Positions 1 through 54,215 of a stretch of 54,215 nucleotides of DNA are shown piece by piece (positions within the stretch are counted from its first letter, which is position 1; each line of letters starts with the position of its first letter). The position numbers and the translations under genes were made by a program. Where the stretch lies: contig JAFGTS010000021.1 in NCBI GenBank assembly GCA_016933965.1, forward strand, positions 1-54,215, written 5' to 3'. The stretch comes from Deltaproteobacteria bacterium. GTDB taxonomy: Bacteria > Desulfobacterota > Syntrophia > Syntrophales > UBA2210. The notes beneath the pieces were generated by a model. That model did not search any database. It was given only the letters and a program-made list of their open reading frames with translations, and was not told where the DNA came from.

Positions 1-462
1 GCCGCCGCCATACTCCCCGCCGGGACCGGCGATACCGAAGAATTCCGGCGCGAATCCCTGGTGCACCCATTTCACGTTCAACACCCCCGCCCGCCGAAAG
101 TAGGCGAGGTGGTCCTCCACGTTGGTACAGACAAAATCATGGGCCAGGGCCAGCGGCACCATCCAGTCTTCAAGGGGGATCATGGTGAACCAGAGGATCG
201 CCGTCGCACCCGTTTTCCTGATCCCCTCGATCAGGCCCGGACTCAGCTTTTCACCCTTCAGGGTCAGGACGAAGGCAGGGCGCTCTCTCTCGACAAGTTC
301 CGGGATCTCCGTCTCGAAGCGGTCGTGGGTCCGGTAATCATATCCCACCACGCAGTACCCGAGCCGCTCCATGCCATCGATCATGTAGCGCCCCGAATTG
401 AGCGGCTCATCCATGGGCCCGCAGAACAACACGGTTTCTCTTCGTCGGACACCGTCTTTCAT
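1..462 (-). CDS. CgeB-like glycosyltransferase, N-terminal part (runs off window edge)
   Basis: The frame opens with ATG at 462 and stays open for 154 codons to the window edge, so the C-terminus is missing. It begins MKDGVRRRETVLFCGPMDEP and continues with alternating beta-strand and helix segments (for example PAFVLTLKGEKLSPG and ATAILWFTMIPLEDW) typical of the N-terminal Rossmann half of a GT-B glycosyltransferase. The DW and 'VCTNVEDHLAYFRRAGV' stretches recall CgeB/DUF3880-type enzymes. It starts 15 bp after the stop of the P-loop gene with a GGGAAGGG ribosome site and is the last visible gene of the glycan operon. The donor and acceptor cannot be told. Family assignment is by pattern recognition only. 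Confidence 0.72.
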   Translation of the reverse strand, partial: MKDGVRRRETVLFCGPMDEPLNSGRYMIDGMERLGYCVVGYDYRTHDRFETEIPELVERERPAFVLTLKGEKLSPGLIEGIRKTGATAILWFTMIPLEDWMVPLALAHDFVCTNVEDHLAYFRRAGVLNVKWVHQGFAPEFFGIAGPGGEYGGG

Positions 463-477
463 GCACCCTTCCCGTCA

Positions 478-1050
478 TCACCGGACCAGTCGCCTGAGGA
501 TCCACGACAGGAACCAGACCGTCATGGCCGGGGAATCGTTCATGATGGTCATCGAACGCTCGCAACGGAAGGCGGGCTCCTCCGGAATGGTCCGTTTTGC
601 TTTCTGTATCCGGTACTTCTCCGGTTCTTTCCGGTATCGTTTCTTCAACCGCCTGAGGCGGGTTCCCTCGGGCGCTTCCAGGTAGACCATGATATCGGCG
701 TGATCGATGAAGCGGCCTGGTATCCAGTTGGAAAAAAAGAGCACTTCCGCACCTGCGGAACGAACAAAAGCTGCTATTTCTTCTTTCCCTCCCTTGAGCT
801 TATCCCATTGAAGGCGCCAGAACCGGGTCGTGTAGACCGTGTTGTCATCGATGACGGCGACATCATCTTTTCCAAAGGAACCGAATCCGAACCTGACACA
901 CTTTTTGACCATGTGGGTCTTGCCGGAACCGGGAAGTCCCGCCACGGCGACGATCACCGTCCGCCGGGAATCAAGGAGCGCCTCCACTTCCTCGCGCAGC
1001 CGTTCCAGCCCCTTTTTCCCCGAAAATGTTCCCAGATCGATCATGGTCAC
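478..1050 (-). CDS. small P-loop NTPase/kinase in glycan operon
   Basis: A 190-residue protein with a clear Walker A motif GLPGSGKT at residues 38-45, preceded by a hydrophobic strand (TVIVAVA). The pattern fits a small-molecule kinase or AAA-type ATPase of the adenylate-kinase-like fold; 'DIMVYLEAPEGTRLRRLKKRY' resembles the lid and arginine region of P-loop kinases. The start at 1050 is GTG and overlaps the stop of the upstream GT9 gene (GTGA), so translation is probably coupled; an ATG at 1044 is an alternative. Sitting between glycosyltransferases, it could phosphorylate a sugar or lipid-linked sugar, but the substrate is unknown. Confidence 0.82.
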   Translation of the reverse strand: MTMIDLGTFSGKKGLERLREEVEALLDSRRTVIVAVAGLPGSGKTHMVKKCVRFGFGSFGKDDVAVIDDNTVYTTRFWRLQWDKLKGGKEEIAAFVRSAGAEVLFFSNWIPGRFIDHADIMVYLEAPEGTRLRRLKKRYRKEPEKYRIQKAKRTIPEEPAFRCERSMTIMNDSPAMTVWFLSWILRRLVR

Positions 1051-2144
1051 CTGTGAGAGGGTTGCCGGCCTCGTTCTCCGCCCGTATCACCTATTCGTTC
1101 CATCTGCAGGGCGACGGCCGGCAGCACTTCCTCGACGGTCAGTTCGTCGAGGCAGCGGCTCCAGCTTCCGTTTCCATCACATCCCTCTTTCCGGCAGGGA
1201 ACACAGTCCCAGTTCTTCCGGACCACTATGTCTGCGGCACCCCGGGGGCCCCAGCGCTCCGGGTCCTGGGAACCGAAAAGGGCCACCACCGGCGTCCCGA
1301 CGGCTTCCGCGATATGCATCGGTCCGGAATCGACGCCGACAAACAGCGCCGCTCTGCCGATGAGGGCCTTCAGCTCCTTCAGGTTTACCTGCCCTCCCAG
1401 GTCGTGAACGGTATGCTCCGCCCTCCGCCGGATCCCGTCGAGAAAGGTCCGTTCCCTCTTATCGGGACCGCTTATCAGGACCGTTGGAACATGCCATGTA
1501 TTATGGAGATAATCGCAGAGGGCCGCGTATCCTTCCATGCGCCACATCTTGTATCCTTTCGGTGCCGTGGGATGCACGACGGCGTACGCATCGACCGCGG
1601 ATATTCCCGCCGCCGAGAGACGGTCGTTGCAGGCTGCCTCATCTTCCGCGCTCCAATAGAGAACCGGATCCCTCCCGGCCGGCCCGCATGCGAGATGTTT
1701 CAGCATCTCAAGCTGATGGTCGACGATATGGAGCCCCGGCGCCGGGTTCACCGTTTCCGTAAAGAGGAAATGGCGATCGAAGGTTTTTTTCTTTCTGGAA
1801 CGGAATCCGATCCGACGCTTCGCGCCACTGAGAAAACCGTACAGCGCCTCGCGGTCCGACCCGGTGAGGGCGATGAACAGATCCGCCTTCAGGTCACGGA
1901 TGTCCCTGATGAGATGCCATTGCGACATCACGTCGGCGAGGGCGTTTTTCCCCCTTTTCAGGACCAGCACCCGGTCCACGAAGGGAAAGCCGTCCAGGAC
2001 CCCCTCAGTACCCCGGTTCACCAGGACCGAGATGACCGCCCGGGGGTAACAGCTCCGCAGCGACCGGAGCAGGGGTGTGATGATCACCACATCCCCCAGA
2101 TGCCGCAATTTACTGACAAGGATATGTTCGTATGCTTCAGGCAT
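1047..2144 (-). CDS. glycosyltransferase family 9 (ADP-heptose:LPS heptosyltransferase-like)
   Basis: The 365-residue protein starts MPEAYEHILVSKLRHLGDVV, the hallmark beta1-loop of GT9 heptosyltransferases (K-x-x-x-LGDVV). It contains the family's later signature regions 'VVHPTAPKGYKMW' and 'FVGVDSGPMHIAEAVGTPVVALFG', which bind the ADP-sugar. It is best compared with WaaQ/RfaQ-type heptosyltransferase III. It would add heptose to the inner LPS core on the cytoplasmic face of the inner membrane. It overlaps the end of the GT4 gene by 8 bp and is followed by the P-loop gene with a GTGA overlap, so it is part of one operon. The exact acceptor cannot be read from sequence. Confidence 0.9.
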   Translation of the reverse strand: MPEAYEHILVSKLRHLGDVVIITPLLRSLRSCYPRAVISVLVNRGTEGVLDGFPFVDRVLVLKRGKNALADVMSQWHLIRDIRDLKADLFIALTGSDREALYGFLSGAKRRIGFRSRKKKTFDRHFLFTETVNPAPGLHIVDHQLEMLKHLACGPAGRDPVLYWSAEDEAACNDRLSAAGISAVDAYAVVHPTAPKGYKMWRMEGYAALCDYLHNTWHVPTVLISGPDKRERTFLDGIRRRAEHTVHDLGGQVNLKELKALIGRAALFVGVDSGPMHIAEAVGTPVVALFGSQDPERWGPRGAADIVVRKNWDCVPCRKEGCDGNGSWSRCLDELTVEEVLPAVALQMERIGDTGGERGRQPSHR

Positions 2145-3294
2145 GTCCGTTTTTCATTCTGTCAAGGTGATCATAAATATCGAGGATCTTGTTCACATGC
2201 CACTCCCAGGTGAAGTGCTGCAGGAGACGGTCATTTACCTCTTCCATACTGCCCCTGTCGAGTTCCAGTGCCTTTTTCACCTTTTCTGCTATCTCTCTGT
2301 CATCAAGGGGGTCCTCGACGACGTATCCGTTCTTCCCCTCTTCAAGCATTTCCGCGGCGCCGCATATCCGCGTCGTGACAACGGGAATGCCCGCCGCCAG
2401 GGCCTCGAGGCAGACATTGCCGAAGGGTTCGTAAATTGTCGGGAAAACGAGAACATCGCTTGCCTGATAATACTTTTCAACATCCGACACGGGGCCCACG
2501 AAATGGACCGCAGGTCCCACGCCGAGCTTCACCGCCAGGGACCGGTACGAGGCGACGCTGTCCTTCCCCACCACGATCAGATGTGTTCCCTTCCCCAGGC
2601 GGGCCATGGCCCGGATCGCCGCGGCAACTCCCTTGCGCCTGAACCCTGACCCGACGAAAATGAGGACCCTGTCTTCCGGCGCAATGTTCAGGGTTTTCCT
2701 GATCAGACGCGAATTTTCTATGGCCTCGCGCGACCGGAAGCGATCGGTTTCGACGGGATTGTAGATGACCCGTATCTTTTCGTCGGGAACACCGTAAAGT
2801 TTCATGATCTCTTCTTTGCCCCGCTTTGAATTGGCTATGATCATCCGGTAATTGCCCTCGGCAAAGATCCGTCCTTCTATCCAGAGCAAGGCGAAATTGA
2901 GGGGATTGAAGGCATTGAAGATAATTTTATACCAGGGGTCAATTTTCTTTCTCTGCTTCAGCCATTCCCGGTGACAGCCGTCGCCGGCCCGAAACACATC
3001 CTGGTAGATGGTACGCTCAAAACTGTGAATAATATCGAATGGTTCGCTTTTCAGCAGGCGGCGGGCGTTGAGGGCGAAGCTGAGGACCTCCAGCACGGAC
3101 AGACCCGTTACGACGGGCACATGGTGGAAGGTTATTCCCCTTGGACCCGTTCCCGGGGTTTCCTTTTTTTTCCACCCACTGGAAAAGAGGTGAATTTCGT
3201 GTTCCGAAGCGGCCAGGCACTGCGCCAGTGACGCGAGGTATCTTTCTGCCCCGCCGAAATCGGAATACTTCTGCCGTACCAGGGCGATTTTCAT
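2137..3294 (-). CDS. glycosyltransferase family 4 (GT-B)
   Basis: The start is set at ATG 3294 (MKIALVRQKYSDFGGAERYL), because the longer frame up to 3411 has a low-complexity, non-conserved N-terminus. The 385-residue protein has the GGAERYL acceptor-side motif, a nucleotide-sugar domain beginning 'RVLIFVGSGFRRKGV', and the E-x7-E region 'PTIYEPFGNVCLEALAAGIPVV', diagnostic of GT4 retaining enzymes. It resembles WaaG-type LPS core glycosyltransferases. It lies 77 bp after the GT2 gene and overlaps the GT9 gene, consistent with LPS core assembly. Substrate specificity is inferred only from neighbours. Confidence 0.92.
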   Translation of the reverse strand: MKIALVRQKYSDFGGAERYLASLAQCLAASEHEIHLFSSGWKKKETPGTGPRGITFHHVPVVTGLSVLEVLSFALNARRLLKSEPFDIIHSFERTIYQDVFRAGDGCHREWLKQRKKIDPWYKIIFNAFNPLNFALLWIEGRIFAEGNYRMIIANSKRGKEEIMKLYGVPDEKIRVIYNPVETDRFRSREAIENSRLIRKTLNIAPEDRVLIFVGSGFRRKGVAAAIRAMARLGKGTHLIVVGKDSVASYRSLAVKLGVGPAVHFVGPVSDVEKYYQASDVLVFPTIYEPFGNVCLEALAAGIPVVTTRICGAAEMLEEGKNGYVVEDPLDDREIAEKVKKALELDRGSMEEVNDRLLQHFTWEWHVNKILDIYDHLDRMKNGHA

Positions 3295-3371
3295 GGGATC
3301 TGCCTGCCTGTCATGATGTGTGCTCCCCGCCTCCGCGGGTTCCCGCGGCACAACCGGTCCCCGGGGGCTGC

Positions 3372-4163
3372 TCACTTCCGGTACAGGGGTTCCGTTCCCG
3401 GTTCCTTCCAATCGGCGAGAAGTTCGCAGAGCTTGGCGTATTTGTAAAATATTTCTTCAAAGTTACCCAGGGAGATCATGAACCCCGCCCAGCCGTCAAG
3501 AATGCCGCCCTTGATGAGCCAGGTGTGAAAAAACGCCCAGGTCGCATGGGACAGGGCCTTTCCCATGGTTGCCGAATCACCCCAGGAACGGAGCTTCACC
3601 GCGCCCAGGTCCGAATAGCGCTGGATCTTCTGCAGTCGCTCGGCGAAGTTCTCAAAGGGGACCTGCCAGATGGCCTTCTTCAGGTATCCCGGAGCCGTAT
3701 CGGTTTGCAGGTCGTAGCCTTCATGGACCTCATCCTGCCGGTATACCACGGCTCCCTTTCTGAAAAGCTGGGGCTGCCGGTAATCGGGATAATACCCTGA
3801 GTGTCGCATCCACCGCCCCATGAAAAAATTCCTTCTCGGCATGAAGTAAGCGTCCCGTGCGTCGGGCGCGTTGATGACCTGGAGGATCTCGTCGCGCGCT
3901 TCCGGCGTGCAGCGTTCATCGGAATCGAGACTGAATATCCAGTCATGGGTACAGGCGGCCACGGCCTGATTCCGCAGATCACCGAATCCCTTGAATTCCA
4001 CCTGTACCACCCGGGCTCCCAGTTCGGACGCGATCTGGGCGGTCCTGTCCCCGCTGTATGAATCGACGAGGACGATCTCATCGGCCCAGAGCACGGACCT
4101 CACGGCATCCCCTATCTTGCTCTCCTGATTGTAGGCGATTATATACACGGAAATCTTGTTCAT
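3372..4163 (-). CDS. glycosyltransferase family 2 (WaaE/KdtX-like)
   Basis: A 263-residue GT-A fold protein. The N-terminus MNKISVYIIAYNQESKIGDA, 'EIVLVDSYSGDRT' and the metal-binding 'FSLDSDERCTPE' region are typical of GT2, and the 'YYPDYRQPQLFRKG' block is characteristic of the WaaE/KdtX lipopolysaccharide-core beta-glucosyltransferase branch. It probably adds a hexose to heptose or Kdo of the inner core at the cytoplasmic membrane. It precedes the GT4 gene and follows the UDP-glucose dehydrogenase gene by 86 bp. Length matches the family. Confidence 0.9.
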   Translation of the reverse strand: MNKISVYIIAYNQESKIGDAVRSVLWADEIVLVDSYSGDRTAQIASELGARVVQVEFKGFGDLRNQAVAACTHDWIFSLDSDERCTPEARDEILQVINAPDARDAYFMPRRNFFMGRWMRHSGYYPDYRQPQLFRKGAVVYRQDEVHEGYDLQTDTAPGYLKKAIWQVPFENFAERLQKIQRYSDLGAVKLRSWGDSATMGKALSHATWAFFHTWLIKGGILDGWAGFMISLGNFEEIFYKYAKLCELLADWKEPGTEPLYRK

Positions 4164-4249
4164 TTCATTCCTCCACTATCGGTCGCTGTCGGTAAGGAAC
4201 CGGTGTGTTTCGATGCATGGGTGTCGAGGATGGGGAGCGGCACTGCATG

Positions 4250-5626
4250 TCAGAAATGCTTCAGGGGCGGCTTTCCAATGGGAAACACATTGTATCCGAT
4301 CTCAAACAGCTTCCTGTGATCCAAAATATTCCGCCCGTCAAAGACGAAGGCGGGCTTGTTCATTACCCCGTATATTCTCTCGTAGTCAAGTTCTTTAAAG
4401 AGGTCCCACTCGGTGACGAGGGCCAGGGCGTCGCATCCGGCCGCGGCTTCGTAGGGGTCGGCCTCGAACTCCACCGTCCCGGCCGTGCCGGCAAGGTCCT
4501 TCCCGGCATTCCTCAGCGCCTTCGGGTCGGTGATGACCAGACGGGCCCGTTCCTCGATCAACCGTTTCGCGATGTGAATAGCGGGACTCTCCCGGGTGTC
4601 GCCGGTGTTCGCCTTGAAGGCGAACCCCATGAGACAGATACGCTTACCCGCCAGTGTGTCGAACATGGCATTGAGTATGCCCCGAACGAAGCGTTCTTTC
4701 TGGTATTCGTTGATGGCCACTACGCTTTCCCAGTAATCGGCGACCTCATCGAGTCCGTAATGGCGGCACAGATAAACCAGGCTGAGGACATCCTTCTTGA
4801 AGCAGGACCCACCGAAACCGACGCCGGCGTTCAGGAATCTGCCGCCGATCCGGTGGTCCATTCCCACTGCCCGGGCCACCTCCGTAATGTCGGCCTCCGT
4901 TTTCTCACAGAGCGCCGTGAAGGCGTTGATCGATGAAACCCGCTGGGCCAGAAAGGCGTTCGCCACCAGTTTCGACAGCTCACTGCTCCAGATATTCGTG
5001 GTGAGGATCTTCTCCCGGGGGACCCAGTTAAGAAAGATATCCATCAGTTCATCACGGGCCTTGAGCCCCCGGGGTGTCTCGCGGGAACCGATCAGGACCC
5101 TGTCGGGCTCCATAAGGTCACGGATCGCCGTCCCCTCGGCGAGGAATTCGGGATTGGACAGGACATCGAAATGATATTCCGTTCCCGTTGCCGAAAGGAT
5201 CCGCTCCATGGCAAAGGCCGTCTTGACGGGAAAGGTGCTCTTTTCAATGATGATCTTGTCCGATCCGGCATGTTCGCGGATCTGCCGGGCCGTTTTCTCC
5301 CAGAACTGGAGATCGGCGGCCATGCCCGCACCGGTACCGAAGCTCTTTGTCGGTGTATTGACACTGACAAAAATGATCTCCGATTCCCTGATACCTGCCG
5401 CGATATCGTCGGAGAAAAAGAGGTTCTTTCCCCGTGTCGCCCGCACTATTTCATCGAGTCCCGGTTCGAAGATGGGCAGTTCGTCGGAATTCCACTGGTC
5501 GATCCGCTCCTTGTTGACATCGACGACGGTCACCTTGTGCCGGGGACACTGATGGGCGATCACGGCCATCGTGGGGCCTCCCACATAGCCGGCGCCGATA
5601 CAGAGGATATGTTTTTCAAAACTCAT
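4250..5626 (-). CDS. ugd: UDP-glucose 6-dehydrogenase, animal-type
   Basis: This 458-residue enzyme oxidises UDP-glucose to UDP-glucuronate with two NAD+. It has the Rossmann loop GAGYVGGPT at residues 11-19, 'SNPEFLAEGTAI' near 158, and the catalytic cysteine motif GFGGSCFKKD with Cys275. The C-terminal UDP-binding half includes 'GFAFKANTGDTRES'. The wording of the catalytic motif (FGGSCFKKDVLSLVYLC) and the length are close to the eukaryotic UGDH subgroup rather than the shorter E. coli Ugd. The start overlaps the end of the epimerase gene by 11 bp. Together the two genes make UDP-glucuronate and UDP-galacturonate for the surrounding glycosyltransferases. Confidence 0.95.
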   Translation of the reverse strand: MSFEKHILCIGAGYVGGPTMAVIAHQCPRHKVTVVDVNKERIDQWNSDELPIFEPGLDEIVRATRGKNLFFSDDIAAGIRESEIIFVSVNTPTKSFGTGAGMAADLQFWEKTARQIREHAGSDKIIIEKSTFPVKTAFAMERILSATGTEYHFDVLSNPEFLAEGTAIRDLMEPDRVLIGSRETPRGLKARDELMDIFLNWVPREKILTTNIWSSELSKLVANAFLAQRVSSINAFTALCEKTEADITEVARAVGMDHRIGGRFLNAGVGFGGSCFKKDVLSLVYLCRHYGLDEVADYWESVVAINEYQKERFVRGILNAMFDTLAGKRICLMGFAFKANTGDTRESPAIHIAKRLIEERARLVITDPKALRNAGKDLAGTAGTVEFEADPYEAAAGCDALALVTEWDLFKELDYERIYGVMNKPAFVFDGRNILDHRKLFEIGYNVFPIGKPPLKHF

Positions 5627-6647
5627 GGGGGCCGTCTCCCTTCTTCCCGTAATACTCCCGGTACCAGTCGATGAATTTTCCGAGACCCTCCTCTATGGTC
5701 GTGCGCGGCCGGTATTCCACGGTTTCCATGAGGTCGTCCACGTCGGCAAAGGTCTCCGGGACATCGCCGGGCTGCAGGGGGAGAAAATCCTTTTTCGCCT
5801 CTTTCCCGACGGCGTTCTCGATGACCGAGATGAACCGCATCAGTTCCACGGGCTGGTTGTTCCCGATATTGTAGATCCGGTACGGCGCGAAGCTGGAGGC
5901 CGGATCGGGCGCTGTGCCGCTCCAGCCGGCATCGCCCCGGGGAATATGGTCGATGAGCCTCAGGATACCCTCGATCACGTCATCAACATAGGTGAAATCC
6001 CGCTTCATCCGTCCCTGGTTGAAAACCTGTATGGTGCGACCCTCGAAGATGGACCGGGTGAAGAGGAAATAGGCCATGTCGGGCCTTCCCCAGGGACCGT
6101 AAACGGTGAAGAAACGCAGACCCGTGCAAGGGATCTTGAACAGGTGGGCGTAAGCATGGGCCATCAGTTCGTTCGCCTTTTTCGTCGCCGCGTAAAGGCT
6201 GATGGGATGGTCCACATTGTGATGGACGGAAAAGGGCATGGCCCGGTTCGCACCATAGACCGAACTTGAAGAGGCGAAGATCAGGTGTTCCGTCCCGGCC
6301 TTCCGGCATTCCTCGAGGATGTTGGTGAAACCCACCAGGTTGCTCTCCACGTAAACATAGGGATTCTTCAGGCTGTGCCGGACCCCGGCCTGGGCGGCCA
6401 GATGTATCACCCGGTCAAAACGTTCGCCGGCGAAGCAGCGTTCCAGAAGCTCCCGGTCACAGATATCCCCGTGAATAAAGCGGAACCGGTCATGGTCCTC
6501 GAGCAGGGCGAGGCGGTCCTTTTTCAACTGGACATCGTAATAGTCGTTCAGATTATCCAGGCCCGTCACGGCGACTCCCTGCCCCAGAAGAGCACGGCTC
6601 AGATGGAACCCGATAAACCCCGCTGCACCCGTTACTAGAATGTTCAT
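5616..6647 (-). CDS. NAD-dependent UDP-glucuronate 4-epimerase
   Basis: An extended short-chain dehydrogenase/reductase with GAAGFIG near the N-terminus, the SSSVYG motif and catalytic YxxxK (Tyr152, Lys156). The sequence 'DNLNDYYDVQLKKDRL' and 'GRPDMAYFLFTRSI' are marks of the UDP-glucuronate 4-epimerase (LpsL/GAE) branch rather than GalE. It would interconvert UDP-glucuronate and UDP-galacturonate in the cytoplasm. I prefer ATG 6647 (MNILVTGAAG) with AGGATGG upstream; ATG 6656 adds three residues. It is the first gene of the glycan operon that can be linked by overlap (11 bp with ugd). Confidence 0.92.
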   Translation of the reverse strand: MNILVTGAAGFIGFHLSRALLGQGVAVTGLDNLNDYYDVQLKKDRLALLEDHDRFRFIHGDICDRELLERCFAGERFDRVIHLAAQAGVRHSLKNPYVYVESNLVGFTNILEECRKAGTEHLIFASSSSVYGANRAMPFSVHHNVDHPISLYAATKKANELMAHAYAHLFKIPCTGLRFFTVYGPWGRPDMAYFLFTRSIFEGRTIQVFNQGRMKRDFTYVDDVIEGILRLIDHIPRGDAGWSGTAPDPASSFAPYRIYNIGNNQPVELMRFISVIENAVGKEAKKDFLPLQPGDVPETFADVDDLMETVEYRPRTTIEEGLGKFIDWYREYYGKKGDGPHEF

Positions 6648-6734
6648 GCCGGCCATCCTGACACGTTCTCCCTGAGGCCTTCACCCGATGGACGCAACCG
6701 GACGCCTCCGCTCATATTCCACAGCTCATACCGA

Positions 6735-6908
6735 TCATTCGTCCAGGCGTTTCGCCTCGTCTATCAGCATGATCGGAATATCGTCCCTGATCTCGTAGAG
6801 GAGTCGGCAGTTATCGCAGATCAGCCCGTCCCCCGCTTCGTTCAGATATATCTCCCCCTTGCATTGGGGACACACCAGAATTTCAAGCAGTTCTTTTTTT
6901 ATCACCAT
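6735..6908 (-). CDS. Trm112/YcaR-like zinc-ribbon small protein
   Basis: A 57-residue protein translated as MVIKKELLEILVCPQCKGEI and onwards, ending in AKRLDE. Two cysteine pairs (CPQC near 13-16 and CDNC near 31-34) and the 'Y-x-I-R-D-D-IP-x-ML' segment match the Trm112/UPF0434 family. In bacteria such proteins often sit in lipid A or LPS gene neighbourhoods. Relatives activate methyltransferases or act as small zinc proteins, but the bacterial role is uncertain. It is 18 bp downstream of the TPR gene and 87 bp upstream of the epimerase gene on the same strand, so it may belong to the same transcription unit. Confidence 0.9.
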   Translation of the reverse strand: MVIKKELLEILVCPQCKGEIYLNEAGDGLICDNCRLLYEIRDDIPIMLIDEAKRLDE

Positions 6909-6926
6909 GATTATCTCCCGTTCCGG

Positions 6927-7328
6927 TCATTTCACCTCGACAGGGTTCAGTTCAAGTATTTCCCGTGCCTGTGTCCGGTACAGCTCGACCAGGTTCAGCA
7001 GGATGACGGCCACTTCCTTATGCAGATCACCGTATATCCTTTTCCGCATGTTCAGGGCGTCATGAAAGGCCTCTTCGGCAAGATCGTAGTCCCGGGAAAG
7101 GAGAAATATCATTCCCATGTTGTTGTAGGTTGTCGCCTTTTCCCGTGCGTCACCCTTGAATTCGCGGTCGACGAACTCAACCATCTCCTTGCCGGCTTCC
7201 AGAGCTTCCCGGATCCTGCGGCCGTTTATCAACTCGATGAGTGCAGCGTTCTTTTCCTGCCATCGCTCCTCCCTGGTCTTCTTCGGTTCCCCGGCACCGT
7301 CCTTTTTTTTCCTTCCCAGCATACTCAC
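6927..7328 (-). CDS. TPR-repeat cytoplasmic protein
   Basis: A 133-residue protein without signal peptide. The N-terminal ~25 residues are charged (RKKKDGAGEPKKTREE). The rest is helical with at least one good tetratricopeptide unit, 'ATTYNNMGMIFLLSRDYDLA' continuing into EEAFHDALNMRKRIYG. This suggests a protein-protein scaffold. Its ATG overlaps the stop of the zinc-ribbon membrane protein gene by 4 bp (ATGA), indicating translational coupling and a shared function. No specific partner is recognisable. Confidence 0.83.
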   Translation of the reverse strand: MSMLGRKKKDGAGEPKKTREERWQEKNAALIELINGRRIREALEAGKEMVEFVDREFKGDAREKATTYNNMGMIFLLSRDYDLAEEAFHDALNMRKRIYGDLHKEVAVILLNLVELYRTQAREILELNPVEVK

Positions 7329-7777
7329 CGGTCCTCCCCGGCATGTTTCCCCGTTTCATGCCGGCTCAATTCCCTCTTGATATATTGATTGAACAGCACG
7401 CCGCCAACGATCAGAAACAGTGAAAAAGCGGCCCCTGTCGCCGTCAGGACCGCGTGCACGGGCTGCCGGAGATAATAGAACCCATAGGTCATCAATTCCC
7501 GCACCATCGAGAAGAAGAGGAGCAGCAGGCCGGCGATGCCGATCAGCATGGCCGCAATGGCCGCCATCTGCCACTTCAGGTAGTCTTCAGCGATCGCCTC
7601 GCCTGGTGTCGCTCCGTGCTTCCGTCCCTCGTCACCGGCAGTCCCCACCAGGGTCACCCCCTCCTGCACCACGGTCATCTCAAGGGATGCCCCGCAGACC
7701 GGGCAGACAAAGAACTCGGATTCGTCAGCCACGACAACAGTGGAGAAGCATTCGGGACATTTGACTTCTCGTTCCAG
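7325..7777 (-). CDS. zinc-ribbon two-TM membrane protein, apparent CTG start
   Basis: The annotated-looking GTG start at 7732 (VADESEFF) would cut a zinc ribbon in half. Reading upstream in the same frame gives EREVKCPECFSTVVV then ADESEFFVCPVCG, a classic C-x2-C ... C-x2-C ribbon. The only initiator-like codon before the in-frame TGA (7793-7795) is CTG at 7775-7777, with GGAGGT placed five bases upstream. From there the protein has 150 residues: zinc ribbon, linker, and two hydrophobic helices (about MAAIAAMLIGIAGLLLLFF and AVLTATGAAFSLFLIVGGV). It overlaps the TPR gene by 4 bp. The CTG start is an inference from frame, ribosome site and motif integrity. Confidence 0.75.
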   Translation of the reverse strand: MEREVKCPECFSTVVVADESEFFVCPVCGASLEMTVVQEGVTLVGTAGDEGRKHGATPGEAIAEDYLKWQMAAIAAMLIGIAGLLLLFFSMVRELMTYGFYYLRQPVHAVLTATGAAFSLFLIVGGVLFNQYIKRELSRHETGKHAGEDR

Positions 7778-7864
7778 AGGGACCTCCGGCCTTCATGTTT
7801 TCCGGCTACACCGCCGATACCACGCTTTCGGAGACCTCGTGAAAGGGAGGCCGCCGAAACACGG

Positions 7865-7886
7865 GGGAACATCCGTAAATGTTCCC
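7865..7886. repeat. perfect 8-bp inverted repeat in intergenic region
   Basis: GGGAACAT, a 6-base loop and ATGTTCCC form a perfect inverted repeat at 7865-7886. It lies in the ~200-bp gap between the 324-residue gene (stop 7982) and the zinc-ribbon gene (start near 7777). No T-tract follows on either strand, so an operator or a transcript hairpin is as likely as a terminator. Its function is unknown. Confidence 0.5.
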
Positions 7887-7981
7887 TTTCATTCCACAAA
7901 GTGACGCCGGAAGTCAAGGATTTTGCAATCCCCGGCGGCCCGCTCTCCGGTCGCGGAGCTGCGCTTCCCCCATCGTTCATC

Positions 7982-8956
7982 TCATCGCTTGATCCTGCCG
8001 GGAAGGATATAGACATAGGGTTTCCGAAGCACCGCTCGGTGCAGGAACCTGTCGAACCGTCGCAGGGCAAGGTAGAGACGCCAGATCATGGCATCCTCCC
8101 GATAATAGGCACGCACTTCCTTTTCGGTGACAGCCGCCACCGCCAGTTCGGGGGCGTCGTTCCGGAAGAAGTCGTTCACCCGGTCAACGAGCGGCCCGAC
8201 AAGATCGGGACGCTGTTCCTTGTAGAAGTTCGCGATCAGGTCGACGGCCACCAGGTGAAAATCGTAGTACCGGGTCATGACATCCTCGAGAAAAAGCCAC
8301 CTGATGAGCCAGACCAGAAAGGACGGCGCGCTCCGGAGAAAAAGCTCGGGGTCGAGCTGTTCCACACCATCCCTGGTCATCAGGGGGGTGCTCGTATCGA
8401 AATAATAGAAGGCTGCGTCATCCCCGATGCGTGGTTTGACGCTGCCGTCATACCCGCGCAGGGCCCAGTTCGATATCTGGCCGTCGAAGCCGATCCTCAC
8501 ACCGCTCCCGGCACCGTTGAAACGCCAGACCCTCTTCATTTCTTTCAGGAGGCAGGAAACGAGGATGCCGATGGCATCATCGTCCAGGTGGTGGAGCAAC
8601 TGGTTGCCGATCGACGCCGAAGGAAGCCGCCGCTGGGCGATGTAGACGATCAGGTTCCCCCGCTCGGGAAGGACGCGAACCGTCAGGGATTCCGGAACCT
8701 CGATGTGGATCGTTTCCCGGATGAGCCGGTCGTATTCCTCATACAGGGTCTCATACCGGGACATCTCATCGACGGACCTGAAGAGCGGCATCCGTTTGAA
8801 GGCATACCCCGCGAGGGCGGGATGGGCGATCTCGAAGATGGTGCTGATCTCACCGTAGCCGATGATCCTGGCCGGCATCCGGCTTAGTTCGGGCCTTCGG
8901 GGGTCGAGACCGGCTTCAAATTCCCGGAGCAGTTCAGCGTCGATGGGTTCCCCCAT
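7982..8956 (-). CDS. uncharacterised 324-residue protein, possibly DUF6206-like
   Basis: No signal peptide or transmembrane segment is evident. The N-terminal third contains 'RIIGYGEISTIFEI' and 'GYAFKRMPLF', which look like the glycine loop and beta3 lysine of a protein-kinase-like fold, followed by 'GNLIVYIAQRRLPS'. 'GFDGQISNWALRGY' and 'FYYFDTSTPLMTR' could hold the HxD/DFG-equivalent regions, though canonical kinase motifs are not clear. It follows the aminotransferase gene by 18 bp in a common operon with acyltransferase and CYTH genes. I believe proteins of this type are grouped as DUF6206, but cannot confirm. The kinase-like reading is speculative. Confidence 0.8.
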   Translation of the reverse strand: MGEPIDAELLREFEAGLDPRRPELSRMPARIIGYGEISTIFEIAHPALAGYAFKRMPLFRSVDEMSRYETLYEEYDRLIRETIHIEVPESLTVRVLPERGNLIVYIAQRRLPSASIGNQLLHHLDDDAIGILVSCLLKEMKRVWRFNGAGSGVRIGFDGQISNWALRGYDGSVKPRIGDDAAFYYFDTSTPLMTRDGVEQLDPELFLRSAPSFLVWLIRWLFLEDVMTRYYDFHLVAVDLIANFYKEQRPDLVGPLVDRVNDFFRNDAPELAVAAVTEKEVRAYYREDAMIWRLYLALRRFDRFLHRAVLRKPYVYILPGRIKR

Positions 8957-8974
8957 GCTCTTCCCTTTCTCATC

Positions 8975-10237
8975 CTACCGGCTCAGGTTGAGAAACCGCT
9001 TCGCGTCATCCAGTGCCCGGTCGACCCGCTCGACGATCTCCTCCGCAAGCCCGGCGTCGATGATGAGGGGCGGAAGCAGCTGGCTGACCCGTGTGTCGTT
9101 ATTTGCGTACACGCTCAGGATGCCGTTGTCATAACAGGTCTTCGACAGGACCGGCCCGCAGGCCTCGTTGACCATTTCAATTCCCATCATGAGCCCCAGC
9201 TGCCTAAGCCCGACAAGGATCTCAGGGTGTTTGCGCTGCAGCATTTCAAAACCGCCGGTGAATATGGCGGCCGTTTCATTGACCCGATGAAGGAATCCCG
9301 GCTCGGAAGATATGGCAAGAACGGTCCGCGCAACCGGACAGCCCACCTCGGCGCCGCCGAAGGTGGACACATGGATGAAGGGATTCCCGCGGAAAAAGGA
9401 TTCCAGGTCGTCCCTGAAACAGGTGGCGCTCATGGGATAGATGCCTCCCGAGAGTCCCTTGCCGATCACCACGATGTCGGGCGTAATACCGGAATGCTCT
9501 ATGCCCCAGAGTTTTCCCGTCCGCCCGAGACCGGTCTGCACCTCATCGATGATCATCAGCGCTCCCCGCTCATCGCAGACCTTCCGAACACGGGCGAAAT
9601 ACTCATCATCGGGAATGACGATGCCGGCGGTGGCCGGTACGGTTTCGAATATCAGGGCCGCCGTACCATCATCCACGGCTGCTTCCAGCGCCCCGATATC
9701 ATTGAAGGGTACCTGGACGAACCCGGGCTGCTGCGGGCCGAAGGGGGCACGGTATCGTTCATCACCGGTCGCCATCGCCAGCCCCGTATGACCGTGATAC
9801 CCGCCGGCAGCCGACAGTACAGTGAACCGCCCCGTGAATCCCCGGGCAAGCTTGATCGCCAGGTCGATGGCTTCCCCACCGCCGACACCGAAGACGGTCC
9901 GGTTTACATCGCCCGGCATGAGGCGGGCCAGGTCCTCCGCCAGGAGCGCCCGCTGTTCGCTGATCAGGTGATGGTTGCCGATATCGAGTTCTTTCAGGCT
10001 CTCTTCAAGGGCGGCGATGACGGCGGGGTTCCGGTGACCGAGATTGAAGACACCGCCGTTGCAGTGACAGTTGATGAGCCGTTTGGAGGAGACGGCGTCC
10101 CAGACGAAGGGTCCCTCCCTGCGTCCGAAAACGAAATCGATGCCGACCGATGCGAAGAACTCCGCCTTTCCCGAGGACACATGCCCGGCGAAACGCCCGA
10201 TAATACCGTCCTTGCTGTCGGTACCGATATGTTTCAC
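8975..10237 (-). CDS. class III PLP-dependent aminotransferase
   Basis: A 420-residue fold-type I enzyme of the acetylornithine/4-aminobutyrate class. Visible features are 'NCHCNGGVFNLGHRNPAV' in the N-terminal part, the PLP-phosphate site near GVGGGEAIDLA, the aspartate motif IIDEVQTGLGRTG (Asp231) and the Schiff-base lysine in VVIGKGLSGG (Lys260). It would transfer an amino group between an omega-amine or amino acid and a keto acid. It lies 15 bp after the acyltransferase gene and 18 bp before the 324-residue gene, so it may act in a lipid-linked or amino-lipid pathway rather than in arginine synthesis. The substrate is not inferable. Confidence 0.92.
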   Translation of the reverse strand: MKHIGTDSKDGIIGRFAGHVSSGKAEFFASVGIDFVFGRREGPFVWDAVSSKRLINCHCNGGVFNLGHRNPAVIAALEESLKELDIGNHHLISEQRALLAEDLARLMPGDVNRTVFGVGGGEAIDLAIKLARGFTGRFTVLSAAGGYHGHTGLAMATGDERYRAPFGPQQPGFVQVPFNDIGALEAAVDDGTAALIFETVPATAGIVIPDDEYFARVRKVCDERGALMIIDEVQTGLGRTGKLWGIEHSGITPDIVVIGKGLSGGIYPMSATCFRDDLESFFRGNPFIHVSTFGGAEVGCPVARTVLAISSEPGFLHRVNETAAIFTGGFEMLQRKHPEILVGLRQLGLMMGIEMVNEACGPVLSKTCYDNGILSVYANNDTRVSQLLPPLIIDAGLAEEIVERVDRALDDAKRFLNLSR

Positions 10238-10252
10238 GTGTTTACCTGGTGC

Positions 10253-11458
10253 TTACGGGGACAGGCTGATAGTGCCGCCTCCCGGGGCAGGAGGCACGCT
10301 ATCCATGGTGATCACGCCCGGAATATCGAAGAGCGGATCGATCAGCTCCTCCCCGAGAGAGGTCAGCTCGTTCGCGTGGAACCCGACGGGATTGAGTTTT
10401 CGATACTGCTTGACGGGATATGACGCCAGGATCTTCTCTCCATTGAGGCGGTACGCCTTTTCACGCCGGTTCCGTGAAATTTCCACGAAATAATTGTTCC
10501 TGGTGCAGTATTTGATAAAGCCGTTCACCTTGCCGGCCAGGTATTTTCTGTCGACAAGCTTGCCGTCAAAGGCGGGAAGCTTCTGATTCTGAACCATTGC
10601 GTGCACGTTACGAACGACTCTTTCGATATGGGCCGTGAGGACATCCTTTGTCAGGATGACGTCCTGCCGTGTCTGGCCGCTCACGAGGCAGATCTTCTTC
10701 AGATAGTATGCCCCGATCTGGCTGAAGGTGATCGTGTGAAGCCGCTGCAAGGCGCCGAAGAGATATTCGTTGAACTCGTCCTTGGATTTGATGACGAACT
10801 GGGGAACCCCTACGTTGACGAATATATCCTTCGCCCCTCGAACGAGGCGGTCCACCTTGACATTGATGGGCAGGATGTAGACCTTTTTCCCGTACTGCCC
10901 GTGTATCGTGTCCACCAACTGATAGCAGGCGCTCCGGATCCGTTTCAGCCCGCCGTATCCCCAGGTCGTTCCCTCGGGGAATATCAGCGTCGACATACCC
11001 TGCGACAGGCTGTCCCTGAAGTGGTCTATCTGCGCCGATATCTCCTGTTTCAGCTCGTCCTTTTTCTGAAGGGTCTTTTCAATAAAGGGGCGATGGACCG
11101 AAGCAACGTTCATGATCCTGAAGAGCATCAGGGGAAGCTGCAATCTGTCAACCAACTTCAGTACGGCCCGAAGGGCTCCGCTCTTCACTCGGAAATTGGT
11201 GGAGAGATATTCACCGCTCAAGAAATCCTTTTTCGCCATGACGGAAAAGATGGGTTTCGGCTTGAGCGCCCGGTACACCCTGGAGAGGGCGGGGATCTCG
11301 AAATAACTGTCATGGGTAACGGTAAAGATGACCGGAAAGGGAACGTTCTTGAGGTGTTCCTTCCCAAGGAGGCGGTATCGCTGGCCGATCAGCCGCCCGG
11401 CGCATGAAAAACCGAAGATAATGGCATCGTAAACGATCTTGCTCTTCGATCCCTTCAT
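10253..11458 (-). CDS. PlsC-like 1-acylglycerol-phosphate acyltransferase with C-terminal extension
   Basis: The start is placed at ATG 11458 (MKGSKSKIVYDAIIFGFSCA). The longer frame to 11590 overlaps the CYTH gene and is unlikely. The 401-residue protein has an acyltransferase domain with 'VTHDSYFEIP' (H-x4-E where most family members have H-x4-D) and the FPEGT block in 'TLIFPEGTTWGYGG'. About 180 C-terminal residues follow with no recognised domain. It probably acylates a lysolipid at the inner membrane. Neighbours are a CYTH phosphatase (41 bp upstream) and an aminotransferase (15 bp downstream), suggesting an amino-modified lipid route, which is inference. Confidence 0.85.
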   Translation of the reverse strand: MKGSKSKIVYDAIIFGFSCAGRLIGQRYRLLGKEHLKNVPFPVIFTVTHDSYFEIPALSRVYRALKPKPIFSVMAKKDFLSGEYLSTNFRVKSGALRAVLKLVDRLQLPLMLFRIMNVASVHRPFIEKTLQKKDELKQEISAQIDHFRDSLSQGMSTLIFPEGTTWGYGGLKRIRSACYQLVDTIHGQYGKKVYILPINVKVDRLVRGAKDIFVNVGVPQFVIKSKDEFNEYLFGALQRLHTITFSQIGAYYLKKICLVSGQTRQDVILTKDVLTAHIERVVRNVHAMVQNQKLPAFDGKLVDRKYLAGKVNGFIKYCTRNNYFVEISRNRREKAYRLNGEKILASYPVKQYRKLNPVGFHANELTSLGEELIDPLFDIPGVITMDSVPPAPGGGTISLSP

Positions 11459-11499
11459 GTTCGTCGAACCTCGCAGGCATTGTTCATCGAGTTTCTGTA

Positions 11500-11976
11500 T
11501 TATACCTTTTTTTTCCACTTTGTAAAAGGCGCAATTGCAAGGTTGAAATTGTAATAGCGGGGGTCTCCCGACACCTCTTCCCCCACCCAATCGGGCAGAG
11601 CCACGTGCTGTCTTTCGTCGTCGAGCTCCACCTCCGCCACGATGAGCCCCCGGTTCTCTCCCTCGAACTCGTCGATCTCCCAGATGCGGCCGCCATATGA
11701 AACATGATACCTGGTCTTCTCCACGACCGCTTCCCGGCAGAGATCGTTGATAATCGTCTCGGCGTCACCGACAGGCATGGGATATTCGAATTCGAGCCGG
11801 GAAAGACTGCTGAGCCCGGCCTTGACGGTTATGAAGGCATCGGAACCCATGACACGGACCCGGACGATCCGCCGCGGGTCCGTCTGGAGATATCCCTGGC
11901 GGCACCGGACGCCGATGGCACCCTTCCGCCAGGCATCACCGGAGACCAGAAATTTTCTTTCAATTTCAAGAGCCAT
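11500..11976 (-). CDS. CYTH-domain triphosphate-processing protein
   Basis: The start is at ATG 11976, giving MALEIERKFLVSGD with the diagnostic ExExK signature of the CYTH/triphosphate tunnel metalloenzyme family. Alternating basic and acidic strands follow in order: RVRVMG, ITVKAG, EFEYPM, WEIDEFEG and VAEVELDD. These build the eight-strand tunnel that binds a triphosphate and metal. The 158-residue length matches single-domain bacterial CYTH proteins, which hydrolyse inorganic triphosphate or thiamine triphosphate; adenylate cyclase activity is less likely. It lies 41 bp upstream of the acyltransferase gene on the same strand. Confidence 0.93.
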   Translation of the reverse strand: MALEIERKFLVSGDAWRKGAIGVRCRQGYLQTDPRRIVRVRVMGSDAFITVKAGLSSLSRLEFEYPMPVGDAETIINDLCREAVVEKTRYHVSYGGRIWEIDEFEGENRGLIVAEVELDDERQHVALPDWVGEEVSGDPRYYNFNLAIAPFTKWKKKV

Positions 11977-12073
11977 GGTGATCCACTCTCTTTCCGTGTG
12001 CAAATTTCATGATTTCAGGCATCCTCCGACCGCCTTCTGAATCCCTTTTGAAGCGGCCATTGAAACGGTCCAC

Positions 12074-12745
12074 TCACATATCGCCCTTTTCAAGAAAACT
12101 GTAGTATCCCCGGTGATCGAAAATGACATGATCCAGGACGGGGATCCCCAGGGTCTCCCCGGCCGCCTGAAGCTGTTTCGTCACCGCCCGGTCCTCGTCG
12201 CTGGGAGTGAGGTTGCCCGAGGGATGGTTGTGGGCCACGATGATCGCCGAGGCCCGGTCCGTGATGGGATCGGCGAAGACCTCGCGGGGATGGACCTGGG
12301 TCCTGTTCACCAGACCTACCGACACCACCCTGCTCGCGATCACCTCATGGGCGCCGTTCAGGGAAAGGCAGACGAAACACTCCTGTTTTCGGTCACCGTA
12401 ATGCCGCACCAGGGGAAGCACATCGGGTGGAAAGGATATCCGGTATCCCTCGGGGCGGATACGCCGCCGGGCGAACTCCAGTGCGGCCTCTATCATTGCC
12501 GCCCTGGCGGGTCCCATTCCCCCGATCCCTTCGAGGGCCTCGATCAACCGGCCCCCGGCTGCCGAATCGACCTCACGGACGACCCGCTCCGCCACGGTCA
12601 TGACGTCATGTCCCTGCGTTCCCCTCCCCAGCAGGACCGCCATGAGCTCCACATCGGAGAGCGCGGCCGCCCCCTTGTAACGCAATTTCTCCCTCGGCCG
12701 CTCATGGCTCGGCATGGCGGCTAACCGTTTTTTCATCCCATTCAT
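12074..12745 (-). CDS. radC: RadC family JAB/MPN-domain protein
   Basis: A 223-residue protein with an N-terminal helix-hairpin-helix part ('GIGGMGPARAAMIEA') and a C-terminal JAB1/MPN metalloprotease-like domain. The JAMM ligands are visible in 'QVHPREVFADPI' and 'IIVAHNHPSGNLTPSDED' (His-x-His-x7-Asp). RadC proteins were once linked to DNA repair; their true substrate remains unsettled. The start region has ATG at 12745 and 12736 behind a G-rich ribosome site. It sits just upstream of the CYTH gene (97 bp) with the same orientation. Confidence 0.95.
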   Translation of the reverse strand: MNGMKKRLAAMPSHERPREKLRYKGAAALSDVELMAVLLGRGTQGHDVMTVAERVVREVDSAAGGRLIEALEGIGGMGPARAAMIEAALEFARRRIRPEGYRISFPPDVLPLVRHYGDRKQECFVCLSLNGAHEVIASRVVSVGLVNRTQVHPREVFADPITDRASAIIVAHNHPSGNLTPSDEDRAVTKQLQAAGETLGIPVLDHVIFDHRGYYSFLEKGDM

Positions 12746-12784
12746 CCCCCCCTCGCAGGCATTTTCATACCGGGGCCCTGCCGG

Positions 12785-13042
12785 TCACCGCTCCATTTTC
12801 ACCCATATCCGGTAGAGTTTTTCCCCGCTTTCCTCGTAACAGGAATATCCCGTGGCATCGATCTCCTCGACCATGACCTCCCCCAGTTCCCGGCACTGGG
12901 CAAGCCAGTGGCGGAAATGCTCTCCACCACCGCAGTATGCCTTGAACCAGCGGTTCCCCTGCTCATCGACCCGTTCGCGCAGGCGCGCCTCCGCGGCCAT
13001 CAGTTCATTGACCCGTTTCATTTTTTCATTTTTTTCAGACAT
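12785..13042 (-). CDS. small conserved-looking protein, 85 residues
   Basis: An unrecognised soluble protein with a charged helical N-terminus (MSEKNEKMKRVNELMAAEAR) and an aromatic-rich centre 'GNRWFKAYCGGGEHFRHWL'. The C-terminal part, 'TGYSCYEESGEKLYRIW', reads like a small beta-hairpin. Three Cys and two His could bind metal, but the spacing fits no motif I know. It lies 39 bp upstream of radC on the same strand and 73 bp after asnS. Its coding character rests on codon pattern and clean ATG start; function is unknown. Confidence 0.72.
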   Translation of the reverse strand: MSEKNEKMKRVNELMAAEARLRERVDEQGNRWFKAYCGGGEHFRHWLAQCRELGEVMVEEIDATGYSCYEESGEKLYRIWVKMER

Positions 13043-13115
13043 ACCGTCCTCATCGATGATCGCGAGGCGGTATTCGGGGGGATGTCCCGTTCCGGAAACG
13101 ACCGGTGACGGTCAC

Positions 13116-14498
13116 TCAGAACTCAATACTGCCCGCGGTCCGGGGAAAGAGCATGACGTCGCGGATATTCCTGATCCCCGTTATCATCATGATCAGCCGT
13201 TCGAACCCGAGACCGAAGCCGCTGTGGGGAACACTGCCGTACCGCCGGGAGTCAAGATACCACCAGTACCCCTCCTTCGGCAGGCCCATGGCGTCCATGC
13301 GTGATTCAAGCACCTCGAGACGCTCCTCACGCTGGCTGCCGCCGATGATCTCACCCACGCCGGGCACAAGGATATCCATGGCGGCCACTGTTTCACCGTC
13401 ATCGCTCAACCTCATGTAAAAGGGCTTGATGGCCGCTGGGTAGTCATGGACGATAACCGGTTTTTTGAAGTGCTCCTCCGTCAGATACTGCTCGTGTTCC
13501 GACTGCAGGTCTCTTCCGTATTCAACGGGATACTCGAATTTCCGACCCGATCCGGTGAGGATATCGACGGCCTCACGATAGGGGATGCGCATGAAGTCGG
13601 AAGAAACGATGTTCTCGAGCGTCTCCGGCAGGGACGTATCGACGAAACGGGCGAAGAGCGACAGGTCCTCCCGGCATTCCTCCAGGGCAAAGGCGGCCAG
13701 GTATCTCACCAGTTCCTCGCCGAGGTCCATGTCACCTGAGAGATCGCAAAAGGCCATTTCCGGTTCCACCATCCAGAACTCGGCGGCATGCCGCCGGGTG
13801 TTCGAGTTGTCGGCCCGGAAGGTGGGACCGAAGGTATAGACATCACCCAGGGCCAGGGCCAGCATTTCCGCTTCAAGCTGTCCCGAAACGGTGAGGTTCG
13901 CCTGCCGTTTGAAAAAATCCTGCGAATAGTCCACGGCACCATCCTTCAGGGGCGGGTGAGCCCCGTCAAGGGTGGTCACCATGAACATCTCCCCCGCCCC
14001 CTCACAATCGGAAGCGGTGATGATCGGTGTGTGAATGTAATAGAAGGAACGCTCCCTGAAAAACCTGTGGATCGCGTACGCGAGGGCGGACCGGATCCGG
14101 AACGTCGCACCGTATTTGTTGGTCCGCGCCCTCAGATGGGCGATGCCGCGCAGGAACTCGTCACTGTGCCGTTTTTTCTGGAGGGGAAAGGAATCGGGGG
14201 CGATGCTGATGATCTCGATCTCATGGGCCTTGAGCTCCCATTGCTGCCCCGTGCCCGGCGACGCCACCAGGTCTCCCGTGACGGCCAGGGCGGAACCGGT
14301 CGTGATCTTCAGGATATCGTCGTAGTTGCCGAGAGAGTCGTCGGCGATAACCTGAATGTTCGACAGGCAGGAACCGTCGTTCATCTCTATGAAGGAAAAC
14401 CCTTTCGAGTCCCGTTTCGTTCGCACCCAGCCCTTGACAAGCACCCGCTCCCGGGAATCTCCGGACTGGAGAAGTTCATGGATCTTTGTCCGCTTCAT
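13116..14498 (-). CDS. asnS: asparaginyl-tRNA synthetase
   Basis: The start is ATG 14498 (MKRTKIHELLQSGDSRERV). The 460-residue protein has the N-terminal OB-fold anticodon domain ('VLVKGWVRTKRDSKGFSFIE') and the class IIb catalytic core with motif 2 'FGPTFRADNSNTRRHAAEFW' and motif 3 'GFGLGFERLIMMITG'. The motif 2 and 'EPEMAF' wording is that of AsnRS rather than AspRS. It charges tRNA-Asn directly. It has its own promoter-like sequence (14599-14627) after a strong hairpin that follows asnA, so the two asparagine genes are adjacent but may be transcribed separately. Confidence 0.96.
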   Translation of the reverse strand: MKRTKIHELLQSGDSRERVLVKGWVRTKRDSKGFSFIEMNDGSCLSNIQVIADDSLGNYDDILKITTGSALAVTGDLVASPGTGQQWELKAHEIEIISIAPDSFPLQKKRHSDEFLRGIAHLRARTNKYGATFRIRSALAYAIHRFFRERSFYYIHTPIITASDCEGAGEMFMVTTLDGAHPPLKDGAVDYSQDFFKRQANLTVSGQLEAEMLALALGDVYTFGPTFRADNSNTRRHAAEFWMVEPEMAFCDLSGDMDLGEELVRYLAAFALEECREDLSLFARFVDTSLPETLENIVSSDFMRIPYREAVDILTGSGRKFEYPVEYGRDLQSEHEQYLTEEHFKKPVIVHDYPAAIKPFYMRLSDDGETVAAMDILVPGVGEIIGGSQREERLEVLESRMDAMGLPKEGYWWYLDSRRYGSVPHSGFGLGFERLIMMITGIRNIRDVMLFPRTAGSIEF

Positions 14499-14598
14499 AT
14501 GTGTTCCTCGTGTGCCCCTCCATGAAAGCCGCCCGGAATACCTGCGGCCCCTGTGGATCACGGGCCGGGGCGGCTCCCGTATCACTCGTCAGAACCAG

Positions 14599-14627
14599 TG
14601 AATATCCGGTCGGATTGCACAAGTCAA
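14599..14627 (-). promoter_or_regulatory. sigma70-type promoter for asnS
   Basis: On the minus strand TTGACT (14622-14627) is followed after 17 bp by TATTCA (14599-14604), about 100 bp upstream of the asnS start. It matches five of six bases at -35 and four of six at -10. It is supported by the preceding terminator-like hairpin. Confidence 0.5.
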
Positions 14628-14639
14628 GGCGAAATTGAC

Positions 14640-14667
14640 CCGGCGGGGGACTGTCGTTCCCCGCCGG
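14640..14667 (-). terminator. terminator-like hairpin after asnA
   Basis: CCGGCGGGG and CCCCGCCGG form a perfect 9-bp GC stem with a ~10-base loop, 12 bp after the asnA stop. On the minus strand only a short weak T stretch (ATTTCG) follows, so it may be a Rho-assisted terminator or attenuator rather than a textbook intrinsic one. Confidence 0.55.
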
Positions 14668-14678
14668 CACGAAGGACC

Positions 14679-15713
14679 TCAGAGAAGAATGATATTGTTC
14701 TTCCGGCACGCCGCAATGGTGTCCTGCGACCACAGGGAGGTCTGGATCTCACCGATATGGGCCTTCCGGAGATAGAACATGGAAAGTCTCGACTGGCCGA
14801 TCCCGCCGCCGATGGAAAGGGGCAGGTCCCCTTGTATCAGGCGGCGGTGAAACAGGAGGTCTGTGCGTTCCATTGTCCCCGTGATCTCGAGCTGTCGGAG
14901 CAAGGCTTCCCGATCGACCCTGATACCCATGGAGGAAAGCTCCAGGGCACAGTCGAACAGGGGATAATGAAGCAGGATGTCTCCGTTGAGCCCCCGGTAT
15001 CCCTTTTCCGTGGGCGTCGTCCAGTCATCGTAGTCGGGCGCCCTCCCGTCATGGGGGTTCCCGTCCCCGAGCACACCACCGATGCCGATAAGAAAAACTG
15101 CGCCGTGCTCCCGGCAGATCTCCCGTTCCCGCTCCTTCGGGGAAAGGCCGGGGTACCGTTTCAGCAGTTCCTCGCTGTGGACAAAGGTTATCTCGTCGGG
15201 AAGGATCGGCGTGATCTCCGAAAATTGATAGCTGATATATTTTTCCGTCCGCCGAATGACATCGTAGATCTTCCTCACGATGCATTTCAGGTACTCCAGG
15301 TTCCGTTCCTCCGGGGCGATCACCCGCTCCCAGTCCCACTGGTCCACGTATATGGAATGCGTGTTATCGAGTATTTCATCGGGGCGGATGGCGTTCATAT
15401 CCGTATACAGCCCGGTGCTCACTTCAAACCCATAATCGGCCAGCATCATCCGCTTCCATTTGGCCAGGGACTGGACTATTTCAACGGTCATATTGCCGAG
15501 GTTCTTTATATTAAAGGATACCGGCTTTTCCACGCCGTTCAGGTCGTCATTGACCCCCGTTCCCGATTGAACGAAGAGCGGCGCCGTAACCCGGATAAGG
15601 TTCAGCTCAAAGGCAAGGTTCGTCTGAAAAAAATCCTTGAGGAGCCGTATCGCTTTCTCCGTATCCGTCAGGCTCAGCAACGGCTCATAGTTTCTGGGGA
15701 TATAGAGCCCCAT
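14679..15713 (-). CDS. asnA: aspartate-ammonia ligase (asparagine synthetase A)
   Basis: The start is ATG 15713 (MGLYIPRNYEPLL); the frame extends to 15734 without a good start. The 344-residue protein matches the length and landmarks of AsnA: 'RVTAPLFVQSGTGVNDDLNG', 'QSLAKWKRMMLADYGF', 'DQWDWERVI' and the C-terminal 'GGGIGQSRLSMFYLRKAHIG' motif 3 of this class II synthetase-like fold. It makes asparagine from aspartate, ammonia and ATP, using ammonia rather than glutamine. It lies 180 bp upstream of asnS on the same strand, so synthesis and charging of asparagine are grouped. Confidence 0.96.
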   Translation of the reverse strand: MGLYIPRNYEPLLSLTDTEKAIRLLKDFFQTNLAFELNLIRVTAPLFVQSGTGVNDDLNGVEKPVSFNIKNLGNMTVEIVQSLAKWKRMMLADYGFEVSTGLYTDMNAIRPDEILDNTHSIYVDQWDWERVIAPEERNLEYLKCIVRKIYDVIRRTEKYISYQFSEITPILPDEITFVHSEELLKRYPGLSPKEREREICREHGAVFLIGIGGVLGDGNPHDGRAPDYDDWTTPTEKGYRGLNGDILLHYPLFDCALELSSMGIRVDREALLRQLEITGTMERTDLLFHRRLIQGDLPLSIGGGIGQSRLSMFYLRKAHIGEIQTSLWSQDTIAACRKNNIILL

Positions 15714-15792
15714 GTTCCCGTACCTCCTTACCAAGGGTTGCCGTCAGCGTAAGGATCCCGCCGGCACCCATGAAAATATGCGGACACTACCA

Positions 15793-15816
15793 GACCTTGC
15801 GCCTACTTGCAAGGTC
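15793..15816. promoter_or_regulatory. inverted repeat between asnA and TPR lipoprotein gene
   Basis: GACCTTGC, eight bases, then GCAAGGTC: a perfect 8-bp inverted repeat about 80 bp upstream of asnA and 110 bp upstream of the divergent lipoprotein gene. Symmetry and position suit an operator for a dimeric regulator. asnA is known in enterobacteria to be controlled by AsnC; whether a similar protein acts here is not known. Confidence 0.4.
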
Positions 15817-15925
15817 ATCATGAACAACAAGAATATATTTTTATTGTAAATTACAACGGGAATTGATAACCCCCTGGCAAGTCACCGGACATTCATCCAC
15901 TTTTTTACGAGGATATCAAACTGCG

Positions 15926-16507
15926 ATGAAGATACGACCGTTATCCCTGATCCTGGGCCTCCTTGTGCCGGCGATGCTTCTTTTTTCATCCGCCTGCAGC
16001 GTGGAGTCGATCAGGATCTCTTCCATGCATGTAAGGGCGTACACGGCCCTTGAATCGGGGAAGTACGGGGTCGCGATCGATCACTACCGGAACATCCTGG
16101 CACTGGATCCCGATGACCGCGACGCACTGATCGCCGTGGGCCGCTGTCTCATACACGTGAACGACGCCGACGGCGCCGTTCAAGCCCTCCTTCACGCCCG
16201 TGAGATCGACCCGCGGAAGGACTCCGCGGCGGCCTATCTCGGCCTTGCCTTCCTCCTGAACGATCAGAAAGCACGGGCAATTGATGAATGGGAGGACTTC
16301 ATCGCGGGCAATCCGGGCAGTTCCCTGACGCCGGTTCTCAGGGAACGGGTGGAACATCTGACGTCAGGTCAAACGACCGATGCGTCCCCCGCAGGGGGGG
16401 ACCTTCACGCCGCTGCTTCTCTTATCGACGAGATCGAAGGAGCCCTGGCCCGTGACCGGGCGGCCGCCGAGAAGGAAGCGGCCGGAGGAGGCGGCGGATG
16501 CGGGTGA
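15926..16507 (+). CDS. TPR-containing lipoprotein
   Basis: The start is ATG 15926 (MKIRPLSLILGLLVPAMLLF) behind a GAGG ribosome site. A hydrophobic signal ends in SSAC, a lipobox, so the protein should be lipid-anchored at Cys20-25. The mature part contains tandem TPR-like helices, for example 'KYGVAIDHYRNILALDPDD' and 'ADGAVQALLHAREIDPRKD', and finishes in an acidic/alanine-rich then glycine tail. It probably acts as an envelope scaffold similar in outline to PilF or BamD-like lipoproteins. It is 193 residues long, and the crotonase gene follows 85 bp downstream. Confidence 0.85.
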   Translation: MKIRPLSLILGLLVPAMLLFSSACSVESIRISSMHVRAYTALESGKYGVAIDHYRNILALDPDDRDALIAVGRCLIHVNDADGAVQALLHAREIDPRKDSAAAYLGLAFLLNDQKARAIDEWEDFIAGNPGSSLTPVLRERVEHLTSGQTTDASPAGGDLHAAASLIDEIEGALARDRAAAEKEAAGGGGGCG

Positions 16508-16592
16508 TAGACACCCACCGTGCGGCGGTCGCCGCGCAGAGAGAGCAAAATGATATAGTTTCACACAAACCGTCCCCATGGAGGAAGAAGAA

Positions 16593-17414
16593 ATGAGCAC
16601 CTACGAATACTATCTGGTAGAAAAGAACCCGCCTGTGGCCTGGGTGTATCTCAATCGACCCGAAAAGAAGAACGCCATGAACCTGCCCGCCTTTCGGGAG
16701 TCGGTCCCCATATTTGCCGATCTTGATGCCGACCCGGAGATCCGCGTGGTCATCCTCAGCGGGAAAGGGGTGTGTTTTTCGGCGGGTATCGACCTTGTCA
16801 GCATGGCAGGGTCGGTACCGGAAATACTGGAGGCCCAGCAGCGCGGCGGGGTGAAATGGAAACTGCTTCCGAAGATCAAGGAGATGCAGGACGCCATGAG
16901 CTGTATCGAGTGGTGCCGCAAGCCGGTGATCGCCGCCGTTCACGGCCACTGCATCGGCGCCGGCCTTGACATGGTATCCGCCTGCGATATCAGGCTCTGC
17001 AGCGCCGATGCCGTCTTTTCGCTCCGCGAGGCCGCCGTGGGGTTCGTCGCGGACCTGGGGTCCCTCCAGCGGGTCCCTCTCATCGTCGGGCAGGGCATCG
17101 CTCGTGAACTGGCCTACCGGGCACACACCATCGATGCCGCCAGAGCGCGGGAAATATCTCTCGTGAACGCCGTCTACGACACCCGGGAGCAACTTCTGGC
17201 CGCTGCCGGGGAGATGGCCCGTGAGATCGCCGCAAATTCCCCCCTGGCCGTCCAGGCGTCAAAGGAAGTGCTCAATGCCGGTACCGGAAAGTCCGTTGAT
17301 GAGGGCCTCGACTACGTCGCATCCATCAGTGCCAACATCGTCCCTTCCGATGATCTCATGGAAGCCTTCACGGCGTTCACGGAACGCAGAAAACCCTTAT
17401 TCACGGGCAGATAG
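16593..17414 (+). CDS. crotonase family: probable dienoyl-CoA isomerase-type enoyl-CoA hydratase
   Basis: ATG 16593 (MSTYEYYLVEKNPPVAWVYL) is preferred because GGAGGAAG lies just upstream; ATG 16578 would put that site inside the gene. The 273-residue protein has the oxyanion loop 'GVCFSAGIDL' and 'GHCIGAGLDMVSACDIR'. Residues equivalent to the three acidic groups of delta3,5-delta2,4-dienoyl-CoA isomerase are present: Asp in ACDIR, Glu in LREAAVG and Asp in VADLG, with the 'GSLQRVP' block. It would move double bonds in unsaturated acyl-CoAs during beta-oxidation. It ends 14 bp inside the convergent transglutaminase gene. Confidence 0.92.
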   Translation: MSTYEYYLVEKNPPVAWVYLNRPEKKNAMNLPAFRESVPIFADLDADPEIRVVILSGKGVCFSAGIDLVSMAGSVPEILEAQQRGGVKWKLLPKIKEMQDAMSCIEWCRKPVIAAVHGHCIGAGLDMVSACDIRLCSADAVFSLREAAVGFVADLGSLQRVPLIVGQGIARELAYRAHTIDAARAREISLVNAVYDTREQLLAAAGEMAREIAANSPLAVQASKEVLNAGTGKSVDEGLDYVASISANIVPSDDLMEAFTAFTERRKPLFTGR

Positions 17415-18690
17415 AAAGAAAAGAGGGAGAAAAGGCCGCGTCCCCGCCGGAACGGACCTCTTCAAACCAGCCGTCGCCAAGGTCTATGACGCCGGCCGCG
17501 GAATCGCCGATGTGAGCGGTCCGGGAGAGATCGCATCCGCTTCTCAAAGAAGAAAACGAAGACCGGGGCTGAGAGTGCATCGCCGGAACCGCGCATACCG
17601 TGACGGGCATTTCCTCGCACTCGACATGCTCGTGCACGGTCCCGACGGGAGGGCAGAGAAGGAGACTTCCGGGGCCGATCCGTTCGTCCGTGCCGTCGAG
17701 GGCGACCATATCGACGGGGAATTCAGCGGATATGGTTTCCTGTGACCGTGACCGCGCGCCGCTATTCTTCTCGGTGGTCCAGCGCACGCGGCCGTCCTGA
17801 ACGGTTTCGCTGTTATCGGAACCGACCTCGACCCGGACGAAACGGTTCGCGACGAACATGACCGTCCGGTACGGATCAAAGGGGACCCAGCCAAGATCGG
17901 GAAACCATACCTCGATCCAGGAATGGCGCCCCTGCCCCATCCTGAAGGTCAGAGAATTCTCCTTCCCCCTGACATGAAAGGGTTTTTTCAGGGTTATGCC
18001 GTTGACGATGCGCACGGGTATCCCCGAAGCCCGCAGAAGCGCCGCGCAGAGGTGCGAGTAATTCTGACAGTTTCCCCTGCCGCATTCAAGAGAGTAACGG
18101 GCGTCGCACCGCGGGGAAGGCGATACATAGCTCATGTTTTCCATCACCCAGGAGATGACCCGATGAACCGCCTCGAATTGCGTCCGGCTCCCCCTGGTCA
18201 GTGCATCGGACCTTTCCCGGATGCTCGGATCGTCCGCCTGAACGAGACGGGTCGGTTCGAGGTAGACGGCGGTCTCACCAGCGGTCGATTTCACGGGAAA
18301 GGGCGCGTTTGTTGTTATTTCCGTGAGGATCGTGCTGTTCACCAGCTCAAAGGTCACCCGCGCCACTACGACCGGCGGCGGATATTCCCATACCGCCGTC
18401 ATCAGGTGATTACCCCGGTCATCGAACCCCTCCTGCCTCCGGTCCGGCTCAGGCAGGAATCTGACACTGTACCGGTCGACCTCCTGCCGGGAGGTCGGGG
18501 AGGAAAAGGACGGGGGTTCCACAAGTGTGAGCGTCAGCACCCGGACGCCCTGCTCCGTGGTAATGAGCTTCTCTATTTCGAAACGGATCTTTGACATCAT
18601 TCCCCCCTCGACGGTGATGTTCCCCGCGAAGAGGGAAACGGGAGAGAACGTCATAAAGAGGATAATGCTCAGCGCCACATATCTTGTCAA
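17401..18690 (-). CDS. secreted transglutaminase-like cysteine protease-fold protein
   Basis: A 429-residue protein with a signal peptide (MTRYVALSIILFMTFSPVSL, cleavage near FAG). The middle carries the transglutaminase-core triad: Cys in CGRGNCQNYSHLCAALL, His in GRHSWIEVWFP and Asp in VPFDPYR. The N-terminal ~170 residues look like a beta-rich domain often found before this core. The C-terminal ~100 residues lack recognised motifs. The fold suggests a periplasmic peptidase or cross-linking enzyme. The gene is convergent with the crotonase gene, with a 14-bp overlap of stops. Confidence 0.9.
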   Translation of the reverse strand: MTRYVALSIILFMTFSPVSLFAGNITVEGGMMSKIRFEIEKLITTEQGVRVLTLTLVEPPSFSSPTSRQEVDRYSVRFLPEPDRRQEGFDDRGNHLMTAVWEYPPPVVVARVTFELVNSTILTEITTNAPFPVKSTAGETAVYLEPTRLVQADDPSIRERSDALTRGSRTQFEAVHRVISWVMENMSYVSPSPRCDARYSLECGRGNCQNYSHLCAALLRASGIPVRIVNGITLKKPFHVRGKENSLTFRMGQGRHSWIEVWFPDLGWVPFDPYRTVMFVANRFVRVEVGSDNSETVQDGRVRWTTEKNSGARSRSQETISAEFPVDMVALDGTDERIGPGSLLLCPPVGTVHEHVECEEMPVTVCAVPAMHSQPRSSFSSLRSGCDLSRTAHIGDSAAGVIDLGDGWFEEVRSGGDAAFSPSFLSICP

Positions 18691-18996
18691 AAGGATTCAC
18701 CCGGTCATCCGCTGCCGACATCTGAACACATGTGCATTCACAGCTCTCTCGAACGAAAGAGCGCGGCCGTTAAGGTATGCTATATTCGAAAGGCCCCGGT
18801 GGTGACAAGGAAATGGGTTACTTCCCCGCTGTGAAATTCTTCACAGGCTCTGCGGGCGGATCACGGCCGCCCGGCGAACCCGGTACCGTGCAAACACGAA
18901 CGGGCGTCGGGAATCGTCAAACTTGGACTTGACAAAAACCCCTATTCATCCATTATGCATATATCCCTATCGATGTTTTGAGAATGGAGATGTATC
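18691..18996. other. 306-bp divergent intergenic region
   Basis: No ORF of note is seen here. It contains a perfect inverted repeat CTGTGAA-ATTC-TTCACAG at 18829-18846 and a sigma70-like promoter for the nitroreductase gene at 18929-18956. Upstream signals for the transglutaminase-like gene must also lie here, but none is clear. Confidence 0.6.
18929..18956 (+). promoter_or_regulatory. sigma70-type promoter for nitroreductase operon
   Basis: TTGACA (18929-18934) and CATTAT (18951-18956) are separated by 16 bp. The consensus -35 and the short AT-rich distance to the ATG at 18997 support a promoter. Confidence 0.5.
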
Positions 18997-19560
18997 ATGG
19001 AACTCACACAAGCGATATTCGACCGGAGAAGCGTGCGGGAATTTACGGATCATGTCGTGACGGACGAGGAGATCAGAGATATTCTCGATGCCGCCCGGTG
19101 GGCACCTTCGTGGGGGAACACCCAGTCCTGGGAATTTATCGTGGTCAGGGACCCCCGCGTGATCGCCGATGTCACCGGCACCTACTCACCGGGGAATCCG
19201 GCGACACAATGTTCCGCGACGGCTTCAGCCCTGATCGTCGCCTGTGCCCGCACCGGTGTTTCGGGATCGAAGGGCAACCGGGACGCAACAAAATTTTCCA
19301 CCTGGTTCATGTTCGACCTGGGCATGGCCGTTCAGAACCTCTGTCTCAGAGCGCACGAACGGGGTCTTGGAACGGTCGTGGTGGGACTCCTGGACCACGA
19401 GGCGTGCCGGAAGATCGTCGCTCTGCCTGAAGGTCACGAGGTCGTCGCCGTCATTCCACTGGGGAAGCCCGCCACTGGAGCGAAAAAGGAACCTGCGCGC
19501 AAGGAGCTGAAAGATATCGTTCACCGCGATGTCTTCGGAACACCGTATTTCACCGGGTAA
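18997..19560 (+). CDS. nitroreductase family FMN oxidoreductase
   Basis: A 187-residue protein opening MELTQAIFDRRSVREFTD, the standard nitroreductase FMN-phosphate motif (RRSVR). It continues with 'AARWAPSWGNTQSWEFIVV' and 'GTVVVGLLDHEACRKIVALP' and ends 'PLGKPA'. It would reduce nitro, quinone or similar electrophiles with NAD(P)H through FMN, or act as a dehalogenase-like oxidoreductase. The GGAGATG ribosome site is well placed. It precedes a crotonase gene by 32 bp, suggesting a small operon through to the GDPD gene. Confidence 0.93.
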   Translation: MELTQAIFDRRSVREFTDHVVTDEEIRDILDAARWAPSWGNTQSWEFIVVRDPRVIADVTGTYSPGNPATQCSATASALIVACARTGVSGSKGNRDATKFSTWFMFDLGMAVQNLCLRAHERGLGTVVVGLLDHEACRKIVALPEGHEVVAVIPLGKPATGAKKEPARKELKDIVHRDVFGTPYFTG

Positions 19561-19592
19561 CCGGATGTGTCGGACAGGGGGGAACGCCCGCC

Positions 19593-20411
19593 ATGACAAT
19601 TGAAGGCATCGAACTGGAACGCCGCGGGCAGGTGGCGGTCGTCACCTTCAACCGCCCGGACAGGATGAACAGCTTCAACGAGCACATGTGGGACGAACTT
19701 GAAAGGGTCGTCAGCGATCTGAAAGGAGACCTGCCCCGGGCCGTCGTGGTGACCGGCGCGGGTGACAGGGCCTTCTGCGCCGGGTTCGATGTCAACCCCG
19801 ATAATCCCCAGATCTCGGGGCTCATCGAGGCGGTCCTGAATCACGAGCGGGCCCCGGTGGAACGGATGATCCGGCGGATACGGACGGCCGTTGACGGCCT
19901 GGTGTTCCTGCCGGTGCCCGTCATCGCCGCCCTGAACGGGATCGCCTTCGGAGGAGGGGCGGAACTCGCCCTTCGCTGCGACATCCGGATCGCCGATCCG
20001 ACGACGGTGATCAGTTTTTCCGAGGTCCGGCTCGGCCTGATGCCAGACTGGGGCGGTGGCGTGGCCCTCACCCGGGTGGCCGGCCCCGCCGTCGCGGCGG
20101 ACCTCGTTCTCTCGGCGCGGCGGGTCGGCGCCGAAGAAGCACTGCGACTTGGTATCATCAACCGGATCAGCGGCCCCGGCATGGCCCGCGAGGAAGCGCT
20201 GGAACTGGGGCAGGTCATCGCGAAACAGGGCCCCCGTGCCGTGCGGCACGCCCTGCGGGTGATCAGGAGAACACCGGACCTGCCTATTGAAGACGCCCTT
20301 GATCTTGAAACGGAAGAGGCTGTGACCCTGATCGCCTCGGGGGAGTGTTATCACGGCATTGAGGCATTCCTGTCGAAGAAGGACGCGCGGTTTCCCGATC
20401 CGGACCGGTGA
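19593..20411 (+). CDS. enoyl-CoA hydratase/isomerase family protein
   Basis: A 272-residue crotonase-fold protein. The acyl-CoA pocket motifs are 'FNRPDRMNSFNEHMWDEL', 'GDRAFCAGFDVNP' and the oxyanion-forming 'NGIAFGGGAELALRCDIRIA'. The catalytic glutamate region reads FSEVRLGLMPDWGG, with Glu at the hydratase position but Asp in the second position. It probably hydrates or isomerises enoyl-CoA in fatty or aromatic acid beta-oxidation. It sits between nitroreductase and the small membrane protein; ribosome site AGGGGGGAA. Confidence 0.93.
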   Translation: MTIEGIELERRGQVAVVTFNRPDRMNSFNEHMWDELERVVSDLKGDLPRAVVVTGAGDRAFCAGFDVNPDNPQISGLIEAVLNHERAPVERMIRRIRTAVDGLVFLPVPVIAALNGIAFGGGAELALRCDIRIADPTTVISFSEVRLGLMPDWGGGVALTRVAGPAVAADLVLSARRVGAEEALRLGIINRISGPGMAREEALELGQVIAKQGPRAVRHALRVIRRTPDLPIEDALDLETEEAVTLIASGECYHGIEAFLSKKDARFPDPDR

Positions 20412-20475
20412 TCACCGGGTACATCGGGGCCGGTAACGGTGAGAGCCCGCACAAATGAAACAAGGAGGGAGTCCC

Positions 20476-20793
20476 ATGGAATGGTATCTGTATCCGATCC
20501 GTATCATTGCAGGCGCTTTTCTGGCCAACGGAGTTCCGCATTTCGTCAACGGCATCTCGGGAAAAAAGTTTCAGAGCCCCTTCGCCTCACCACCGGCCGT
20601 GGGTGAATCATCACCGATCGTCAACGTCCTCTGGGGTATGGCGAACTTCGTTATCGGCTATTTTCTCCTGTACGGCGTCGGTGAATTCGCCGGCGGCCTG
20701 AACGGCGATGTCCTGATGGTCGCCGTCGGCATGCTTGTCACGGGGATCGGCCTGGCCTGGCACTTCGGGAACGTCCGCGGCGGGTCGGCGTAA
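20476..20793 (+). CDS. small three-helix membrane protein
   Basis: The start at ATG 20476 (MEWYLYPIRIIAGAFLANGV) follows AAGGAGGG; the upstream ATG 20455 would place that site inside. The 105-residue protein has three hydrophobic segments: near residues 5-22, 'VLWGMANFVIGYFLLYGVG' and 'VLMVAVGMLVTGIGLAWHF'. The 'NGVPHFVNGISGKKFQSPFA' loop is distinctive and reminiscent of small DoxX-like or hypothetical bacterial membrane proteins. Its function is unknown. The following GDPD gene starts one base after its stop. Confidence 0.82.
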   Translation: MEWYLYPIRIIAGAFLANGVPHFVNGISGKKFQSPFASPPAVGESSPIVNVLWGMANFVIGYFLLYGVGEFAGGLNGDVLMVAVGMLVTGIGLAWHFGNVRGGSA

Positions 20794-20794
20794 C

Positions 20795-21580
20795 ATGGAA
20801 CAACAGGTGCTGGGAAGATCGCTCCCCCTGGTCATCGCTCACCGGGGTGATTCGGCCCATTTTCCGGAAAATACCATTCCCGCTTTCACGGCGGCCGTCG
20901 CGGCCGGTGCGGACATGATCGAGCTCGACGTGACCATGACGGCCGACGGACACCTCGTGGTGATCCACGACCGGACGGTGGACCGGACCACGGACGGAAC
21001 GGGACGCGTTTCGGACCTCACCCTCGCCCGGCTTCGGAAACTCGACGCCGGCAGTTGGAAAGGAAGCCGGTTCAGGGGGGTCAGGGTCCCAACCCTGGAG
21101 GAGGTCTTCGAGGCCGTCGGGAAAACGCTGCCCATCAACATAGAGATAAAAGCAGACGGGAAGGTGCCGGACGGCCTGCTCCCGATGCTCCTCGCCACCA
21201 TGCGGAAAGTGGGCATCTCCCGTTCCGTGATCCTCTCCAGCTTCAAGTTCACCCTGCTCGAACGCCTCAGGACACTGGACGGCGCCATAGCGGTCTCGGT
21301 CCTCAGCGACATTTCCGAACCCGTGAATGACATTGTGAAGAAGGTGCGCGCCGTCGGCGCCCTGTCATACAATCCGGACCAGAAACACCTTGACGAAGAG
21401 AAAATAGGACTGTTGCACGGCGAGGGGATACTGGTATTCCCCTGGTCGACGGGAAAGAGGAATACGGCAACGACGATGAAACGCCTGCTCTCGTGGGATA
21501 CCGACGGTTTTTTCGCCAATGATCCCCGATTGTTCCGGGAACTGTCGGCAGGTATCCGCCACCCACTGCAGAATGGCTGA
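20795..21580 (+). CDS. glycerophosphodiester phosphodiesterase
   Basis: The start is ATG 20795. The 261-residue TIM-barrel enzyme has the catalytic 'IAHRGDSAHFPENTIPAF' motif and 'IELDVTMTADGHLVVIHDRT', which carry the His/Glu/Asp residues that bind calcium and the diester. Further on, 'PINIEIKADG' is the third conserved block. It hydrolyses glycerophosphodiesters to glycerol-3-phosphate and an alcohol. There is no signal peptide, so it is cytoplasmic. It is convergent with the metal-binding selenoprotein candidate, with only nine bases between the stops. Confidence 0.95.
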   Translation: MEQQVLGRSLPLVIAHRGDSAHFPENTIPAFTAAVAAGADMIELDVTMTADGHLVVIHDRTVDRTTDGTGRVSDLTLARLRKLDAGSWKGSRFRGVRVPTLEEVFEAVGKTLPINIEIKADGKVPDGLLPMLLATMRKVGISRSVILSSFKFTLLERLRTLDGAIAVSVLSDISEPVNDIVKKVRAVGALSYNPDQKHLDEEKIGLLHGEGILVFPWSTGKRNTATTMKRLLSWDTDGFFANDPRLFRELSAGIRHPLQNG

Positions 21581-21589
21581 CGCCGGGGG

Positions 21590-21946
21590 TTACTGGGTTT
21601 TCGTGGACGGCTCCTCCGTGGGCGGAGCAGCCTCACCCGCGGGGAGCGCTTCTTCTTCCGGTGGGAGCTTTTCCACGGTGAACCGGGCATTCCTGAGCTT
21701 TTCGATTATGGGACCAAGGGCCGTCTTCTCATCATCGTACGTGATGGTAACCGTTCGTGTTTTGTAATCGGCCTTGTAACCGATAACACCTTCATGATTG
21801 TTCAGGATAGAACTTATCCTGGACTTCCCCGATCAGGTCCAGCACCCCTGGACCGACAGGGTCTCCGACGTTTCAACCGCCGCGGCGGCGCCGGCGGAGA
21901 GAAGGACCAGGAAGATACAGAAAAAAAACAGTGTTCGTTTCGTCAT
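21590..21946 (-). CDS. secreted heavy-metal-associated (MerP-like) protein, probable selenoprotein (CxxU)
   Basis: ATG 21946 follows GGAGGAAA. The frame gives a signal peptide (MTKRTLFFFCIFLVLLSAGA), then ETLSVQGCWT and an in-frame TGA at 21833-21835. It then continues SGKSRISSILNN, 'GVIGYKADYKTRTVTITYDD' and 'IIEKLRNARFTVEKL' to TAA at 21590. Read through, this is a 118-residue protein with a heavy-metal-associated domain in which the second cysteine of G-x-x-C-x-x-C is TGA (Cys35, Sec38). A 7-bp SECIS-like hairpin lies 18 nt after the TGA. The C-terminal ~25 residues are Pro/Glu-rich. It would bind or reduce a thiophilic metal in the periplasm. The alternative is a nonsense-mutated gene, but reading frame, motif position and hairpin all favour selenocysteine. 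Confidence 0.82.
21803..21821 (-). promoter_or_regulatory. bacterial SECIS-like hairpin
   Basis: On the mRNA, CAGGAUA-AGUUC-UAUCCUG forms a perfect 7-bp stem with a 5-nt loop whose second base is G. The apical loop begins 18 nt after the UGA at 21833-21835. Two further pairs (GU with AC) form beyond one mismatch. This matches the usual bacterial SECIS layout: a short stem directly after UGA with a G at the first or second loop position. Confidence 0.75.
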
Positions 21947-21982
21947 TGCCGGTTTCCTCCATATGTGGTGCCTGTGCGGGGG

Positions 21983-22011
21983 AATGTAATGGAATTCCGG
22001 GCAAGAATCAA
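21983..22011 (-). promoter_or_regulatory. sigma70-like promoter for CxxU protein gene
   Basis: On the minus strand TTGATT (22006-22011) and TACATT (21983-21988) are spaced by 17 bp, about 37 bp upstream of the ATG at 21946. This gives a short leader with the GGAGGAAA site. Confidence 0.45.
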
Positions 22012-22216
22012 TATAATTTTTCCGCATCATTCCTGTTTGAGCGGGACACCCCATGACAAGGAGCGGAGATCTCGCAACCGACCGGATCCCCCGCTCGCGG
22101 GCGGAGAAGGCGGGGACTTCCCCGCCATCCCGGTGCAATGTCCTGCTACCCACTTGTATTCATTGAAGATAGTAAAATAAGTGGAAATAAAACAACGCTA
22201 TAGGTAATAATAACGC

Positions 22217-23029
22217 ATGATTCGGAACAATGTTCACAGGTCCGCAGGAACAGCACTTCACCTCCGCACGACCCTCGACATCGCCGCCTTTGCGGCCGTG
22301 GTCCTCGTCATAGTCTGGGGCCTCACGGTGGGAACGGAACGTCTCGGCTATAACTGGCAGTGGTACCGGGTCCCCCGGTACATCGGCCTCATCGATGACG
22401 GCGGATTCAGGGCGGGTCCCCTGTTACAGGGATTGTGGGTGACGGTCAGGATAACGGCGGTGGGCATGGTGATGGCATTCACCATCGGTCTCGTAACGGC
22501 TCTGCTGCGTCTTTCACGCTCCTTTGCCGCCATAGCCGCCGCCCGGGGATATCTTGAGCTTATTCGAAACACCCCTCTTCTCATTCAGCTCTTTTTCATC
22601 TATTTCGTCATCGCCCCCGTGGTGGATATGAGCGCTTTCACCGCGGCGGTCCTCGCTCTCAGCCTTTTCGAAGGCTCCTACATATCGGAGATCATCCGCT
22701 CCGGCGTTCTTTCCGTCAGCAGGGGTCAGTGGGAGGCGTCGTACAGTCTCGGTCTGAGCACGTGGCAGACGTACCGGTACGTGATACTTCCCCAGGCGGT
22801 GCGACGGGTGCTGCCCCCGCTGACAAGCCAGGCGATATCCCTTATCAAGGATTCCGCCCTGGTGAGCACCATTGCCATATACGATCTAACCATGCAGGGG
22901 CAGGCCGTAATCGCCGAAACATTTCTGACCTTTGAAATCTGGTTCACCGTCGCGGCGATCTATCTGGTCATAACCGTCAGCCTTTCATTCCTGGTCCATA
23001 TGCTGGAGGATTGGGTACACCTGGAATGA
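22217..23029 (+). CDS. polar amino-acid ABC transporter permease
   Basis: A 270-residue inner-membrane protein of the HisM/GlnP family with about five hydrophobic helices. The region 'LLQGLWVTVRITAVGMVMAF' opens the transport domain, and 'YLELIRNTPLLIQLFFIYF' is the conserved family block. The EAA loop is 'GQWEASYSLGLSTWQTYRYV' followed by ILPQAVRRVLPPL. It pairs with the second permease at 23916 and the binding protein at 23055. No ATPase gene is in the cluster. ATG 22217 is the first start after an AT-rich promoter region. Confidence 0.94.
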   Translation: MIRNNVHRSAGTALHLRTTLDIAAFAAVVLVIVWGLTVGTERLGYNWQWYRVPRYIGLIDDGGFRAGPLLQGLWVTVRITAVGMVMAFTIGLVTALLRLSRSFAAIAAARGYLELIRNTPLLIQLFFIYFVIAPVVDMSAFTAAVLALSLFEGSYISEIIRSGVLSVSRGQWEASYSLGLSTWQTYRYVILPQAVRRVLPPLTSQAISLIKDSALVSTIAIYDLTMQGQAVIAETFLTFEIWFTVAAIYLVITVSLSFLVHMLEDWVHLE

Positions 23030-23054
23030 CAGTGATCAAAAAGGAGGAACAATC

Positions 23055-23888
23055 ATGAAACATCGTTCATACCTTGCGGGAGTTTTTCTGGCAATCCTGC
23101 TGGTGCTTGTTCTCTGCACTGGCGGGTACGCGGAGAGTGTCCGGCAGGAGCTTGCCGGGGAGAGCACCCTTGAGAAGGTCATGCGACGGGGGGTCCTCAA
23201 GGTCGGCATGTCCACCTTTGTGCCCTGGGCCATGAAGGACAAAATGGGAAAGCTGATCGGCTTCGAGATCGATGTGGCCACGCGCCTCGCCGAGGATATG
23301 GGGGTCAAGGTCGAATTTGTACCGACCAAATGGTCAGGCATTATCCCCGCCCTCCTGACCGGCAAGTTCGACGTCATCATCGGCGGCATGGGAATCAGGC
23401 CGGACCGCAACCTGAAGGTCAATTTTTCGATACCCTACGATTACACCGGCATGTCGATCCTGGCGAACAGGGACCTCGCCGGGGGGTTCACGTCCCTGGA
23501 GGACTTTAATCGCCCCAATGTCTCGATAGCTGCCAGGATCGGGACAACAGCCGCCGCGGCCGCCAAAAAAAACATGCCCAAGGCGAACCTGCGGCTCTTT
23601 GACGATGAGTCACAGGCGGTGCAGGAAACCCTGAACGGTCGGGTGCATGCCATGGTGGCATCGGCGCCGCTGCCGGCGTTCCAGGCGATCATGTATCCAG
23701 AAAAATTATTTGTTCCCATTGAGGGGACCTTCACCCGGGAACCCATCGGATTCGCGATCAGGAAGAGCGACGTGGACACTCTCAATTATCTGAACAACTG
23801 GATACGGGTCGTGGAAGCCGAAGGGTGGCTCCAGGAGCGAAAGCGCTACTGGTTTGAAACAAAGGAGTGGGAAAAACAGATACAGTAA
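23055..23888 (+). CDS. amino-acid ABC transporter periplasmic binding protein
   Basis: The 277-residue protein has a signal peptide (MKHRSYLAGVFLAILLVLVL, cleavage after GYA). It is followed by a family 3 solute-binding fold: 'GVLKVGMSTFVPWAMKDKMG', 'GFEIDVATRLAEDMGVKVEF' and 'DVIIGGMGIRPDRNLKVNFS'. The Arg-Asp in IRPDR usually contacts the ligand carboxylate and amino groups, consistent with an amino acid. It lies between the two permease genes behind AAAAAGGAGG, the strongest ribosome site in the operon, fitting the usual excess of binding protein. Confidence 0.95.
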   Translation: MKHRSYLAGVFLAILLVLVLCTGGYAESVRQELAGESTLEKVMRRGVLKVGMSTFVPWAMKDKMGKLIGFEIDVATRLAEDMGVKVEFVPTKWSGIIPALLTGKFDVIIGGMGIRPDRNLKVNFSIPYDYTGMSILANRDLAGGFTSLEDFNRPNVSIAARIGTTAAAAAKKNMPKANLRLFDDESQAVQETLNGRVHAMVASAPLPAFQAIMYPEKLFVPIEGTFTREPIGFAIRKSDVDTLNYLNNWIRVVEAEGWLQERKRYWFETKEWEKQIQ

Positions 23889-23915
23889 AGGGAACGATCG
23901 CCGGGAAGGCTGAGC

Positions 23916-24812
23916 ATGTCAAAGAAAAAAATACCCATAACCCTTCTCGATCTCCTCATCATCGGGGGCATTCTCGGTATCATCGCCTTCATCGGCTACC
24001 GGACCACGGCGGTCGTTCACTATAAATGGAACTGGTCGGTGATCCCCCAGTATCTCTTCCGGTATGATCCGCAGCAGGAGCGCTGGGTGACGAACCTCCT
24101 GATGCAGGGATTCATCATGACCGTCAAGCTGAGTATCTGGTCGACCCTCCTGTCCCTCATCGTCGGCACCGTCATGGGACTGGCCCGGATCAGTTCACGC
24201 CTCTTCTATCGGATGATCGCCCGTACCTATGTGGAAATGATCCGCAACACCCCTCCGCTGGTGCTCATATTCATTTTTTACTTCTTCTTCAGCGATCAGA
24301 TCATGACGGTCCTGGGGGTCGAGGATTATATGCGGTCCCTCTCCCCGGCGGCCCAGTCATTCCTGTCCTTCTTCTGCGCTCCGCCGGGACAGTGTTCCGC
24401 CTTTTTTTCAGCCGTGATAACGCTGGTTCTGTACGAAGGGGCCTACATGACGGAAATTATCAGGGCTGGCATCGAATCCATCGAAAGGGGCCAGTGGGAG
24501 GCATCGGCTTCTTCGGGCTTGACCTGGCGTCAACAGATGCGCTTCGTTATACTTCCACAGGCGACGCGGAGAGTTCTTCCTCCCGTGGCTGGACAACTCA
24601 TATCCACCATAAAGGACTCCGCCATCGTCTCAGTCGTATCGATCCAGGAACTGACCTTTCAGGGACTGGAACTGATGGCTGCCACCTACCGGACGTTCGA
24701 GGTATGGCTCACCATAACCCTCATGTATTTCATTCTTACCTTTGCCTGCTCGCTTGTCATGCGTCGGCTTGAGATAGCCTTTCAGATCGAGGAAACGATG
24801 GCAACCGTGTAG
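23916..24812 (+). CDS. polar amino-acid ABC transporter permease (second)
   Basis: A 298-residue HisM-family permease with a short polar N-terminus and several membrane helices. The family block reads 'YVEMIRNTPPLVLIFIFYFF' and the EAA loop 'GQWEASASSGLTWRQQMRFV' then ILPQATRRVLPPV. An insertion of about 35 residues with two Cys (FFCAPPGQC) before the EAA region is longer than in the first permease. The two permeases should form a heterodimer. The gene ends the operon; the next gene is convergent, so the ATPase must be supplied elsewhere. Confidence 0.94.
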   Translation: MSKKKIPITLLDLLIIGGILGIIAFIGYRTTAVVHYKWNWSVIPQYLFRYDPQQERWVTNLLMQGFIMTVKLSIWSTLLSLIVGTVMGLARISSRLFYRMIARTYVEMIRNTPPLVLIFIFYFFFSDQIMTVLGVEDYMRSLSPAAQSFLSFFCAPPGQCSAFFSAVITLVLYEGAYMTEIIRAGIESIERGQWEASASSGLTWRQQMRFVILPQATRRVLPPVAGQLISTIKDSAIVSVVSIQELTFQGLELMAATYRTFEVWLTITLMYFILTFACSLVMRRLEIAFQIEETMATV

Positions 24813-24882
24813 AAAGTACGCATGCGGAGGTAAGCCTAAAAGAAGTGATCTCAGACAGGTACTGTTGACGTTTTTTCTTTTG

Positions 24883-25533
24883 TCAGGCCCGCGTGCTTTC
24901 CGGAGAGAAACGTTCCTTGTACTGCTCGTAGAAAGCGAAGACCTTTTCGATATATCGGTGGGTTGCCGAGAAAGGCGGAACTCCCTGATACATCCTGACC
25001 TTTCTGCTTCCCGCGTTATACGCGGCAAGGGCCAGCCTGACGTCGCCGTCGAACTGATCAAGGAGCTGCCTGAAATACCGTACACCGCCATCAATATTGT
25101 GAGCGGGGTCGAAGGAATCTTCCACACCGAGCGCCTTTGCCGTGCCCGGCATCAACTGCATCAATCCTCGGGCCCCCCGGCTGGATTCTGCCCGGGGATC
25201 GCAATTGGACTCCGCCATGATGATAGCCATCACCAGGGCCGGGTCAATATCATAGCGGTCGGCGGCCCTCTCTACCAGGGGCCGCAATCTGAAGCCTTCC
25301 GGTGAGGGGTCCCGGTCAATAACCTGGTCTTCGCTGACCGGTCTGATATCATGCGCTTCCAGGGGTTCCCGGACATTGAACTGATAGACACCCGTTTCTT
25401 CAACAACGGTAGGATTTTCGGAAAAACTGTTGAATAGAGCGGGAATGAGAATGAGAGCAATGATTCCGATAATAAAAGCAATCCAGCAGGTCGTTTCCAA
25501 CGCCGGGCTCTGCGTTGACGTCTCTTCTTCCAT
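24883..25533 (-). CDS. membrane-anchored lytic transglycosylase (SLT domain)
   Basis: ATG 25533 (MEEETSTQSPALETTCWIAF) follows GGGAGGT. One N-terminal membrane helix (about residues 15-35) anchors the 216-residue protein. The C-terminal SLT domain has the catalytic glutamate in 'VMAIIMAESNCDPRAESSRG', then 'GLMQLMPGTAKALG' and 'ALAAYNAGSRKV', the standard Slt70/MltC-type motifs. It would cleave peptidoglycan glycan strands in the periplasm. A tiny candidate selenoprotein gene lies 115 bp upstream on the same strand. Its 3' end is convergent with the ABC transporter operon. Confidence 0.94.
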   Translation of the reverse strand: MEEETSTQSPALETTCWIAFIIGIIALILIPALFNSFSENPTVVEETGVYQFNVREPLEAHDIRPVSEDQVIDRDPSPEGFRLRPLVERAADRYDIDPALVMAIIMAESNCDPRAESSRGARGLMQLMPGTAKALGVEDSFDPAHNIDGGVRYFRQLLDQFDGDVRLALAAYNAGSRKVRMYQGVPPFSATHRYIEKVFAFYEQYKERFSPESTRA

Positions 25534-25648
25534 TTTCTGACCTCCCTGAAAGAGGAGGGGCAAGCCTCCTCAGAGAGCATTCATAACCTTTCTGTGTTCA
25601 GAGCCGGAGCCTTTAAATCAATAATTTTCCTTTGTCAAGCAAAAAAAG

Positions 25649-25822
25649 TCAGTCCTTTCCGCACTGAACCGGTCCGTTACCGGTGTTCCGGCGGTGTTTT
25701 TCCTTGCCTGCGTCCCGGCAGGCCGGCCTCATTCAGGTCGATACGCCCATCTTCGGAAGGGCGTAAATCTGGAGAAAAAACCACACAGCGATTATCGCCA
25801 GGGGGATAAGAAAATCCATCAT
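25649..25822 (-). CDS. tiny single-TM protein; candidate selenoprotein (TGA readthrough)
   Basis: ATG 25822 (or 25819) behind AAAGG opens a 29-codon frame encoding one membrane helix, MMDFLIPLAIIAVWFFLQIY, then ALPKMGVST and TGA at 25733-25735. Without readthrough this is a 29-residue membrane peptide. With readthrough the frame continues MRPACRDAGKEKHRRNTGNG then PVQCGKD to a TGA at 25649, 57 residues in all with Sec30 and a nearby Cys35. After the first TGA, GCCUGC-CGGGAC-GCAGGC forms a perfect 6-bp hairpin with G at loop position 2, starting 15 nt downstream. I recall small membrane proteins ending similarly in such genomes, but cannot verify it. Selenocysteine is a hypothesis. Confidence 0.5.
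25706..25723 (-). promoter_or_regulatory. SECIS-like hairpin after TGA of tiny membrane protein
   Basis: A perfect 6-bp stem GCCUGC/GCAGGC with loop CGGGAC begins nine bases after the UGA at 25733-25735. The UGC-N6-GCA top resembles that of the E. coli fdhF SECIS, and the second loop base is G. The distance to the loop (15 nt) is at the short end of the usual range. Confidence 0.42.
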
Positions 25823-26207
25823 CCTTTGTTCTCCTTGTCGAAATTCTCCCCGTCCGTACCTCATGATCGGGACCGGAATTATAATATAAGGTAATTACCC
25901 ATAGGAGATAAAGCAAGAAATAAGTTAATCAGGGAACGGTCTCATGAGGTTCAATGGTTTTTCTCCTCCCTTTCGTAAAGGGAGGCCGGGAGGGATTTTC
26001 GTATGTAAAATCCCCCTTGATCCCCCTTTGTCAAAGGGGGATTTCTGTATTACCAGGCAATCAGGCACCCCGACTCCCGATTTACACTTGCTATTTTTTG
26101 AGGCTTGCGTATTATTAGCGACATGCACCGGTCCCGGGGAATGAGGACCGCTTCCCCGATCCAGGGTCCGGAAAGCATCAGAATGTCCGGAAAGGAGTGG
26201 AAGAGAG
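25823..26207. other. 385-bp intergenic region with palindromic repeat
   Basis: No gene is supported here. It holds the upstream region of the tiny membrane protein gene (AT-rich around 25875-25930), the palindromic repeat at 25965-26045, and the leader of the small gene starting at 26208. Confidence 0.6.
25965..26045. repeat. imperfect double palindrome (REP/MITE-like intergenic repeat)
   Basis: The segment holds two hairpins: CCTCCCTTT-CGT-AAAGGGAGG and CCCCCTTTGTCAAAGGGGG. They are joined by GGGAGGGATTTT and its near-complement AAAATCCCCC, so the whole folds on itself. Such C-rich/G-rich palindromes are recurrent intergenic elements in Desulfobacterota and other phyla. Small shadow ORFs over it are not genes. 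Confidence 0.75.
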
Positions 26208-26396
26208 ATGTCGGTTGTGCAGCCCAAGGGTGAAAAGATGCGGCAGGCGGTGAAGTGGATCTCCAGCAGAATTGAAGATGAAGGTGTTACCCTATCACAG
26301 CTCATCGAACGGGCATCGAGAGAATTCAACCTTTCTCCGATGGAAGAAGAATTCCTCATAAGCTTCTACAAGCAGAGTCAGAAGAAGGAAGAATAG
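26208..26396 (+). CDS. small helical protein, 62 residues
   Basis: The protein opens MSVVQPKGEKMRQAVKWISS and is rich in charged residues with helical periodicity; it ends EEEFLISFYKQSQKKEE. An alternative start is Met11. AAGGAG lies about a dozen bases upstream of ATG 26208. The segment 'LSQLIERASREFNLSPMEEE' could be a helix-turn-helix-like pair, but no known family is recognised. It stands alone between the repeat and the AOR leader. Coding status is judged from codon pattern and ribosome site. Confidence 0.7.
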   Translation: MSVVQPKGEKMRQAVKWISSRIEDEGVTLSQLIERASREFNLSPMEEEFLISFYKQSQKKEE

Positions 26397-26697
26397 GAAG
26401 CGGAACGGATCGTCACGGTGAAAAGACCGTTCGTGACGTATCCCGAAACGATATCCAAAAAACATCATGCGGCGGCCTGTTGTCATGATACGTCTTCGGC
26501 ATGAAGACAGCATGTTCTCATATCATGCCGGGGAACTCACATATCCGTCAGGATCATTTCCGGTGCAACAGGCATTTCATATATTCTTATTCTTTTCGAA
26601 CATATTCGTGTATCCACCGATACGGCGACAATAGCGATCTGATATTACCGGGGGATCGACCGGCAGGGAAGAACGGGGGTGAATATCGATTTATCTG

Positions 26698-26726
26698 TTG
26701 ACAGCGGATGTGTTTACCAGTAAATA
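26698..26726 (+). promoter_or_regulatory. sigma70-type promoter for AOR operon
   Basis: A consensus TTGACA (26698-26703), a 17-bp spacer and TAAATA (26721-26726). Transcription would start near 26733, leaving a leader of about 125 nt before the AOR start codon. Confidence 0.62.
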
Positions 26727-26764
26727 TGACCATAGTCAAATTCATTTTAAGCATATAAAATTAA

Positions 26765-26822
26765 GTCCCGAACCATATCCGTCGCGGAAGACAGTTTTCT
26801 CCGAGGAGCATGGGGTCGGGAC
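26765..26822 (+). promoter_or_regulatory. structured 5' leader of AOR operon (possible riboswitch)
   Basis: GUCCCGA (26765-26771) pairs perfectly with UCGGGAC (26816-26822), and the helix can extend with ACCAU against AUGGGG. Inside are two small hairpins, UCCG-UCG-CGGA (26778-26788) and CUCCGAGGAG (26799-26808). The three-helix junction ends 37 nt before the AOR start codon. By context a molybdenum- or tungsten-cofactor sensor is possible; I do not recognise the known Moco consensus with certainty. Confidence 0.45.
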
Positions 26823-26859
26823 AGTGAAGCATGCCGCAGGTGATCAAAGGGGGAATCCG

Positions 26860-28731
26860 ATGGGGGGTAATTTCAACAAATTTCTCGAGTTGGATCTTGG
26901 CACGGGGAACATCGAGACCAGAAGTATTGACCCGGATTATTTCAGGCAGTATGTGGGGGGAAGCGCCCTGGCGGCCCGCATCTTTTACGACATGTTCGAT
27001 CCGGAGACAGGCCCTCTCGAACCGGACAGCCCTCTCCTGATCATGGCGGGCCCCCTGGTGGGCACCAATTTTCCCGGCACGTCACGCTTTGTCATCTGCG
27101 GTCGCTCACCCCTGACGGGGATCTGGAGCGAATCGGCATCGGGCGGTTTCTTCGGCTTGGAACTCAAGAGGGCCGGATACGACGGGATCATAATCCGCGG
27201 GAAATCGTCCCGACCCTGTTTCATCCGGATCGATAATGAGGAGGTGTCCATTCAGGATGCCGGTGAGCTGTGGGGAGCGGACACCTACGAGACGATCGAT
27301 CGAATTGGTGGAAAGGGCGGTGAGGGAAGACCGTTGAGGGTCATCGCCATCGGGCGGGCCGGTGAAAACGTGGTCAATATGGCCAACATCTGCAATGACA
27401 AGGCTCATTATATCGGCCGGACCGGCATGGGCGCCCTCATGGGAAGCAAGAACCTCAAGGCCGTCGCGGTCCGGGGAAGCGGTTCCGTGCCGGTCGCCGA
27501 CACGGAAGCCTACCGGACGGCCCGGGCGGCGGCCATGGAACACATAAAGGACTCCCTCATGTCCCAGACCTTCCATGAGCTGGGTACGGCGGCGGCCATG
27601 GAGCTCGGCATGACCACCGGCGACGTCCCCATCAAGAACTGGTCCGTCGGTGAGGATTACGCCCTGGGTTTCGCCGTGGGAGGAACGGCGCTCGCCTCGC
27701 AGCTCGTCAAAAAACGCGCCGCCTGCGCCGCCTGTCCCATCGCCTGCAAGCCCGTCGTGGAGGTCGACGACCCCGTTTACGGCATCCCCGAGGGACCGGG
27801 CCCGGAATACGAGACACTGGGCACCTTCGGGACAATGATCATGAACGACAATCTCAACGCCATCGCCAAGGCCAACGACCTGTGCAATCGGCTCGGCCTC
27901 GACACCATTTCCTGCGGCGCTACGATCGCCTTCATCATGGAAGTGTATGAAAAAGGACTTCTTTCCCGTCAGGACCTTGACGGCCTCGACCTTACCTGGG
28001 GAAACATCGACGCCGCCATCGAGCTCATCGGGAAGATCGCCCGCCGCGAAGGGTTCGGTGACCGAGCAGCCGGAGGAAGCCGGGCGCTGGCCCGGAGTAT
28101 CGGCGGTGAAGCCCTGGACTGCCTGGTGGAGGTGAAAGGGCTGGAGCTTCCCATGCACGACCCCCGGGGGTTCCACGGCATGGGCCTCGCATACATGAAC
28201 TCGAACCGCGGTGCCTGTCATCTCCAGCATTCCGCGCAGGCGACCGAACAGGGCATGGTCTCCTGGAACGAGGTGGGCCTCAAGGACGACTACCCCGGCC
28301 CCGACAGCACGGGAAAAGCGGAGGTCGTTTACATCAGCGAGAACATCGGACAGATGGCCAATGCCGTCTGCATCTGTCATTTCGTCCACTGGTGCATGAC
28401 GCTCGCCGACCTCGTCGATGGTCTCAACGCGGTGACCGGCTTTGATTACAGCCTTTCCGGCTTCATGGAAGCGGGAAAACGCGCATGGCTCCTGAAGCGG
28501 GCGATCAACAATCTCTACGGCATCACCGCGACGGACGACCGGCTCCCGAAGCGGGTCATGACCCCGCTTTCCGAAGGCGCCTCCCAGGGGATCATTCCCG
28601 ACATGGAGTTGATGAAGAGGGAATATTATTTGATACGCGGACTCAATGACAACGGCTATCCGACCGTGGAGACACTGGACTCATCGGGTCTGGGATATGT
28701 AAAACAACGACTATACCGGCAAGGAGGGTGA
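26860..28731 (+). CDS. aor: aldehyde ferredoxin oxidoreductase, tungstopterin type
   Basis: ATG 26860 (MGGNFNKFLELDLGTGNIET) follows AAAGGGGGAA; the longer frame from 26698 lies in the leader. The 623-residue protein has the AOR N-terminal domain ('YVGGSALAARIFYDMFD', 'LIMAGPLVGTNFPGTSRF') and domains 2-3. Cys289-x2-Cys292-x3-Cys296 (CAACPIACKP) and Cys504 (AVCICHF) fit the [4Fe-4S] ligands. It oxidises aldehydes to acids with ferredoxin, or reduces acids in reverse, using a tungsten bis-pterin cofactor. It leads an operon with two SCP2-domain proteins and an Fe-alcohol dehydrogenase. Confidence 0.95.
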   Translation: MGGNFNKFLELDLGTGNIETRSIDPDYFRQYVGGSALAARIFYDMFDPETGPLEPDSPLLIMAGPLVGTNFPGTSRFVICGRSPLTGIWSESASGGFFGLELKRAGYDGIIIRGKSSRPCFIRIDNEEVSIQDAGELWGADTYETIDRIGGKGGEGRPLRVIAIGRAGENVVNMANICNDKAHYIGRTGMGALMGSKNLKAVAVRGSGSVPVADTEAYRTARAAAMEHIKDSLMSQTFHELGTAAAMELGMTTGDVPIKNWSVGEDYALGFAVGGTALASQLVKKRAACAACPIACKPVVEVDDPVYGIPEGPGPEYETLGTFGTMIMNDNLNAIAKANDLCNRLGLDTISCGATIAFIMEVYEKGLLSRQDLDGLDLTWGNIDAAIELIGKIARREGFGDRAAGGSRALARSIGGEALDCLVEVKGLELPMHDPRGFHGMGLAYMNSNRGACHLQHSAQATEQGMVSWNEVGLKDDYPGPDSTGKAEVVYISENIGQMANAVCICHFVHWCMTLADLVDGLNAVTGFDYSLSGFMEAGKRAWLLKRAINNLYGITATDDRLPKRVMTPLSEGASQGIIPDMELMKREYYLIRGLNDNGYPTVETLDSSGLGYVKQRLYRQGG

Positions 28732-28734
28732 TCA

Positions 28735-29157
28735 ATGGAACGTTTGAAAGTTTTCAGCGACGAGTGGTGCAACGCCTGGGCAGACAAAATCCGTGAGAGC
28801 AAGGATTTTGCCGTTTTTAACAAGGGGTGGGAAGGGGATATCGGATGCGTCATATCGGCCGATCCCAAGGCAAGTGTGCCCGAACCGCAGTACATGTACG
28901 TGAATTTTTATGACGGCCAGGTCCTCGATGTTCGGATGGCCGACAAGGAGACCGCCGAAAACTGTAAGTTCGTCATTTCCGGTGAATATATCCGCTGGAA
29001 ACAGGTCGCCAAGGGTGAACTGGATGCCGTCAAGGCGATGATGCAGGGCAAGCTCAAGCTGAAGGGCAATCTCCCCTACGTGGTGAAATACGTGAAGGGT
29101 GTCCAGGAAACCATCAAATGTCTCATCGCTCTTGACAGCCAGTTTCCCGACGATTAG
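28735..29157 (+). CDS. SCP2 sterol-carrier-domain protein
   Basis: A 140-residue single-domain protein starting three bases after the AOR stop. The beta-strand pattern 'QYMYVNFYDGQVLDVRMADK' and the C-terminal 'GELDAVKAMMQGKLKLKGNL' are typical of the SCP2 fold, which makes a hydrophobic tunnel for acyl or sterol-like ligands. It has no signal peptide. Tight coupling to AOR suggests that it presents a hydrophobic aldehyde or acid (or acyl-CoA) substrate. That is inference from context. A second, shorter relative closes the operon. Confidence 0.85.
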   Translation: MERLKVFSDEWCNAWADKIRESKDFAVFNKGWEGDIGCVISADPKASVPEPQYMYVNFYDGQVLDVRMADKETAENCKFVISGEYIRWKQVAKGELDAVKAMMQGKLKLKGNLPYVVKYVKGVQETIKCLIALDSQFPDD

Positions 29158-29169
29158 GAGGTGGCCCTC

Positions 29170-30327
29170 ATGTACGAGCAGGACCTCAGCTTCATCTATT
29201 TTGCCCCGACAAAGGTGGTGTTCGGCGCGGGTTCGGTATCGGAACTCCCCATGGAAGTCGGCACCCTGGGCTCGAAAGTGCTTCTCGTCACCGACCCGGG
29301 CATTATCGCCACCGGCATGGTCGACCAGGTGAAGGATATCCTCGGTGACAGCCTGGTGGGGGTCTTTTCGGACGTGCCCCAGGACACGGGAATGGAGGTG
29401 GTCGATGAGGGAGCCCGGTACGGCACGTCAACGGGCGCCGATGTCATCGTCAGCCTCGGCGGGGGCAGCGTCATCGATACCGGAAAGGGGATGTGCATCC
29501 TCATGAGAGAAGGAGGGAGCCTGCGTGATTTTCAGGGGATGCAGATGCTCACCCGGCCCCAGATCCCGAACATCGTGATCCCCACCACATCGGGGACCGG
29601 TTCCGAGGTAACGTCGGCCGCCGTCGTGCTCGACAAGGAACAGGGACAGAAGATCATCATCTACGAGTATCACATCACCCCCCGGGTGGCGATACTGGAC
29701 CCGAAAATGACGGAAAAGCTGCCCCCTCACCTGACGGCTTCCACGGGGATGGACGCGCTGACCCACGCGATCGAAAGCTATACGTCCAACAGCAGGAATC
29801 CCATTTCGGACGCGGTCGCGCTGCACGCCGTCAGGCTCATCGCGGAGAACCTGCCGCAGGCCGTGGCCGACGGTTCCGACCTCACGGCACGGGGACAGAT
29901 GCAGGTGGCGGCGCTTTTGGGCGGCTGGGCCTTTTCGAACGCCCTTCTGGGGCTGGTGCACGCCATGGCCCACTCGATCGGCGCGATCCGCGGGGTCCCC
30001 CACGGCCTGGCCAACGGCATCATTCTCCCCCATGTCATGCGGTTCAACCTTGATGAAATACCGGCACGGACGGCCGATATCACCGCCGCGCTCGGTATCG
30101 CCACCCACGGCATGGACCCTCATGAAGCGGGGGAAATGGGCATCGCGGCGATCGAATCGCTCCAGGACCGCGTTCGTCTTCCGCGAAAACTGAGAGACGC
30201 CGGTGTTGAAGAGGGTGATCTGGGAAAGGCGGCCGAACTGGCCATGAGCGACGGTTCGATCGTGTATAACCCGCGGATGGTATTTGAATCCAGCGAGGTT
30301 CTCGATGTATTCAGAAAGGCCTACTGA
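29170..30327 (+). CDS. iron-containing alcohol dehydrogenase
   Basis: ATG 29170 (MYEQDLSFIYFAPTKVVFGA) has AGGAGG eight bases upstream; GTG 29161 is less likely. The 385-residue group III ADH has 'VSLGGGSVIDTGKGMCI' for NAD(P) binding and 'IPTTSGTGSEVTSAAVVLD'. The metal ligands are visible as Asp in LDPKMTEKLPPHL..GMDALTHAIE and His in GLVHAMAHSIG and GVPHGLANG. It would interconvert an alcohol and aldehyde, supplying or using the AOR substrate. It overlaps neither neighbour but is only 12 bp after the first SCP2 gene. Confidence 0.95.
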   Translation: MYEQDLSFIYFAPTKVVFGAGSVSELPMEVGTLGSKVLLVTDPGIIATGMVDQVKDILGDSLVGVFSDVPQDTGMEVVDEGARYGTSTGADVIVSLGGGSVIDTGKGMCILMREGGSLRDFQGMQMLTRPQIPNIVIPTTSGTGSEVTSAAVVLDKEQGQKIIIYEYHITPRVAILDPKMTEKLPPHLTASTGMDALTHAIESYTSNSRNPISDAVALHAVRLIAENLPQAVADGSDLTARGQMQVAALLGGWAFSNALLGLVHAMAHSIGAIRGVPHGLANGIILPHVMRFNLDEIPARTADITAALGIATHGMDPHEAGEMGIAAIESLQDRVRLPRKLRDAGVEEGDLGKAAELAMSDGSIVYNPRMVFESSEVLDVFRKAY

Positions 30328-30329
30328 AC

Positions 30330-30758
30330 ATGGCTGACAGCATCAGGATAGAGCTGGCGAAGGGGGCCGAAGATGTCGGTCTCGCGGTGATGCTCAAGGA
30401 CCTTCTGGCCCAGAACCTTGAGCAGAACCCCCACAAGGTGAAGGATTTCATAAAGCTCTCGATATCAGTGGGGATCATCATTTCCGACGCCGATGTGGAA
30501 CTGACCCTCTCCTTTTCGAAGGGGACCCTGACGATCCACGGGGGCATCGCAGGCGATCCCGGCCTCGTCATAACGGCCGAGGCCGACACCATCATGGACC
30601 TCTCAAACCTCACGATCAGGTGGGGCATGCCCTACTACTTCGACGACACAGGGATGCGGGTCCTGAAATGCATGCTGAGCGGACGGCTGAAGGTCCGGGG
30701 AATGCTGTTCCACTTCCCGAGCCTGATACTGATCTCCCGGGTCATGTCCGTCCGCTGA
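30330..30758 (+). CDS. SCP2-like lipid-binding domain protein (second copy)
   Basis: A 142-residue protein starting two bases after the ADH stop. 'DVELTLSFSKGTLTIHGGIA' and the C-terminal 'LKCMLSGRLKVRGMLFHFPS' mirror the SCP2 layout of the first copy, although overall similarity is low. It ends the operon; the next gene is convergent. Two distinct SCP2-type proteins in one operon suggest either two ligands or a donor/acceptor pair in handling hydrophobic substrates. Function is inferred only. Confidence 0.82.
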   Translation: MADSIRIELAKGAEDVGLAVMLKDLLAQNLEQNPHKVKDFIKLSISVGIIISDADVELTLSFSKGTLTIHGGIAGDPGLVITAEADTIMDLSNLTIRWGMPYYFDDTGMRVLKCMLSGRLKVRGMLFHFPSLILISRVMSVR

Positions 30759-30764
30759 GAACGG

Positions 30765-31163
30765 TCAGAACGGCAGTGAAGAAATAAAGCAGCCACTCGA
30801 TGAATCATCATCGTGATGATCGCCGCCGCCGGAATCAAAGACGGCCGTGACGGTCCGCGTGCAGTCCACCTCGACCGCCCACGGGTTGGTTTCGACGCGC
30901 TGCCCCCCGTACTTTGAATCGTTCCAGTAAGTGAACGTATATCCCTCATCGGGGATCGCCTCCAGGACGACATCTGCATAATAGACGGTGCCGTCCTCCG
31001 GCAGCGGCTCCCCGTCAACTTCCACCCATCCCCCGGTGCCGACATACACGGTCAGCATGTTCCGGGCTCAGGCGGCACCGGCCTCCGGGCAGAGGGGAAC
31101 AGGGAGAGCGAAGAAAAGAGAAACACATACAATCCACACCGCAACAACGAACCGCTTCTTCAT
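30765..31163 (-). CDS. secreted InlB-type repeat protein with CFI C-terminus, interrupted by in-frame TGA
   Basis: From ATG 31163 the frame encodes a signal peptide (MKKRFVVAVWIVCVSLFFAL, ending EAGAA), then TGA at 31068-31070. It continues as ARNMLTVYVGTGGWVEVDG to a stop at 30765. The second part matches a divergent InlB B-repeat ('YADVVLEAIPDEGYTFTYW' ... 'VDCTRTVTAVFDSGGG') and ends in a Ser/Asp spacer plus GCFISSLPF, like the CFI-box C-terminal sorting or processing tail. It is either a gene broken by one nonsense codon, a sequencing error, or UGA readthrough. ATG 31058 alone would lack a signal peptide. A weak hairpin follows the TGA. Confidence 0.6.
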
Positions 31164-31238
31164 GGGATCCCTCCTCGGCATGAGAACTGTTTCAGGAACA
31201 GGAGTACCATCTCACATACCGCTGATTCCCGCAATATA

Positions 31239-32906
31239 TTACGGGATCGCTTTTTCATAACGGCTGAGCGCCATGGACAGGGCCGCCTTTGCCCAGTTCA
31301 GGGGAACGATCGGCGACGGGAGCAGGTACCGCCGTCCATTGATCTCAACGGTATTGATGCTCTCCGGCGGCAGGAGCGGCGGCACCGCCCGTCCATCGGC
31401 GGCAATCAGGGGTTCTCCGCCGGCGCCCGTGCCGGTCAGCTGTCCCAGGGCCCGCTTCAGATGGATCGCGGCCAGATACAGATCCTCCTTTTTCCGGACC
31501 GGATCTTCCGTAACGGCGGCGAGATGGAGGCGGGCCAGGACCAGGAGACTGTCGAAGAACCACTGGGCCTCGGTACCGGGCATGAAGTCCTTAAATCGTG
31601 CGAGAAAGAGGTCCTGCGATGAGGCATCACCCGTTTCCGTGACCCCCGCCTTCTTCCCGGCCTTCTTCTGTGGCTTGATCCAGTAATTCCCCGATTGATA
31701 GCTGTCGTTCACGTACCGGATGGTCCCCGCCGGCCTCTTCAGTGTTTCGATGATGGCAAGGACCTGCCGCAGGTCCCCCTCGGCAAGGCCTTCCAGGGGG
31801 GACGGGACGATGAGCGTCACCAGATAGGCATCGGCCCGCCGGAATCGCACATCGCAGGGATCATAATCGGGAGACTCCCCTCCCAGGGCGAGCTGGCGTT
31901 TCACCCGTTTTACGCCTCTCTCTATCAACGCCTCCAGACGGTCTTCCCGCCAGGAACCCCGCAGCGGATCAACGGCATCCCGGAGGTACGCATGAAATCG
32001 TTCCCGAAACGCCCCGGCCTCGCCGCCGGTGTCACCGGAAACGACCAGGACCTTCCATAACTGGAGGGAGCGGGTCACCAGGCCGATACTGGAGGTGTTC
32101 CGGCGGTCGATCTCCTCCCAGGCCCCGGCGTCTTCGAAGGTATCGAAACCAATGGCGTCGAAATAGGCTGGGAATCGGACCAGCGGAGCGAACCGCCCGG
32201 GGGTCAGGTCATCGGCGGTCACCAGGCCCACGGTGACGGCGTCCGCCAGGGCGATCAGGAATATCCCGTGGGCGTCGTTCTGCCGGTGGTTCCAGGCCTG
32301 TGGTTTCCCATCGATGTATACATCGGCAAGGGACGGTGAATTTCCGTTGAACCGGATATGGGGGACCTTCATCTTGTCAGCGGCATGTTCCGGATGGCTG
32401 ATGATATCGTCAAACCGGCCGACCTGCTGTTTCGTCGCATAGTAGTCCCAGAGAGCAATCAGGAGTTTCCGTGCATCAGCCCTGCGTCGCGGCTCCTCCC
32501 GGAGCGCGAAATAGACCCAGGCCGCGTCACGAACCCAGACCGCGTCATACCCTATCTCGCCGGCGGCACCGCCTGCGGAAGGGTCGGCCGCCCGTGCGAA
32601 CCCCCGCGGTGTCAGTTGAATATCCAGGGCCGGCGCCAGCCTTTCCTGAATTTCCCCGATCAGCCTCCGGTCAAGGGTTTCGGTGACCCATCCGGCGACG
32701 GTGGGATGAAAAACCGTTATGAACTCACCCTCCGGCGCGAGGACACAGCGGCCGGCCCGGTGTTTCGACACATATTTTCTGACTTTCATATAATCCTTTT
32801 CCCTTTCCTGATCGGACGCATCATCCCCGAAGGCACCGGTCATACCGAAAATGCCAAGAAGAACCACACAGGCCATACCAAGAAAAAAACGGGGACGCCT
32901 TTTCAT
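31239..32906 (-). CDS. secreted (alpha/alpha)6-barrel glycosidase-like protein, GH15-related
   Basis: A 555-residue protein with a signal peptide (MKRRPRFFLGMACVVLLGIF, cleavage near AFG). The blocks 'GYDAVWVRDAAWVYFALREE' and 'KPQAWNHRQNDAHGIFLIAL' resemble the W-x-RD and W-x-x-QND motifs of glucoamylase/phosphorylase-kinase-alpha-like barrels. Later 'VRYVNDSYQSGNYW' and 'PGTEAQWFFDSLLVLARLHL' fit the same fold. It probably hydrolyses an alpha-glucan or surface glycan in the periplasm. The start overlaps the Xni-like gene by ATGA. The GH family assignment is from memory of motif style. Confidence 0.78.
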   Translation of the reverse strand: MKRRPRFFLGMACVVLLGIFGMTGAFGDDASDQEREKDYMKVRKYVSKHRAGRCVLAPEGEFITVFHPTVAGWVTETLDRRLIGEIQERLAPALDIQLTPRGFARAADPSAGGAAGEIGYDAVWVRDAAWVYFALREEPRRRADARKLLIALWDYYATKQQVGRFDDIISHPEHAADKMKVPHIRFNGNSPSLADVYIDGKPQAWNHRQNDAHGIFLIALADAVTVGLVTADDLTPGRFAPLVRFPAYFDAIGFDTFEDAGAWEEIDRRNTSSIGLVTRSLQLWKVLVVSGDTGGEAGAFRERFHAYLRDAVDPLRGSWREDRLEALIERGVKRVKRQLALGGESPDYDPCDVRFRRADAYLVTLIVPSPLEGLAEGDLRQVLAIIETLKRPAGTIRYVNDSYQSGNYWIKPQKKAGKKAGVTETGDASSQDLFLARFKDFMPGTEAQWFFDSLLVLARLHLAAVTEDPVRKKEDLYLAAIHLKRALGQLTGTGAGGEPLIAADGRAVPPLLPPESINTVEINGRRYLLPSPIVPLNWAKAALSMALSRYEKAIP

Positions 32907-33763
32907 TCGCTCCTCCCTTCACCACCATCCGTATCGGTCCCTTCCCGCGCACTGTCCACTCCGCCACCGGTTCTTTCATCTTTCTTAAGACCGGCGTCCC
33001 AGCGAAAAACCCTGAGGTTCACGCCCAGATCGAGATCGGTCCTCAGTCTCGCGAGTTCCCTTGAGATCCGGGCGTCTTCAGCGTGGGCATGAAGCATCTC
33101 ACCCGTTTTCCCGGGAACGGTATGGGCAACGGCCAGTATATCTTCGAGCGGGCCGATCTCATTGAGGAGGCGTGCCGCCGTCTTCGGGCCCACGGAGGGG
33201 ACGCCGGGGATCGCATTCGTCGAATCGCCGGTCAACGCAATGAGATCAACGAACTGTTCAGGGGTAACACCATATTTTTCCCGAACATGCTCATGGTCCA
33301 GGGTCCGCTTGTTGAAATGGTCCCTCAGGACGATGCGCTCCGAGAGCAACTGCATGAACATGCGGTCCGTGGACAGGATGACGACCCGGTTGTCGTGCCG
33401 TGCCGTTTTCACTGCAAGGGTGGCGATGATATCATCGGCCTCGATGGCCGGAAATCGCAGGCAGGACACGCCGTGCTCCTCAAAGGCGATCTCAAAGAGC
33501 CGGAGGTTCGCCCGCAGCGCTCCCGGCATGGGCTCACGGCCCTCCTTATACCGCGGATACACGTCATGACGCCAGCTCCGCTCATCACTGTCGAACACGC
33601 AGACGGCATGGGTCGGCCGGCACTCCCTGAGCGCCCGTTCAAGGGACTGCACGGCTGCGGTCAGGGCGCTTTCTGCCTTATCCGGCCCCTCTTCCGCGGG
33701 CTGCGCCGCGTAGACGCGCCGGATAAGGTTCAACCCGTCAACCAGCAGGAATGTGATGTCCAT
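32903..33763 (-). CDS. Xni/ExoIX-like 5' nuclease domain protein
   Basis: ATG 33763 (MDITFLLVDGLNLIRRVYAA); GTG 33769 is an alternative. The 286-residue protein is a stand-alone 5'-3' exonuclease/flap endonuclease domain. It has metal-site motifs 'VFDSDERSWRHDVYPRYKEG', 'FPAIEADDIIATLA' and STDRMFMQLL, and a helix-3-turn-helix 'TGDSTNAIPGVPSVGPKTAA'. The second Asp of the usual STDKD is replaced by Met, as in ExoIX, while the Asp of TGD is kept. About 30 low-complexity residues close the protein. It would trim 5' flaps or RNA primers. It shares ATGA with the glycosidase gene. Confidence 0.92.
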   Translation of the reverse strand: MDITFLLVDGLNLIRRVYAAQPAEEGPDKAESALTAAVQSLERALRECRPTHAVCVFDSDERSWRHDVYPRYKEGREPMPGALRANLRLFEIAFEEHGVSCLRFPAIEADDIIATLAVKTARHDNRVVILSTDRMFMQLLSERIVLRDHFNKRTLDHEHVREKYGVTPEQFVDLIALTGDSTNAIPGVPSVGPKTAARLLNEIGPLEDILAVAHTVPGKTGEMLHAHAEDARISRELARLRTDLDLGVNLRVFRWDAGLKKDERTGGGVDSAREGTDTDGGEGRSE

Positions 33764-33973
33764 ACTCACGTACCGGGGAAATATAATTTTCAGTATGATA
33801 GGACAAGGGCGGGAAAATTGGAAGGTCTATTCACCGGCGTGAATATGTTTCATTGCCGGAATAATGACAGGGGTATGTATTCCGGCACGGGCATGGAGAC
33901 CCGCCCGTGCCGGGGCAACCGTATTAGAGGCATATCAGGCTCTGTCGTACGTGAGCCGGGTCAGGGTTTTCCA

Positions 33974-34516
33974 TTACATGACCAGTCCGGCGGTACCGTT
34001 CTCCGCCGCGTAGGGAGGAACAACGACGGTGACGCGGGTCCCCACGCCGGGCTCTGATTCGAGCCCCATGCGACCGCCGACCCTTCTGATTTGGTCATGC
34101 AGGTCCAGCAGATGGTAGGTCGTTGAGCAGGCCATGAGAGAGTCCCGGTTCGACACATCAAATCCCCTGCCGTCATCCTGGACGCTGATCTCCACGTCCT
34201 TTCCATGACGGGCAAGGGAGATCAGGATGTTTCGCGTATCGCCCCGTTCATAGATGTACGACAGCATCTCCCTGACGAAGTCGAACAGGAGATAGTTGAT
34301 ATCCTTACCCGTCTCCAGGGTCCTGCAGCCGCCCCTGACCTCCACGGTGATGCCGCTCTGTTCCCCGCATGTTTCGGCCAGCCACGAAAGCCCCGCCTTG
34401 ATGGAAGGGAAAAAGTGATTATAGATATTGCTCATTTCCCGAGACCGGTAGCCCTGGTTGAGGTTCAGAACGCCCTCGAACCCCCGGGCTTTTTGTAATG
34501 TCTTGAATCGTTCCAT
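33974..34516 (-). CDS. orphan HATPase-domain protein (histidine-kinase-like, no HisKA seen)
   Basis: A 180-residue cytoplasmic protein. The C-terminal half is a GHKL ATPase: an N-box-like region 'INYLLFDFVREMLSYIYERG', the G1 motif VQDDGRGFDV and a G2-like 'GGRMGLESEPGVGTRVTVVV'. The N-terminal ~60 residues ('GFEGVLNLNQGYRSREMSNI') have no canonical dimerisation H-box, but may carry a degenerate HisKA_3-type helix. It resembles the output half of NarX/DegS sensors. It could be an anti-sigma or truncated kinase. No response regulator is adjacent. GGGAGGTG precedes ATG 34516. Confidence 0.85.
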   Translation of the reverse strand: MERFKTLQKARGFEGVLNLNQGYRSREMSNIYNHFFPSIKAGLSWLAETCGEQSGITVEVRGGCRTLETGKDINYLLFDFVREMLSYIYERGDTRNILISLARHGKDVEISVQDDGRGFDVSNRDSLMACSTTYHLLDLHDQIRRVGGRMGLESEPGVGTRVTVVVPPYAAENGTAGLVM

Positions 34517-34817
34517 GTCATGACACCTCCCTGTGTGCCCTCACGGCACACCATACGTCTATGGTTGCACTTTATCCTTTTTTGAAACAACCGCCATCGG
34601 GAGAACCCTGATTCTGGAGGGGGGAATTCCTGATTTTGGGGAGATGGTCAGGGGGGGAATCACGAATCACGTTGCCTTCCCCTGCCGTCTTTGCTACCCT
34701 GCCGGCATGACAAGGAGTATTGACAATATTTCCTGACAGTTTACAATAGCAACCTGTTTCACTTTCATGAACACGGACCGGCGGGGTAACCGGTTCCGCA
34801 CCCAAAGGAGGGTCTCA
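34517..34817. other. 301-bp divergent intergenic region
   Basis: This separates the orphan HATPase gene from uspA. It contains the uspA promoter at 34720-34747 and G/C-rich stretches near 34615-34660. No ORF of note is seen. Confidence 0.55.
34720..34747 (+). promoter_or_regulatory. strong sigma70-type promoter for uspA
   Basis: TTGACA (34720-34725), 16 bp, then TACAAT (34742-34747). Both hexamers are near consensus, with an expected start near 34754 and the uspA ATG at 34818. Confidence 0.65.
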
Positions 34818-35252
34818 ATGTTTGAAAAAATACTGTTCCCCACTGATTTTTCCGATGTGTCGAAAAAAGCCTTTGAATCCATCAAGCAACTCAAGGGGGC
34901 CGGCACCAGGAAAGTGGTCATTCTTCATGTGATCGACAGCAGATTCTTCGAGGCCGTTTCGTGGCACCCCACGAAAGAGATGGCCGAACTGGAAAAGGAC
35001 ATAATCAAGGAAATTTACGGCGACGTGGAATCCATGAAGAATGAGCTGGAACAGATAGGGATCGAGGTCAAGGTCCGTATCGAAACGGGGGTCCCCTTTT
35101 CGAAAATACTCAGGGTGGAGGAAGAAGAAAAAGTGACCGCCATGGTCATCGGCTCACACGGCGTGAGCAATATCGAAGAGATGCTGATGGGATCGGTTTC
35201 GGAAAAGGTGATACGCAAGGCAAAGAAACCGGTCCTTGTGGTTAAAAGGTAA
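34818..35252 (+). CDS. universal stress protein UspA family
   Basis: ATG 34818 (MFEKILFPTDFSDVSKKAFE) follows AAAGGAGGG. The 144-residue single domain has the UspA N-terminal FPTDFS motif, and the C-terminal 'VIGSHGVSNIEEMLMGSVSE' block that holds the G-x2-G-x9-G-S ATP-binding loop, ending KKPVLVVKR. It binds ATP and is usually induced by starvation or stress. It has its own strong promoter and stands alone, about 200 bp upstream of the acyl-CoA synthetase. Confidence 0.95.
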   Translation: MFEKILFPTDFSDVSKKAFESIKQLKGAGTRKVVILHVIDSRFFEAVSWHPTKEMAELEKDIIKEIYGDVESMKNELEQIGIEVKVRIETGVPFSKILRVEEEEKVTAMVIGSHGVSNIEEMLMGSVSEKVIRKAKKPVLVVKR

Positions 35253-35451
35253 CAAAATTTCATTGCCTCTTGCGACAAGACATATTATAAGCGCTCATCA
35301 ATAAGCGTATTCGGCTTCTCGTATTGTCATTTTCTGTGTTTCTGTCGCATTTGTGTTCGTTTCAATCAGAGTAACAAGCGAACGGAGGTCACGGGTGTTG
35401 TGCAGCCCTTTGAGACCTTCTGTATAAATAGTATCTGCCATGGAGGAAAAA

Positions 35452-37251
35452 ATGTATCAGCTTGAAAAACCGGACAATCTCGTCGAGTTTCTTGAAGGAA
35501 GCGTGAAGCGGTTCCCCGACCGGCCGCTCTTCGGGACGAAAAACAAGGCTGGAGTGTATGAATGGGTCACCTACCGTGAGGTCGGCCGGAGGGTGGACAA
35601 TCTTCGGGGAGGCCTCGCATCGCTGGGAATCAAAAAAGGTGATGCAGTGGGTATCATCGCCAACAACAGGACGGAATGGGGCATCACCGCCTTTGCCGTC
35701 TTCGGGCTCAACGCGCGTTTCATTCCCATGTATGAAGCGGAACTGGAACAGATATGGAAATACATCGTCACCGATGCCGCCATAAAGGTGCTTCTCGTTT
35801 CAAAGCCCGAGATCTACGAGAGAGTGAAATACTTCCTCAGGGACATACCGACACTGGAACATATGTACCTCATAGAGGGTGACGGCGACGACAGCATGGC
35901 CGCGCTGGAGAAGATCGGAGAAAAAAATCCCGTCCCGGCCGTGCATCCCGATCCCGAAGATATCGCCGTTCTCATATACACCTCGGGAACAACGGGCGAC
36001 CCGAAGGGTGTCCTGCTGTCGCACGGCAACATGACCAGCAATTCCCACGCCGGCCGCAAGAGCTATCACGAGATCAACAATTTCGACGGCGGACGGGTCC
36101 TCTCCATCCTGCCCTGGGCGCATTCCTACGCTCAGACAGCGGAATTCTACACGATCATCTATCTCGGCGGCTCGATCGGCATCATGGAAAGTGTGGCCAC
36201 ACTGGCCGCTGATATCGCCACCATCAAACCCGTGTGGCTCGTGGCCGTACCCCGGGTATTCAACAAGATCTATGACGGCCTCTGGACGCGGATGAACGAA
36301 GAAGGCGGCCTGGCAAAAAAATTATTTGTCATGGGGGTGGAAAGCGCCAGGAAAAAGCGTGAGCTCGCTGAAAAGGGAGCATCCGACTTCATGACGAACC
36401 TGAAGTTCGGCATCGCCGACAAGATCGTCTTCAAAAAGATCCGCGACCGGCTCGGCGGCAGGCTGGAAGGGGTCATGACGGCGAGCGCCGCCATGAACGT
36501 GGATATTTCTCACTTCTTTTTCGATATCGGCATTCCCATCTACGATTGTTACGGCATGACCGAGACGTCACCGGCGATCACCATGAACCGTTCCGATGAT
36601 TACCGCATCGGCAGCGTGGGAAAAGCGATCGAAAAGGTAACGGTCGTCATCGATCCATCGGTCGTTGAAGAAGGCGCGACGGACGGAGAGATCATTGCCT
36701 ACGGCCCAAATGTCATGAAGGGCTATCACAACAAACCGGAGCAGACCCGGGAGGTCATGACCGAAGACGGCGGCGTCAGGACAGGCGACCGGGGCCGCCT
36801 CGACAAGGACGGGTTCCTTTACATAACGGGTCGGATCAAGGAGCAATACAAGCTCGAGAATGGCAAGTTCGTCTTCCCCGCTTCGCTGGAAGAAGATATC
36901 CGGCTCGTTACATACGTGGAAAATGCCATGGTCTTTGGAGAGAACAAGCCCTATAATATCTGCCTTATCGTCCCGGATTTTGTGGTACTGAGAAAATACG
37001 CCGAGAAGAATGGCCTGCCCACCGATCCGGAGGAAATGATCAGGAATCGGCAGATAACGGACATGATATCCTCTGAGATCATGAAATCCCTCAGTGGGAA
37101 GTACGGCGGGTACGAGATACCGAAGAAATTCGTCTACATAACGGACAATTTCACGCTCGAGAACGGCATGCTCACCCAGACGCTGAAGTTGAAACGGCGT
37201 GCCGTGGTGACCAAGTACCAGCCGGTGATCGATTCTCAATACAAAGGGTAG
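35452..37251 (+). CDS. long-chain acyl-CoA synthetase (AMP-forming)
   Basis: ATG 35452 ([20 protein letters not shown]) is chosen because GGAGG precedes it; ATG 35440 would put the site inside. The 599-residue protein has the AMP-binding P-loop '[20 protein letters not shown]', '[16 protein letters not shown]' and the hinge '[20 protein letters not shown]'. Its organisation resembles FAA1/FadD15-type long-chain enzymes ('[16 protein letters not shown]'). It activates fatty acids to acyl-CoA at the membrane face. PaaK and the ACT protein follow in the same direction (38-bp gap), forming an acid-activation operon. Confidence 0.94.
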
Positions 37252-37289
37252 AAAGATGTGAGGAAAACGCAACGGAAGGAGCACGGATC

Positions 37290-38606
37290 ATGATCTACAA
37301 TGAAGAATTTGAAACCCTCCCCCGGGAAGCCCTTGAAGCTCTTCAGCTCAAACGCCTGAAAAACGTCGTCGAGCGCGTCTATCACACGGTCGGATTTTAC
37401 CGCAAGGCCTTCGACAATGCCGGCGTGACCCCCGATAACATCGAAACCCTTGAAGATATCAGGAAACTGCCCTTTACCACGAAACAGGACCTGAAAGACA
37501 ACTACCCCTTCGGCATGTTCGCGGTACCGATGAGCAACGTGGTCCGTCTCCATGCCTCGTCGGGGACGACGGGCAAACCGACCGTGGTGGGTTACACCCA
37601 GCGGGACATAGAGACCTGGTCCCGGCTCATGGCACGCTCCTTCGTGGCCGCGGGCCTGACAAAGAACGACATCATACACAATGCTTACGGCTACGGGCTC
37701 TTTACAGGCGGCCTCGGGGCCCACTACGGCGCGGAGCTTCTCGGTGCGAGCGTTATCCCCATGTCGGGAGGCAGCACCAAAAAACAGCTACTGATCCTTC
37801 AGGATTTCGGGCCGACGGCGATCTGCTGCACCCCCTCCTACGCCCTTTACCTTGCCGAGCAGGGTGAGGAAATGGGGCTCGACATGAAGTCCCTCAACCT
37901 CAGGGTCGGCGTTCTCGGCGCCGAACCCTGGAGCGAAAAGATGCGCCGGGAAATAGAGAACCGGCTGGAGATCCTGGCGCTCAATATTTACGGCCTGTCC
38001 GAGATCATCGGGCCCGGCGTCGCCATGGAGTGCGCGGAAGGGCGGAACGGCATGCACATCTTTGAAGATCATTTCATCGTCGAGTGTGTCGATCCCGTGA
38101 CCGGGGAAACCCTTCCCTACGGCGAAGAGGGGGAACTGGTCTTCACGACGCTCACGAAAGAGGCCTTTCCGCTGGTCCGGTACCGCACACGGGACCTCTC
38201 CCGGCTTATCCATGAGCCCTGCCGGTGCGGCAGGACGATGCTCAGGATGGCCCGTATCTCGGGGCGAAGCGACGACATGCTGGTGATACGCGGCGTCAAT
38301 GTCTTTCCCTCGCAGATCGAAAGCGTGCTTCTGGGTATCGAAGGGCTGGAACCGCATTATCAGCTCATAGTTGACCGGCAGGACAAGCTCGACACCCTCG
38401 AAATACAGGTGGAGGTCGGGGAAGCCCTCTTTTCCGACGAGGTCCGGTCCCTTCAGCAGCTTGAACGACGCATATCCAAAGATATCAAGGATTATTTAGG
38501 TGTTACAGCAGCGGTGAAACTGGTGGGTCCGAAAAGTCTCCAGCGATACGAAGGAAAGGCGGAACGGGTCATCGACAAACGCACCAACGTGTTCAACCAC
38601 TCATAG
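37290..38606 (+). CDS. paaK: phenylacetate-CoA ligase family protein
   Basis: The 438-residue protein has the PaaK-type P-loop '[17 protein letters not shown]', '[20 protein letters not shown]' and the C-terminal '[20 protein letters not shown]' with two Cys that often bind zinc, then [20 protein letters not shown]. It activates phenylacetate or another aryl acid to its CoA ester with ATP. Many Desulfobacterota carry several paaK-ACT pairs whose true substrates vary (for instance indolepyruvate or amino-acid-derived aryl acids). An ATG behind GGAAGGAG starts the gene. Confidence 0.94.
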
Positions 38607-38616
38607 GAGGTTGCCC

Positions 38617-39048
38617 ATGAAAGTCAACCAGATATCCATCTTTCTCGAAAACAGGCCGGGCACGCTCGAATATGCCACGAGGGTGCTCAAGGAGGCGGGC
38701 ATCAACATACGCGCCCTGTCTTTGGCCGACACCTCCGATTTCGGCATACTGAGGCTCATTGTCAACAACATCGACGTTGCGGAAAAGGCGCTTCAGGAGA
38801 AAGGGTTCACCGTGCGCAGAACGTCGGTGGTGGCCGTGGAAATTCCCGACCGTCCGGGCGGCCTGCACGGAATCGTTGAGGCAATATCCCGGAAGGGGGT
38901 CAATATCGAGTACACCTATGCCTTCGTGGAGCGAAGCGGCGAAAACGCCATCATCATATTCCGGTTCGACAAGACGGAGGAGGCCATCGAAGCGCTCATG
39001 GAAAGCGGTTTCACAGTCCTGCCAGGTGAGAAGCTGTATAAACTGTAA
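38617..39048 (+). CDS. tandem ACT-domain protein
   Basis: ATG 38617 (MKVNQISIFLENRPGTLEYA) follows TAGGAGG ten bases after the paaK stop. The 143 residues form two ACT domains: 'ISIFLENRPGTLEYATRVL' and 'VAVEIPDRPGGLHGIVEAIS', each with the N/DRPG loop that binds amino acids at dimer interfaces. Such proteins are almost always coupled to paaK and probably tune it in response to an aromatic or branched amino acid. Confidence 0.93.
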   Translation: MKVNQISIFLENRPGTLEYATRVLKEAGINIRALSLADTSDFGILRLIVNNIDVAEKALQEKGFTVRRTSVVAVEIPDRPGGLHGIVEAISRKGVNIEYTYAFVERSGENAIIIFRFDKTEEAIEALMESGFTVLPGEKLYKL

Positions 39049-39239
39049 ATATGGATTGAAGGATTACGGATTACGGATTACGGTGCTCCGGTGAGATTGC
39101 CGCGCCGCTTCGTGGCTTGCAATGACGTCAAAACGGATGTAGTTCGCCGATTTATCGGCGTCTTTCATCCTTCTTCGTGTCAGTCCCCAAAAACGCCCGA
39201 TACATCGGGCAACTACAAAAACGGTTCCCGAATCCCGTT
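39049..39239. repeat. repeat-rich intergenic segment
   Basis: Three tandem GGATTAC units lie at about 39060-39080. Two short palindromes follow: CGCCGATTTATCGGCG (about 39147-39162) and GCCCGATACATCGGGC (about 39194-39209). No gene is present. The segment looks like accumulated intergenic repeats rather than a regulatory region for the convergent genes ACT and Nudix. Confidence 0.6.
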
Positions 39240-39683
39240 TCACGATTCCCCGGTCCCGAGGAACCCGATCGACCGCAGGAGCTTGACGGTGTTTTTTGAT
39301 ATGGGGACCGTGAGCACTTCATCGGGCGCGAACCACCGGGCCTCCAGGGCGTCGTCGGCCCCCTGCGGTTCACCTGACCGGTAGTGCGCCATCAGATCGA
39401 TGATGACGTAATGGAACCGGATCCGGCCATCCGGGTCTCTTTCAATAAAATCAAAAGAATATATAGGCTCCCCCGCTTCGATGATGATGCCCGTCTCTTC
39501 CTGTATCTCCCGTTCGGCCGCCTGGGCGAGCGATTCACCGAGGTTCAGGCCGCCGCCCGGAATGGCCCACAATCCCCTGCTGGGAGGCACCCCCCGCCGC
39601 ACCAGAAGCACCCTGCCATCCTCTATGACCACGGCTCCGACACCCACCCGGGGCATATCGGGATATTCGTTTTTCCGGGACAA
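39240..39683 (-). CDS. Nudix hydrolase
   Basis: A Nudix fold protein with the full box 'GGGLNLGESLAQAAEREIQE' followed by ETGI (G-x5-E-x7-R-E-x2-E-E-x-G). The residues around it, 'RGLWAIPGG' and 'FHYVIIDLMAHYRSGEP', are typical of ADP-ribose or (d)NTP pyrophosphohydrolases. The start is ambiguous: TTG 39683 after AAAGGAGAAAAGGGG is favoured, GTG 39707 is possible. The length of 147-155 residues is normal. It is downstream of the NRDE gene by about 47 bp. It would clean up oxidised or excess nucleotides; the substrate is unknown. Confidence 0.9.
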   Translation of the reverse strand: MSRKNEYPDMPRVGVGAVVIEDGRVLLVRRGVPPSRGLWAIPGGGLNLGESLAQAAEREIQEETGIIIEAGEPIYSFDFIERDPDGRIRFHYVIIDLMAHYRSGEPQGADDALEARWFAPDEVLTVPISKNTVKLLRSIGFLGTGES

Positions 39684-39730
39684 CCCCTTTTCTCCTTTCA
39701 CCTTCACCGACGGGCCGCGGCTTCCCCGAT

Positions 39731-40513
39731 CTACAGGAGAGCGGACGCGTCAAGCATGAACTTGCCGACCATTGTTTCGTACGATTCGGGTTCACCGTTG
39801 AAGACCCGCTCGATGAATCTGACGTTCCCGCCGTGCTCGACGAAAATGACCGTCGAGGACCGTGTACCGTACCCCTCGGTCCTGACGAAAACGGAAGAAA
39901 GGATCCGCTCCCATACAAGACCCACGCCCGTATCGGGAAGGTCCGCATCAGCCGGTTTCGACCGGTCGGCAAGGATGTGGAAGATATCCTCCGGAGACGG
40001 TTCTTCACCGCCGGCCATCACCCGGTCAAGCCGTTCCCTGGCAAGCCGCACCTTCGGCCAGGGCGTATCGAGAAAGTGATTGCTCAGGCCGTAGGAACCC
40101 GGCCGCAGTTGCGTGACCGAATCCTTCAGATTCGAAAAATAGAAGAAGCCTTCCCTGTTCCCCACTATGATGTTGTACCCGCTGTACCGGTCCGACCGGG
40201 CCTTCAGGCGCTCAAGACAGGAAAGCGGATGTTCATCGCCGCAGAGGAAGTCCCGTACCAGGAGCCCCCGTGAGGGCGCCTCCTTTTTCAATCGCGCCAG
40301 GTCCCGCACATTGGTCAGCGCCGCGAATCGCCCCCCCGTGGTCATGCCGAGCCAGGTGCCCCCCTCCCTGAGGTCCCGTCCGGCGAACACCCCGGGGTGG
40401 TCGGGCCAGAATCCCGCCGGGGCCGACGGCCGTTCATAGAGCTCGTCCCGGTTGGCGGCGACGATCAGGCTGTAGCGTGGATGCGATCTATATGAAATAT
40501 ACAGAATACACAC
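39731..40513 (-). CDS. NRDE (TANGO2-like) family protein
   Basis: A 260-residue protein starting at GTG 40513 as MCILYISYRSHPRYSLIVAA, followed by NRDEL, the family name motif. 'PGVFAGRDLREGGTWLGMT' and 'ALTNVRD' are the other conserved blocks. The N-terminal Met-Cys arrangement recalls N-terminal nucleophile hydrolases, to which this family is structurally likened. In eukaryotes TANGO2 has been connected with haem or lipid handling; the bacterial role is unsettled. It precedes the Nudix gene. The Sir2 gene lies 103 bp upstream. Confidence 0.93.
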   Translation of the reverse strand: MCILYISYRSHPRYSLIVAANRDELYERPSAPAGFWPDHPGVFAGRDLREGGTWLGMTTGGRFAALTNVRDLARLKKEAPSRGLLVRDFLCGDEHPLSCLERLKARSDRYSGYNIIVGNREGFFYFSNLKDSVTQLRPGSYGLSNHFLDTPWPKVRLARERLDRVMAGGEEPSPEDIFHILADRSKPADADLPDTGVGLVWERILSSVFVRTEGYGTRSSTVIFVEHGGNVRFIERVFNGEPESYETMVGKFMLDASALL

Positions 40514-40616
40514 GGTTGTTCTTTCTCCCTGTCGCTCGATCTATCCTCTCATTCTCCGTTCCACTCTGCCAGAGGGCCTACTCCCTTTTTCAAAAGAGAA
40601 CAAAACCACAGGAGAA

Positions 40617-41396
40617 CTAGGCCAGCTTCTTTTTAACCTCCTCGATAATGCCCGCCATGGTGTCACCGGCGCCCTCGTTGATAAGGACATCGGCACGGTG
40701 GTCATAGGGAGTAGGTCCGATATTGATGATGACCAGCGGCGCCCCGGCGTCCTGGGCATAGGAAGGGATAAAGGCCGCCGGCTGGACCACGAGCGAGGAA
40801 CCGACCACGATAAAGAGATCACAGGTTCGCGTGTGGTATATGGCGGCGTCCACTGTATCGGCCGGAAGGGCCTCGCCGAAAAAGACCACGTCCGGTTTCA
40901 GAATACCGCTGCATGTCGCGCAATCCGGTTCGGCGACCCCCGATCTCAGGAGCTCTCTGACCTGGTCCATTGAATACCGCTCGCCGCAATCAACACAACG
41001 GGCCCAGAGCATGTTGCCGTGCAGCTCAAAGACGCTGTCGCGGGAATTCCCCGCCCGCTGATGAAGGTCATCGATGTTCTGGGTGATGACGCAACTGAGC
41101 TTCCCCAGTTTCTCCAGCTCGACGATGGCACGGTGCGCCCTGTTCGGCTGCACGTCCTGAAACAACCCTTCCTCGATGAGGATCTTCCACTGCTTTCGCC
41201 GCGTATCGGCGCTGGTCATGAACTTGTGTATCGTGAAATCATCGGGGTCAAAGCGCGTCCAGATCCCGCCGGGACTTCTGAAATCAGGGATCCCCGACTC
41301 CGTGCTGACCCCGGCGCCGGTAAAGACCACGATACGTTCCGACCGCACTATCATATCAGCGACCGCTCGAATCTTCGATCCCACGTCGTTCCCCAT
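40617..41396 (-). CDS. NAD-dependent protein deacylase, Sir2 family
   Basis: A 259-residue sirtuin. The NAD-binding motif is 'FTGAGVSTESGIPDFRSPGG'. TQNIDDLHQRAG, the catalytic His in FELHGNML, and a zinc site of two Cys pairs (CVDCG and CATCSG) are present, followed by 'PDVVFFGEALP' and 'VGSSLVVQPAA'. It removes acetyl or longer acyl groups from lysine in proteins, making nicotinamide and O-acyl-ADP-ribose, and in acyl-CoA-rich anaerobes it often reverses acyl-CoA-driven lysine modification. It is divergent from the spermidine-synthase-like gene (158 bp between starts). Confidence 0.96.
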   Translation of the reverse strand: MGNDVGSKIRAVADMIVRSERIVVFTGAGVSTESGIPDFRSPGGIWTRFDPDDFTIHKFMTSADTRRKQWKILIEEGLFQDVQPNRAHRAIVELEKLGKLSCVITQNIDDLHQRAGNSRDSVFELHGNMLWARCVDCGERYSMDQVRELLRSGVAEPDCATCSGILKPDVVFFGEALPADTVDAAIYHTRTCDLFIVVGSSLVVQPAAFIPSYAQDAGAPLVIINIGPTPYDHRADVLINEGAGDTMAGIIEEVKKKLA

Positions 41397-41554
41397 TCCA
41401 GGCCCCCCTTGAGATATTTGGGAGTCCTATATCACAAAACCGTGCGGGGACACAGGAACTTTTTCCCGTACCGGAAAGATCAGTGAAATTTGATATTAAT
41501 CGGAAATAAGGATAGAGTACTCGAATACCTGCTGAGAGGAAACAACCCGCGAAC

Positions 41555-43678
41555 ATGTCCGATGCCCGTTTTTCCATACCCTTTGCCGTCACCATGCTGG
41601 GGATCTCCCATGTCATCACCCAGGTCACGGTGATCCGGGAATTCATCAACGTGTTCACGGGCAATGAGATCGTTATCGGCATCCTCCTCGCTCTCTGGCT
41701 TCTCCTCAGCGGCCTCGGCGCCTGGATTGGAAAAGCCTTCAGGACCACTTCTTCACAGATGCTCGTCTTTCGCGCCTCCCTGTTTCTGGCTGCCTTTCTC
41801 CCGATCCTGCACATCATCGCCATCCGTTCTCTCAGGGACATCCTCTTCGTCAGGGGAGAACTGCCCGGCGTGGGCCCCCTGATCATATGGGCGGCGATCC
41901 TGCTTCTCCCTTACTGTGTCATCACGGGCGGGCTGCTCACGATTGCGTGCAGCATCACACCCGTGAAGGGCCTGCAGTCACGGAGTATCGGCGAGGTGTA
42001 TTACTTCGACAACATCGGAGATATCGCCGGAGGATTGCTGTTCACCTTCGTCCTTGTCCATTTCTTTCAGAACCTTGGAATTCTCTATGTGCCGGCCCTG
42101 CTCTGCCTCGCTGCCTTCGCCCTGCTTCCGCCGGTTCGGCCGGGCAGCAGAGCGGGCGCCGCGATGGGCCTTGCCGGCATGGTTCTCGTGGTCGTCTTCT
42201 TTCTTCTTTCCCTGGACCGGCTGTCGATCCAGTGGCTCTATCCAGAGCAGAGGATCATCGACTACGCCGAATCCCCTTACGGACGGCTGGTGGTGACAAA
42301 GAACCGCGACCAGGTATCGTTCTTCGAAAACGGGGAACACCTCTTTTCGACCCCCAATATTCTGGACGCCGAGGAACTGGTCCACTTCGCCCTTCCCCAG
42401 CTCGAACGGGTCCGTTCGGTCCTGCTTATCTCGGGTGGTATGGGGGGCACCATAGAAGAGATCATGAAATACGATCCGCAGCAGATCGATTACGTGGAAC
42501 TTGACCCCGCCGTCATCAAAGCGGGCATGGCGTATCTCGACCGTGATTTTCCACCGTCCGTCAAGATACATCCCGGCGACGGCAGAAAATTCATCGAGGA
42601 CAGCCGGCGCACTTACGATGCGCTCATCATGGACCTCCCGGACCCGGTGTCACTTCAGATCAACCGCTTTTACACGGTGGATTTCTTCAGAACGGCCCGC
42701 TCGATCATCCGTCCCGGCGGCATCGTCTGTTTCGCCGTCACCGGGGCCGAAAACTATATCAGCCCCGAGCAGGCGGACCTGCTTTCGACGCTTTGCAATT
42801 CGCTCGAACGGGTCTTTGAGTTCGTCCTCATCATTCCCGGCGAGCGGAACATATTCATCGCCGCAGACCGTCCCCTGTCCGCCGGGGTGGGGCCGCTCCT
42901 GGCGGCGCGGAATATCGAGACCGTCTTTATCAACGATAACTACCTGCAGGGCCGGGTAACCCCGGAACGAACCGCCTTTCTCCGGGAAAGCCTCCATGAA
43001 GAAGCACCGGTGAACCATGATTTCCGTCCCGCCGCCTACCTCTCGGCGATACGCGTCTGGCTTAGCAGGTTCCAGGAAGATTACCGGTACCCGATCATTG
43101 CCGTCTCGATCTTCATGCTCATCTATTTCATTACGATCGACCTCATAGGGAAGACTATCTTTTTTTCGGGCCTGACCGCTTCATCCATGGAGGTCATCAT
43201 CCTGCTGACCTTTCAGATAGTCCAGGGCAGTCTCTACCGGGCGATAGGACTGATCATCGCCGCCTTCATGGCCGGCCTCGCCGTAGGAAGTTACACGGCG
43301 AACCGGGCACCCGCCGCGGGACGGAGGGCTCTTGTAACGATCGAGCTTGCCGCGGTGCTGTACCTGGTCCTTTTCGCGACCCTGCCGGCCGGCTTGTCGT
43401 TCCTGCCGGGACCATTCACACTGACACTTTTCGCTTTCGTCGCCGGCGCTCTCACGGGAGCTGAATTCCCCATAGCCGGAAGGATCACCTACTCGACACC
43501 GCCCGTGACGGCAGGGTCCCTGTATGCCGCGGACCTTTTTGGAGGCAGTTGCGGTGCCTTCGCGACGACGCTCTTTCTGATACCCCTCTGGGGTGTCATG
43601 AACACCTGCCTGTTTTTGGCGGGCTGCAAGATATTGATTGTGGCGGCCCTCCTTGCTACAATGCGCGGACGAAGGTAA
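41555..43678 (+). CDS. membrane-embedded spermidine synthase-like protein
   Basis: A 707-residue protein with about seven membrane helices before residue 220 and six or more after residue 500, flanking a Rossmann methyltransferase-like domain. That domain contains 'VLLISGGMGGTIEEIMKYDP', 'DYVELDPAVIKAGMAYLDRD' and 'DGRKFIEDSRRTYDALIMDL' with PDP, the pattern of polyamine aminopropyltransferases. Whether it makes spermidine or modifies something else is unclear. The following AmrS-like radical SAM gene begins inside its last ~25 codons in another frame, so the two are probably co-translated and work together. Confidence 0.9.
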   Translation: MSDARFSIPFAVTMLGISHVITQVTVIREFINVFTGNEIVIGILLALWLLLSGLGAWIGKAFRTTSSQMLVFRASLFLAAFLPILHIIAIRSLRDILFVRGELPGVGPLIIWAAILLLPYCVITGGLLTIACSITPVKGLQSRSIGEVYYFDNIGDIAGGLLFTFVLVHFFQNLGILYVPALLCLAAFALLPPVRPGSRAGAAMGLAGMVLVVVFFLLSLDRLSIQWLYPEQRIIDYAESPYGRLVVTKNRDQVSFFENGEHLFSTPNILDAEELVHFALPQLERVRSVLLISGGMGGTIEEIMKYDPQQIDYVELDPAVIKAGMAYLDRDFPPSVKIHPGDGRKFIEDSRRTYDALIMDLPDPVSLQINRFYTVDFFRTARSIIRPGGIVCFAVTGAENYISPEQADLLSTLCNSLERVFEFVLIIPGERNIFIAADRPLSAGVGPLLAARNIETVFINDNYLQGRVTPERTAFLRESLHEEAPVNHDFRPAAYLSAIRVWLSRFQEDYRYPIIAVSIFMLIYFITIDLIGKTIFFSGLTASSMEVIILLTFQIVQGSLYRAIGLIIAAFMAGLAVGSYTANRAPAAGRRALVTIELAAVLYLVLFATLPAGLSFLPGPFTLTLFAFVAGALTGAEFPIAGRITYSTPPVTAGSLYAADLFGGSCGAFATTLFLIPLWGVMNTCLFLAGCKILIVAALLATMRGRR

Positions 43679-43700
43679 TTCACCGAGAGGCACGCACAGC

Positions 43701-44885
43701 ATGGGATTTCCCCTTGATGCATCATACTCCCTGAGCCGCCGGGCGCTGCTCCGGGCGGGACTGGCCGGAGCGCTGACACTGTCGCCCCTCGAGATCCTTG
43801 CGAAAAATCTCTTCGCCGGCGAAAAGAACGTCAAGACCATCACCCTCGACGACGCCCCGGAACACCTCTGGAAGTGGTCCCGCGAGGTCTACTATTGGGA
43901 AAAGCTCGAGTCGGGATATGTCCGGTGCCTGACCTGTCCCAACACCTGTCTCCTTCCCCCCGACGCCCGCAGCCGATGCAGATCACACGTGAACAAGGGG
44001 GGAACGCTCTACACCCTGGTATATGGAAATCCCTGCGCCGTTCATATCGATCCCATTGAAAAAAAACCACTCTATCATTTTCTTCCCGAAACAACGGCAT
44101 TTTCCGTGGCCGCAACGGGATGCAGCTTCCACTGCCTGAATTGCCAGAACTGGGAAATATCGCAGGTAAAGCCGGAGCAGGTCAGGTTCGTCGAGATGTT
44201 CCCCGCGGCGGTCATTCGCAACGCCCGCGAGGCGGGCTGTCGCTCCATCGCCTATACCTACGCCGAGGCAACCACCTTTTTCGAGTACATGATCGATACC
44301 TGCCGGGCCGCCCGCGAAGCAGGGGTCAGGAACGTCTGGGTTACGAACGGGTACATCAATGAGAAACCCCTTCGGGAGCTCTGCGGCTGCCTTGACGGTG
44401 CCAATGTGGATGTCAAGAGTTTTTCCGAATCCACTTACGCCAGCCTCAACGCGGGGCGGCTGGCGCCGGTCCTCAGGACCCTCGAAATACTGAAGGACCG
44501 GGGGGTCTGGTTTGAAATGACAGCCCTGATCGTTCCCACCTATACGGACGATCCGGACATGGTCAAAAAGATGTGTCACTGGATCCTGGAACACCTGGGG
44601 CCCGATCATCCCCTTCACTTTTCCCGGTTCTTTCCCCGGTACAAGCTGACCCACCTGGCACCGACACCCGTGTCGTTCCTTGAGGAATCACGAAGGACGG
44701 CGATGAGCATGGGTCTTCACTATGTGTACGTGGGGAATGTTCCGCCGGGGGAATCAAGCAACACTTACTGTCCCGGCTGCAAGACCCTTCTCATCGAGCG
44801 GGTCGGGTACACCATAACGAAAAACCGGATTACGAAGGGCACCTGTCCGGACTGCGGGGAAAAGATCGCCGGCCTCTGGAGTTGA
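43701..44885 (+). CDS. amrS: AmmeMemoRadiSam-type radical SAM protein with Tat-like signal (AmrS-like)
   Basis: ATG 43701 gives MGFPLDASYSLSRRALLRAG, a twin-arginine-like leader followed by a hydrophobic stretch. The 394-residue protein has an N-terminal Cys-rich zinc part (RCLTCPNTCLLP, RCRSH), the radical SAM cluster Cys141-x3-Cys145-x2-Cys148 (GCSFHCLNCQNWE), and a C-terminal rubredoxin-like knuckle (YCPGCKTLL ... TCPDCGEKI). It matches AmrS/PflA-like enzymes of the AmmeMemoRadiSam group, although no MEMO or AMMECR1 gene is nearby. It starts 23 bp after the upstream stop region. Export of a radical SAM enzyme would be unusual. Confidence 0.92.
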   Translation: MGFPLDASYSLSRRALLRAGLAGALTLSPLEILAKNLFAGEKNVKTITLDDAPEHLWKWSREVYYWEKLESGYVRCLTCPNTCLLPPDARSRCRSHVNKGGTLYTLVYGNPCAVHIDPIEKKPLYHFLPETTAFSVAATGCSFHCLNCQNWEISQVKPEQVRFVEMFPAAVIRNAREAGCRSIAYTYAEATTFFEYMIDTCRAAREAGVRNVWVTNGYINEKPLRELCGCLDGANVDVKSFSESTYASLNAGRLAPVLRTLEILKDRGVWFEMTALIVPTYTDDPDMVKKMCHWILEHLGPDHPLHFSRFFPRYKLTHLAPTPVSFLEESRRTAMSMGLHYVYVGNVPPGESSNTYCPGCKTLLIERVGYTITKNRITKGTCPDCGEKIAGLWS

Positions 44886-44933
44886 CGGGCCGCCGTTCAT
44901 ATCCCTTTTCAAGAACAGGCTTTCGAGCCCCGG

Positions 44934-46295
44934 TCACTTGAAGCCGTATTTCTTCAATTTGTACCGCAGTGCCCGCTCCGTTATCCCCAGGATACGGGCC
45001 GCCCGTGACTGGTTGTCCCCCGCCTCATCGAGGGCACGGCGGATCATGGCGTGTTCAAGCCGTTCGATGGAATCCTTCAGGGTGTCCCCCCGGCGGCCCC
45101 GTTCCGGGCCTCGTGTCCGTATCTCGGTAAAGGGGAGGTCCTGTATGGAAATGATGGGGTCCCGGGCTATCACCGCGGCCCGTTCGATGATATTTTCCAG
45201 TTCCCGCACGTTGCCGGGATAATCGTACTTGAGCAGCAGGTCCATTGCTTCGCTGCTGATCCCCTGGATCTCCTTTTCGTTCTCGGAAGAAAAGCGGTCG
45301 ATGAAGTGCTCTACAAGGAGGGGGATATCCTCTTTGCGCTCGCGCAGGGGCGGGATATCCATGACCACGACGTTGAGACGATAGAAAAGGTCGTCCCGGA
45401 ACGTGCCGCTTTTCACCCGTTCCTCGAGGTTACGGTTTGTGGCGGAAATGATCCGCACATCGGACCTGATCGTCTGATTTCCACCCAGGCGCTGGAACTC
45501 CCGTTCCTGGAGAAACCGCAGCAACTTCACCTGCACCGGCTGCGAAAGTTCCCCGACTTCATCGAGAAAGAGCGAACCGCCGTCGGCTTCCTCGAATCTC
45601 CCGATGCGCCGGTGTGCGGCCCCCGTGAAGGCCCCCCTTTCATGACCGAAGAGCTCGCTTTCGAGGAGCGTTTCCGGGAGGGCGCTGCAGTTGACCACCA
45701 TGAGGGGTTTCCCCGAACGGGGGCTCGTGGCATGAATCAGACGCGCGAACAACTCCTTTCCCGTTCCGCTCTCGCCCTGGATCAGGACGGTCGCGCGGCT
45801 CGAAGCTATCCGCCCGGCCATGTTGACCAGTTCCTGCATCCGGGGACTCTCATAGATGATCCGGTCCGTGAAAAGTCCCTTCTTCCAGAGTTTCTCCCGA
45901 AGGATCTCGTTTTCCCTGACGAGAACGCGCCGTTCCGAAATGCGGTTGATCAGGATCAGGAGCTCCTCGAGATCAACGGGCTTGGTAATATAGTCAACGG
46001 CCCCCGCTTTCATGGCATCCACGGCCGTTTCGATGGTCCCGTACGCCGTCATCATCACGATGTCGATCTCCGGATTGATGCCCTTGACCTTCCTGAGCAC
46101 TCCCAGGCCGTCGAGGCCCGGCATTTTATAATCAAGGAGGATCAGATCGAAATGGCCGTCCATGATCCGGCTCACCGCCTCATCCCCGCTTCCGGCCTCC
46201 GCAACGTCATGGCCTTCCTGTTCGAGAAAATCACGCAGCATTTCCCGTTGCGTCTCGCCGTCTTCCGCTATCAGAATGTTCAACCGTTTCGCCAT
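44934..46295 (-). CDS. sigma54-dependent response regulator (NtrC/ZraR family)
   Basis: ATG 46295 (MAKRLNILIAEDGETQREML). The 453-residue protein has a receiver domain with phospho-acceptor Asp55 (LILLDYKMPG). A sigma54-interacting AAA+ domain follows with Walker A GESGTGKE near 170, the sigma54-contact loop ERGAFTGA near 230 and DVRIISATNRNL. The C-terminus is a Fis-type helix-turn-helix (NQSRAARILGITERALRYKL). It activates sigma54 promoters when phosphorylated by the adjacent kinase, whose gene ends 23 bp upstream. The sigma54 promoter at 48852 is the only near-consensus one I found in the window. Confidence 0.97.
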   Translation of the reverse strand: MAKRLNILIAEDGETQREMLRDFLEQEGHDVAEAGSGDEAVSRIMDGHFDLILLDYKMPGLDGLGVLRKVKGINPEIDIVMMTAYGTIETAVDAMKAGAVDYITKPVDLEELLILINRISERRVLVRENEILREKLWKKGLFTDRIIYESPRMQELVNMAGRIASSRATVLIQGESGTGKELFARLIHATSPRSGKPLMVVNCSALPETLLESELFGHERGAFTGAAHRRIGRFEEADGGSLFLDEVGELSQPVQVKLLRFLQEREFQRLGGNQTIRSDVRIISATNRNLEERVKSGTFRDDLFYRLNVVVMDIPPLRERKEDIPLLVEHFIDRFSSENEKEIQGISSEAMDLLLKYDYPGNVRELENIIERAAVIARDPIISIQDLPFTEIRTRGPERGRRGDTLKDSIERLEHAMIRRALDEAGDNQSRAARILGITERALRYKLKKYGFK

Positions 46296-46318
46296 AGGGA
46301 ATCCCCTTCCGAACAAAT

Positions 46319-48100
46319 TCACGCAGCCTGAACGGGCAGCAGGATCTCAACGGTCGTGCCCGCGTTAATGGCACTGGTTATCCTGATCTCTCCCTGGTGC
46401 CCGCGAATGATCTCGTGGGCCAGGGGCAGCCCCAGCCCCAGCCCTTTTTCCTTTGTCGTAAATTCCGGACTGAACGCCTTTTCGAGTTCCTCCGCCGTCA
46501 GCCCCGTTCCTGTATCCGATATCCTGATACGGACCCGATCCTTTCCGTCAGGCTCGATATTCACCGTTATCACGCCCTCACCGGGAATCGATTCCATGGC
46601 GTTCTTGAAGAGATTGAAGAGAGCCTGCTTCATCTTGTCCATGTCCATGGCGACCATGGCATTATCGTCGTTCATCTGGGTCCGTATGACGATCCCCCGA
46701 GTCTTCGCTTCATCCTCCATGAGATCGAGTGTCTTCTGGATGACAAAGGCGATGGAGTGATCGCTGAGCTCCAGGCGGCGGCTTTTGAAAAACGTGGCGA
46801 ATTCCTCGACGATGCCGTTCAGTCTCCTGATCTCATCACGAACGATTCCCGTGATCCGGTAAAATCCTTTTTGCCGGTCCTCGTCGCCGGGAACATACTC
46901 GCGCTGGATCCGCTGGCTGGCCATGCTGATCGCATTGAGGGGATTGCGGATCTCGTGGGCAAGCCCTGCCGCCAGTTGGCCCAGGGCCGAGAGGCGCTCC
47001 GCCTGCCGGAGCCGTGTTTCCATCTCCTCCACCCGCGCCGCGTGGCGTTTCTGATTTCGATAGAGGGCCCAAGTGGAAAGGACGCCGATCACCATGATGA
47101 ATATCATGGAAGTGATCATCCGGTTCCGGTTCTCGGCGAGGATCATGTCGCTCCGCTCCCGGTCAAGGCCCAAGCGCGCAAAGGCGACCATGCCGCCATC
47201 CTCGATGCTCAAGGGAAGGATAATCTCGAGCAACCGCCGGTCGCGGAAAAGGATCTTCCGGCTTGCCTTCGGCAGTTTTCCCGTCAGCACGTCAAGAGAC
47301 ACCGGATCAAGCACTTCCACATTCTCGGGAACGTCGCCGGCACGGCCGATGACCTTTCCCTGCCCGTCCATGACGAGCAGAAAGGAGAGACCCTGCCCCC
47401 ATCCCACTTCATCGATGGCCTTTCTGATGGCGATCTTCGTGCTCCAGTACCGAAGCCCCTTGTCATCAAGGGCGATAACGATCGTTCCACTCCCATCCTT
47501 TCGCCGCAGGGCAATATATCCCACTTCGTCAAGTTCTCCGAACCGGTTGAAGAGATTGATATTGACCTCGTCGCGGAGGATGTCCCCGCCAACGGCAGAG
47601 GAGGGCGCGATATCTTCCAGGAACTCCCGGCTCTTGAACAGTATTTTCCCTTCTTCGTCAAGAACGGCGATCAGCCAGAGATTCTCCCTCCTGGCGATCT
47701 CAATCAGGTCCTTTTCCTTCAGGAGTTCCTGTTTCCAGCGGAGATCGATCTCACGGGCGAGCGCCACGAGGTTCTTCACCAGGGATTCCTGCGGCGAAAA
47801 GGCCTTGTCACTGAGGGGGACAAAGGCGTCCTCGTCGCCCTGGTCCTCTTTCAGGGTTTGATAGAGATAGCTCAGGTTTTCCTTCGCCACGTTCTCGATG
47901 GTCGACACGATATCGATCCCCCGGTTCTCCATGATGCCCACCAGGGACTTGTCAAGGCGCCCCAGGTCCATGAGCCCCATGAACAATATGAGGATAATAA
48001 ATATCACCATGACCAGGGCCACCGTCAGGGGCTGCAGCAGATTTTTCATCCGCCCCGGCGATTCCCCGTCACGGAATACTATGTTCCGGTCACCCTTCAT
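46319..48100 (-). CDS. membrane sensor histidine kinase (ZraS-like)
   Basis: ATG 48100 (MKGDRNIVFRDGESPGRMKN) overlaps the stop of the ZraP-like gene as ATGA. The 593-residue protein has a membrane helix near 25-45, a ~270-residue periplasmic sensor, a second helix (MITSMIFIMVIGVLSTWAL) and a HisKA domain with the phospho-His in 'AAGLAHEIRNPLNAISMASQ'. The HATPase domain has DTGTGLTAEELEKAF and 'TKEKGLGLGLPLAHEIIRGH'. It would phosphorylate the response regulator encoded 23 bp downstream. The order periplasmic protein, kinase, sigma54 regulator mirrors ZraP-ZraS-ZraR. Confidence 0.96.
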   Translation of the reverse strand: MKGDRNIVFRDGESPGRMKNLLQPLTVALVMVIFIILILFMGLMDLGRLDKSLVGIMENRGIDIVSTIENVAKENLSYLYQTLKEDQGDEDAFVPLSDKAFSPQESLVKNLVALAREIDLRWKQELLKEKDLIEIARRENLWLIAVLDEEGKILFKSREFLEDIAPSSAVGGDILRDEVNINLFNRFGELDEVGYIALRRKDGSGTIVIALDDKGLRYWSTKIAIRKAIDEVGWGQGLSFLLVMDGQGKVIGRAGDVPENVEVLDPVSLDVLTGKLPKASRKILFRDRRLLEIILPLSIEDGGMVAFARLGLDRERSDMILAENRNRMITSMIFIMVIGVLSTWALYRNQKRHAARVEEMETRLRQAERLSALGQLAAGLAHEIRNPLNAISMASQRIQREYVPGDEDRQKGFYRITGIVRDEIRRLNGIVEEFATFFKSRRLELSDHSIAFVIQKTLDLMEDEAKTRGIVIRTQMNDDNAMVAMDMDKMKQALFNLFKNAMESIPGEGVITVNIEPDGKDRVRIRISDTGTGLTAEELEKAFSPEFTTKEKGLGLGLPLAHEIIRGHQGEIRITSAINAGTTVEILLPVQAA

Positions 48101-48540
48101 TTCCACTCCCTTTTCAGGGTGGAATCCTGATCGATACACCACACCCGTACCTGCTGGGGTGTCAATACATGTCTGATCTCGATCTGATACTCGAGGACCA
48201 ATTCCTCGAACCGCGCGTTCAGCAACTCGATGTCCCGACCTTTCTCCCGGATCGTTTCAACATCAGCGGCGGGATCGTTCAGAATCGCCGTCAGTTCTAT
48301 GCGTTTTGCCAGGAGCTGTTCCCGCAGGCAGAACAATTTTTCCCGATATTTCTCCCGCACGCATTCAATAGCCCTGCTTTGCTCGCTGCCCAGCTCCATC
48401 TCACCCAGGGGGACGCACTTTTTCTCGACAACTTTCGGATACTCCCGGGCGGCATCGCCCGTTGACTCCTGAGCACATAAAAAAGGGGGATACAAGAGAA
48501 AAAGAGAAAGAAAAATAACCGTCGTGATGATGTGTTTCAT
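48097..48540 (-). CDS. periplasmic ZraP/Spy/CpxP-like protein
   Basis: ATG 48540 (MKHIITTVIFLSLFLLYPPF) starts a signal peptide cleaved near LCA. The 147-residue protein is then almost wholly helical: 'IECVREKYREKLFCLREQLL' and 'VETIREKGRDIELLNARFEE', with an LTPQQ turn near the C-terminus, the typical LTxxQ feature of the Spy/CpxP/ZraP family of periplasmic chaperone-like metal sensors. Four cysteines in the mature protein could bind metal or form disulfides. It overlaps the kinase start, so it is probably the accessory sensor of that system. Confidence 0.88.
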   Translation of the reverse strand: MKHIITTVIFLSLFLLYPPFLCAQESTGDAAREYPKVVEKKCVPLGEMELGSEQSRAIECVREKYREKLFCLREQLLAKRIELTAILNDPAADVETIREKGRDIELLNARFEELVLEYQIEIRHVLTPQQVRVWCIDQDSTLKREWK

Positions 48541-48671
48541 CGGAATGACCACCTGGAAAAGCCATGACGGCTCGGTTTTTGCGTGATCTTTTTTTGCAGG
48601 TACCATATCACACTTTGCTTAATTACAATAGGTTGAAAAAAGAGAGGATTATGCCACGAAGGGGAACGAGT

Positions 48672-48687
48672 TCGACAATTTTGTCGA
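48672..48687. promoter_or_regulatory. perfect 16-bp palindrome upstream of the two-component operon
   Basis: TCGACAATTTTGTCGA is fully self-complementary and lies 132 bp upstream of the ZraP-like start and about 180 bp upstream of the sigma54 promoter on the other strand. It is suitable as the binding site of the neighbouring Fis-type regulator, or of another dimeric repressor. Binding is not shown. Confidence 0.45.
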
Positions 48688-48851
48688 GCCTGCCGGGACT
48701 CTGTGGTAACCATGCAAGTATTTGCTATTATTGATATTAAAGCAAACCGACCGCACCGGTTCGACCTTTTTTTCCGGTATGTTCGGGGCGGCGGTCACGG
48801 TCCTGCCAATAAATAGCAGTCCTTTCAAATGGTTAATAAAATCATATACCC

Positions 48852-48867
48852 TGGCACGGATAATGCA
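48852..48867 (+). promoter_or_regulatory. sigma54 promoter, near-perfect consensus
   Basis: TGGCACG-GATA-ATGCA matches TGGCACG-N4-TTGCA in every fixed position except the first T of TTGCA, with exact -24/-12 spacing (GG 48853-48854, GC 48865-48866). Transcription should begin near 48878 on the plus strand, at the base of the first hairpin of the candidate RNA. Confidence 0.8.
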
Positions 48868-48877
48868 TCATTATATA

Positions 48878-49100
48878 ATGCCGTAAGCCAGAACCTTCCT
48901 CCTAAGTATCTGGCTTAAACCCGAGAGCCGGCCGATCATTCAAATTGTCTCCGCACGAACAGTGCGTGGAGCGGAAGATGTGAACGCCAGAACCAGCCGA
49001 CGAACAAACATGGAGTTCATATTCTTCTCCGACGGAACCGAATAAGGATGATTGGCCGGTTATAAAACCTCCAAGGGGAGGCTCAAAGCCTCCCCTTCCC
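48878..49100 (+). ncRNA. candidate sigma54-dependent structured small RNA
   Basis: From the predicted start to a strong hairpin at 49073-49097 there is no convincing ORF: the ATGs give 2, 1, 11 and 5 codons, and the longest open run has no ribosome site. Helices seen are as follows. H1 is UAAGCCAGA (48884-48892) with UCUGGCUUA (48909-48917), 9 bp perfect, and its loop carries CCUUCCUCCU. A closing helix pairs 48926-48941 with 49046-49061, 16 bp with three wobbles. Inside it lie CUCCGCAC/GUGC-GU-GGAG (48949-48971) and a ~12-bp stem pairing 48974-48985 with 49015-49027 (one bulge). The CCUCCU loop complements a Shine-Dalgarno sequence, suggesting an mRNA-binding role. GCCAGAACC occurs twice (48886-48894 and 48986-48994), so H1 could rearrange. 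Confidence 0.62.
49073..49097 (+). terminator. terminator-like hairpin of the candidate RNA
   Basis: AAGGGGAGGC-TCAAA-GCCTCCCCTT is a perfect 10-bp stem with a 5-base loop. The following CCCTGTTTCTG is only weakly U-rich. It separates the sigma54 transcript from the nitronate monooxygenase gene, which has its own promoter. Confidence 0.6.
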
Positions 49101-49183
49101 TGTTTCTGATCCCCTGAAAAATACGGACCCCAAGCGGTCGGACAGCTTCGCAAAAGCTCCATCTTAAATAATCCAAAATAATC

Positions 49184-49212
49184 TTGACAGGGCCGGACAG
49201 GGCGGTTAAAGA
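49184..49212 (+). promoter_or_regulatory. sigma70-type promoter for nitronate monooxygenase gene
   Basis: TTGACA (49184-49189), a 17-bp spacer and TAAAGA (49207-49212), about 100 bp upstream of the ATG at 49310 and downstream of the hairpin at 49073. Confidence 0.55.
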
Positions 49213-49309
49213 ATACGACATTTGCAGGGCTGCGTTCAGAGGTAAAATTGAGACGATCACACATTCACTCAGGGGAATCGAGACCATCACGCTAAAAAAG
49301 GAGACATCA

Positions 49310-50362
49310 ATGAAAACGAGGATCACAGAGAGTTTCGGCATTAAATATCCTATCATGCTCTCCGGTATGAGCTGGATCAGTGTGCCGGAAATGGTGGCCG
49401 CCGTGTCCAACGCGGGCGGTCTGGGCCTCCTGGCGACAGGAGTGTTAAAAGCAAATGAAACGCGTGAGGCTATCAAGAAAATACGAAAGCTGACCGACAA
49501 GCCTTTCGGTGCTAACGCCACCCTTCTCTTTCCCGGTGCCAAAGAAAACGCCAAGATCCTTCTGGAGGAAAAAGTGCCGGTGATCAATTTTTCCCTCGGC
49601 AAGGGGGACTGGATCGCCGAGGCGGCCCATAAATACGGCGGAAAGGTGATCGCTACCGTCGTCACCGAAAAACATGCCATGGCCGCGGAGAAACAGGGTT
49701 GTGACGGTCTTGTCGTAACGGGCCATGAAGCGGCGGCTCACGGAGGCGATGCCACATCGCTCGTCCTGGTTCCCACCATTGCCGATGTGGTCAATATCCC
49801 CATAATCGCCGCCGGCGGTTTTGCCGATGGAAGGGGACTGGCTGCGGCCCTTGCCCTGGGTGCCGACGGGATCTCCATGGGAACCCGGCTGATGTCGACG
49901 AAGGAAAGCCCCCTGCATGAAAACTACAAAAAGCTTGCCGTTGAAAAGGGAGCCGACGACACCATTTACGGTCCCTATTTCGATGGACTCGGGTGTCGTT
50001 CACTGAAAACACCGGCAGCGATCAAGGCATACCGGAAGGGGCCCCTCGGCCTGCCGAATTTCTTCACCGCGCTGCCGAATTCGAAGCGGATCGCATCGAT
50101 GCTCGGGTTACCCTACTTAAAGGTTTTCCTGGGTATCCTTTTCGCCGGCCCGAAGATCAGCATCCAGCTTGCCTACATGGCGAACGCCTTCAAGGCGATC
50201 TCCCTGGCCACCGAGGACGGCGACATAAAGAGAGGTGTCCTTACCGTCGGGCAGTCCACGGGACTCGTTCACGACATCCCCACCGTGGCGGAAGTCATCG
50301 AGCGGGTCGTCAAGGAAGCCGAAGAAGTGCAGGCGAAGGTATCGAAAACGATCACCGCCTAA
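49310..50362 (+). CDS. nitronate monooxygenase family FMN enzyme
   Basis: ATG 49310 (MKTRITESFGIKYPIMLSGM) follows AAAAAAGGAGA; the longer frame from 49184 covers the promoter. The 350-residue TIM-barrel protein has 'MVAAVSNAGGLGLLATG', 'GCDGLVVTGHEAAAHGGDAT' (the His region of the family active site) and FMN-phosphate loops 'IPIIAAGGFADGRGLAAALA' and 'LGADGISMGTRLMSTKES'. It resembles 2-nitropropane dioxygenase/nitronate monooxygenases and FabK-like enoyl reductases; in strict anaerobes the true reaction may be a reduction. It is followed by an intrinsic terminator. Confidence 0.93.
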   Translation: MKTRITESFGIKYPIMLSGMSWISVPEMVAAVSNAGGLGLLATGVLKANETREAIKKIRKLTDKPFGANATLLFPGAKENAKILLEEKVPVINFSLGKGDWIAEAAHKYGGKVIATVVTEKHAMAAEKQGCDGLVVTGHEAAAHGGDATSLVLVPTIADVVNIPIIAAGGFADGRGLAAALALGADGISMGTRLMSTKESPLHENYKKLAVEKGADDTIYGPYFDGLGCRSLKTPAAIKAYRKGPLGLPNFFTALPNSKRIASMLGLPYLKVFLGILFAGPKISIQLAYMANAFKAISLATEDGDIKRGVLTVGQSTGLVHDIPTVAEVIERVVKEAEEVQAKVSKTITA

Positions 50363-50392
50363 CTCATCTCAACCGTTCCAGAAAAAAATTCA

Positions 50393-50422
50393 GGGGCGCT
50401 CATCGGGCGCCCCTTTTGTTTT
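50393..50422 (+). terminator. intrinsic terminator after nitronate monooxygenase
   Basis: GGGGCGC (50393-50399) pairs with GCGCCCC (50407-50413) around a 7-base loop and is followed by TTTTGTTTT. This is a textbook Rho-independent terminator 30 bp after the stop. Confidence 0.88.
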
Positions 50423-50452
50423 CCATTCATCAGGTTCAACGGCACCGGGGGG

Positions 50453-53400
50453 TCACTCCTCCTGTTTCCTGTTGAAGAGCGGTTCGATATATTCCCTTCC
50501 CGGTATCAGCTTCAGGGGATCCGTCAGGATATCGATGGGAACCTCGAGAGCTCTGTTGATGATGCCCACGAGGGGTTTTGAGATCGTGGCGACCGGGGCG
50601 GGGGCGACCTCGGGATTGTCAAAATCGCCGGTCATCTTGAGATAGACGACCAGAAGTCTTCCATCGGCACCGGTGATGATCCGTCCCACCAGGGGTATCA
50701 GATTTATCGTCCGATCCAGGGTCTCCAGCGGTTTCACACCGACGACGGCATCGATCGTTTTCTTCTTCATGGAATAGGAACCCAGCGCCGACATCTGGAG
50801 TGAATTGCTGTCGAAGTAAAAATCGTCGAACCCTATGATCCCGTCCTTGATATCGAAGGTGGACGTGATCCTGGTGTAGGGGAACCCCTGGTTCAGGAGA
50901 TCGAGCTCTCCGGTCCGGTAGATCTTGTATACATTCAGAACTGAAAATATCTTTGAGATGACCGAATATTTCATTATCCGGCCGTTCTTTGCCTTGAACT
51001 TCAGCGTGCCATTGAGGGAATCGGCCTTCCCCTGGATATGGCCTTCGCAGTTCATCAGCCCGTCGATCGTCGTGGTATCCGGGGAAAAGGCCTGCAGGAA
51101 ATCTTTGATATTCGCGTTCTGGATAAAGATCGTCAGGTCTATCTCCGGCGACTGCCCCTCCGCAAGGAAGAGGGAACCGGCGGCACTCCCCGAGGGAACC
51201 CGCATGACAGCATCATCGAATCGAAGTGTTTCATTTTCCAGGGTCATCCGAGCCGTCGCCTCCTCAACGGGAAAACCATACAGGGAAATGCGATTCACCG
51301 TCAGGTCCGCCTCAGCCGTAAAATCGCCCGGAAGTTCAAGGGCTTGAGCTTCACCCGCTTTCAGGATGATATCATCAATGTACAGGCTCCCGGCAAAGTG
51401 CATCGGTTTCGCCAGGGCAAGGGTCCCCGCCGCGACAAGGTCCATCTCACCGTACCCGACGCTGAGTTCCTCGGTTGATACGGAATCGCCCGCCATCCGA
51501 AGGGCGCCGTTGATCGTCAGGGGGGTTTCCTTATAAATGACGGAAACGTCATTACAGGTCATATCCCCGGTAAGGGTCACCCTGTCGTTCCAGGTCGCCG
51601 TGAAATCACCTTCAACCAGCCCCTGCATTGTCTTTTCACTGCCGAGCAACAACCGGGTCTTGACTCGGGCAAGATCGAGGACACCGTCGATATAGGCCTT
51701 TCCTTCCGATTCCGTCAACACCGCCGTTACACTGATATCCCCGGGGTACATCGTAAAATTCATGTCCGGTATGTCAACGGTGACCTCCGGCCAGAGAGAG
51801 GCCCGTACCGTCCCGGTACCGTCAATGACACCCTGCACCGGTTCATAGGGGATGCCATTCAACTCAATGCCACCCATGGAAAGGCGCACCGATGCCTCAA
51901 TGTCGGAGCCGTCGCCGGCCCCCTCCATCTCAAGCACCGTGTTGTCGATGAACCGGAAGTGTTCAAGCGGATAGAAGCGGGCCGTTTTCAGATGAAACCG
52001 GTACGAGTCGGACACAAGGAAATCATCGAAAACAAGTTTCAGATAATCCAGGGGAATGTCGTTCACATATCCGCTCGATTCGACCGTCAGGGGGTCGGCG
52101 AGCTCCGGTTTTTTCAGGGTGGCGTCAAGCCCCCGTATCGCCACGCCCTCCAGGGAAAACGCGCACCCGCTGAGGGTGATCTCCCCCTTGACCCGTGTCG
52201 GCTCATCGGAGGGCGTTGGGGAAACCACATGATACTGTGCCCGGATCCGCCCGTTCGCGACATCACCCACGGGAGCCAGGATATCGTGCAGGAACTGCTC
52301 TGTCATCGCCGCCCGCCAGGTATCAACATAGTCACCGAGCGCCATGTCTACATCGACATCGACGGTAATGGTCATCACGTCCTTGTGGATATCCACGAAG
52401 GCGAAATCGATCTGCTGTACCTGTGATCCTCCCATCCATCCGGAGAGGTTTCTGAAGGCGATGGTGCCATTTGAAAAACTTCCCGTTCCCGTGACGTCAC
52501 GGATACGCTCGAGACTGAACCCGGAACCGAAACTCTGGCCGTGCAATTCCTGTTCGATGGACAGGTTGTGGTAATAGGTTTCGCCCCGGGTCAGATCACC
52601 AACCTTCCCCCGGTAGCGGATCGACGCGAAACGGGTGGTCCCGTCACGGATCTGCTTCGTCAGGAGAAGATCAAGCCATGCGGGGAAAAGGTCCGTGGGG
52701 ATAAGTTCGACCACCGGCTCGTATTCGAACTCGCTCGACTCCAGATCCACCGACAGATACCCTTCGTCTCCATTCTCGGGATCATCCGGTTCCGTTATGG
52801 CACCGCTCCCTCTGATCTCGATCAGCGGGGTCTTCAGGGCTATTGTATCGATAGCGAGCGTCCCGCCCCGCTCATTCATATCGAAGAGGACAAGGACATC
52901 GTCGATCCTTCGGCCGCACCAGGGAAGCAGGATATCGTGACCGGTCCCCTTGAAAATCACTCCTGTCCGCCCGCCGCCGACATCAAACACAAGGTAGATG
53001 TTCGAGCTGCCCGCCGCCCGGTTGGATACCTGGTCAAGCCGGGCGTCCTGAAGGGTCACACTTCCCTTCCAGGCATCGAAGACATGCCAGGCATTGACGC
53101 GGGCGGCACCGCCCAGGGCCTTCATGGTCAGGTTCAGTTCGTCTTCGTCGATATGGCCGCCTACATCATTAAAATCAAGATGATAGGCATCGTCCACCAG
53201 CCTGAGGGACAGTCCGCGAATATCGATATCGGGAATATAGACGGTTTCTTCGAGCATGAAGGCCACAAATTCGTCAAAGGGGAGGTCGGCACGGGAATCC
53301 TCGATCCTGATGGAGACGGCCCCGGGCCGTCCCAGGAAGAAACGCCAGGGAGATACACGCAGGACAAGGTGCTCGAGCGAAACGTCCACGGGCTCGGGTC

Positions 53401-53629
53401 CGGTCACGCTGAGGTCATCAAAGGTGAACTGCACAAGGCCCGGATAGTCGATGGAAAGCTTCCCGATGGCGGCATCACCGCCCAGTCTTTCTCGAAGTTC
53501 CGTCTCCAGGAACCGTTTCACCCCTTCGGGATGGCGGGAGACATAGTACAGGGACGCTCCCACGGCAATGACAAGGAGCAGGCCGAGGGCGATCACTGCG
53601 GCCAGTATCTTGATCAGAATTCGACTCAT
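50453..53629 (-). CDS. AsmA-family envelope protein
   Basis: ATG 53629 (MSRILIKILAAVIALGLLLV). The 1058-residue protein has one N-terminal membrane helix and a very long periplasmic beta-rich body. It ends in the AsmA-like C-terminal region: 'GLMNCEGHIQGKADSLNGTL', 'VISKIFSVLNVYKIYRTGEL', 'DGIIGFDDFYFDSNSLQMSA' and 'VVGVKPLETLDRTINLIPLV' with GRIITG. AsmA/TamB/YhdP-type proteins form bridge-like channels that move phospholipids toward the outer membrane. It is monocistronic on the minus strand, convergent with the nitronate monooxygenase gene. Confidence 0.92.
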   Translation of the reverse strand: MSRILIKILAAVIALGLLLVIAVGASLYYVSRHPEGVKRFLETELRERLGGDAAIGKLSIDYPGLVQFTFDDLSVTGPEPVDVSLEHLVLRVSPWRFFLGRPGAVSIRIEDSRADLPFDEFVAFMLEETVYIPDIDIRGLSLRLVDDAYHLDFNDVGGHIDEDELNLTMKALGGAARVNAWHVFDAWKGSVTLQDARLDQVSNRAAGSSNIYLVFDVGGGRTGVIFKGTGHDILLPWCGRRIDDVLVLFDMNERGGTLAIDTIALKTPLIEIRGSGAITEPDDPENGDEGYLSVDLESSEFEYEPVVELIPTDLFPAWLDLLLTKQIRDGTTRFASIRYRGKVGDLTRGETYYHNLSIEQELHGQSFGSGFSLERIRDVTGTGSFSNGTIAFRNLSGWMGGSQVQQIDFAFVDIHKDVMTITVDVDVDMALGDYVDTWRAAMTEQFLHDILAPVGDVANGRIRAQYHVVSPTPSDEPTRVKGEITLSGCAFSLEGVAIRGLDATLKKPELADPLTVESSGYVNDIPLDYLKLVFDDFLVSDSYRFHLKTARFYPLEHFRFIDNTVLEMEGAGDGSDIEASVRLSMGGIELNGIPYEPVQGVIDGTGTVRASLWPEVTVDIPDMNFTMYPGDISVTAVLTESEGKAYIDGVLDLARVKTRLLLGSEKTMQGLVEGDFTATWNDRVTLTGDMTCNDVSVIYKETPLTINGALRMAGDSVSTEELSVGYGEMDLVAAGTLALAKPMHFAGSLYIDDIILKAGEAQALELPGDFTAEADLTVNRISLYGFPVEEATARMTLENETLRFDDAVMRVPSGSAAGSLFLAEGQSPEIDLTIFIQNANIKDFLQAFSPDTTTIDGLMNCEGHIQGKADSLNGTLKFKAKNGRIMKYSVISKIFSVLNVYKIYRTGELDLLNQGFPYTRITSTFDIKDGIIGFDDFYFDSNSLQMSALGSYSMKKKTIDAVVGVKPLETLDRTINLIPLVGRIITGADGRLLVVYLKMTGDFDNPEVAPAPVATISKPLVGIINRALEVPIDILTDPLKLIPGREYIEPLFNRKQEE

Positions 53630-53722
53630 ACTATCCTGTTTCAAAAACGGTCAGGCCCGATGAAGGTGAAGGGCAGCATGAATGTATCGTATCAACGATA
53701 AATTCGCACGAAGAAAAAAAGA

Positions 53723-53749
53723 AGGGGCGCCGGACACAGCCGGCCGCCC
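53723..53749 (-). terminator. terminator downstream of tRNA-Ala (usable on both strands)
   Basis: GGGGCGCCGG and its partner CCGGCCGCCCC form a long GC stem with a 6-base loop and one unpaired base. On the minus strand it is followed by TTCTTTTTTTCTT, and on the plus strand by TTTTTT. It lies 12 bp after the tRNA-Ala 3' end. Confidence 0.8.
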
Positions 53750-53760
53750 CTTTTTTATCC

Positions 53761-53837
<77 letters not shown>

Positions 53838-53890
53838 GGAACAATTGTACGCCAATACAGGTGGGCTACGTAACACGGCCATTTACCAGT

Positions 53891-53932
53891 TGTCAATAAA
53901 TTTCTTGACAATTGAAGACCCCCTACTATAAT
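53891..53932. promoter_or_regulatory. divergent tRNA promoters with back-to-back -35 boxes
   Basis: Plus strand: TTGACA (53905-53910), 16 bp, TATAAT (53927-53932) serves tRNA-Leu. Minus strand: TTGACA lies at 53891-53896, with a weaker -10 (TTACGT about 17 bp on) for tRNA-Ala. The two -35 boxes form an inverted repeat separated by eight bases. Confidence 0.75.
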
Positions 53933-53942
53933 CGGTCCCTGC

Positions 53943-54029
53943 GCCGGAGTGGTGAAATTGGTAGACGCAGGGGACTCAAAATCCCCCGGACGCAAGTCCA
54001 TCTCGGTTCGATTCCGAGCTCCGGCACCA
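53943..54029 (+). tRNA. tRNA-Leu (anticodon CAA)
   Basis: The 87-nt class II tRNA has acceptor GCCGGAG/CTCCGGC, D arm GTGGTGAAATTGGTAGACGC, and anticodon stem GGGGA/TCCCC with loop CTCAAAA (anticodon CAA). A variable arm CGGACGCAAGTCCA, T arm GGTTCGATTCC and encoded CCA complete it. It has the consensus TATAAT promoter and a terminator 14 bp downstream. Confidence 0.96.
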
Positions 54030-54042
54030 TGTGAGAACAAAG

Positions 54043-54088
54043 AGGGCTTATCAGTTATCAAACACGCCGATAGGCCCTTTTTATTTTT
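54043..54088 (+). terminator. intrinsic terminator after tRNA-Leu
   Basis: AGGGCTTATC (54043-54052) pairs with GATAGGCCCT (54069-54078), one wobble, and is followed by TTTTTATTTTT. A clear Rho-independent terminator. Confidence 0.85.
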
Positions 54089-54215
54089 CTGACAAGCTGG
54101 TTTTCTCCCACTCTTTTCCCACTTTAGAAAATTCACTCATCAGGTAGGTCACAATTTGCAATCGTCTACAAGAGTCAACGGTAGACTTGAGCCCTTTACT
54201 TCTATTTACTTCTGA
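54081..54215 (-). CDS. possible C-terminal end of an unknown gene (runs off window edge)
   Basis: On the minus strand a frame stays open from the window edge for 44 codons to TAA at 54081. It ends IVTYLMSEFSKVGKEWEKTS then LSEK. The composition is lysine/serine-rich and less GC-rich than the neighbours. Its position just downstream of a tRNA gene, with the 3' end facing the tRNA, is where integrase genes often lie, but 44 residues are too few to assign a family. It may also be chance. Confidence 0.25.
   Translation of the reverse strand, partial: SEVNRSKGLKSTVDSCRRLQIVTYLMSEFSKVGKEWEKTSLSEK

Follow-up and report, generated by a model that had tools for sequence, protein, structure and literature searches.

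The window (the whole stretch of 54,215 nucleotides analysed here) carries on its minus strand a gene that encodes a small protein of 118 residues, with the start ATG at 21946 and the stop TAA at 21592-21590 (Table 1). The frame contains a single TGA, which is preceded by Cys35-Trp-Thr and followed by 80 sense codons, exactly as the original prediction described it. The original prediction named no strand, and the plus-strand reading of positions 21590-21946 was rejected because it gives nonsense. Gene callers would cut the product to a 37-residue peptide. The gene is flanked by a convergent glycerophosphodiester phosphodiesterase (GDPD) gene, which ends at 21580 with a TGA as its ordinary stop, and by a divergent gene for an amino-acid-type ABC permease. 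An Rfam scan of the whole window returned two tRNAs and nothing else. The N-terminus of the protein, MTKR-TLFFFCIFLVLLSAG-AAAA, resembles a signal peptide by eye, and a hydrophobic N-terminus with a terminal A-x-A is conserved across the family of homologues described below.

Table 1. Features of the predicted selenoprotein locus and other genes of the window.
Feature	Position	Strand	Basis or remark
Predicted selenoprotein gene, 118 codons + TAA	21590..21946	minus	one in-frame TGA, codon 38; frame kept in 95 distinct homologues
TGA codon 38, predicted selenocysteine	21833..21835	minus	same-loop TGA in homologues; TGT (Cys) in two paralogues
Cys35, first residue of C-x-x-U	21842..21844	minus	Cys in 85/85 C-x-x-U members
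Ribosome-binding site GGAGG, 5' of ATG	21956..21960	minus	from sequence
Probable Sec-type signal peptide, residues 1-23, MTKR...FFFCIFLVLLSAGAAAA	21878..21946	minus	by eye
HMA-type domain, residues 28-91, beta-alpha-beta-beta-alpha-beta	21674..21865	minus	PF00403 score, AlphaFold2, PDB match
SECIS-like hairpin, 7 bp stem CAGGATA/TATCCTG, loop AGTTC	21803..21821	minus	
Aldehyde ferredoxin oxidoreductase family gene (AFOR_N + AFOR_C)	26698-28731	plus	
tRNA-Ala (GGC)	53762-53837	minus	near contig end
tRNA-Leu (CAA)	53943-54029	plus	near contig end

The host genome contains the complete machinery for selenocysteine insertion, and all four genes that the original prediction proposed to look for were found. 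The selA, selB and selD products score 607, 365 and 378 bits, respectively, and a tRNA-Sec gene (selC) with a UCA anticodon scores 56.9 bits. The tRNA-Sec gene, which was detected by Rfam and missed by ARAGORN, occupies positions 1-86 on the minus strand of its locus (L012, contig C32 of the host genome G000) and runs into the contig end, so that its last few bases are lost from view. The selD gene has its own in-frame TGA in the context SGAGUACK (locus L042, G000:C2, at about 1491 on the minus strand) and is thus a second selenoprotein gene in the same genome. Across the order Syntrophales, selB scores over its cut-off in 142 of the 155 genomes, and a comparison of the presence and absence of the family with those of selB therefore says little.

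Profile searches recovered relatives of the protein in 104 of the 155 Syntrophales genomes and further ones elsewhere in the phylum. These whole-genome searches performed far better than a scan of genome contigs with short peptide patterns, which found 8 loci only. The named relatives of the locus come from Syntrophales/Syntrophaceae and from Deltaproteobacteria metagenome assemblies, which makes Syntrophales the most probable order of the host. One family member (L177, PACMSUGGFERVSSILK) lies in a closed genome of the order with 3,179,300 bases. Within the genome's own family, one TGA stands at the same place in all nine relatives found. A TGA falls in frame within the same loop in 95 distinct sequences among those read, of which 85 are of the G-C-x-x-U type, seven are of the C-x-U type and three lack the Cys residue. 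Cys35, Arg43 and Leu48 are invariant in the 85 C-x-x-U members.

Homologues with either Sec or Cys at the site, which the original prediction had called for, are thus both represented. Two paralogues (L109 and L126) align directly with the C-x-x-U members and contain the motif GCADC, with a TGT codon at the Sec position, and two further Cys forms (L146 and L147) belong to the C-x-U branch. The two GCADC paralogues each share a genome with a Sec paralogue (L109 with L136 and L126 with L103, in genomes G436 and G456), and these coexisting pairs provide a useful natural comparison of Sec and Cys. One homologue (L148, PAIVSLETASEAG) is devoid of any Cys/Sec motif. The homologues neither end at the TGA nor decay beyond it, and the region downstream of the TGA is under purifying selection with a median dN/dS of 0.20 (131 pairs).

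The SECIS-like hairpin (CAGGATA-AGTTC-TATCCTG) begins 11 nt past the TGA, and its seven perfect pairs, the G at loop position 2 and the distance from the TGA all agree with the original description. The folding energy of the hairpin is unexceptional (z about -1), so that a single sequence proves little and the proof is supplied by conservation. All 85 C-x-x-U members have G as the second base of the loop; in these members, the six inner stem pairs are standard in 99-100% of the sequences and the outermost pair in 79%. In three of the stem pairs, both bases are third positions of codons, and these pairs take ranks 1, 2 and 4 among 153 such wobble-wobble pairs for pairing excess. Rank 3 is held by a pair outside the hairpin (41, 53; z 6.3), which indicates that relatedness alone can raise the score and that the scores of single pairs are not to be over-read.

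Codon choice is the clearest sign of a SECIS element. The Arg residue at +5 is encoded by AGG in 82 of 85 cases, as against 41 of 254 Arg codons elsewhere in the same genes (Fisher p about 1e-43, relatedness ignored), and the Ile residue at +6 by ATA in 66 of 67 cases, as against 114 of 726 elsewhere (Fisher p about 1e-46, relatedness likewise ignored). Moreover, the stem pairing is lost and the hairpin absent in the two GCADC paralogues. The constraint on the hairpin, the codon bias and the loss of pairing in the Cys paralogues together form a pattern that is predicted by a SECIS element and not by protein constraint alone. In the C-x-U branch (L107, L124, L143, L065, L168, L166 and L070), 3 nt more separate the TGA and the hairpin, as if the Sec codon had moved by one codon in the 5' direction and the hairpin had kept its register relative to the helix.

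These observations bear on two other readings of the TGA. A pseudogene or a sequencing error, with the TGA as a true stop, would account for the TGA itself and for the unremarkable hairpin energy, but this reading is already refuted by conservation, given the 95 distinct homologues, the Cys replacement, the purifying selection past the TGA and the constraint on the hairpin, and we regard its probability as negligible. Decoding of the TGA as Trp or some other standard residue, through a suppressor or a changed code, is just as improbable: no support for it was found, the neighbouring GDPD gene uses TGA as a stop, the full Sec machinery accompanies a SECIS-type hairpin, and the residue at the site in the two paralogues is Cys and not Trp. 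As judged from the comparative evidence, the gene thus almost certainly encodes a genuine UGA-decoded selenoprotein with the fold of a heavy-metal-associated (HMA) domain. The core of the original prediction, an exported HMA-fold selenoprotein with a Cys-x-x-Sec pair, survived every refuting test that was run.

The assignment to the HMA fold is based on several comparisons. The part of the protein after the TGA, taken alone, matches PF00403 (HMA) with 30.4 bits against a Pfam gathering threshold of 24.8. An AlphaFold2 model built from a 60-sequence alignment adopts the beta-alpha-beta-beta-alpha-beta topology with a mean pLDDT of 90.9, and its best match in the PDB is MerP (1osd; TM 0.83). A profile search of PDB sequences returned copper ATPase domains, MerP and CopZ, and when the family profile was compared with a profile of canonical HMA domains, taken from the fetched genomes, the probability was 99.3%.

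The register of the Cys/Sec pair differs from that of the canonical ligands. The loop V-x-G-C-W-T-U-S-G aligns without gaps to V-x-G-M-T-C-x-x-C, which places Cys35 at the Met of GMxCxxC and Sec38 one residue after the first canonical Cys; this register comes from alignments, and compensating indels in the loop could in principle be hidden. The canonical Cys positions are filled by Thr37 and Gly40, so that both canonical Cys residues are lost and the protein lacks the GMxCxxC pattern. The original prediction was right that a TGA interrupts a MerP-like frame, but its placement of the TGA at the second Cys of C-x-x-C is incorrect for the family, in which the alignment displaces the pair by two residues. 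In the C-x-U members, the Sec residue coincides with the first canonical Cys position, and a protein of the UxxU type (L077, GMxUxxU) keeps both canonical positions. Three HMA-like proteins from other families of the phylum (L064, L067 and L068) contain the motif PGVVUGST, in which Sec occupies the first canonical Cys position by itself, with no Cys in the vicinity.

MerP has the motif GMTCxxC and is located in mer operons. A MerP-like mercury binder with canonical chemistry, in which Sec takes the place of the second C-x-x-C Cys, would fit the best structural match and the scores, since MerP (TIGR02052) is the closest named family with 29.2 bits. That score falls far below the MerP cut-off of 92.55 bits, however, the ungapped alignment puts both Cys and Sec off the canonical Cys positions, no mer genes lie alongside, and the best MerA match in the host genome reaches 135 bits against a cut-off of 454, leaving the genome with no MerA over the cut-off. 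This reading is accordingly improbable. A MerT search of the genome was silent, as were its controls.

The gene neighbourhood does not discriminate between the possible functions. At most loci, the gene stands by itself, with maf and an opposite-strand gene resembling that for mannose-1-phosphate guanylyltransferase as its neighbours (names assigned by eye). In one branch of the family, at 6 loci, it comes directly after a same-strand gene for a periplasmic folding factor resembling PpiD/SurA, with its start overlapping that gene or a few nucleotides away. At L107, a gene for a flavin disulfide reductase of the dihydrolipoyl dehydrogenase/MerA class precedes the C-x-U form by about 50 nt. The family loci share no adjacent mer, cop or efflux gene. 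The mercury or copper role suggested in the original prediction is thus without contextual support, as no mer genes adjoin the locus, and it stays inferential.

On the comparative evidence, SelB with Sec-tRNA(Sec) decodes the UGA at codon 38 as selenocysteine, guided by the downstream hairpin. The small protein would then be exported through its putative N-terminal signal peptide, and the mature protein is predicted with high confidence to fold as an HMA/MerP-type ferredoxin-like domain. Its beta1-alpha1 loop displays the Cys-x-x-Sec pair, displaced, by alignment, from the lost canonical Cys-x-x-Cys. In the cell envelope, Cys35 and Sec38 may form a thiol/selenol site that is very soft and readily oxidised.

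The chemistry of this site can be read in two ways. The capture of soft metal or metalloid species, such as Hg, Cu(I), Ag or Se/As compounds, is favoured, at about an even chance; the missing canonical ligands and the lack of a conserved adjacent mer, cop or efflux gene count against it. A mainly redox function of Cys35-x-x-Sec38 in the envelope is a somewhat less probable alternative, in which the HMA fold would serve as a scaffold no longer engaged in metal trafficking, and the pair would carry out selenenylsulfide/dithiol exchange, reduce disulfides or remove peroxide. C-x-x-U is a usual redox motif of selenoproteins (PMC13188914), and the loss of the metal-ligand Cys residues, the folding factor directly 5' of the gene in the one branch and the flavin disulfide reductase at L107 are all consistent with such a function. 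It is opposed by the lack of a thioredoxin-like fold, by neighbours that are not conserved across the order, where the gene mostly stands alone, and by the MerP models, which 57 of 60 members match, if weakly. Since the reactive pair of the HMA domain has moved off the textbook C-x-x-C, the favoured metal capture and the redox function can be set against each other directly, as a test of what selenium has been recruited for on a metallochaperone fold.

Several HMA-type selenoproteins are already known, namely the UxxU protein (NF041115), the MerT/CopZ fusion (NF045683), a Sec-containing E1-E2 ATPase and two Global Ocean Sampling (GOS) 'MerP' sequences. The window protein scores below every NCBIfam selenoprotein cut-off, and far below those of the known HMA selenoproteins, whose models match 60 sampled family members only weakly. 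A C-x-x-U HMA protein is absent from the 2026 inventory of 119 families (PMC13188914) and from the 2006 list of 19 selenoproteins of Syntrophus aciditrophicus (PMC1794560), the deep-Sep paper makes no mention of one (PMC12013277), and no HMA selenoprotein with C-x-x-U turned up in a search of the literature. The proteins described here thus probably constitute an undescribed selenoprotein family, widespread in Syntrophales, in which a metallochaperone fold of the HMA type has lost both canonical Cys residues and presents a displaced Cys-x-x-Sec or Cys-x-Sec in the envelope as a new soft-metal, selenium or redox site. Such a family would enlarge the current list of about 119 prokaryotic selenoprotein families by a group that occurs in two thirds of the Syntrophales genomes searched.

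The family resembles known proteins to different degrees. Selenoprotein W-like proteins (Rdx, PF10262) also have a C-x-x-U close to the domain's N-terminus; a link to them was not supported, as no Rdx match was obtained in 60 members and the fold is that of HMA, and the resemblance would be convergent. The MerT_CopZ_Se proteins (NF045683), described as MerT/CopZ fusion-like heavy metal transport proteins, are likewise selenoproteins with an HMA/CopZ-type part, but they are fusions with 235 profile positions, which few family members match, and those weakly. With MerP, the window protein shares a single HMA domain, the same predicted fold and probable export, and it differs in the absence of both canonical Cys residues and of mer neighbours. 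The two GOS 'MerP' selenoproteins are listed in Table 2 of their report with neither motif nor domain given (PMC2398784); compared by table entry alone, they share the MerP name and a selenocysteine with the window protein and could belong to the same C-x-x-U group. NF041115 (UxxU_metal_bind) corresponds to the 'putative mercuric reductase' selenoprotein of two publications (PMC9312934, PMC13188914) and is, like the window protein, a small selenoprotein of the HMA-type metal-binding fold with a soft-ligand pair in the beta1-alpha1 loop. The window protein scores 20.4 bits against its cut-off of 95 and does not have the two Sec residues that define it: the NF041115 proteins carry two Sec residues at the canonical positions (GMxUxxU), whereas the window protein combines one Sec with one Cys in a shifted register.

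Follow-up and report, generated by a model that had tools for sequence, protein, structure and literature searches.

It is established that SelB, loaded with Sec-tRNA, binds the SECIS hairpin of a selenoprotein message and inserts selenocysteine. The nearest known counterparts of the gene reported here are bacterial selenoprotein genes of the E. coli fdhF type, which share with it an in-frame UGA and an adjacent hairpin with a G at loop position 1-2 (PMC13188914) and which, as here, occur in genomes encoding SelA, SelB, SelD and tRNA-Sec. In the legend to Fig. 2 of the same paper, a bacterial SECIS (bSECIS) is required to have a loop of 3-9 nt, a stem of at least 4 bp and a G at loop position 1-2, to lie 16-37 nt from the UGA and to have an MFE of -7.5 or lower. 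Selenoproteins of unknown function have also been described, among them OS_HP3/DW, DG, DF and TsoA/TsoC/TsoX/TsoY, several of which come from the same phylum as our gene (PMC13188914 and PMC12013277). According to these papers, the selenoprotein finders behind much of the current 119-family catalogue start from Cys homologues (PMC13188914), and deep-Sep may miss families that have none (PMC12013277).

The window analysed here is a stretch of 54,215 nt from a deltaproteobacterium of the order Syntrophales (GCA_016933965.1, contig JAFGTS010000021.1). We conclude, with a probability of about 0.95, that the in-frame TGA of a tiny gene in this window is read as selenocysteine and that the gene encodes a selenoprotein. 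This conclusion is drawn from sequence comparison; neither selenium in the product nor translation beyond the TGA has been shown directly.

The gene and its relatives

The original prediction described a 29-codon frame ending in LPKMGVST-TGA, which continues for 27 further codons with a Cys five residues past the TGA (T-U-x4-C), and did not give its strand. The sequence confirms this description and places the gene on the minus strand, where positions 25822-25649 encode 57 residues (MMDFLIPLAIIAVWFFLQIYALPKMGVST-U-MRPACRDAG...) with an in-frame TGA; the plus-strand reading of 25649-25822 is unrelated. The start ATG is at 25822-25820, with a second ATG adjoining, 29 codons lead to LPKMGVST, and 27 codons separate the TGA at 25735-25733 from the terminating TGA at 25651-25649. 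The features discussed below are as follows.

25831-25836, minus strand: Shine-Dalgarno-like AAGGAG, 8 nt 5' of the ATG (from sequence)
25652-25822, minus strand: predicted coding sequence of the 57-residue selenoprotein, terminating TGA at 25649-25651 (from sequence and orthologues)
25748-25810, minus strand: predicted transmembrane helix, residues 5-25 (AlphaFold2 on alignment A1)
25733-25735, minus strand: TGA, putative Sec codon, residue 30 (TGA in 170/170 distinct family windows)
25718-25720, minus strand: codon of Cys35, at Sec +5 in T-U-x4-C (Cys at U+5 in 82% of 168 members)
25706-25723, minus strand: predicted SECIS-type hairpin, 6-bp stem and 6-nt loop CGGGAC (covariation and recoding control across the family)
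24883-25536, minus strand: lytic transglycosylase (SLT domain), next gene downstream (Pfam PF01464, 8.9e-30)
21590-21976, minus strand: MerP-like selenoprotein candidate with signal peptide, heavy-metal-associated domain and the motif GCWTU (C-x2-U), TGA at 21835-21833 (Pfam HMA, 6.4e-7)

A search with the readthrough protein gave matches at E <= 1e-3 in 28 of 60 related genomes, the source genome included, and each best match among these 28 genomes contained exactly one TGA. In every one of the 28 members this TGA occupies residue 29 or 30; the proteins range from 41 to 66 residues, W, L, P and G are invariant, and Q, T and the Cys at +5 are near-invariant. A profile built from these members identified 166 carriers among 395 genomes sampled across the phylum. 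When the profile was broadened to 62 members, it matched 169 of the 395, spanning about 60 taxonomic families by table count, and all 152 matches listed for it contain a TGA (manual count). Three genomes (G061, G082 and G123) were matched solely by the broader profile, and their DNA is not among the members read. Two peptide patterns that leave the Sec codon unspecified were also run against GTDB species genomes. They matched 42 loci, every one with TGA, in organisms that include Desulfocicer vacuolatum, Desulfosarcina cetonica, strain NaphS2 and several Syntrophales drafts. Outside the phylum the family was sampled only through these two narrow patterns, and absence elsewhere is not implied; a family search of plasmids and viral contigs gave no match.

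Since member sequences share ancestry, the counts given throughout overstate independence. Two weak matches from the 60-genome search (L052 and L053) were excluded before alignment A1, and four other weak loci (L101, L103, L104 and L105), which are possibly within the counts of 222 loci and 170 windows used below, were removed from the codon-change and open-frame analyses. A supposed member beside a MerP-like gene in genome G050 and a weak second match near selD in the source genome were both rejected once their DNA was read. A possible divergent paralogue with a weak score, ending in ...SFSCPTUATKRP, was seen in one genus (L104 in G205 and second matches in G076, G113, G148 and G177).

Hairpin and selenocysteine machinery

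It had also been claimed that a perfect 6-bp hairpin with a G at loop position 2 lies directly 3' of the TGA, and it was found at 25723-25706 (GCCUGC-CGGGAC-GCAGGC). By itself the hairpin of the source gene is weak evidence, as folding was equalled in 4 of 200 dinucleotide shuffles and in 464 of 5000 synonymous recodings. Such a lone hairpin is only mildly unusual; it is the family, with its matches in 28 of 60 genomes and a TGA at one fixed place in each, that lifts the case above chance. A SECIS-like hairpin was present in 145 of the 170 real members, compared with 24% of 17,000 synonymous recodings in which the amino acids were fixed, and the MFE had a mean z of -1.40 against the recodings, with z below zero in 157 of 170 members. 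In the covariation set, which comprised the 67 members in the commonest register out of 130 distinct ones listed, 37 double-sided pair changes were observed in the seven-pair stem versus 15.9 in shuffles; the covariation score was 0.273 versus 0.170 in shuffles, with none of 500 shuffles as high and all slid registers beaten. In the clearest pair, the silent third base of the Cys codon is joined to the first base of an Ala/Thr codon, and in the 139 U-x4-C members this pair was C-G in 81, T-A in 27, T-G in 22 and C-A in 1, the Cys wobble base tracking its pairing partner (Fisher p 1.5e-13). Compensatory changes and the recoding control together show that the predicted hairpin is under selection in the family.

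The hairpins fall into two subtypes, one with its loop about 16 nt past the TGA and the other with it about 23 nt past. In the source gene the loop begins 15 nt past the UGA, one below the 16-37 nt rule, and the remaining bSECIS criteria are met. The bSECIS shape and spacing were met by 139 of 170 members, and the energy as well by 124, while 25 members failed the hairpin test outright. For the family as a whole these predicted structures support the SECIS criterion.

The active selenocysteine system that had been thought plausible is matched by the gene content of the source genome, in which SelA, SelB, a TGA-containing SelD and tRNA-Sec are all encoded. The selB gene is on contig C18 (365 bits), selA on C45 (607 bits) and selD on C2 (378 bits), the last itself containing an in-frame TGA, as part of the motif GAGUACK, and tRNA-Sec (56.9 bits, UCA anticodon) lies at the edge of C32, where its 3' end is lost at the contig end. 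Another tRNA-Sec candidate, on C51, is a tRNA-Ser by ARAGORN. Across the 395 genomes, carriage of the family tracks SelB: 158 of the 166 carriers encode a full SelB, compared with 195 of the 229 genomes that lack the family (p 0.0015). The eight carriers with no full SelB match are all drafts of 40 or more contigs, one of them listed as 98% complete, and we read the missing genes as assembly gaps, which remains unproven. DsrA was found in 96 of 166 carriers versus 93 of 229 non-carriers (p 8e-4, kinship uncorrected); sulfate reduction as a requirement was rejected, as the source genome and 69 other carriers are without DsrA.

Possible function and the reading of the TGA

The protein had been described as a single-helix membrane protein, and AlphaFold2 on alignment A1 likewise predicts one confident helix at residues 5-25 (mean pLDDT 85 for residues 1-10 and 88 for residues 11-20), with no further structure and low confidence for the remainder. 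The mean net charge is -0.27 for the N-terminal 4 residues and +2.77 past the helix. Under the positive-inside rule the positively charged end of a membrane protein is cytoplasmic, and because the post-helix part is positively charged the end that carries Sec is expected on the cytoplasmic side. The protein is probably a single span with its N-terminus out and its charged C-terminus in, the Sec-x4-Cys lying at the cytoplasmic membrane face, a topology inferred from charge only. The first Cys past Sec is at +5 in 138 of 170 members (82% of 168) and at +6 in 12, and L050, L159 and L192 (and the doubtful L104) have neither a Cys past Sec nor a second Sec. In four members of one genus (L093, L094, L096 and L098, from G260, G362, G324 and G343) the usual Cys is absent and a second in-frame TGA is followed by x4-Cys, so that LPSUGAP... 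is followed by P[IV]PTUDGxxCxIGxQSKK (for example PTUDGPSCSIG). These are apparently double selenoproteins, with the U-x4-C motif repeated as if duplicated.

By the known biology, SelB carrying Sec-tRNA would bind the hairpin past the TGA and insert selenocysteine; we infer that the product of about 50 residues is a single-span anchor placing the Sec-x4-Cys at the cytoplasmic face. Most simply, the selenol and its partner Cys may form a redox or sulfur/selenium relay tethered to the membrane, in which plain Cys would be no substitute; this molecular job is an inference, and we put it forward only as a tentative one. Against a functional assignment stand the lack of a constant gene neighbour and of any known relative, and the few members noted above that have no Cys past Sec. 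The same selenoprotein could instead use its Sec-x4-Cys as a site for a metal or metalloid (e.g. Hg, Cu or As), together with metal-handling neighbours, an explanation that we find doubtful. It was suggested by the MerP-like gene 3.9 kb off in the window, which is the other TGA-plus-hairpin case of the original prediction and also holds up as a CxxU selenoprotein candidate: homologues were found in 28 of 60 relatives, with TGA in all matches listed, and its match to the NCBIfam MerP model is below the cut-off. In one relative (G001) the MerP-like gene begins about 189 nt past the TGA of the tiny gene, and ArsR and MerR regulators adjoin some loci of the family. Nonetheless, of 222 loci searched, only those of G001 (three locus copies) have a MerP-like gene with TGA close to the family gene; one other (L214) has a Cys form of MerP-like gene nearby, and in G004 the two genes are 9 kb apart; pairing as a general rule was rejected, and most loci have no adjoining metal gene.

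Neighbours were taken by simple ORF calling, which includes some false frames, among them the one upstream in the source window. A same-strand upstream gene was found in 93 of 123 loci, with a median gap of 69 nt, and the family gene therefore often ends an operon. No constant partner emerged, as neighbour clustering of the 123 loci and Pfam scans gave lineage-bound partners only; an earlier clustering was dominated by the synteny of one clade. The Pfam scans covered 84 upstream genes and 38 of 45 downstream genes (the others being likely false frames), together with the source window's own. FmdB-like zinc ribbon proteins adjoined 8 of 84 and MobB 7 of 84 (10 loci by cluster), and there were 5 4Fe-4S ferredoxins, 3-4 thioredoxin-like proteins, 4 MerR, 4 GltX, 3 cytochrome c7 and 3 ArsR. 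Partners are often redox or metal genes, which without a background comparison is only a hint.

The lytic transglycosylase downstream of the source gene is the same neighbour in G004 and is not a general partner. On the plus strand, 26208-26396 encodes a 62-residue protein (MSVVQPKGEKMRQAVKWISS...) with no Pfam match, and a similar protein is likewise divergent beside the selenoprotein gene in G001 (L244). The source window also has an aldehyde ferredoxin oxidoreductase-like gene (26698-28731, plus strand), whose terminating TGA looks like an ordinary stop, followed by an iron-type alcohol dehydrogenase (29161-30327, plus strand). In one clade (L141:6195-6623, L121 and L130) a conserved 143-residue protein (MTHLDTGNYAAKH...) with no Pfam match lies directly downstream, and these loci have a 3D-domain protein upstream.

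A tiny frame containing a codon that is decoded according to how much selenium is available might also be a cis-acting selenium sensor, in which readthrough versus stop at the TGA controls the downstream gene and the peptide is irrelevant. A sigma factor does lie 34-40 nt past the TGA in 6 loci, but the downstream gene varies and in 64 of 123 loci runs in the opposite direction, and a leader would have no need of a strongly conserved membrane helix or of the LP[KR]xGxxTU motif, which makes a sensor very improbable.

We consider it still less credible that translation truly ends at the TGA, giving a peptide of 29 residues, with the hairpin serving as a terminator or other 3' RNA element. The conserved stretch past the TGA does mostly overlap the hairpin, and readthrough is not demonstrable by prediction alone. 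However, a true stop would be expected to drift among the three stop codons, as terminal stops do: the terminating codons of 170 distinct frames are TGA in 68, TAA in 59 and TAG in 43, whereas the site codon is TGA in 170 of 170 and TAA or TAG in none (Fisher p 8e-41, kinship uncorrected). With duplicates included, TGA was read in 222 of 222 loci, the TGA being taken as the nearest one no more than 6 codons from where the alignment predicted it. A strict motif search recovered 45 of 52 loci in one set and 41 of 42 in another, with TGA in every one. Furthermore, the frame past the TGA is open in every member: all 167 of 167 run on for 10 codons or more, compared with 50% and 66% in the other two frames (paired open-length test, p 5e-6 against one alternative frame and a marginal p 0.05 against the other). 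Among 18 pairs of close relatives, changes fall most often on third codon positions, both 5' of the TGA and within the hairpin region, where these positions account for 28 of 46 changes (p 2e-4).

It had been expected that selenocysteine would be supported by conservation of the 27 codons after the TGA, or by Cys in its place, and refuted by a lack of conservation there or by TAA or TAG at the site. In 168 members, W-16 is conserved in 95%, P-7 in 99%, G-4 in 99%, T-1 in 90% and C+5 in 82%, and Q/V/A-like residues are conserved beyond Cys+5. Beyond about 11 codons, 92 nonsynonymous versus 26 synonymous codon changes were counted in the 18 pairs; this tail is nearly free to change, and therefore only about the first ten residues past Sec matter in sequence. 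The expectation was thus met for about the first 10 codons and not for the tail, and neither refuting outcome was obtained. The expected Cys replacement did not appear, as profile, pattern and read-locus searches of the phylum genomes and the GTDB scan gave no Cys-containing homologue. Because the profiles carried Cys at the Sec column, Cys forms would score at least as well. Either the chemistry requires selenium or the sample missed such forms. A changed code in which TGA is read as Trp, Cys or Gly has the open frame as its sole support and can be set aside, as 68 of 170 of the same genes terminate in TGA and Sec machinery and SECIS-type hairpins are present.

Comparison with known selenoproteins

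The 28 members had no meaningful match in NCBIfam release 20.0 (best E 0.04, to unrelated families) and no convincing family in Pfam (best E 0.0035, three members, to a mycobacterial cell-wall protein), and a comparison with PDB sequences gave no relative (best E 0.38 over 18 residues). Table 1 of PMC13188914, which lists 119 prokaryotic selenoprotein families, has no recognisable entry with LP[KR]xGxxTU or with one helix and about 50 residues. The family is likewise undescribed in the literature consulted, including passages of PMC9312934, PMC12013277, PMC1914089 and PMC8318568, the families of the Olavius symbiont (2007) and of Haft (2025) being covered only through NCBIfam and the PMC13188914 table. 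Like OS_HP3/DW, DG, DF and the Tso group, the tiny family is of unknown function; it had no match in NCBIfam 20.0, in which the inclusion of models for that group is unconfirmed. The predicted tiny membrane selenoprotein represents a family of very small selenoproteins, of about 50 residues, that had not been described before.

We think it likely that this is a phylum-wide, Sec-only family of micro-proteins, each a membrane-anchored selenol peptide in which no Cys replacement is tolerated, and that it was missed for two reasons: gene finders pass over genes so short, and selenoprotein finders have no Cys homologue to start from. Ordinary gene finding would truncate the gene at a false stop, and the presence of the family in about 42% of the sampled phylum genomes would mark a blind spot of Cys-based selenoprotein finders, suggesting that further very short Sec-only proteins lie behind TGA "stops". 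It also raises the question of why selection holds selenium at one position, with no Cys form seen, in a near-bare membrane helix.

In layout the family has two known counterparts. The FeoB-associated Cys-rich membrane protein has one helix and then a short Cys-containing tail, a similar arrangement, but no such Pfam family was among the matches of the 28 members. The eukaryotic SELENOK and SELENOS are single-span proteins whose tail, charged, disordered and exposed to the cytosol, carries Sec close to its end. The tiny family resembles them in layout, with no sequence relation implied, while SELENOK and SELENOS are longer and belong to another domain of life.

Follow-up and report, generated by a model that had tools for sequence, protein, structure and literature searches.

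The stretch of DNA analysed here (hereafter the window, 54,215 nucleotides) carries a two-component operon on the reverse strand and, divergent from it, a predicted small RNA gene (Table 1). The operon encodes a sensor histidine kinase, a ZraP/Spy-like periplasmic protein and a response regulator in which receiver, sigma54-activation and Fis-type helix-turn-helix domains were recognized (Pfam, NCBIfam). Matches to ZraP, ZraS and ZraR were all obtained, each below the curated equivalog cut-off, and the system is therefore called here only ZraSR-like; a homologue of the ZraP/Spy-like protein at another locus (L007) scores above the Pfam cut-off. In 28 of the 30 loci inspected the regulator gene adjoins the kinase gene on the same strand, and outside the window genome the regulators of these loci show 66-75% identity. 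An earlier note on this DNA had placed a divergent kinase and a sigma54 activator next to the RNA; both were found, with the refinement that the ZraP/Spy-like gene sits between the kinase and the RNA. Downstream of the RNA lies a nitronate monooxygenase-like gene (49310-50362), which is syntenic in several family genomes; in genus g5 (L056) a squalene/phytoene-synthase-like gene was read in its place. The RNA tracks the ZraSR-like operon, and the downstream gene varies while the RNA persists.

Table 1. Features of the locus, with positions in the window
Feature	Position	Strand	Basis
NtrC-type response regulator, AtoC/ZraR-like, proposed activator	44934..46322	-	Pfam, NCBIfam
Sensor histidine kinase with N-terminal sensor region, AtoS/ZraS-like	46319..48142	-	Pfam, NCBIfam
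ZraP/Spy-like periplasmic protein	48097..48606	-	Weak Metal_resist/ZraP match, below curated cut-offs
Upstream site 1, palindrome TCGACAATTTTGTCGA	48672..48687	.	Sole exact copy in its genome
Upstream site 2, degenerate half-site TTCGACCTTTTTTTCC	48760..48775	+	Sequence; relatives have equivalents, e.g. TCGACATTTnTTnCC
sigma54 promoter -24/-12, TGGCACGgataATGC	48852..48866	+	Read directly; upstream of all 24 intact family members
Small RNA, ~220 nt, apparently non-coding	48878..49100	+	Fold, homologues, no Rfam family, no conserved ORF
Hairpin 1 with anti-Shine-Dalgarno loop CCUUCCUCCU (loop motif 48894-48903)	48884..48917	+	
Linker AACCC, end of family-conserved motif GGCUUAAACCC	48918..48922	+	Alignments
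Long-range helix with variable insert	48926..49061	+	Fold, relatives, order-wide core covariation
Second CU-rich motif AAAACCUCC, 5' of terminator	49064..49072	+	Sequence and relatives
Terminator-like hairpin	49073..49097	+	11 pairs; weak T tract in window

The promoter and the RNA unit

The strong sigma54 promoter claimed earlier was read directly, the same type of box precedes every intact homologue, and its position predicts an RNA start at about 48878. The pattern TGGCAYN5WTGC is matched twice in the 54-kb window against 0.33 matches expected, the other match being TGGCATTGAGTATGC at 4666-4680. Sigma70-like hexamers (CTGGCA-17-TATAAT, 48851-48879) overlap the sigma54 box and in our scan were not clearly above chance; overlapping sigma70 and sigma54 promoters have likewise been reported for glmY. 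A covariance model of hairpin 1 alone (R2), in which no promoter is included, gave 14 matches inside family f1, all 14 with a sigma54 box just upstream, and five outside it, none of them with such a box (Fisher p 9e-5 for these counts). The patterns that recovered the remaining family members contain the promoter or the site upstream of it, and hence these members are not independent tests of the promoter.

The whole RNA folds with a minimum free energy of -90.5 kcal/mol (z -6.3), and none of 200 shuffled sequences did equally well. Hairpin 1 has the 9-bp stem and the 16-nt loop that had been described, its arms being UAAGCCAGA (48884-48892) and UCUGGCUUA (48909-48917) and its loop ACCUUCCUCCUAAGUA (48893-48908). 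The long-range helix of 16 bp, formed by arms at approximately 48926-48941 and 49046-49061, does enclose two further stems, with the qualification that this insert is not conserved among the relatives; the 3' strand of the helix, GATGATTGGCCGG (49047-49059), is similar to the core of the order-wide RNA discussed below. The terminator-like hairpin is present as well, with one pair more than the 10 bp noted earlier, and T runs follow it in most of the relatives.

In an alignment of 20 family sequences, which was fitted to the model structure and thus favours it, the covariation of hairpin 1 was 0.362 versus 0.198 ± 0.021 in shuffled alignments, with all 500 shuffles scoring lower, while slid versions of the hairpin reached no more than 0.185; 87% of its pairs were standard. 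The loop core CUCC is constant in all 24 intact members while the stems of hairpin 1 vary, and it is fully unpaired in 15 of the 24 minimum-energy folds, which makes exposure of the loop likely, if not uniform.

The view that no convincing ORF fits the segment held up in the comparison of the intact family members, since no reading frame is common to them; an ORF of at least 15 codons preceded by a Shine-Dalgarno sequence occurs in only two homologues. The covariance-model search of the window RNA against Rfam 15, a check that had been proposed, returned no family at curated thresholds, and the permissive search of the window segment gave only sraA (17.3 bits against a threshold of 56); for the other loci only sub-threshold matches to Rfam were obtained. 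The RNA segment has no second copy in its genome, and so it is not the multi-copy mobile repeat that had been considered. Judged from sequence, the segment is a conserved, structured and apparently non-coding RNA unit.

Copies in the family and their upstream sites

Relatives inside family f1 were found by BLASTN, by a pattern and by the hairpin 1 covariance model, and the set was completed with a promoter-plus-loop pattern and the upstream palindrome. All 19 family genomes searched have a homologue; 24 of the copies are intact and one more is broken; matches at L021, L024, L049, L051, L052, L054, L058 and L059-L061 were dismissed as due to chance. Fifteen copies stand beside the kinase (type 1), and seven intact copies occupy another locus, adjoining other genes and preceded by the same upstream sites (type 2). 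In an eighth type 2 copy, in G013 (L088, ~1500-1830, G013:C151), a deletion has removed the -12 element, the 5' arm of hairpin 1 and what lies between them; either this sRNA gene is broken or the assembly is faulty. Two type 3 copies, L067 (G006:C199) and L068 (G009:C190), consist of a type-2-like RNA without the palindrome; they have a different upstream repeat, CAATATGTTGAGG and AAATATTGAGG, perhaps serving another activator. In G017 there is no unit beside the kinase, and the sole copy is of type 2, elsewhere in the genome.

Activator-type sites, as judged by sequence, lie upstream of an RNA gene that is linked to the gene of an NtrC-type regulator. The palindrome has the form TCGACA-N4-TGTCGA and is situated ~180 bp 5' of the sigma54 box in the window and 160-220 bp upstream of it in the relatives. 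With up to one mismatch allowed, the 19 family genomes contain 30 such sites versus one for the reversed control. Of the 30, 21 belong to type 1 or type 2 sRNA loci, and every one of the 12 exact copies is among these 21. Seven of the other nine are inside long reading frames, the last two being L096 and L100; at L096 (G006:C101:4106-4121) a one-mismatch palindrome is followed after ~40 bp by an ATG that has a strong Shine-Dalgarno sequence, possibly marking another target of the regulator. The kinase loci that lack the palindrome (L111, L122 and L126) lack the sigma54 box too. Because the same sites precede the unlinked sRNA locus, they are the best evidence that one regulator would serve both the linked and the unlinked loci, and the proposed control by the neighbouring two-component system is strengthened by their conservation, also in front of unlinked paralogues.

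Distribution in Syntrophales and beyond

Of the 154 genomes of the order, 142 gave a match to the kinase sensor region. Outside f1, the DNA opposite the kinase was read at 61 loci, two of which ended at contig ends. Of the 59 readable loci, 55 had an RNA-like unit; an intact -24/-12 box precedes 52 of these units, and in G038 and G039 the box has an altered -12 element. These loci were picked by their kinase, and whichever box scored best was accepted as the promoter, so that the counts outside f1 are not blind. The unit of G028 was found by the model R3 with 50 bits. No RNA unit was found opposite the kinase in G029, G019 and G143, and in G114 (L154, family f18), a member of the order, a Spy-like gene (Pfam Metal_resist, LTXXQ) takes the place of the RNA behind the promoter. 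Forty-five of the 55 loci with an RNA-like unit have a strict palindrome 160-220 bp upstream, mostly at 189-196 bp. A terminator-like hairpin follows 52 of the 55 units with the chosen box versus 63 of 132 control stretches.

The usual form in the order is 110-150 nt long. A core hairpin, whose loop resembles AACGGGCAUGAU, comes first; it is followed by a small hairpin, then by a CU-rich linker that in many cases reads CUCCUCCUGA, and finally by the terminator. The GGGCA of the loop is strongly conserved across the order. In 41 sequences the covariation of the core hairpin was 0.401 versus 0.283 ± 0.015 in shuffled alignments, again above every one of 500 shuffles, and at most 0.146 in slid versions; the covariance check suggested in the earlier note has thus yielded compensatory changes both in hairpin 1 and in this order-wide core. 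In f1 and f20 an additional 5' hairpin bears the anti-Shine-Dalgarno motif in its loop; outside these two families it is the linker, and no hairpin loop, that holds the CU-rich motif, which in f12 usually reads CUCUUC. Pairing of the order-wide loop CGGGCAUGAU with a start codon was considered and rejected, as f11, f13 and f19 do not retain the AUG complement, and in a search for partners of CGGGCAUGAU only the RNA gene itself stood out. With the order-wide model, the window RNA is the best match in the 54 kb (E 3e-4), at only 22 bits which fall mostly in the terminator, and for this reason the homology of the f1 form and the order-wide form is argued mainly from the locus, the sites, the promoter architecture and a short core. 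BLAST matches in f15 that are limited to the terminator lie opposite the same type of kinase.

The association of the RNA with the kinase across the order bears on the possibility that the segment serves the nitronate monooxygenase-like gene as a 5' leader or attenuator and yields no free sRNA. Several family genomes do have that gene next to the RNA and pointing the same way; however, a terminator-like hairpin separates it from the RNA, its place is taken by the squalene/phytoene-synthase-like gene in g5, and the type 2 copies are beside other genes, and we regard a leader function as very improbable.

Among 395 genomes of the phylum, 11 contained the site-plus-promoter pattern (none for the reversed control), and five of these 11 genomes come from outside the order. 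There, the promoter precedes a gene for a Metal_resist/LTXXQ (Spy-like) protein above the Pfam cut-off in G317, G255 and G459, the same kinase type adjoining the Spy-like gene in the last of them; a Spy-like fragment below the cut-off is found behind the promoter in G424, and other genes at a second place in G317 and in G439. The loci with the palindrome and the sigma54 box before protein genes are L136, L147 (G317:C433), L137, L138 and L146, and the two palindrome-plus-sigma54 units of G317 are ~5 kb apart.

These sequence comparisons suggest that the output is a protein in the relatives and an RNA in this order. We tentatively suppose, while considering it somewhat less than an even chance, that in the ancestor of the order the output of a ZraSR-like system may have been rewired, behind unchanged activator sites and promoter, from a Spy-like protein to an Hfq-independent anti-Shine-Dalgarno sRNA, which would later have been duplicated to give the unlinked siblings. 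That Spy-like genes stand behind the same sites and promoter in G114 and in genomes outside the order could also mean that the segment encodes a small protein or is what decay has left of a Spy-like gene. The homologues, however, share no ORF and only two of them have a Shine-Dalgarno-preceded one of at least 15 codons, the helices covary, and the locus already has its Spy-like gene, on the other side, which leaves this explanation hardly any probability.

Proposed function, known systems and significance

The reading we favour, with a probability of about 0.72, is that the unit is the gene of a trans-acting sRNA that would serve as a dedicated sigma54-dependent output of the neighbouring ZraSR-like system. 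An envelope-type stress signal would activate the kinase; the phosphorylated NtrC-type regulator would bind the palindrome (~180 bp) and the half-site (~90 bp) upstream; and the sigma54 polymerase would produce a structured RNA of 110-230 nt ending at the intrinsic terminator. The CUCC(U) loop of hairpin 1 could then pair with the Shine-Dalgarno sequences of target mRNAs and block their translation, and the second CU-rich motif before the terminator may often do the same. Hfq was found in none of the 19 family genomes (the control genomes were positive), and target pairing would proceed without it. The sRNA probably acts on Shine-Dalgarno sequences without Hfq; the pairing step is proposed by analogy with NfeR1 (PMC10746234) and CJnc230 (PMC11187230). 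Our inferences are that this regulator is the one which activates the promoter, what kind of signal is sensed, in which direction the system regulates, how the RNA pairs and what its targets are.

What varies least in hairpin 1 is the short and generic CUCC(U), and many copies have a second motif of the anti-Shine-Dalgarno type, as would be expected if the RNA broadly damped translation initiation with no defined set of targets. This we consider unlikely, as the family also conserves the GGCUUAAACCC strand, and the order the GGGCA loop, suggesting specific partners. The strong conservation of the same loop, together with the failure to find Hfq in the 19 family genomes, might instead point to a protein bound by the conserved loops and sequestered by the RNA, after the manner of CrcZ or CsrB; yet there is no array of repeated sites, and the motif fixed in the family is a complement of the Shine-Dalgarno sequence, and sequestration seems to us improbable, even more so than general damping.

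Several known systems resemble the sRNA output proposed here for the ZraSR-like system. The ZraP-ZraSR system likewise combines a kinase, a sigma54-type regulator and a Spy-like periplasmic protein; its output is the ZraP protein, whereas here an RNA follows the sigma54 promoter and the Spy-like gene is on the other side. In Vibrio, LuxO and the Qrr sRNAs exemplify sigma54/NtrC-type control of sibling sRNAs, and the comparison with Qrr made in the earlier note is fair as to regulatory logic; the Qrr sRNAs differ in structure and sequence, depend on Hfq and respond to quorum sensing. GlmY beside qseEGF is a closer parallel, because there the sRNA gene adjoins its own operon of a kinase, an envelope protein and a sigma54 regulator. 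In Enterobacteriaceae, GlmY is encoded beside the QseE/QseG/QseF (GlrK/GlrR) operon in conserved synteny, and glmY has a sigma54 promoter with several upstream activating sites (PMC6075780); the RNA acts as a decoy for RapZ (PMC7073468). The likeness extends to the neighbouring operon with an NtrC-type regulator, the sigma54 promoter and the upstream sites. On the other hand, glmY is located upstream of the operon, its sites are of the form TGTN12ACA and its sequence and structure are different, while the Syntrophales RNA gene is divergent, has anti-Shine-Dalgarno motifs and occurs where Hfq was not found.

Pxr of myxobacteria has three stem-loops, a predicted sigma54 promoter and an upstream enhancer region, with the regulator gene pxrR immediately 5' of it (PMC5684412); the resemblance to our RNA is one of description, Pxr has a developmental role, and in the parts of that source consulted no anti-Shine-Dalgarno motif is described. 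In NfeR1 (alpha-r14) of Sinorhizobium, three hairpins with differing stems expose an identical anti-Shine-Dalgarno motif, CCUCCUCCC, and the RNA base-pairs at translation starts, that of ntrB among them (PMC10746234). By sequence, the alpha-r14-like trait, a conserved CUCC core with variable, covarying stems, is present here; NfeR1, however, is activated by LsrB, repressed by NtrC and not driven by sigma54, and has another structure and lineage. CJnc230 (FlmE) of Campylobacter jejuni is an RpoN-dependent sRNA that represses mRNAs and has a putative anti-Shine-Dalgarno motif (PMC11187230), but it is processed from the flgE mRNA and comes from an unrelated locus.

Sigma54-dependent sRNAs under two-component control are thus a kind already known. 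Our literature search found no described equivalent of the present sRNA family and no sRNA work for Syntrophus aciditrophicus, and the best reading is that the family, absent from Rfam and apparently undescribed in the literature searched, is new. It would add an order-wide sRNA family in anaerobes with little-studied post-transcriptional control, including a candidate base-pairing sRNA in bacteria where Hfq was not found. It would also offer a comparative case in which one kind of stress promoter yields a protein in some lineages and an RNA in others, and the combination of sites, promoter and RNA would be specific enough for regulon prediction in other genomes.
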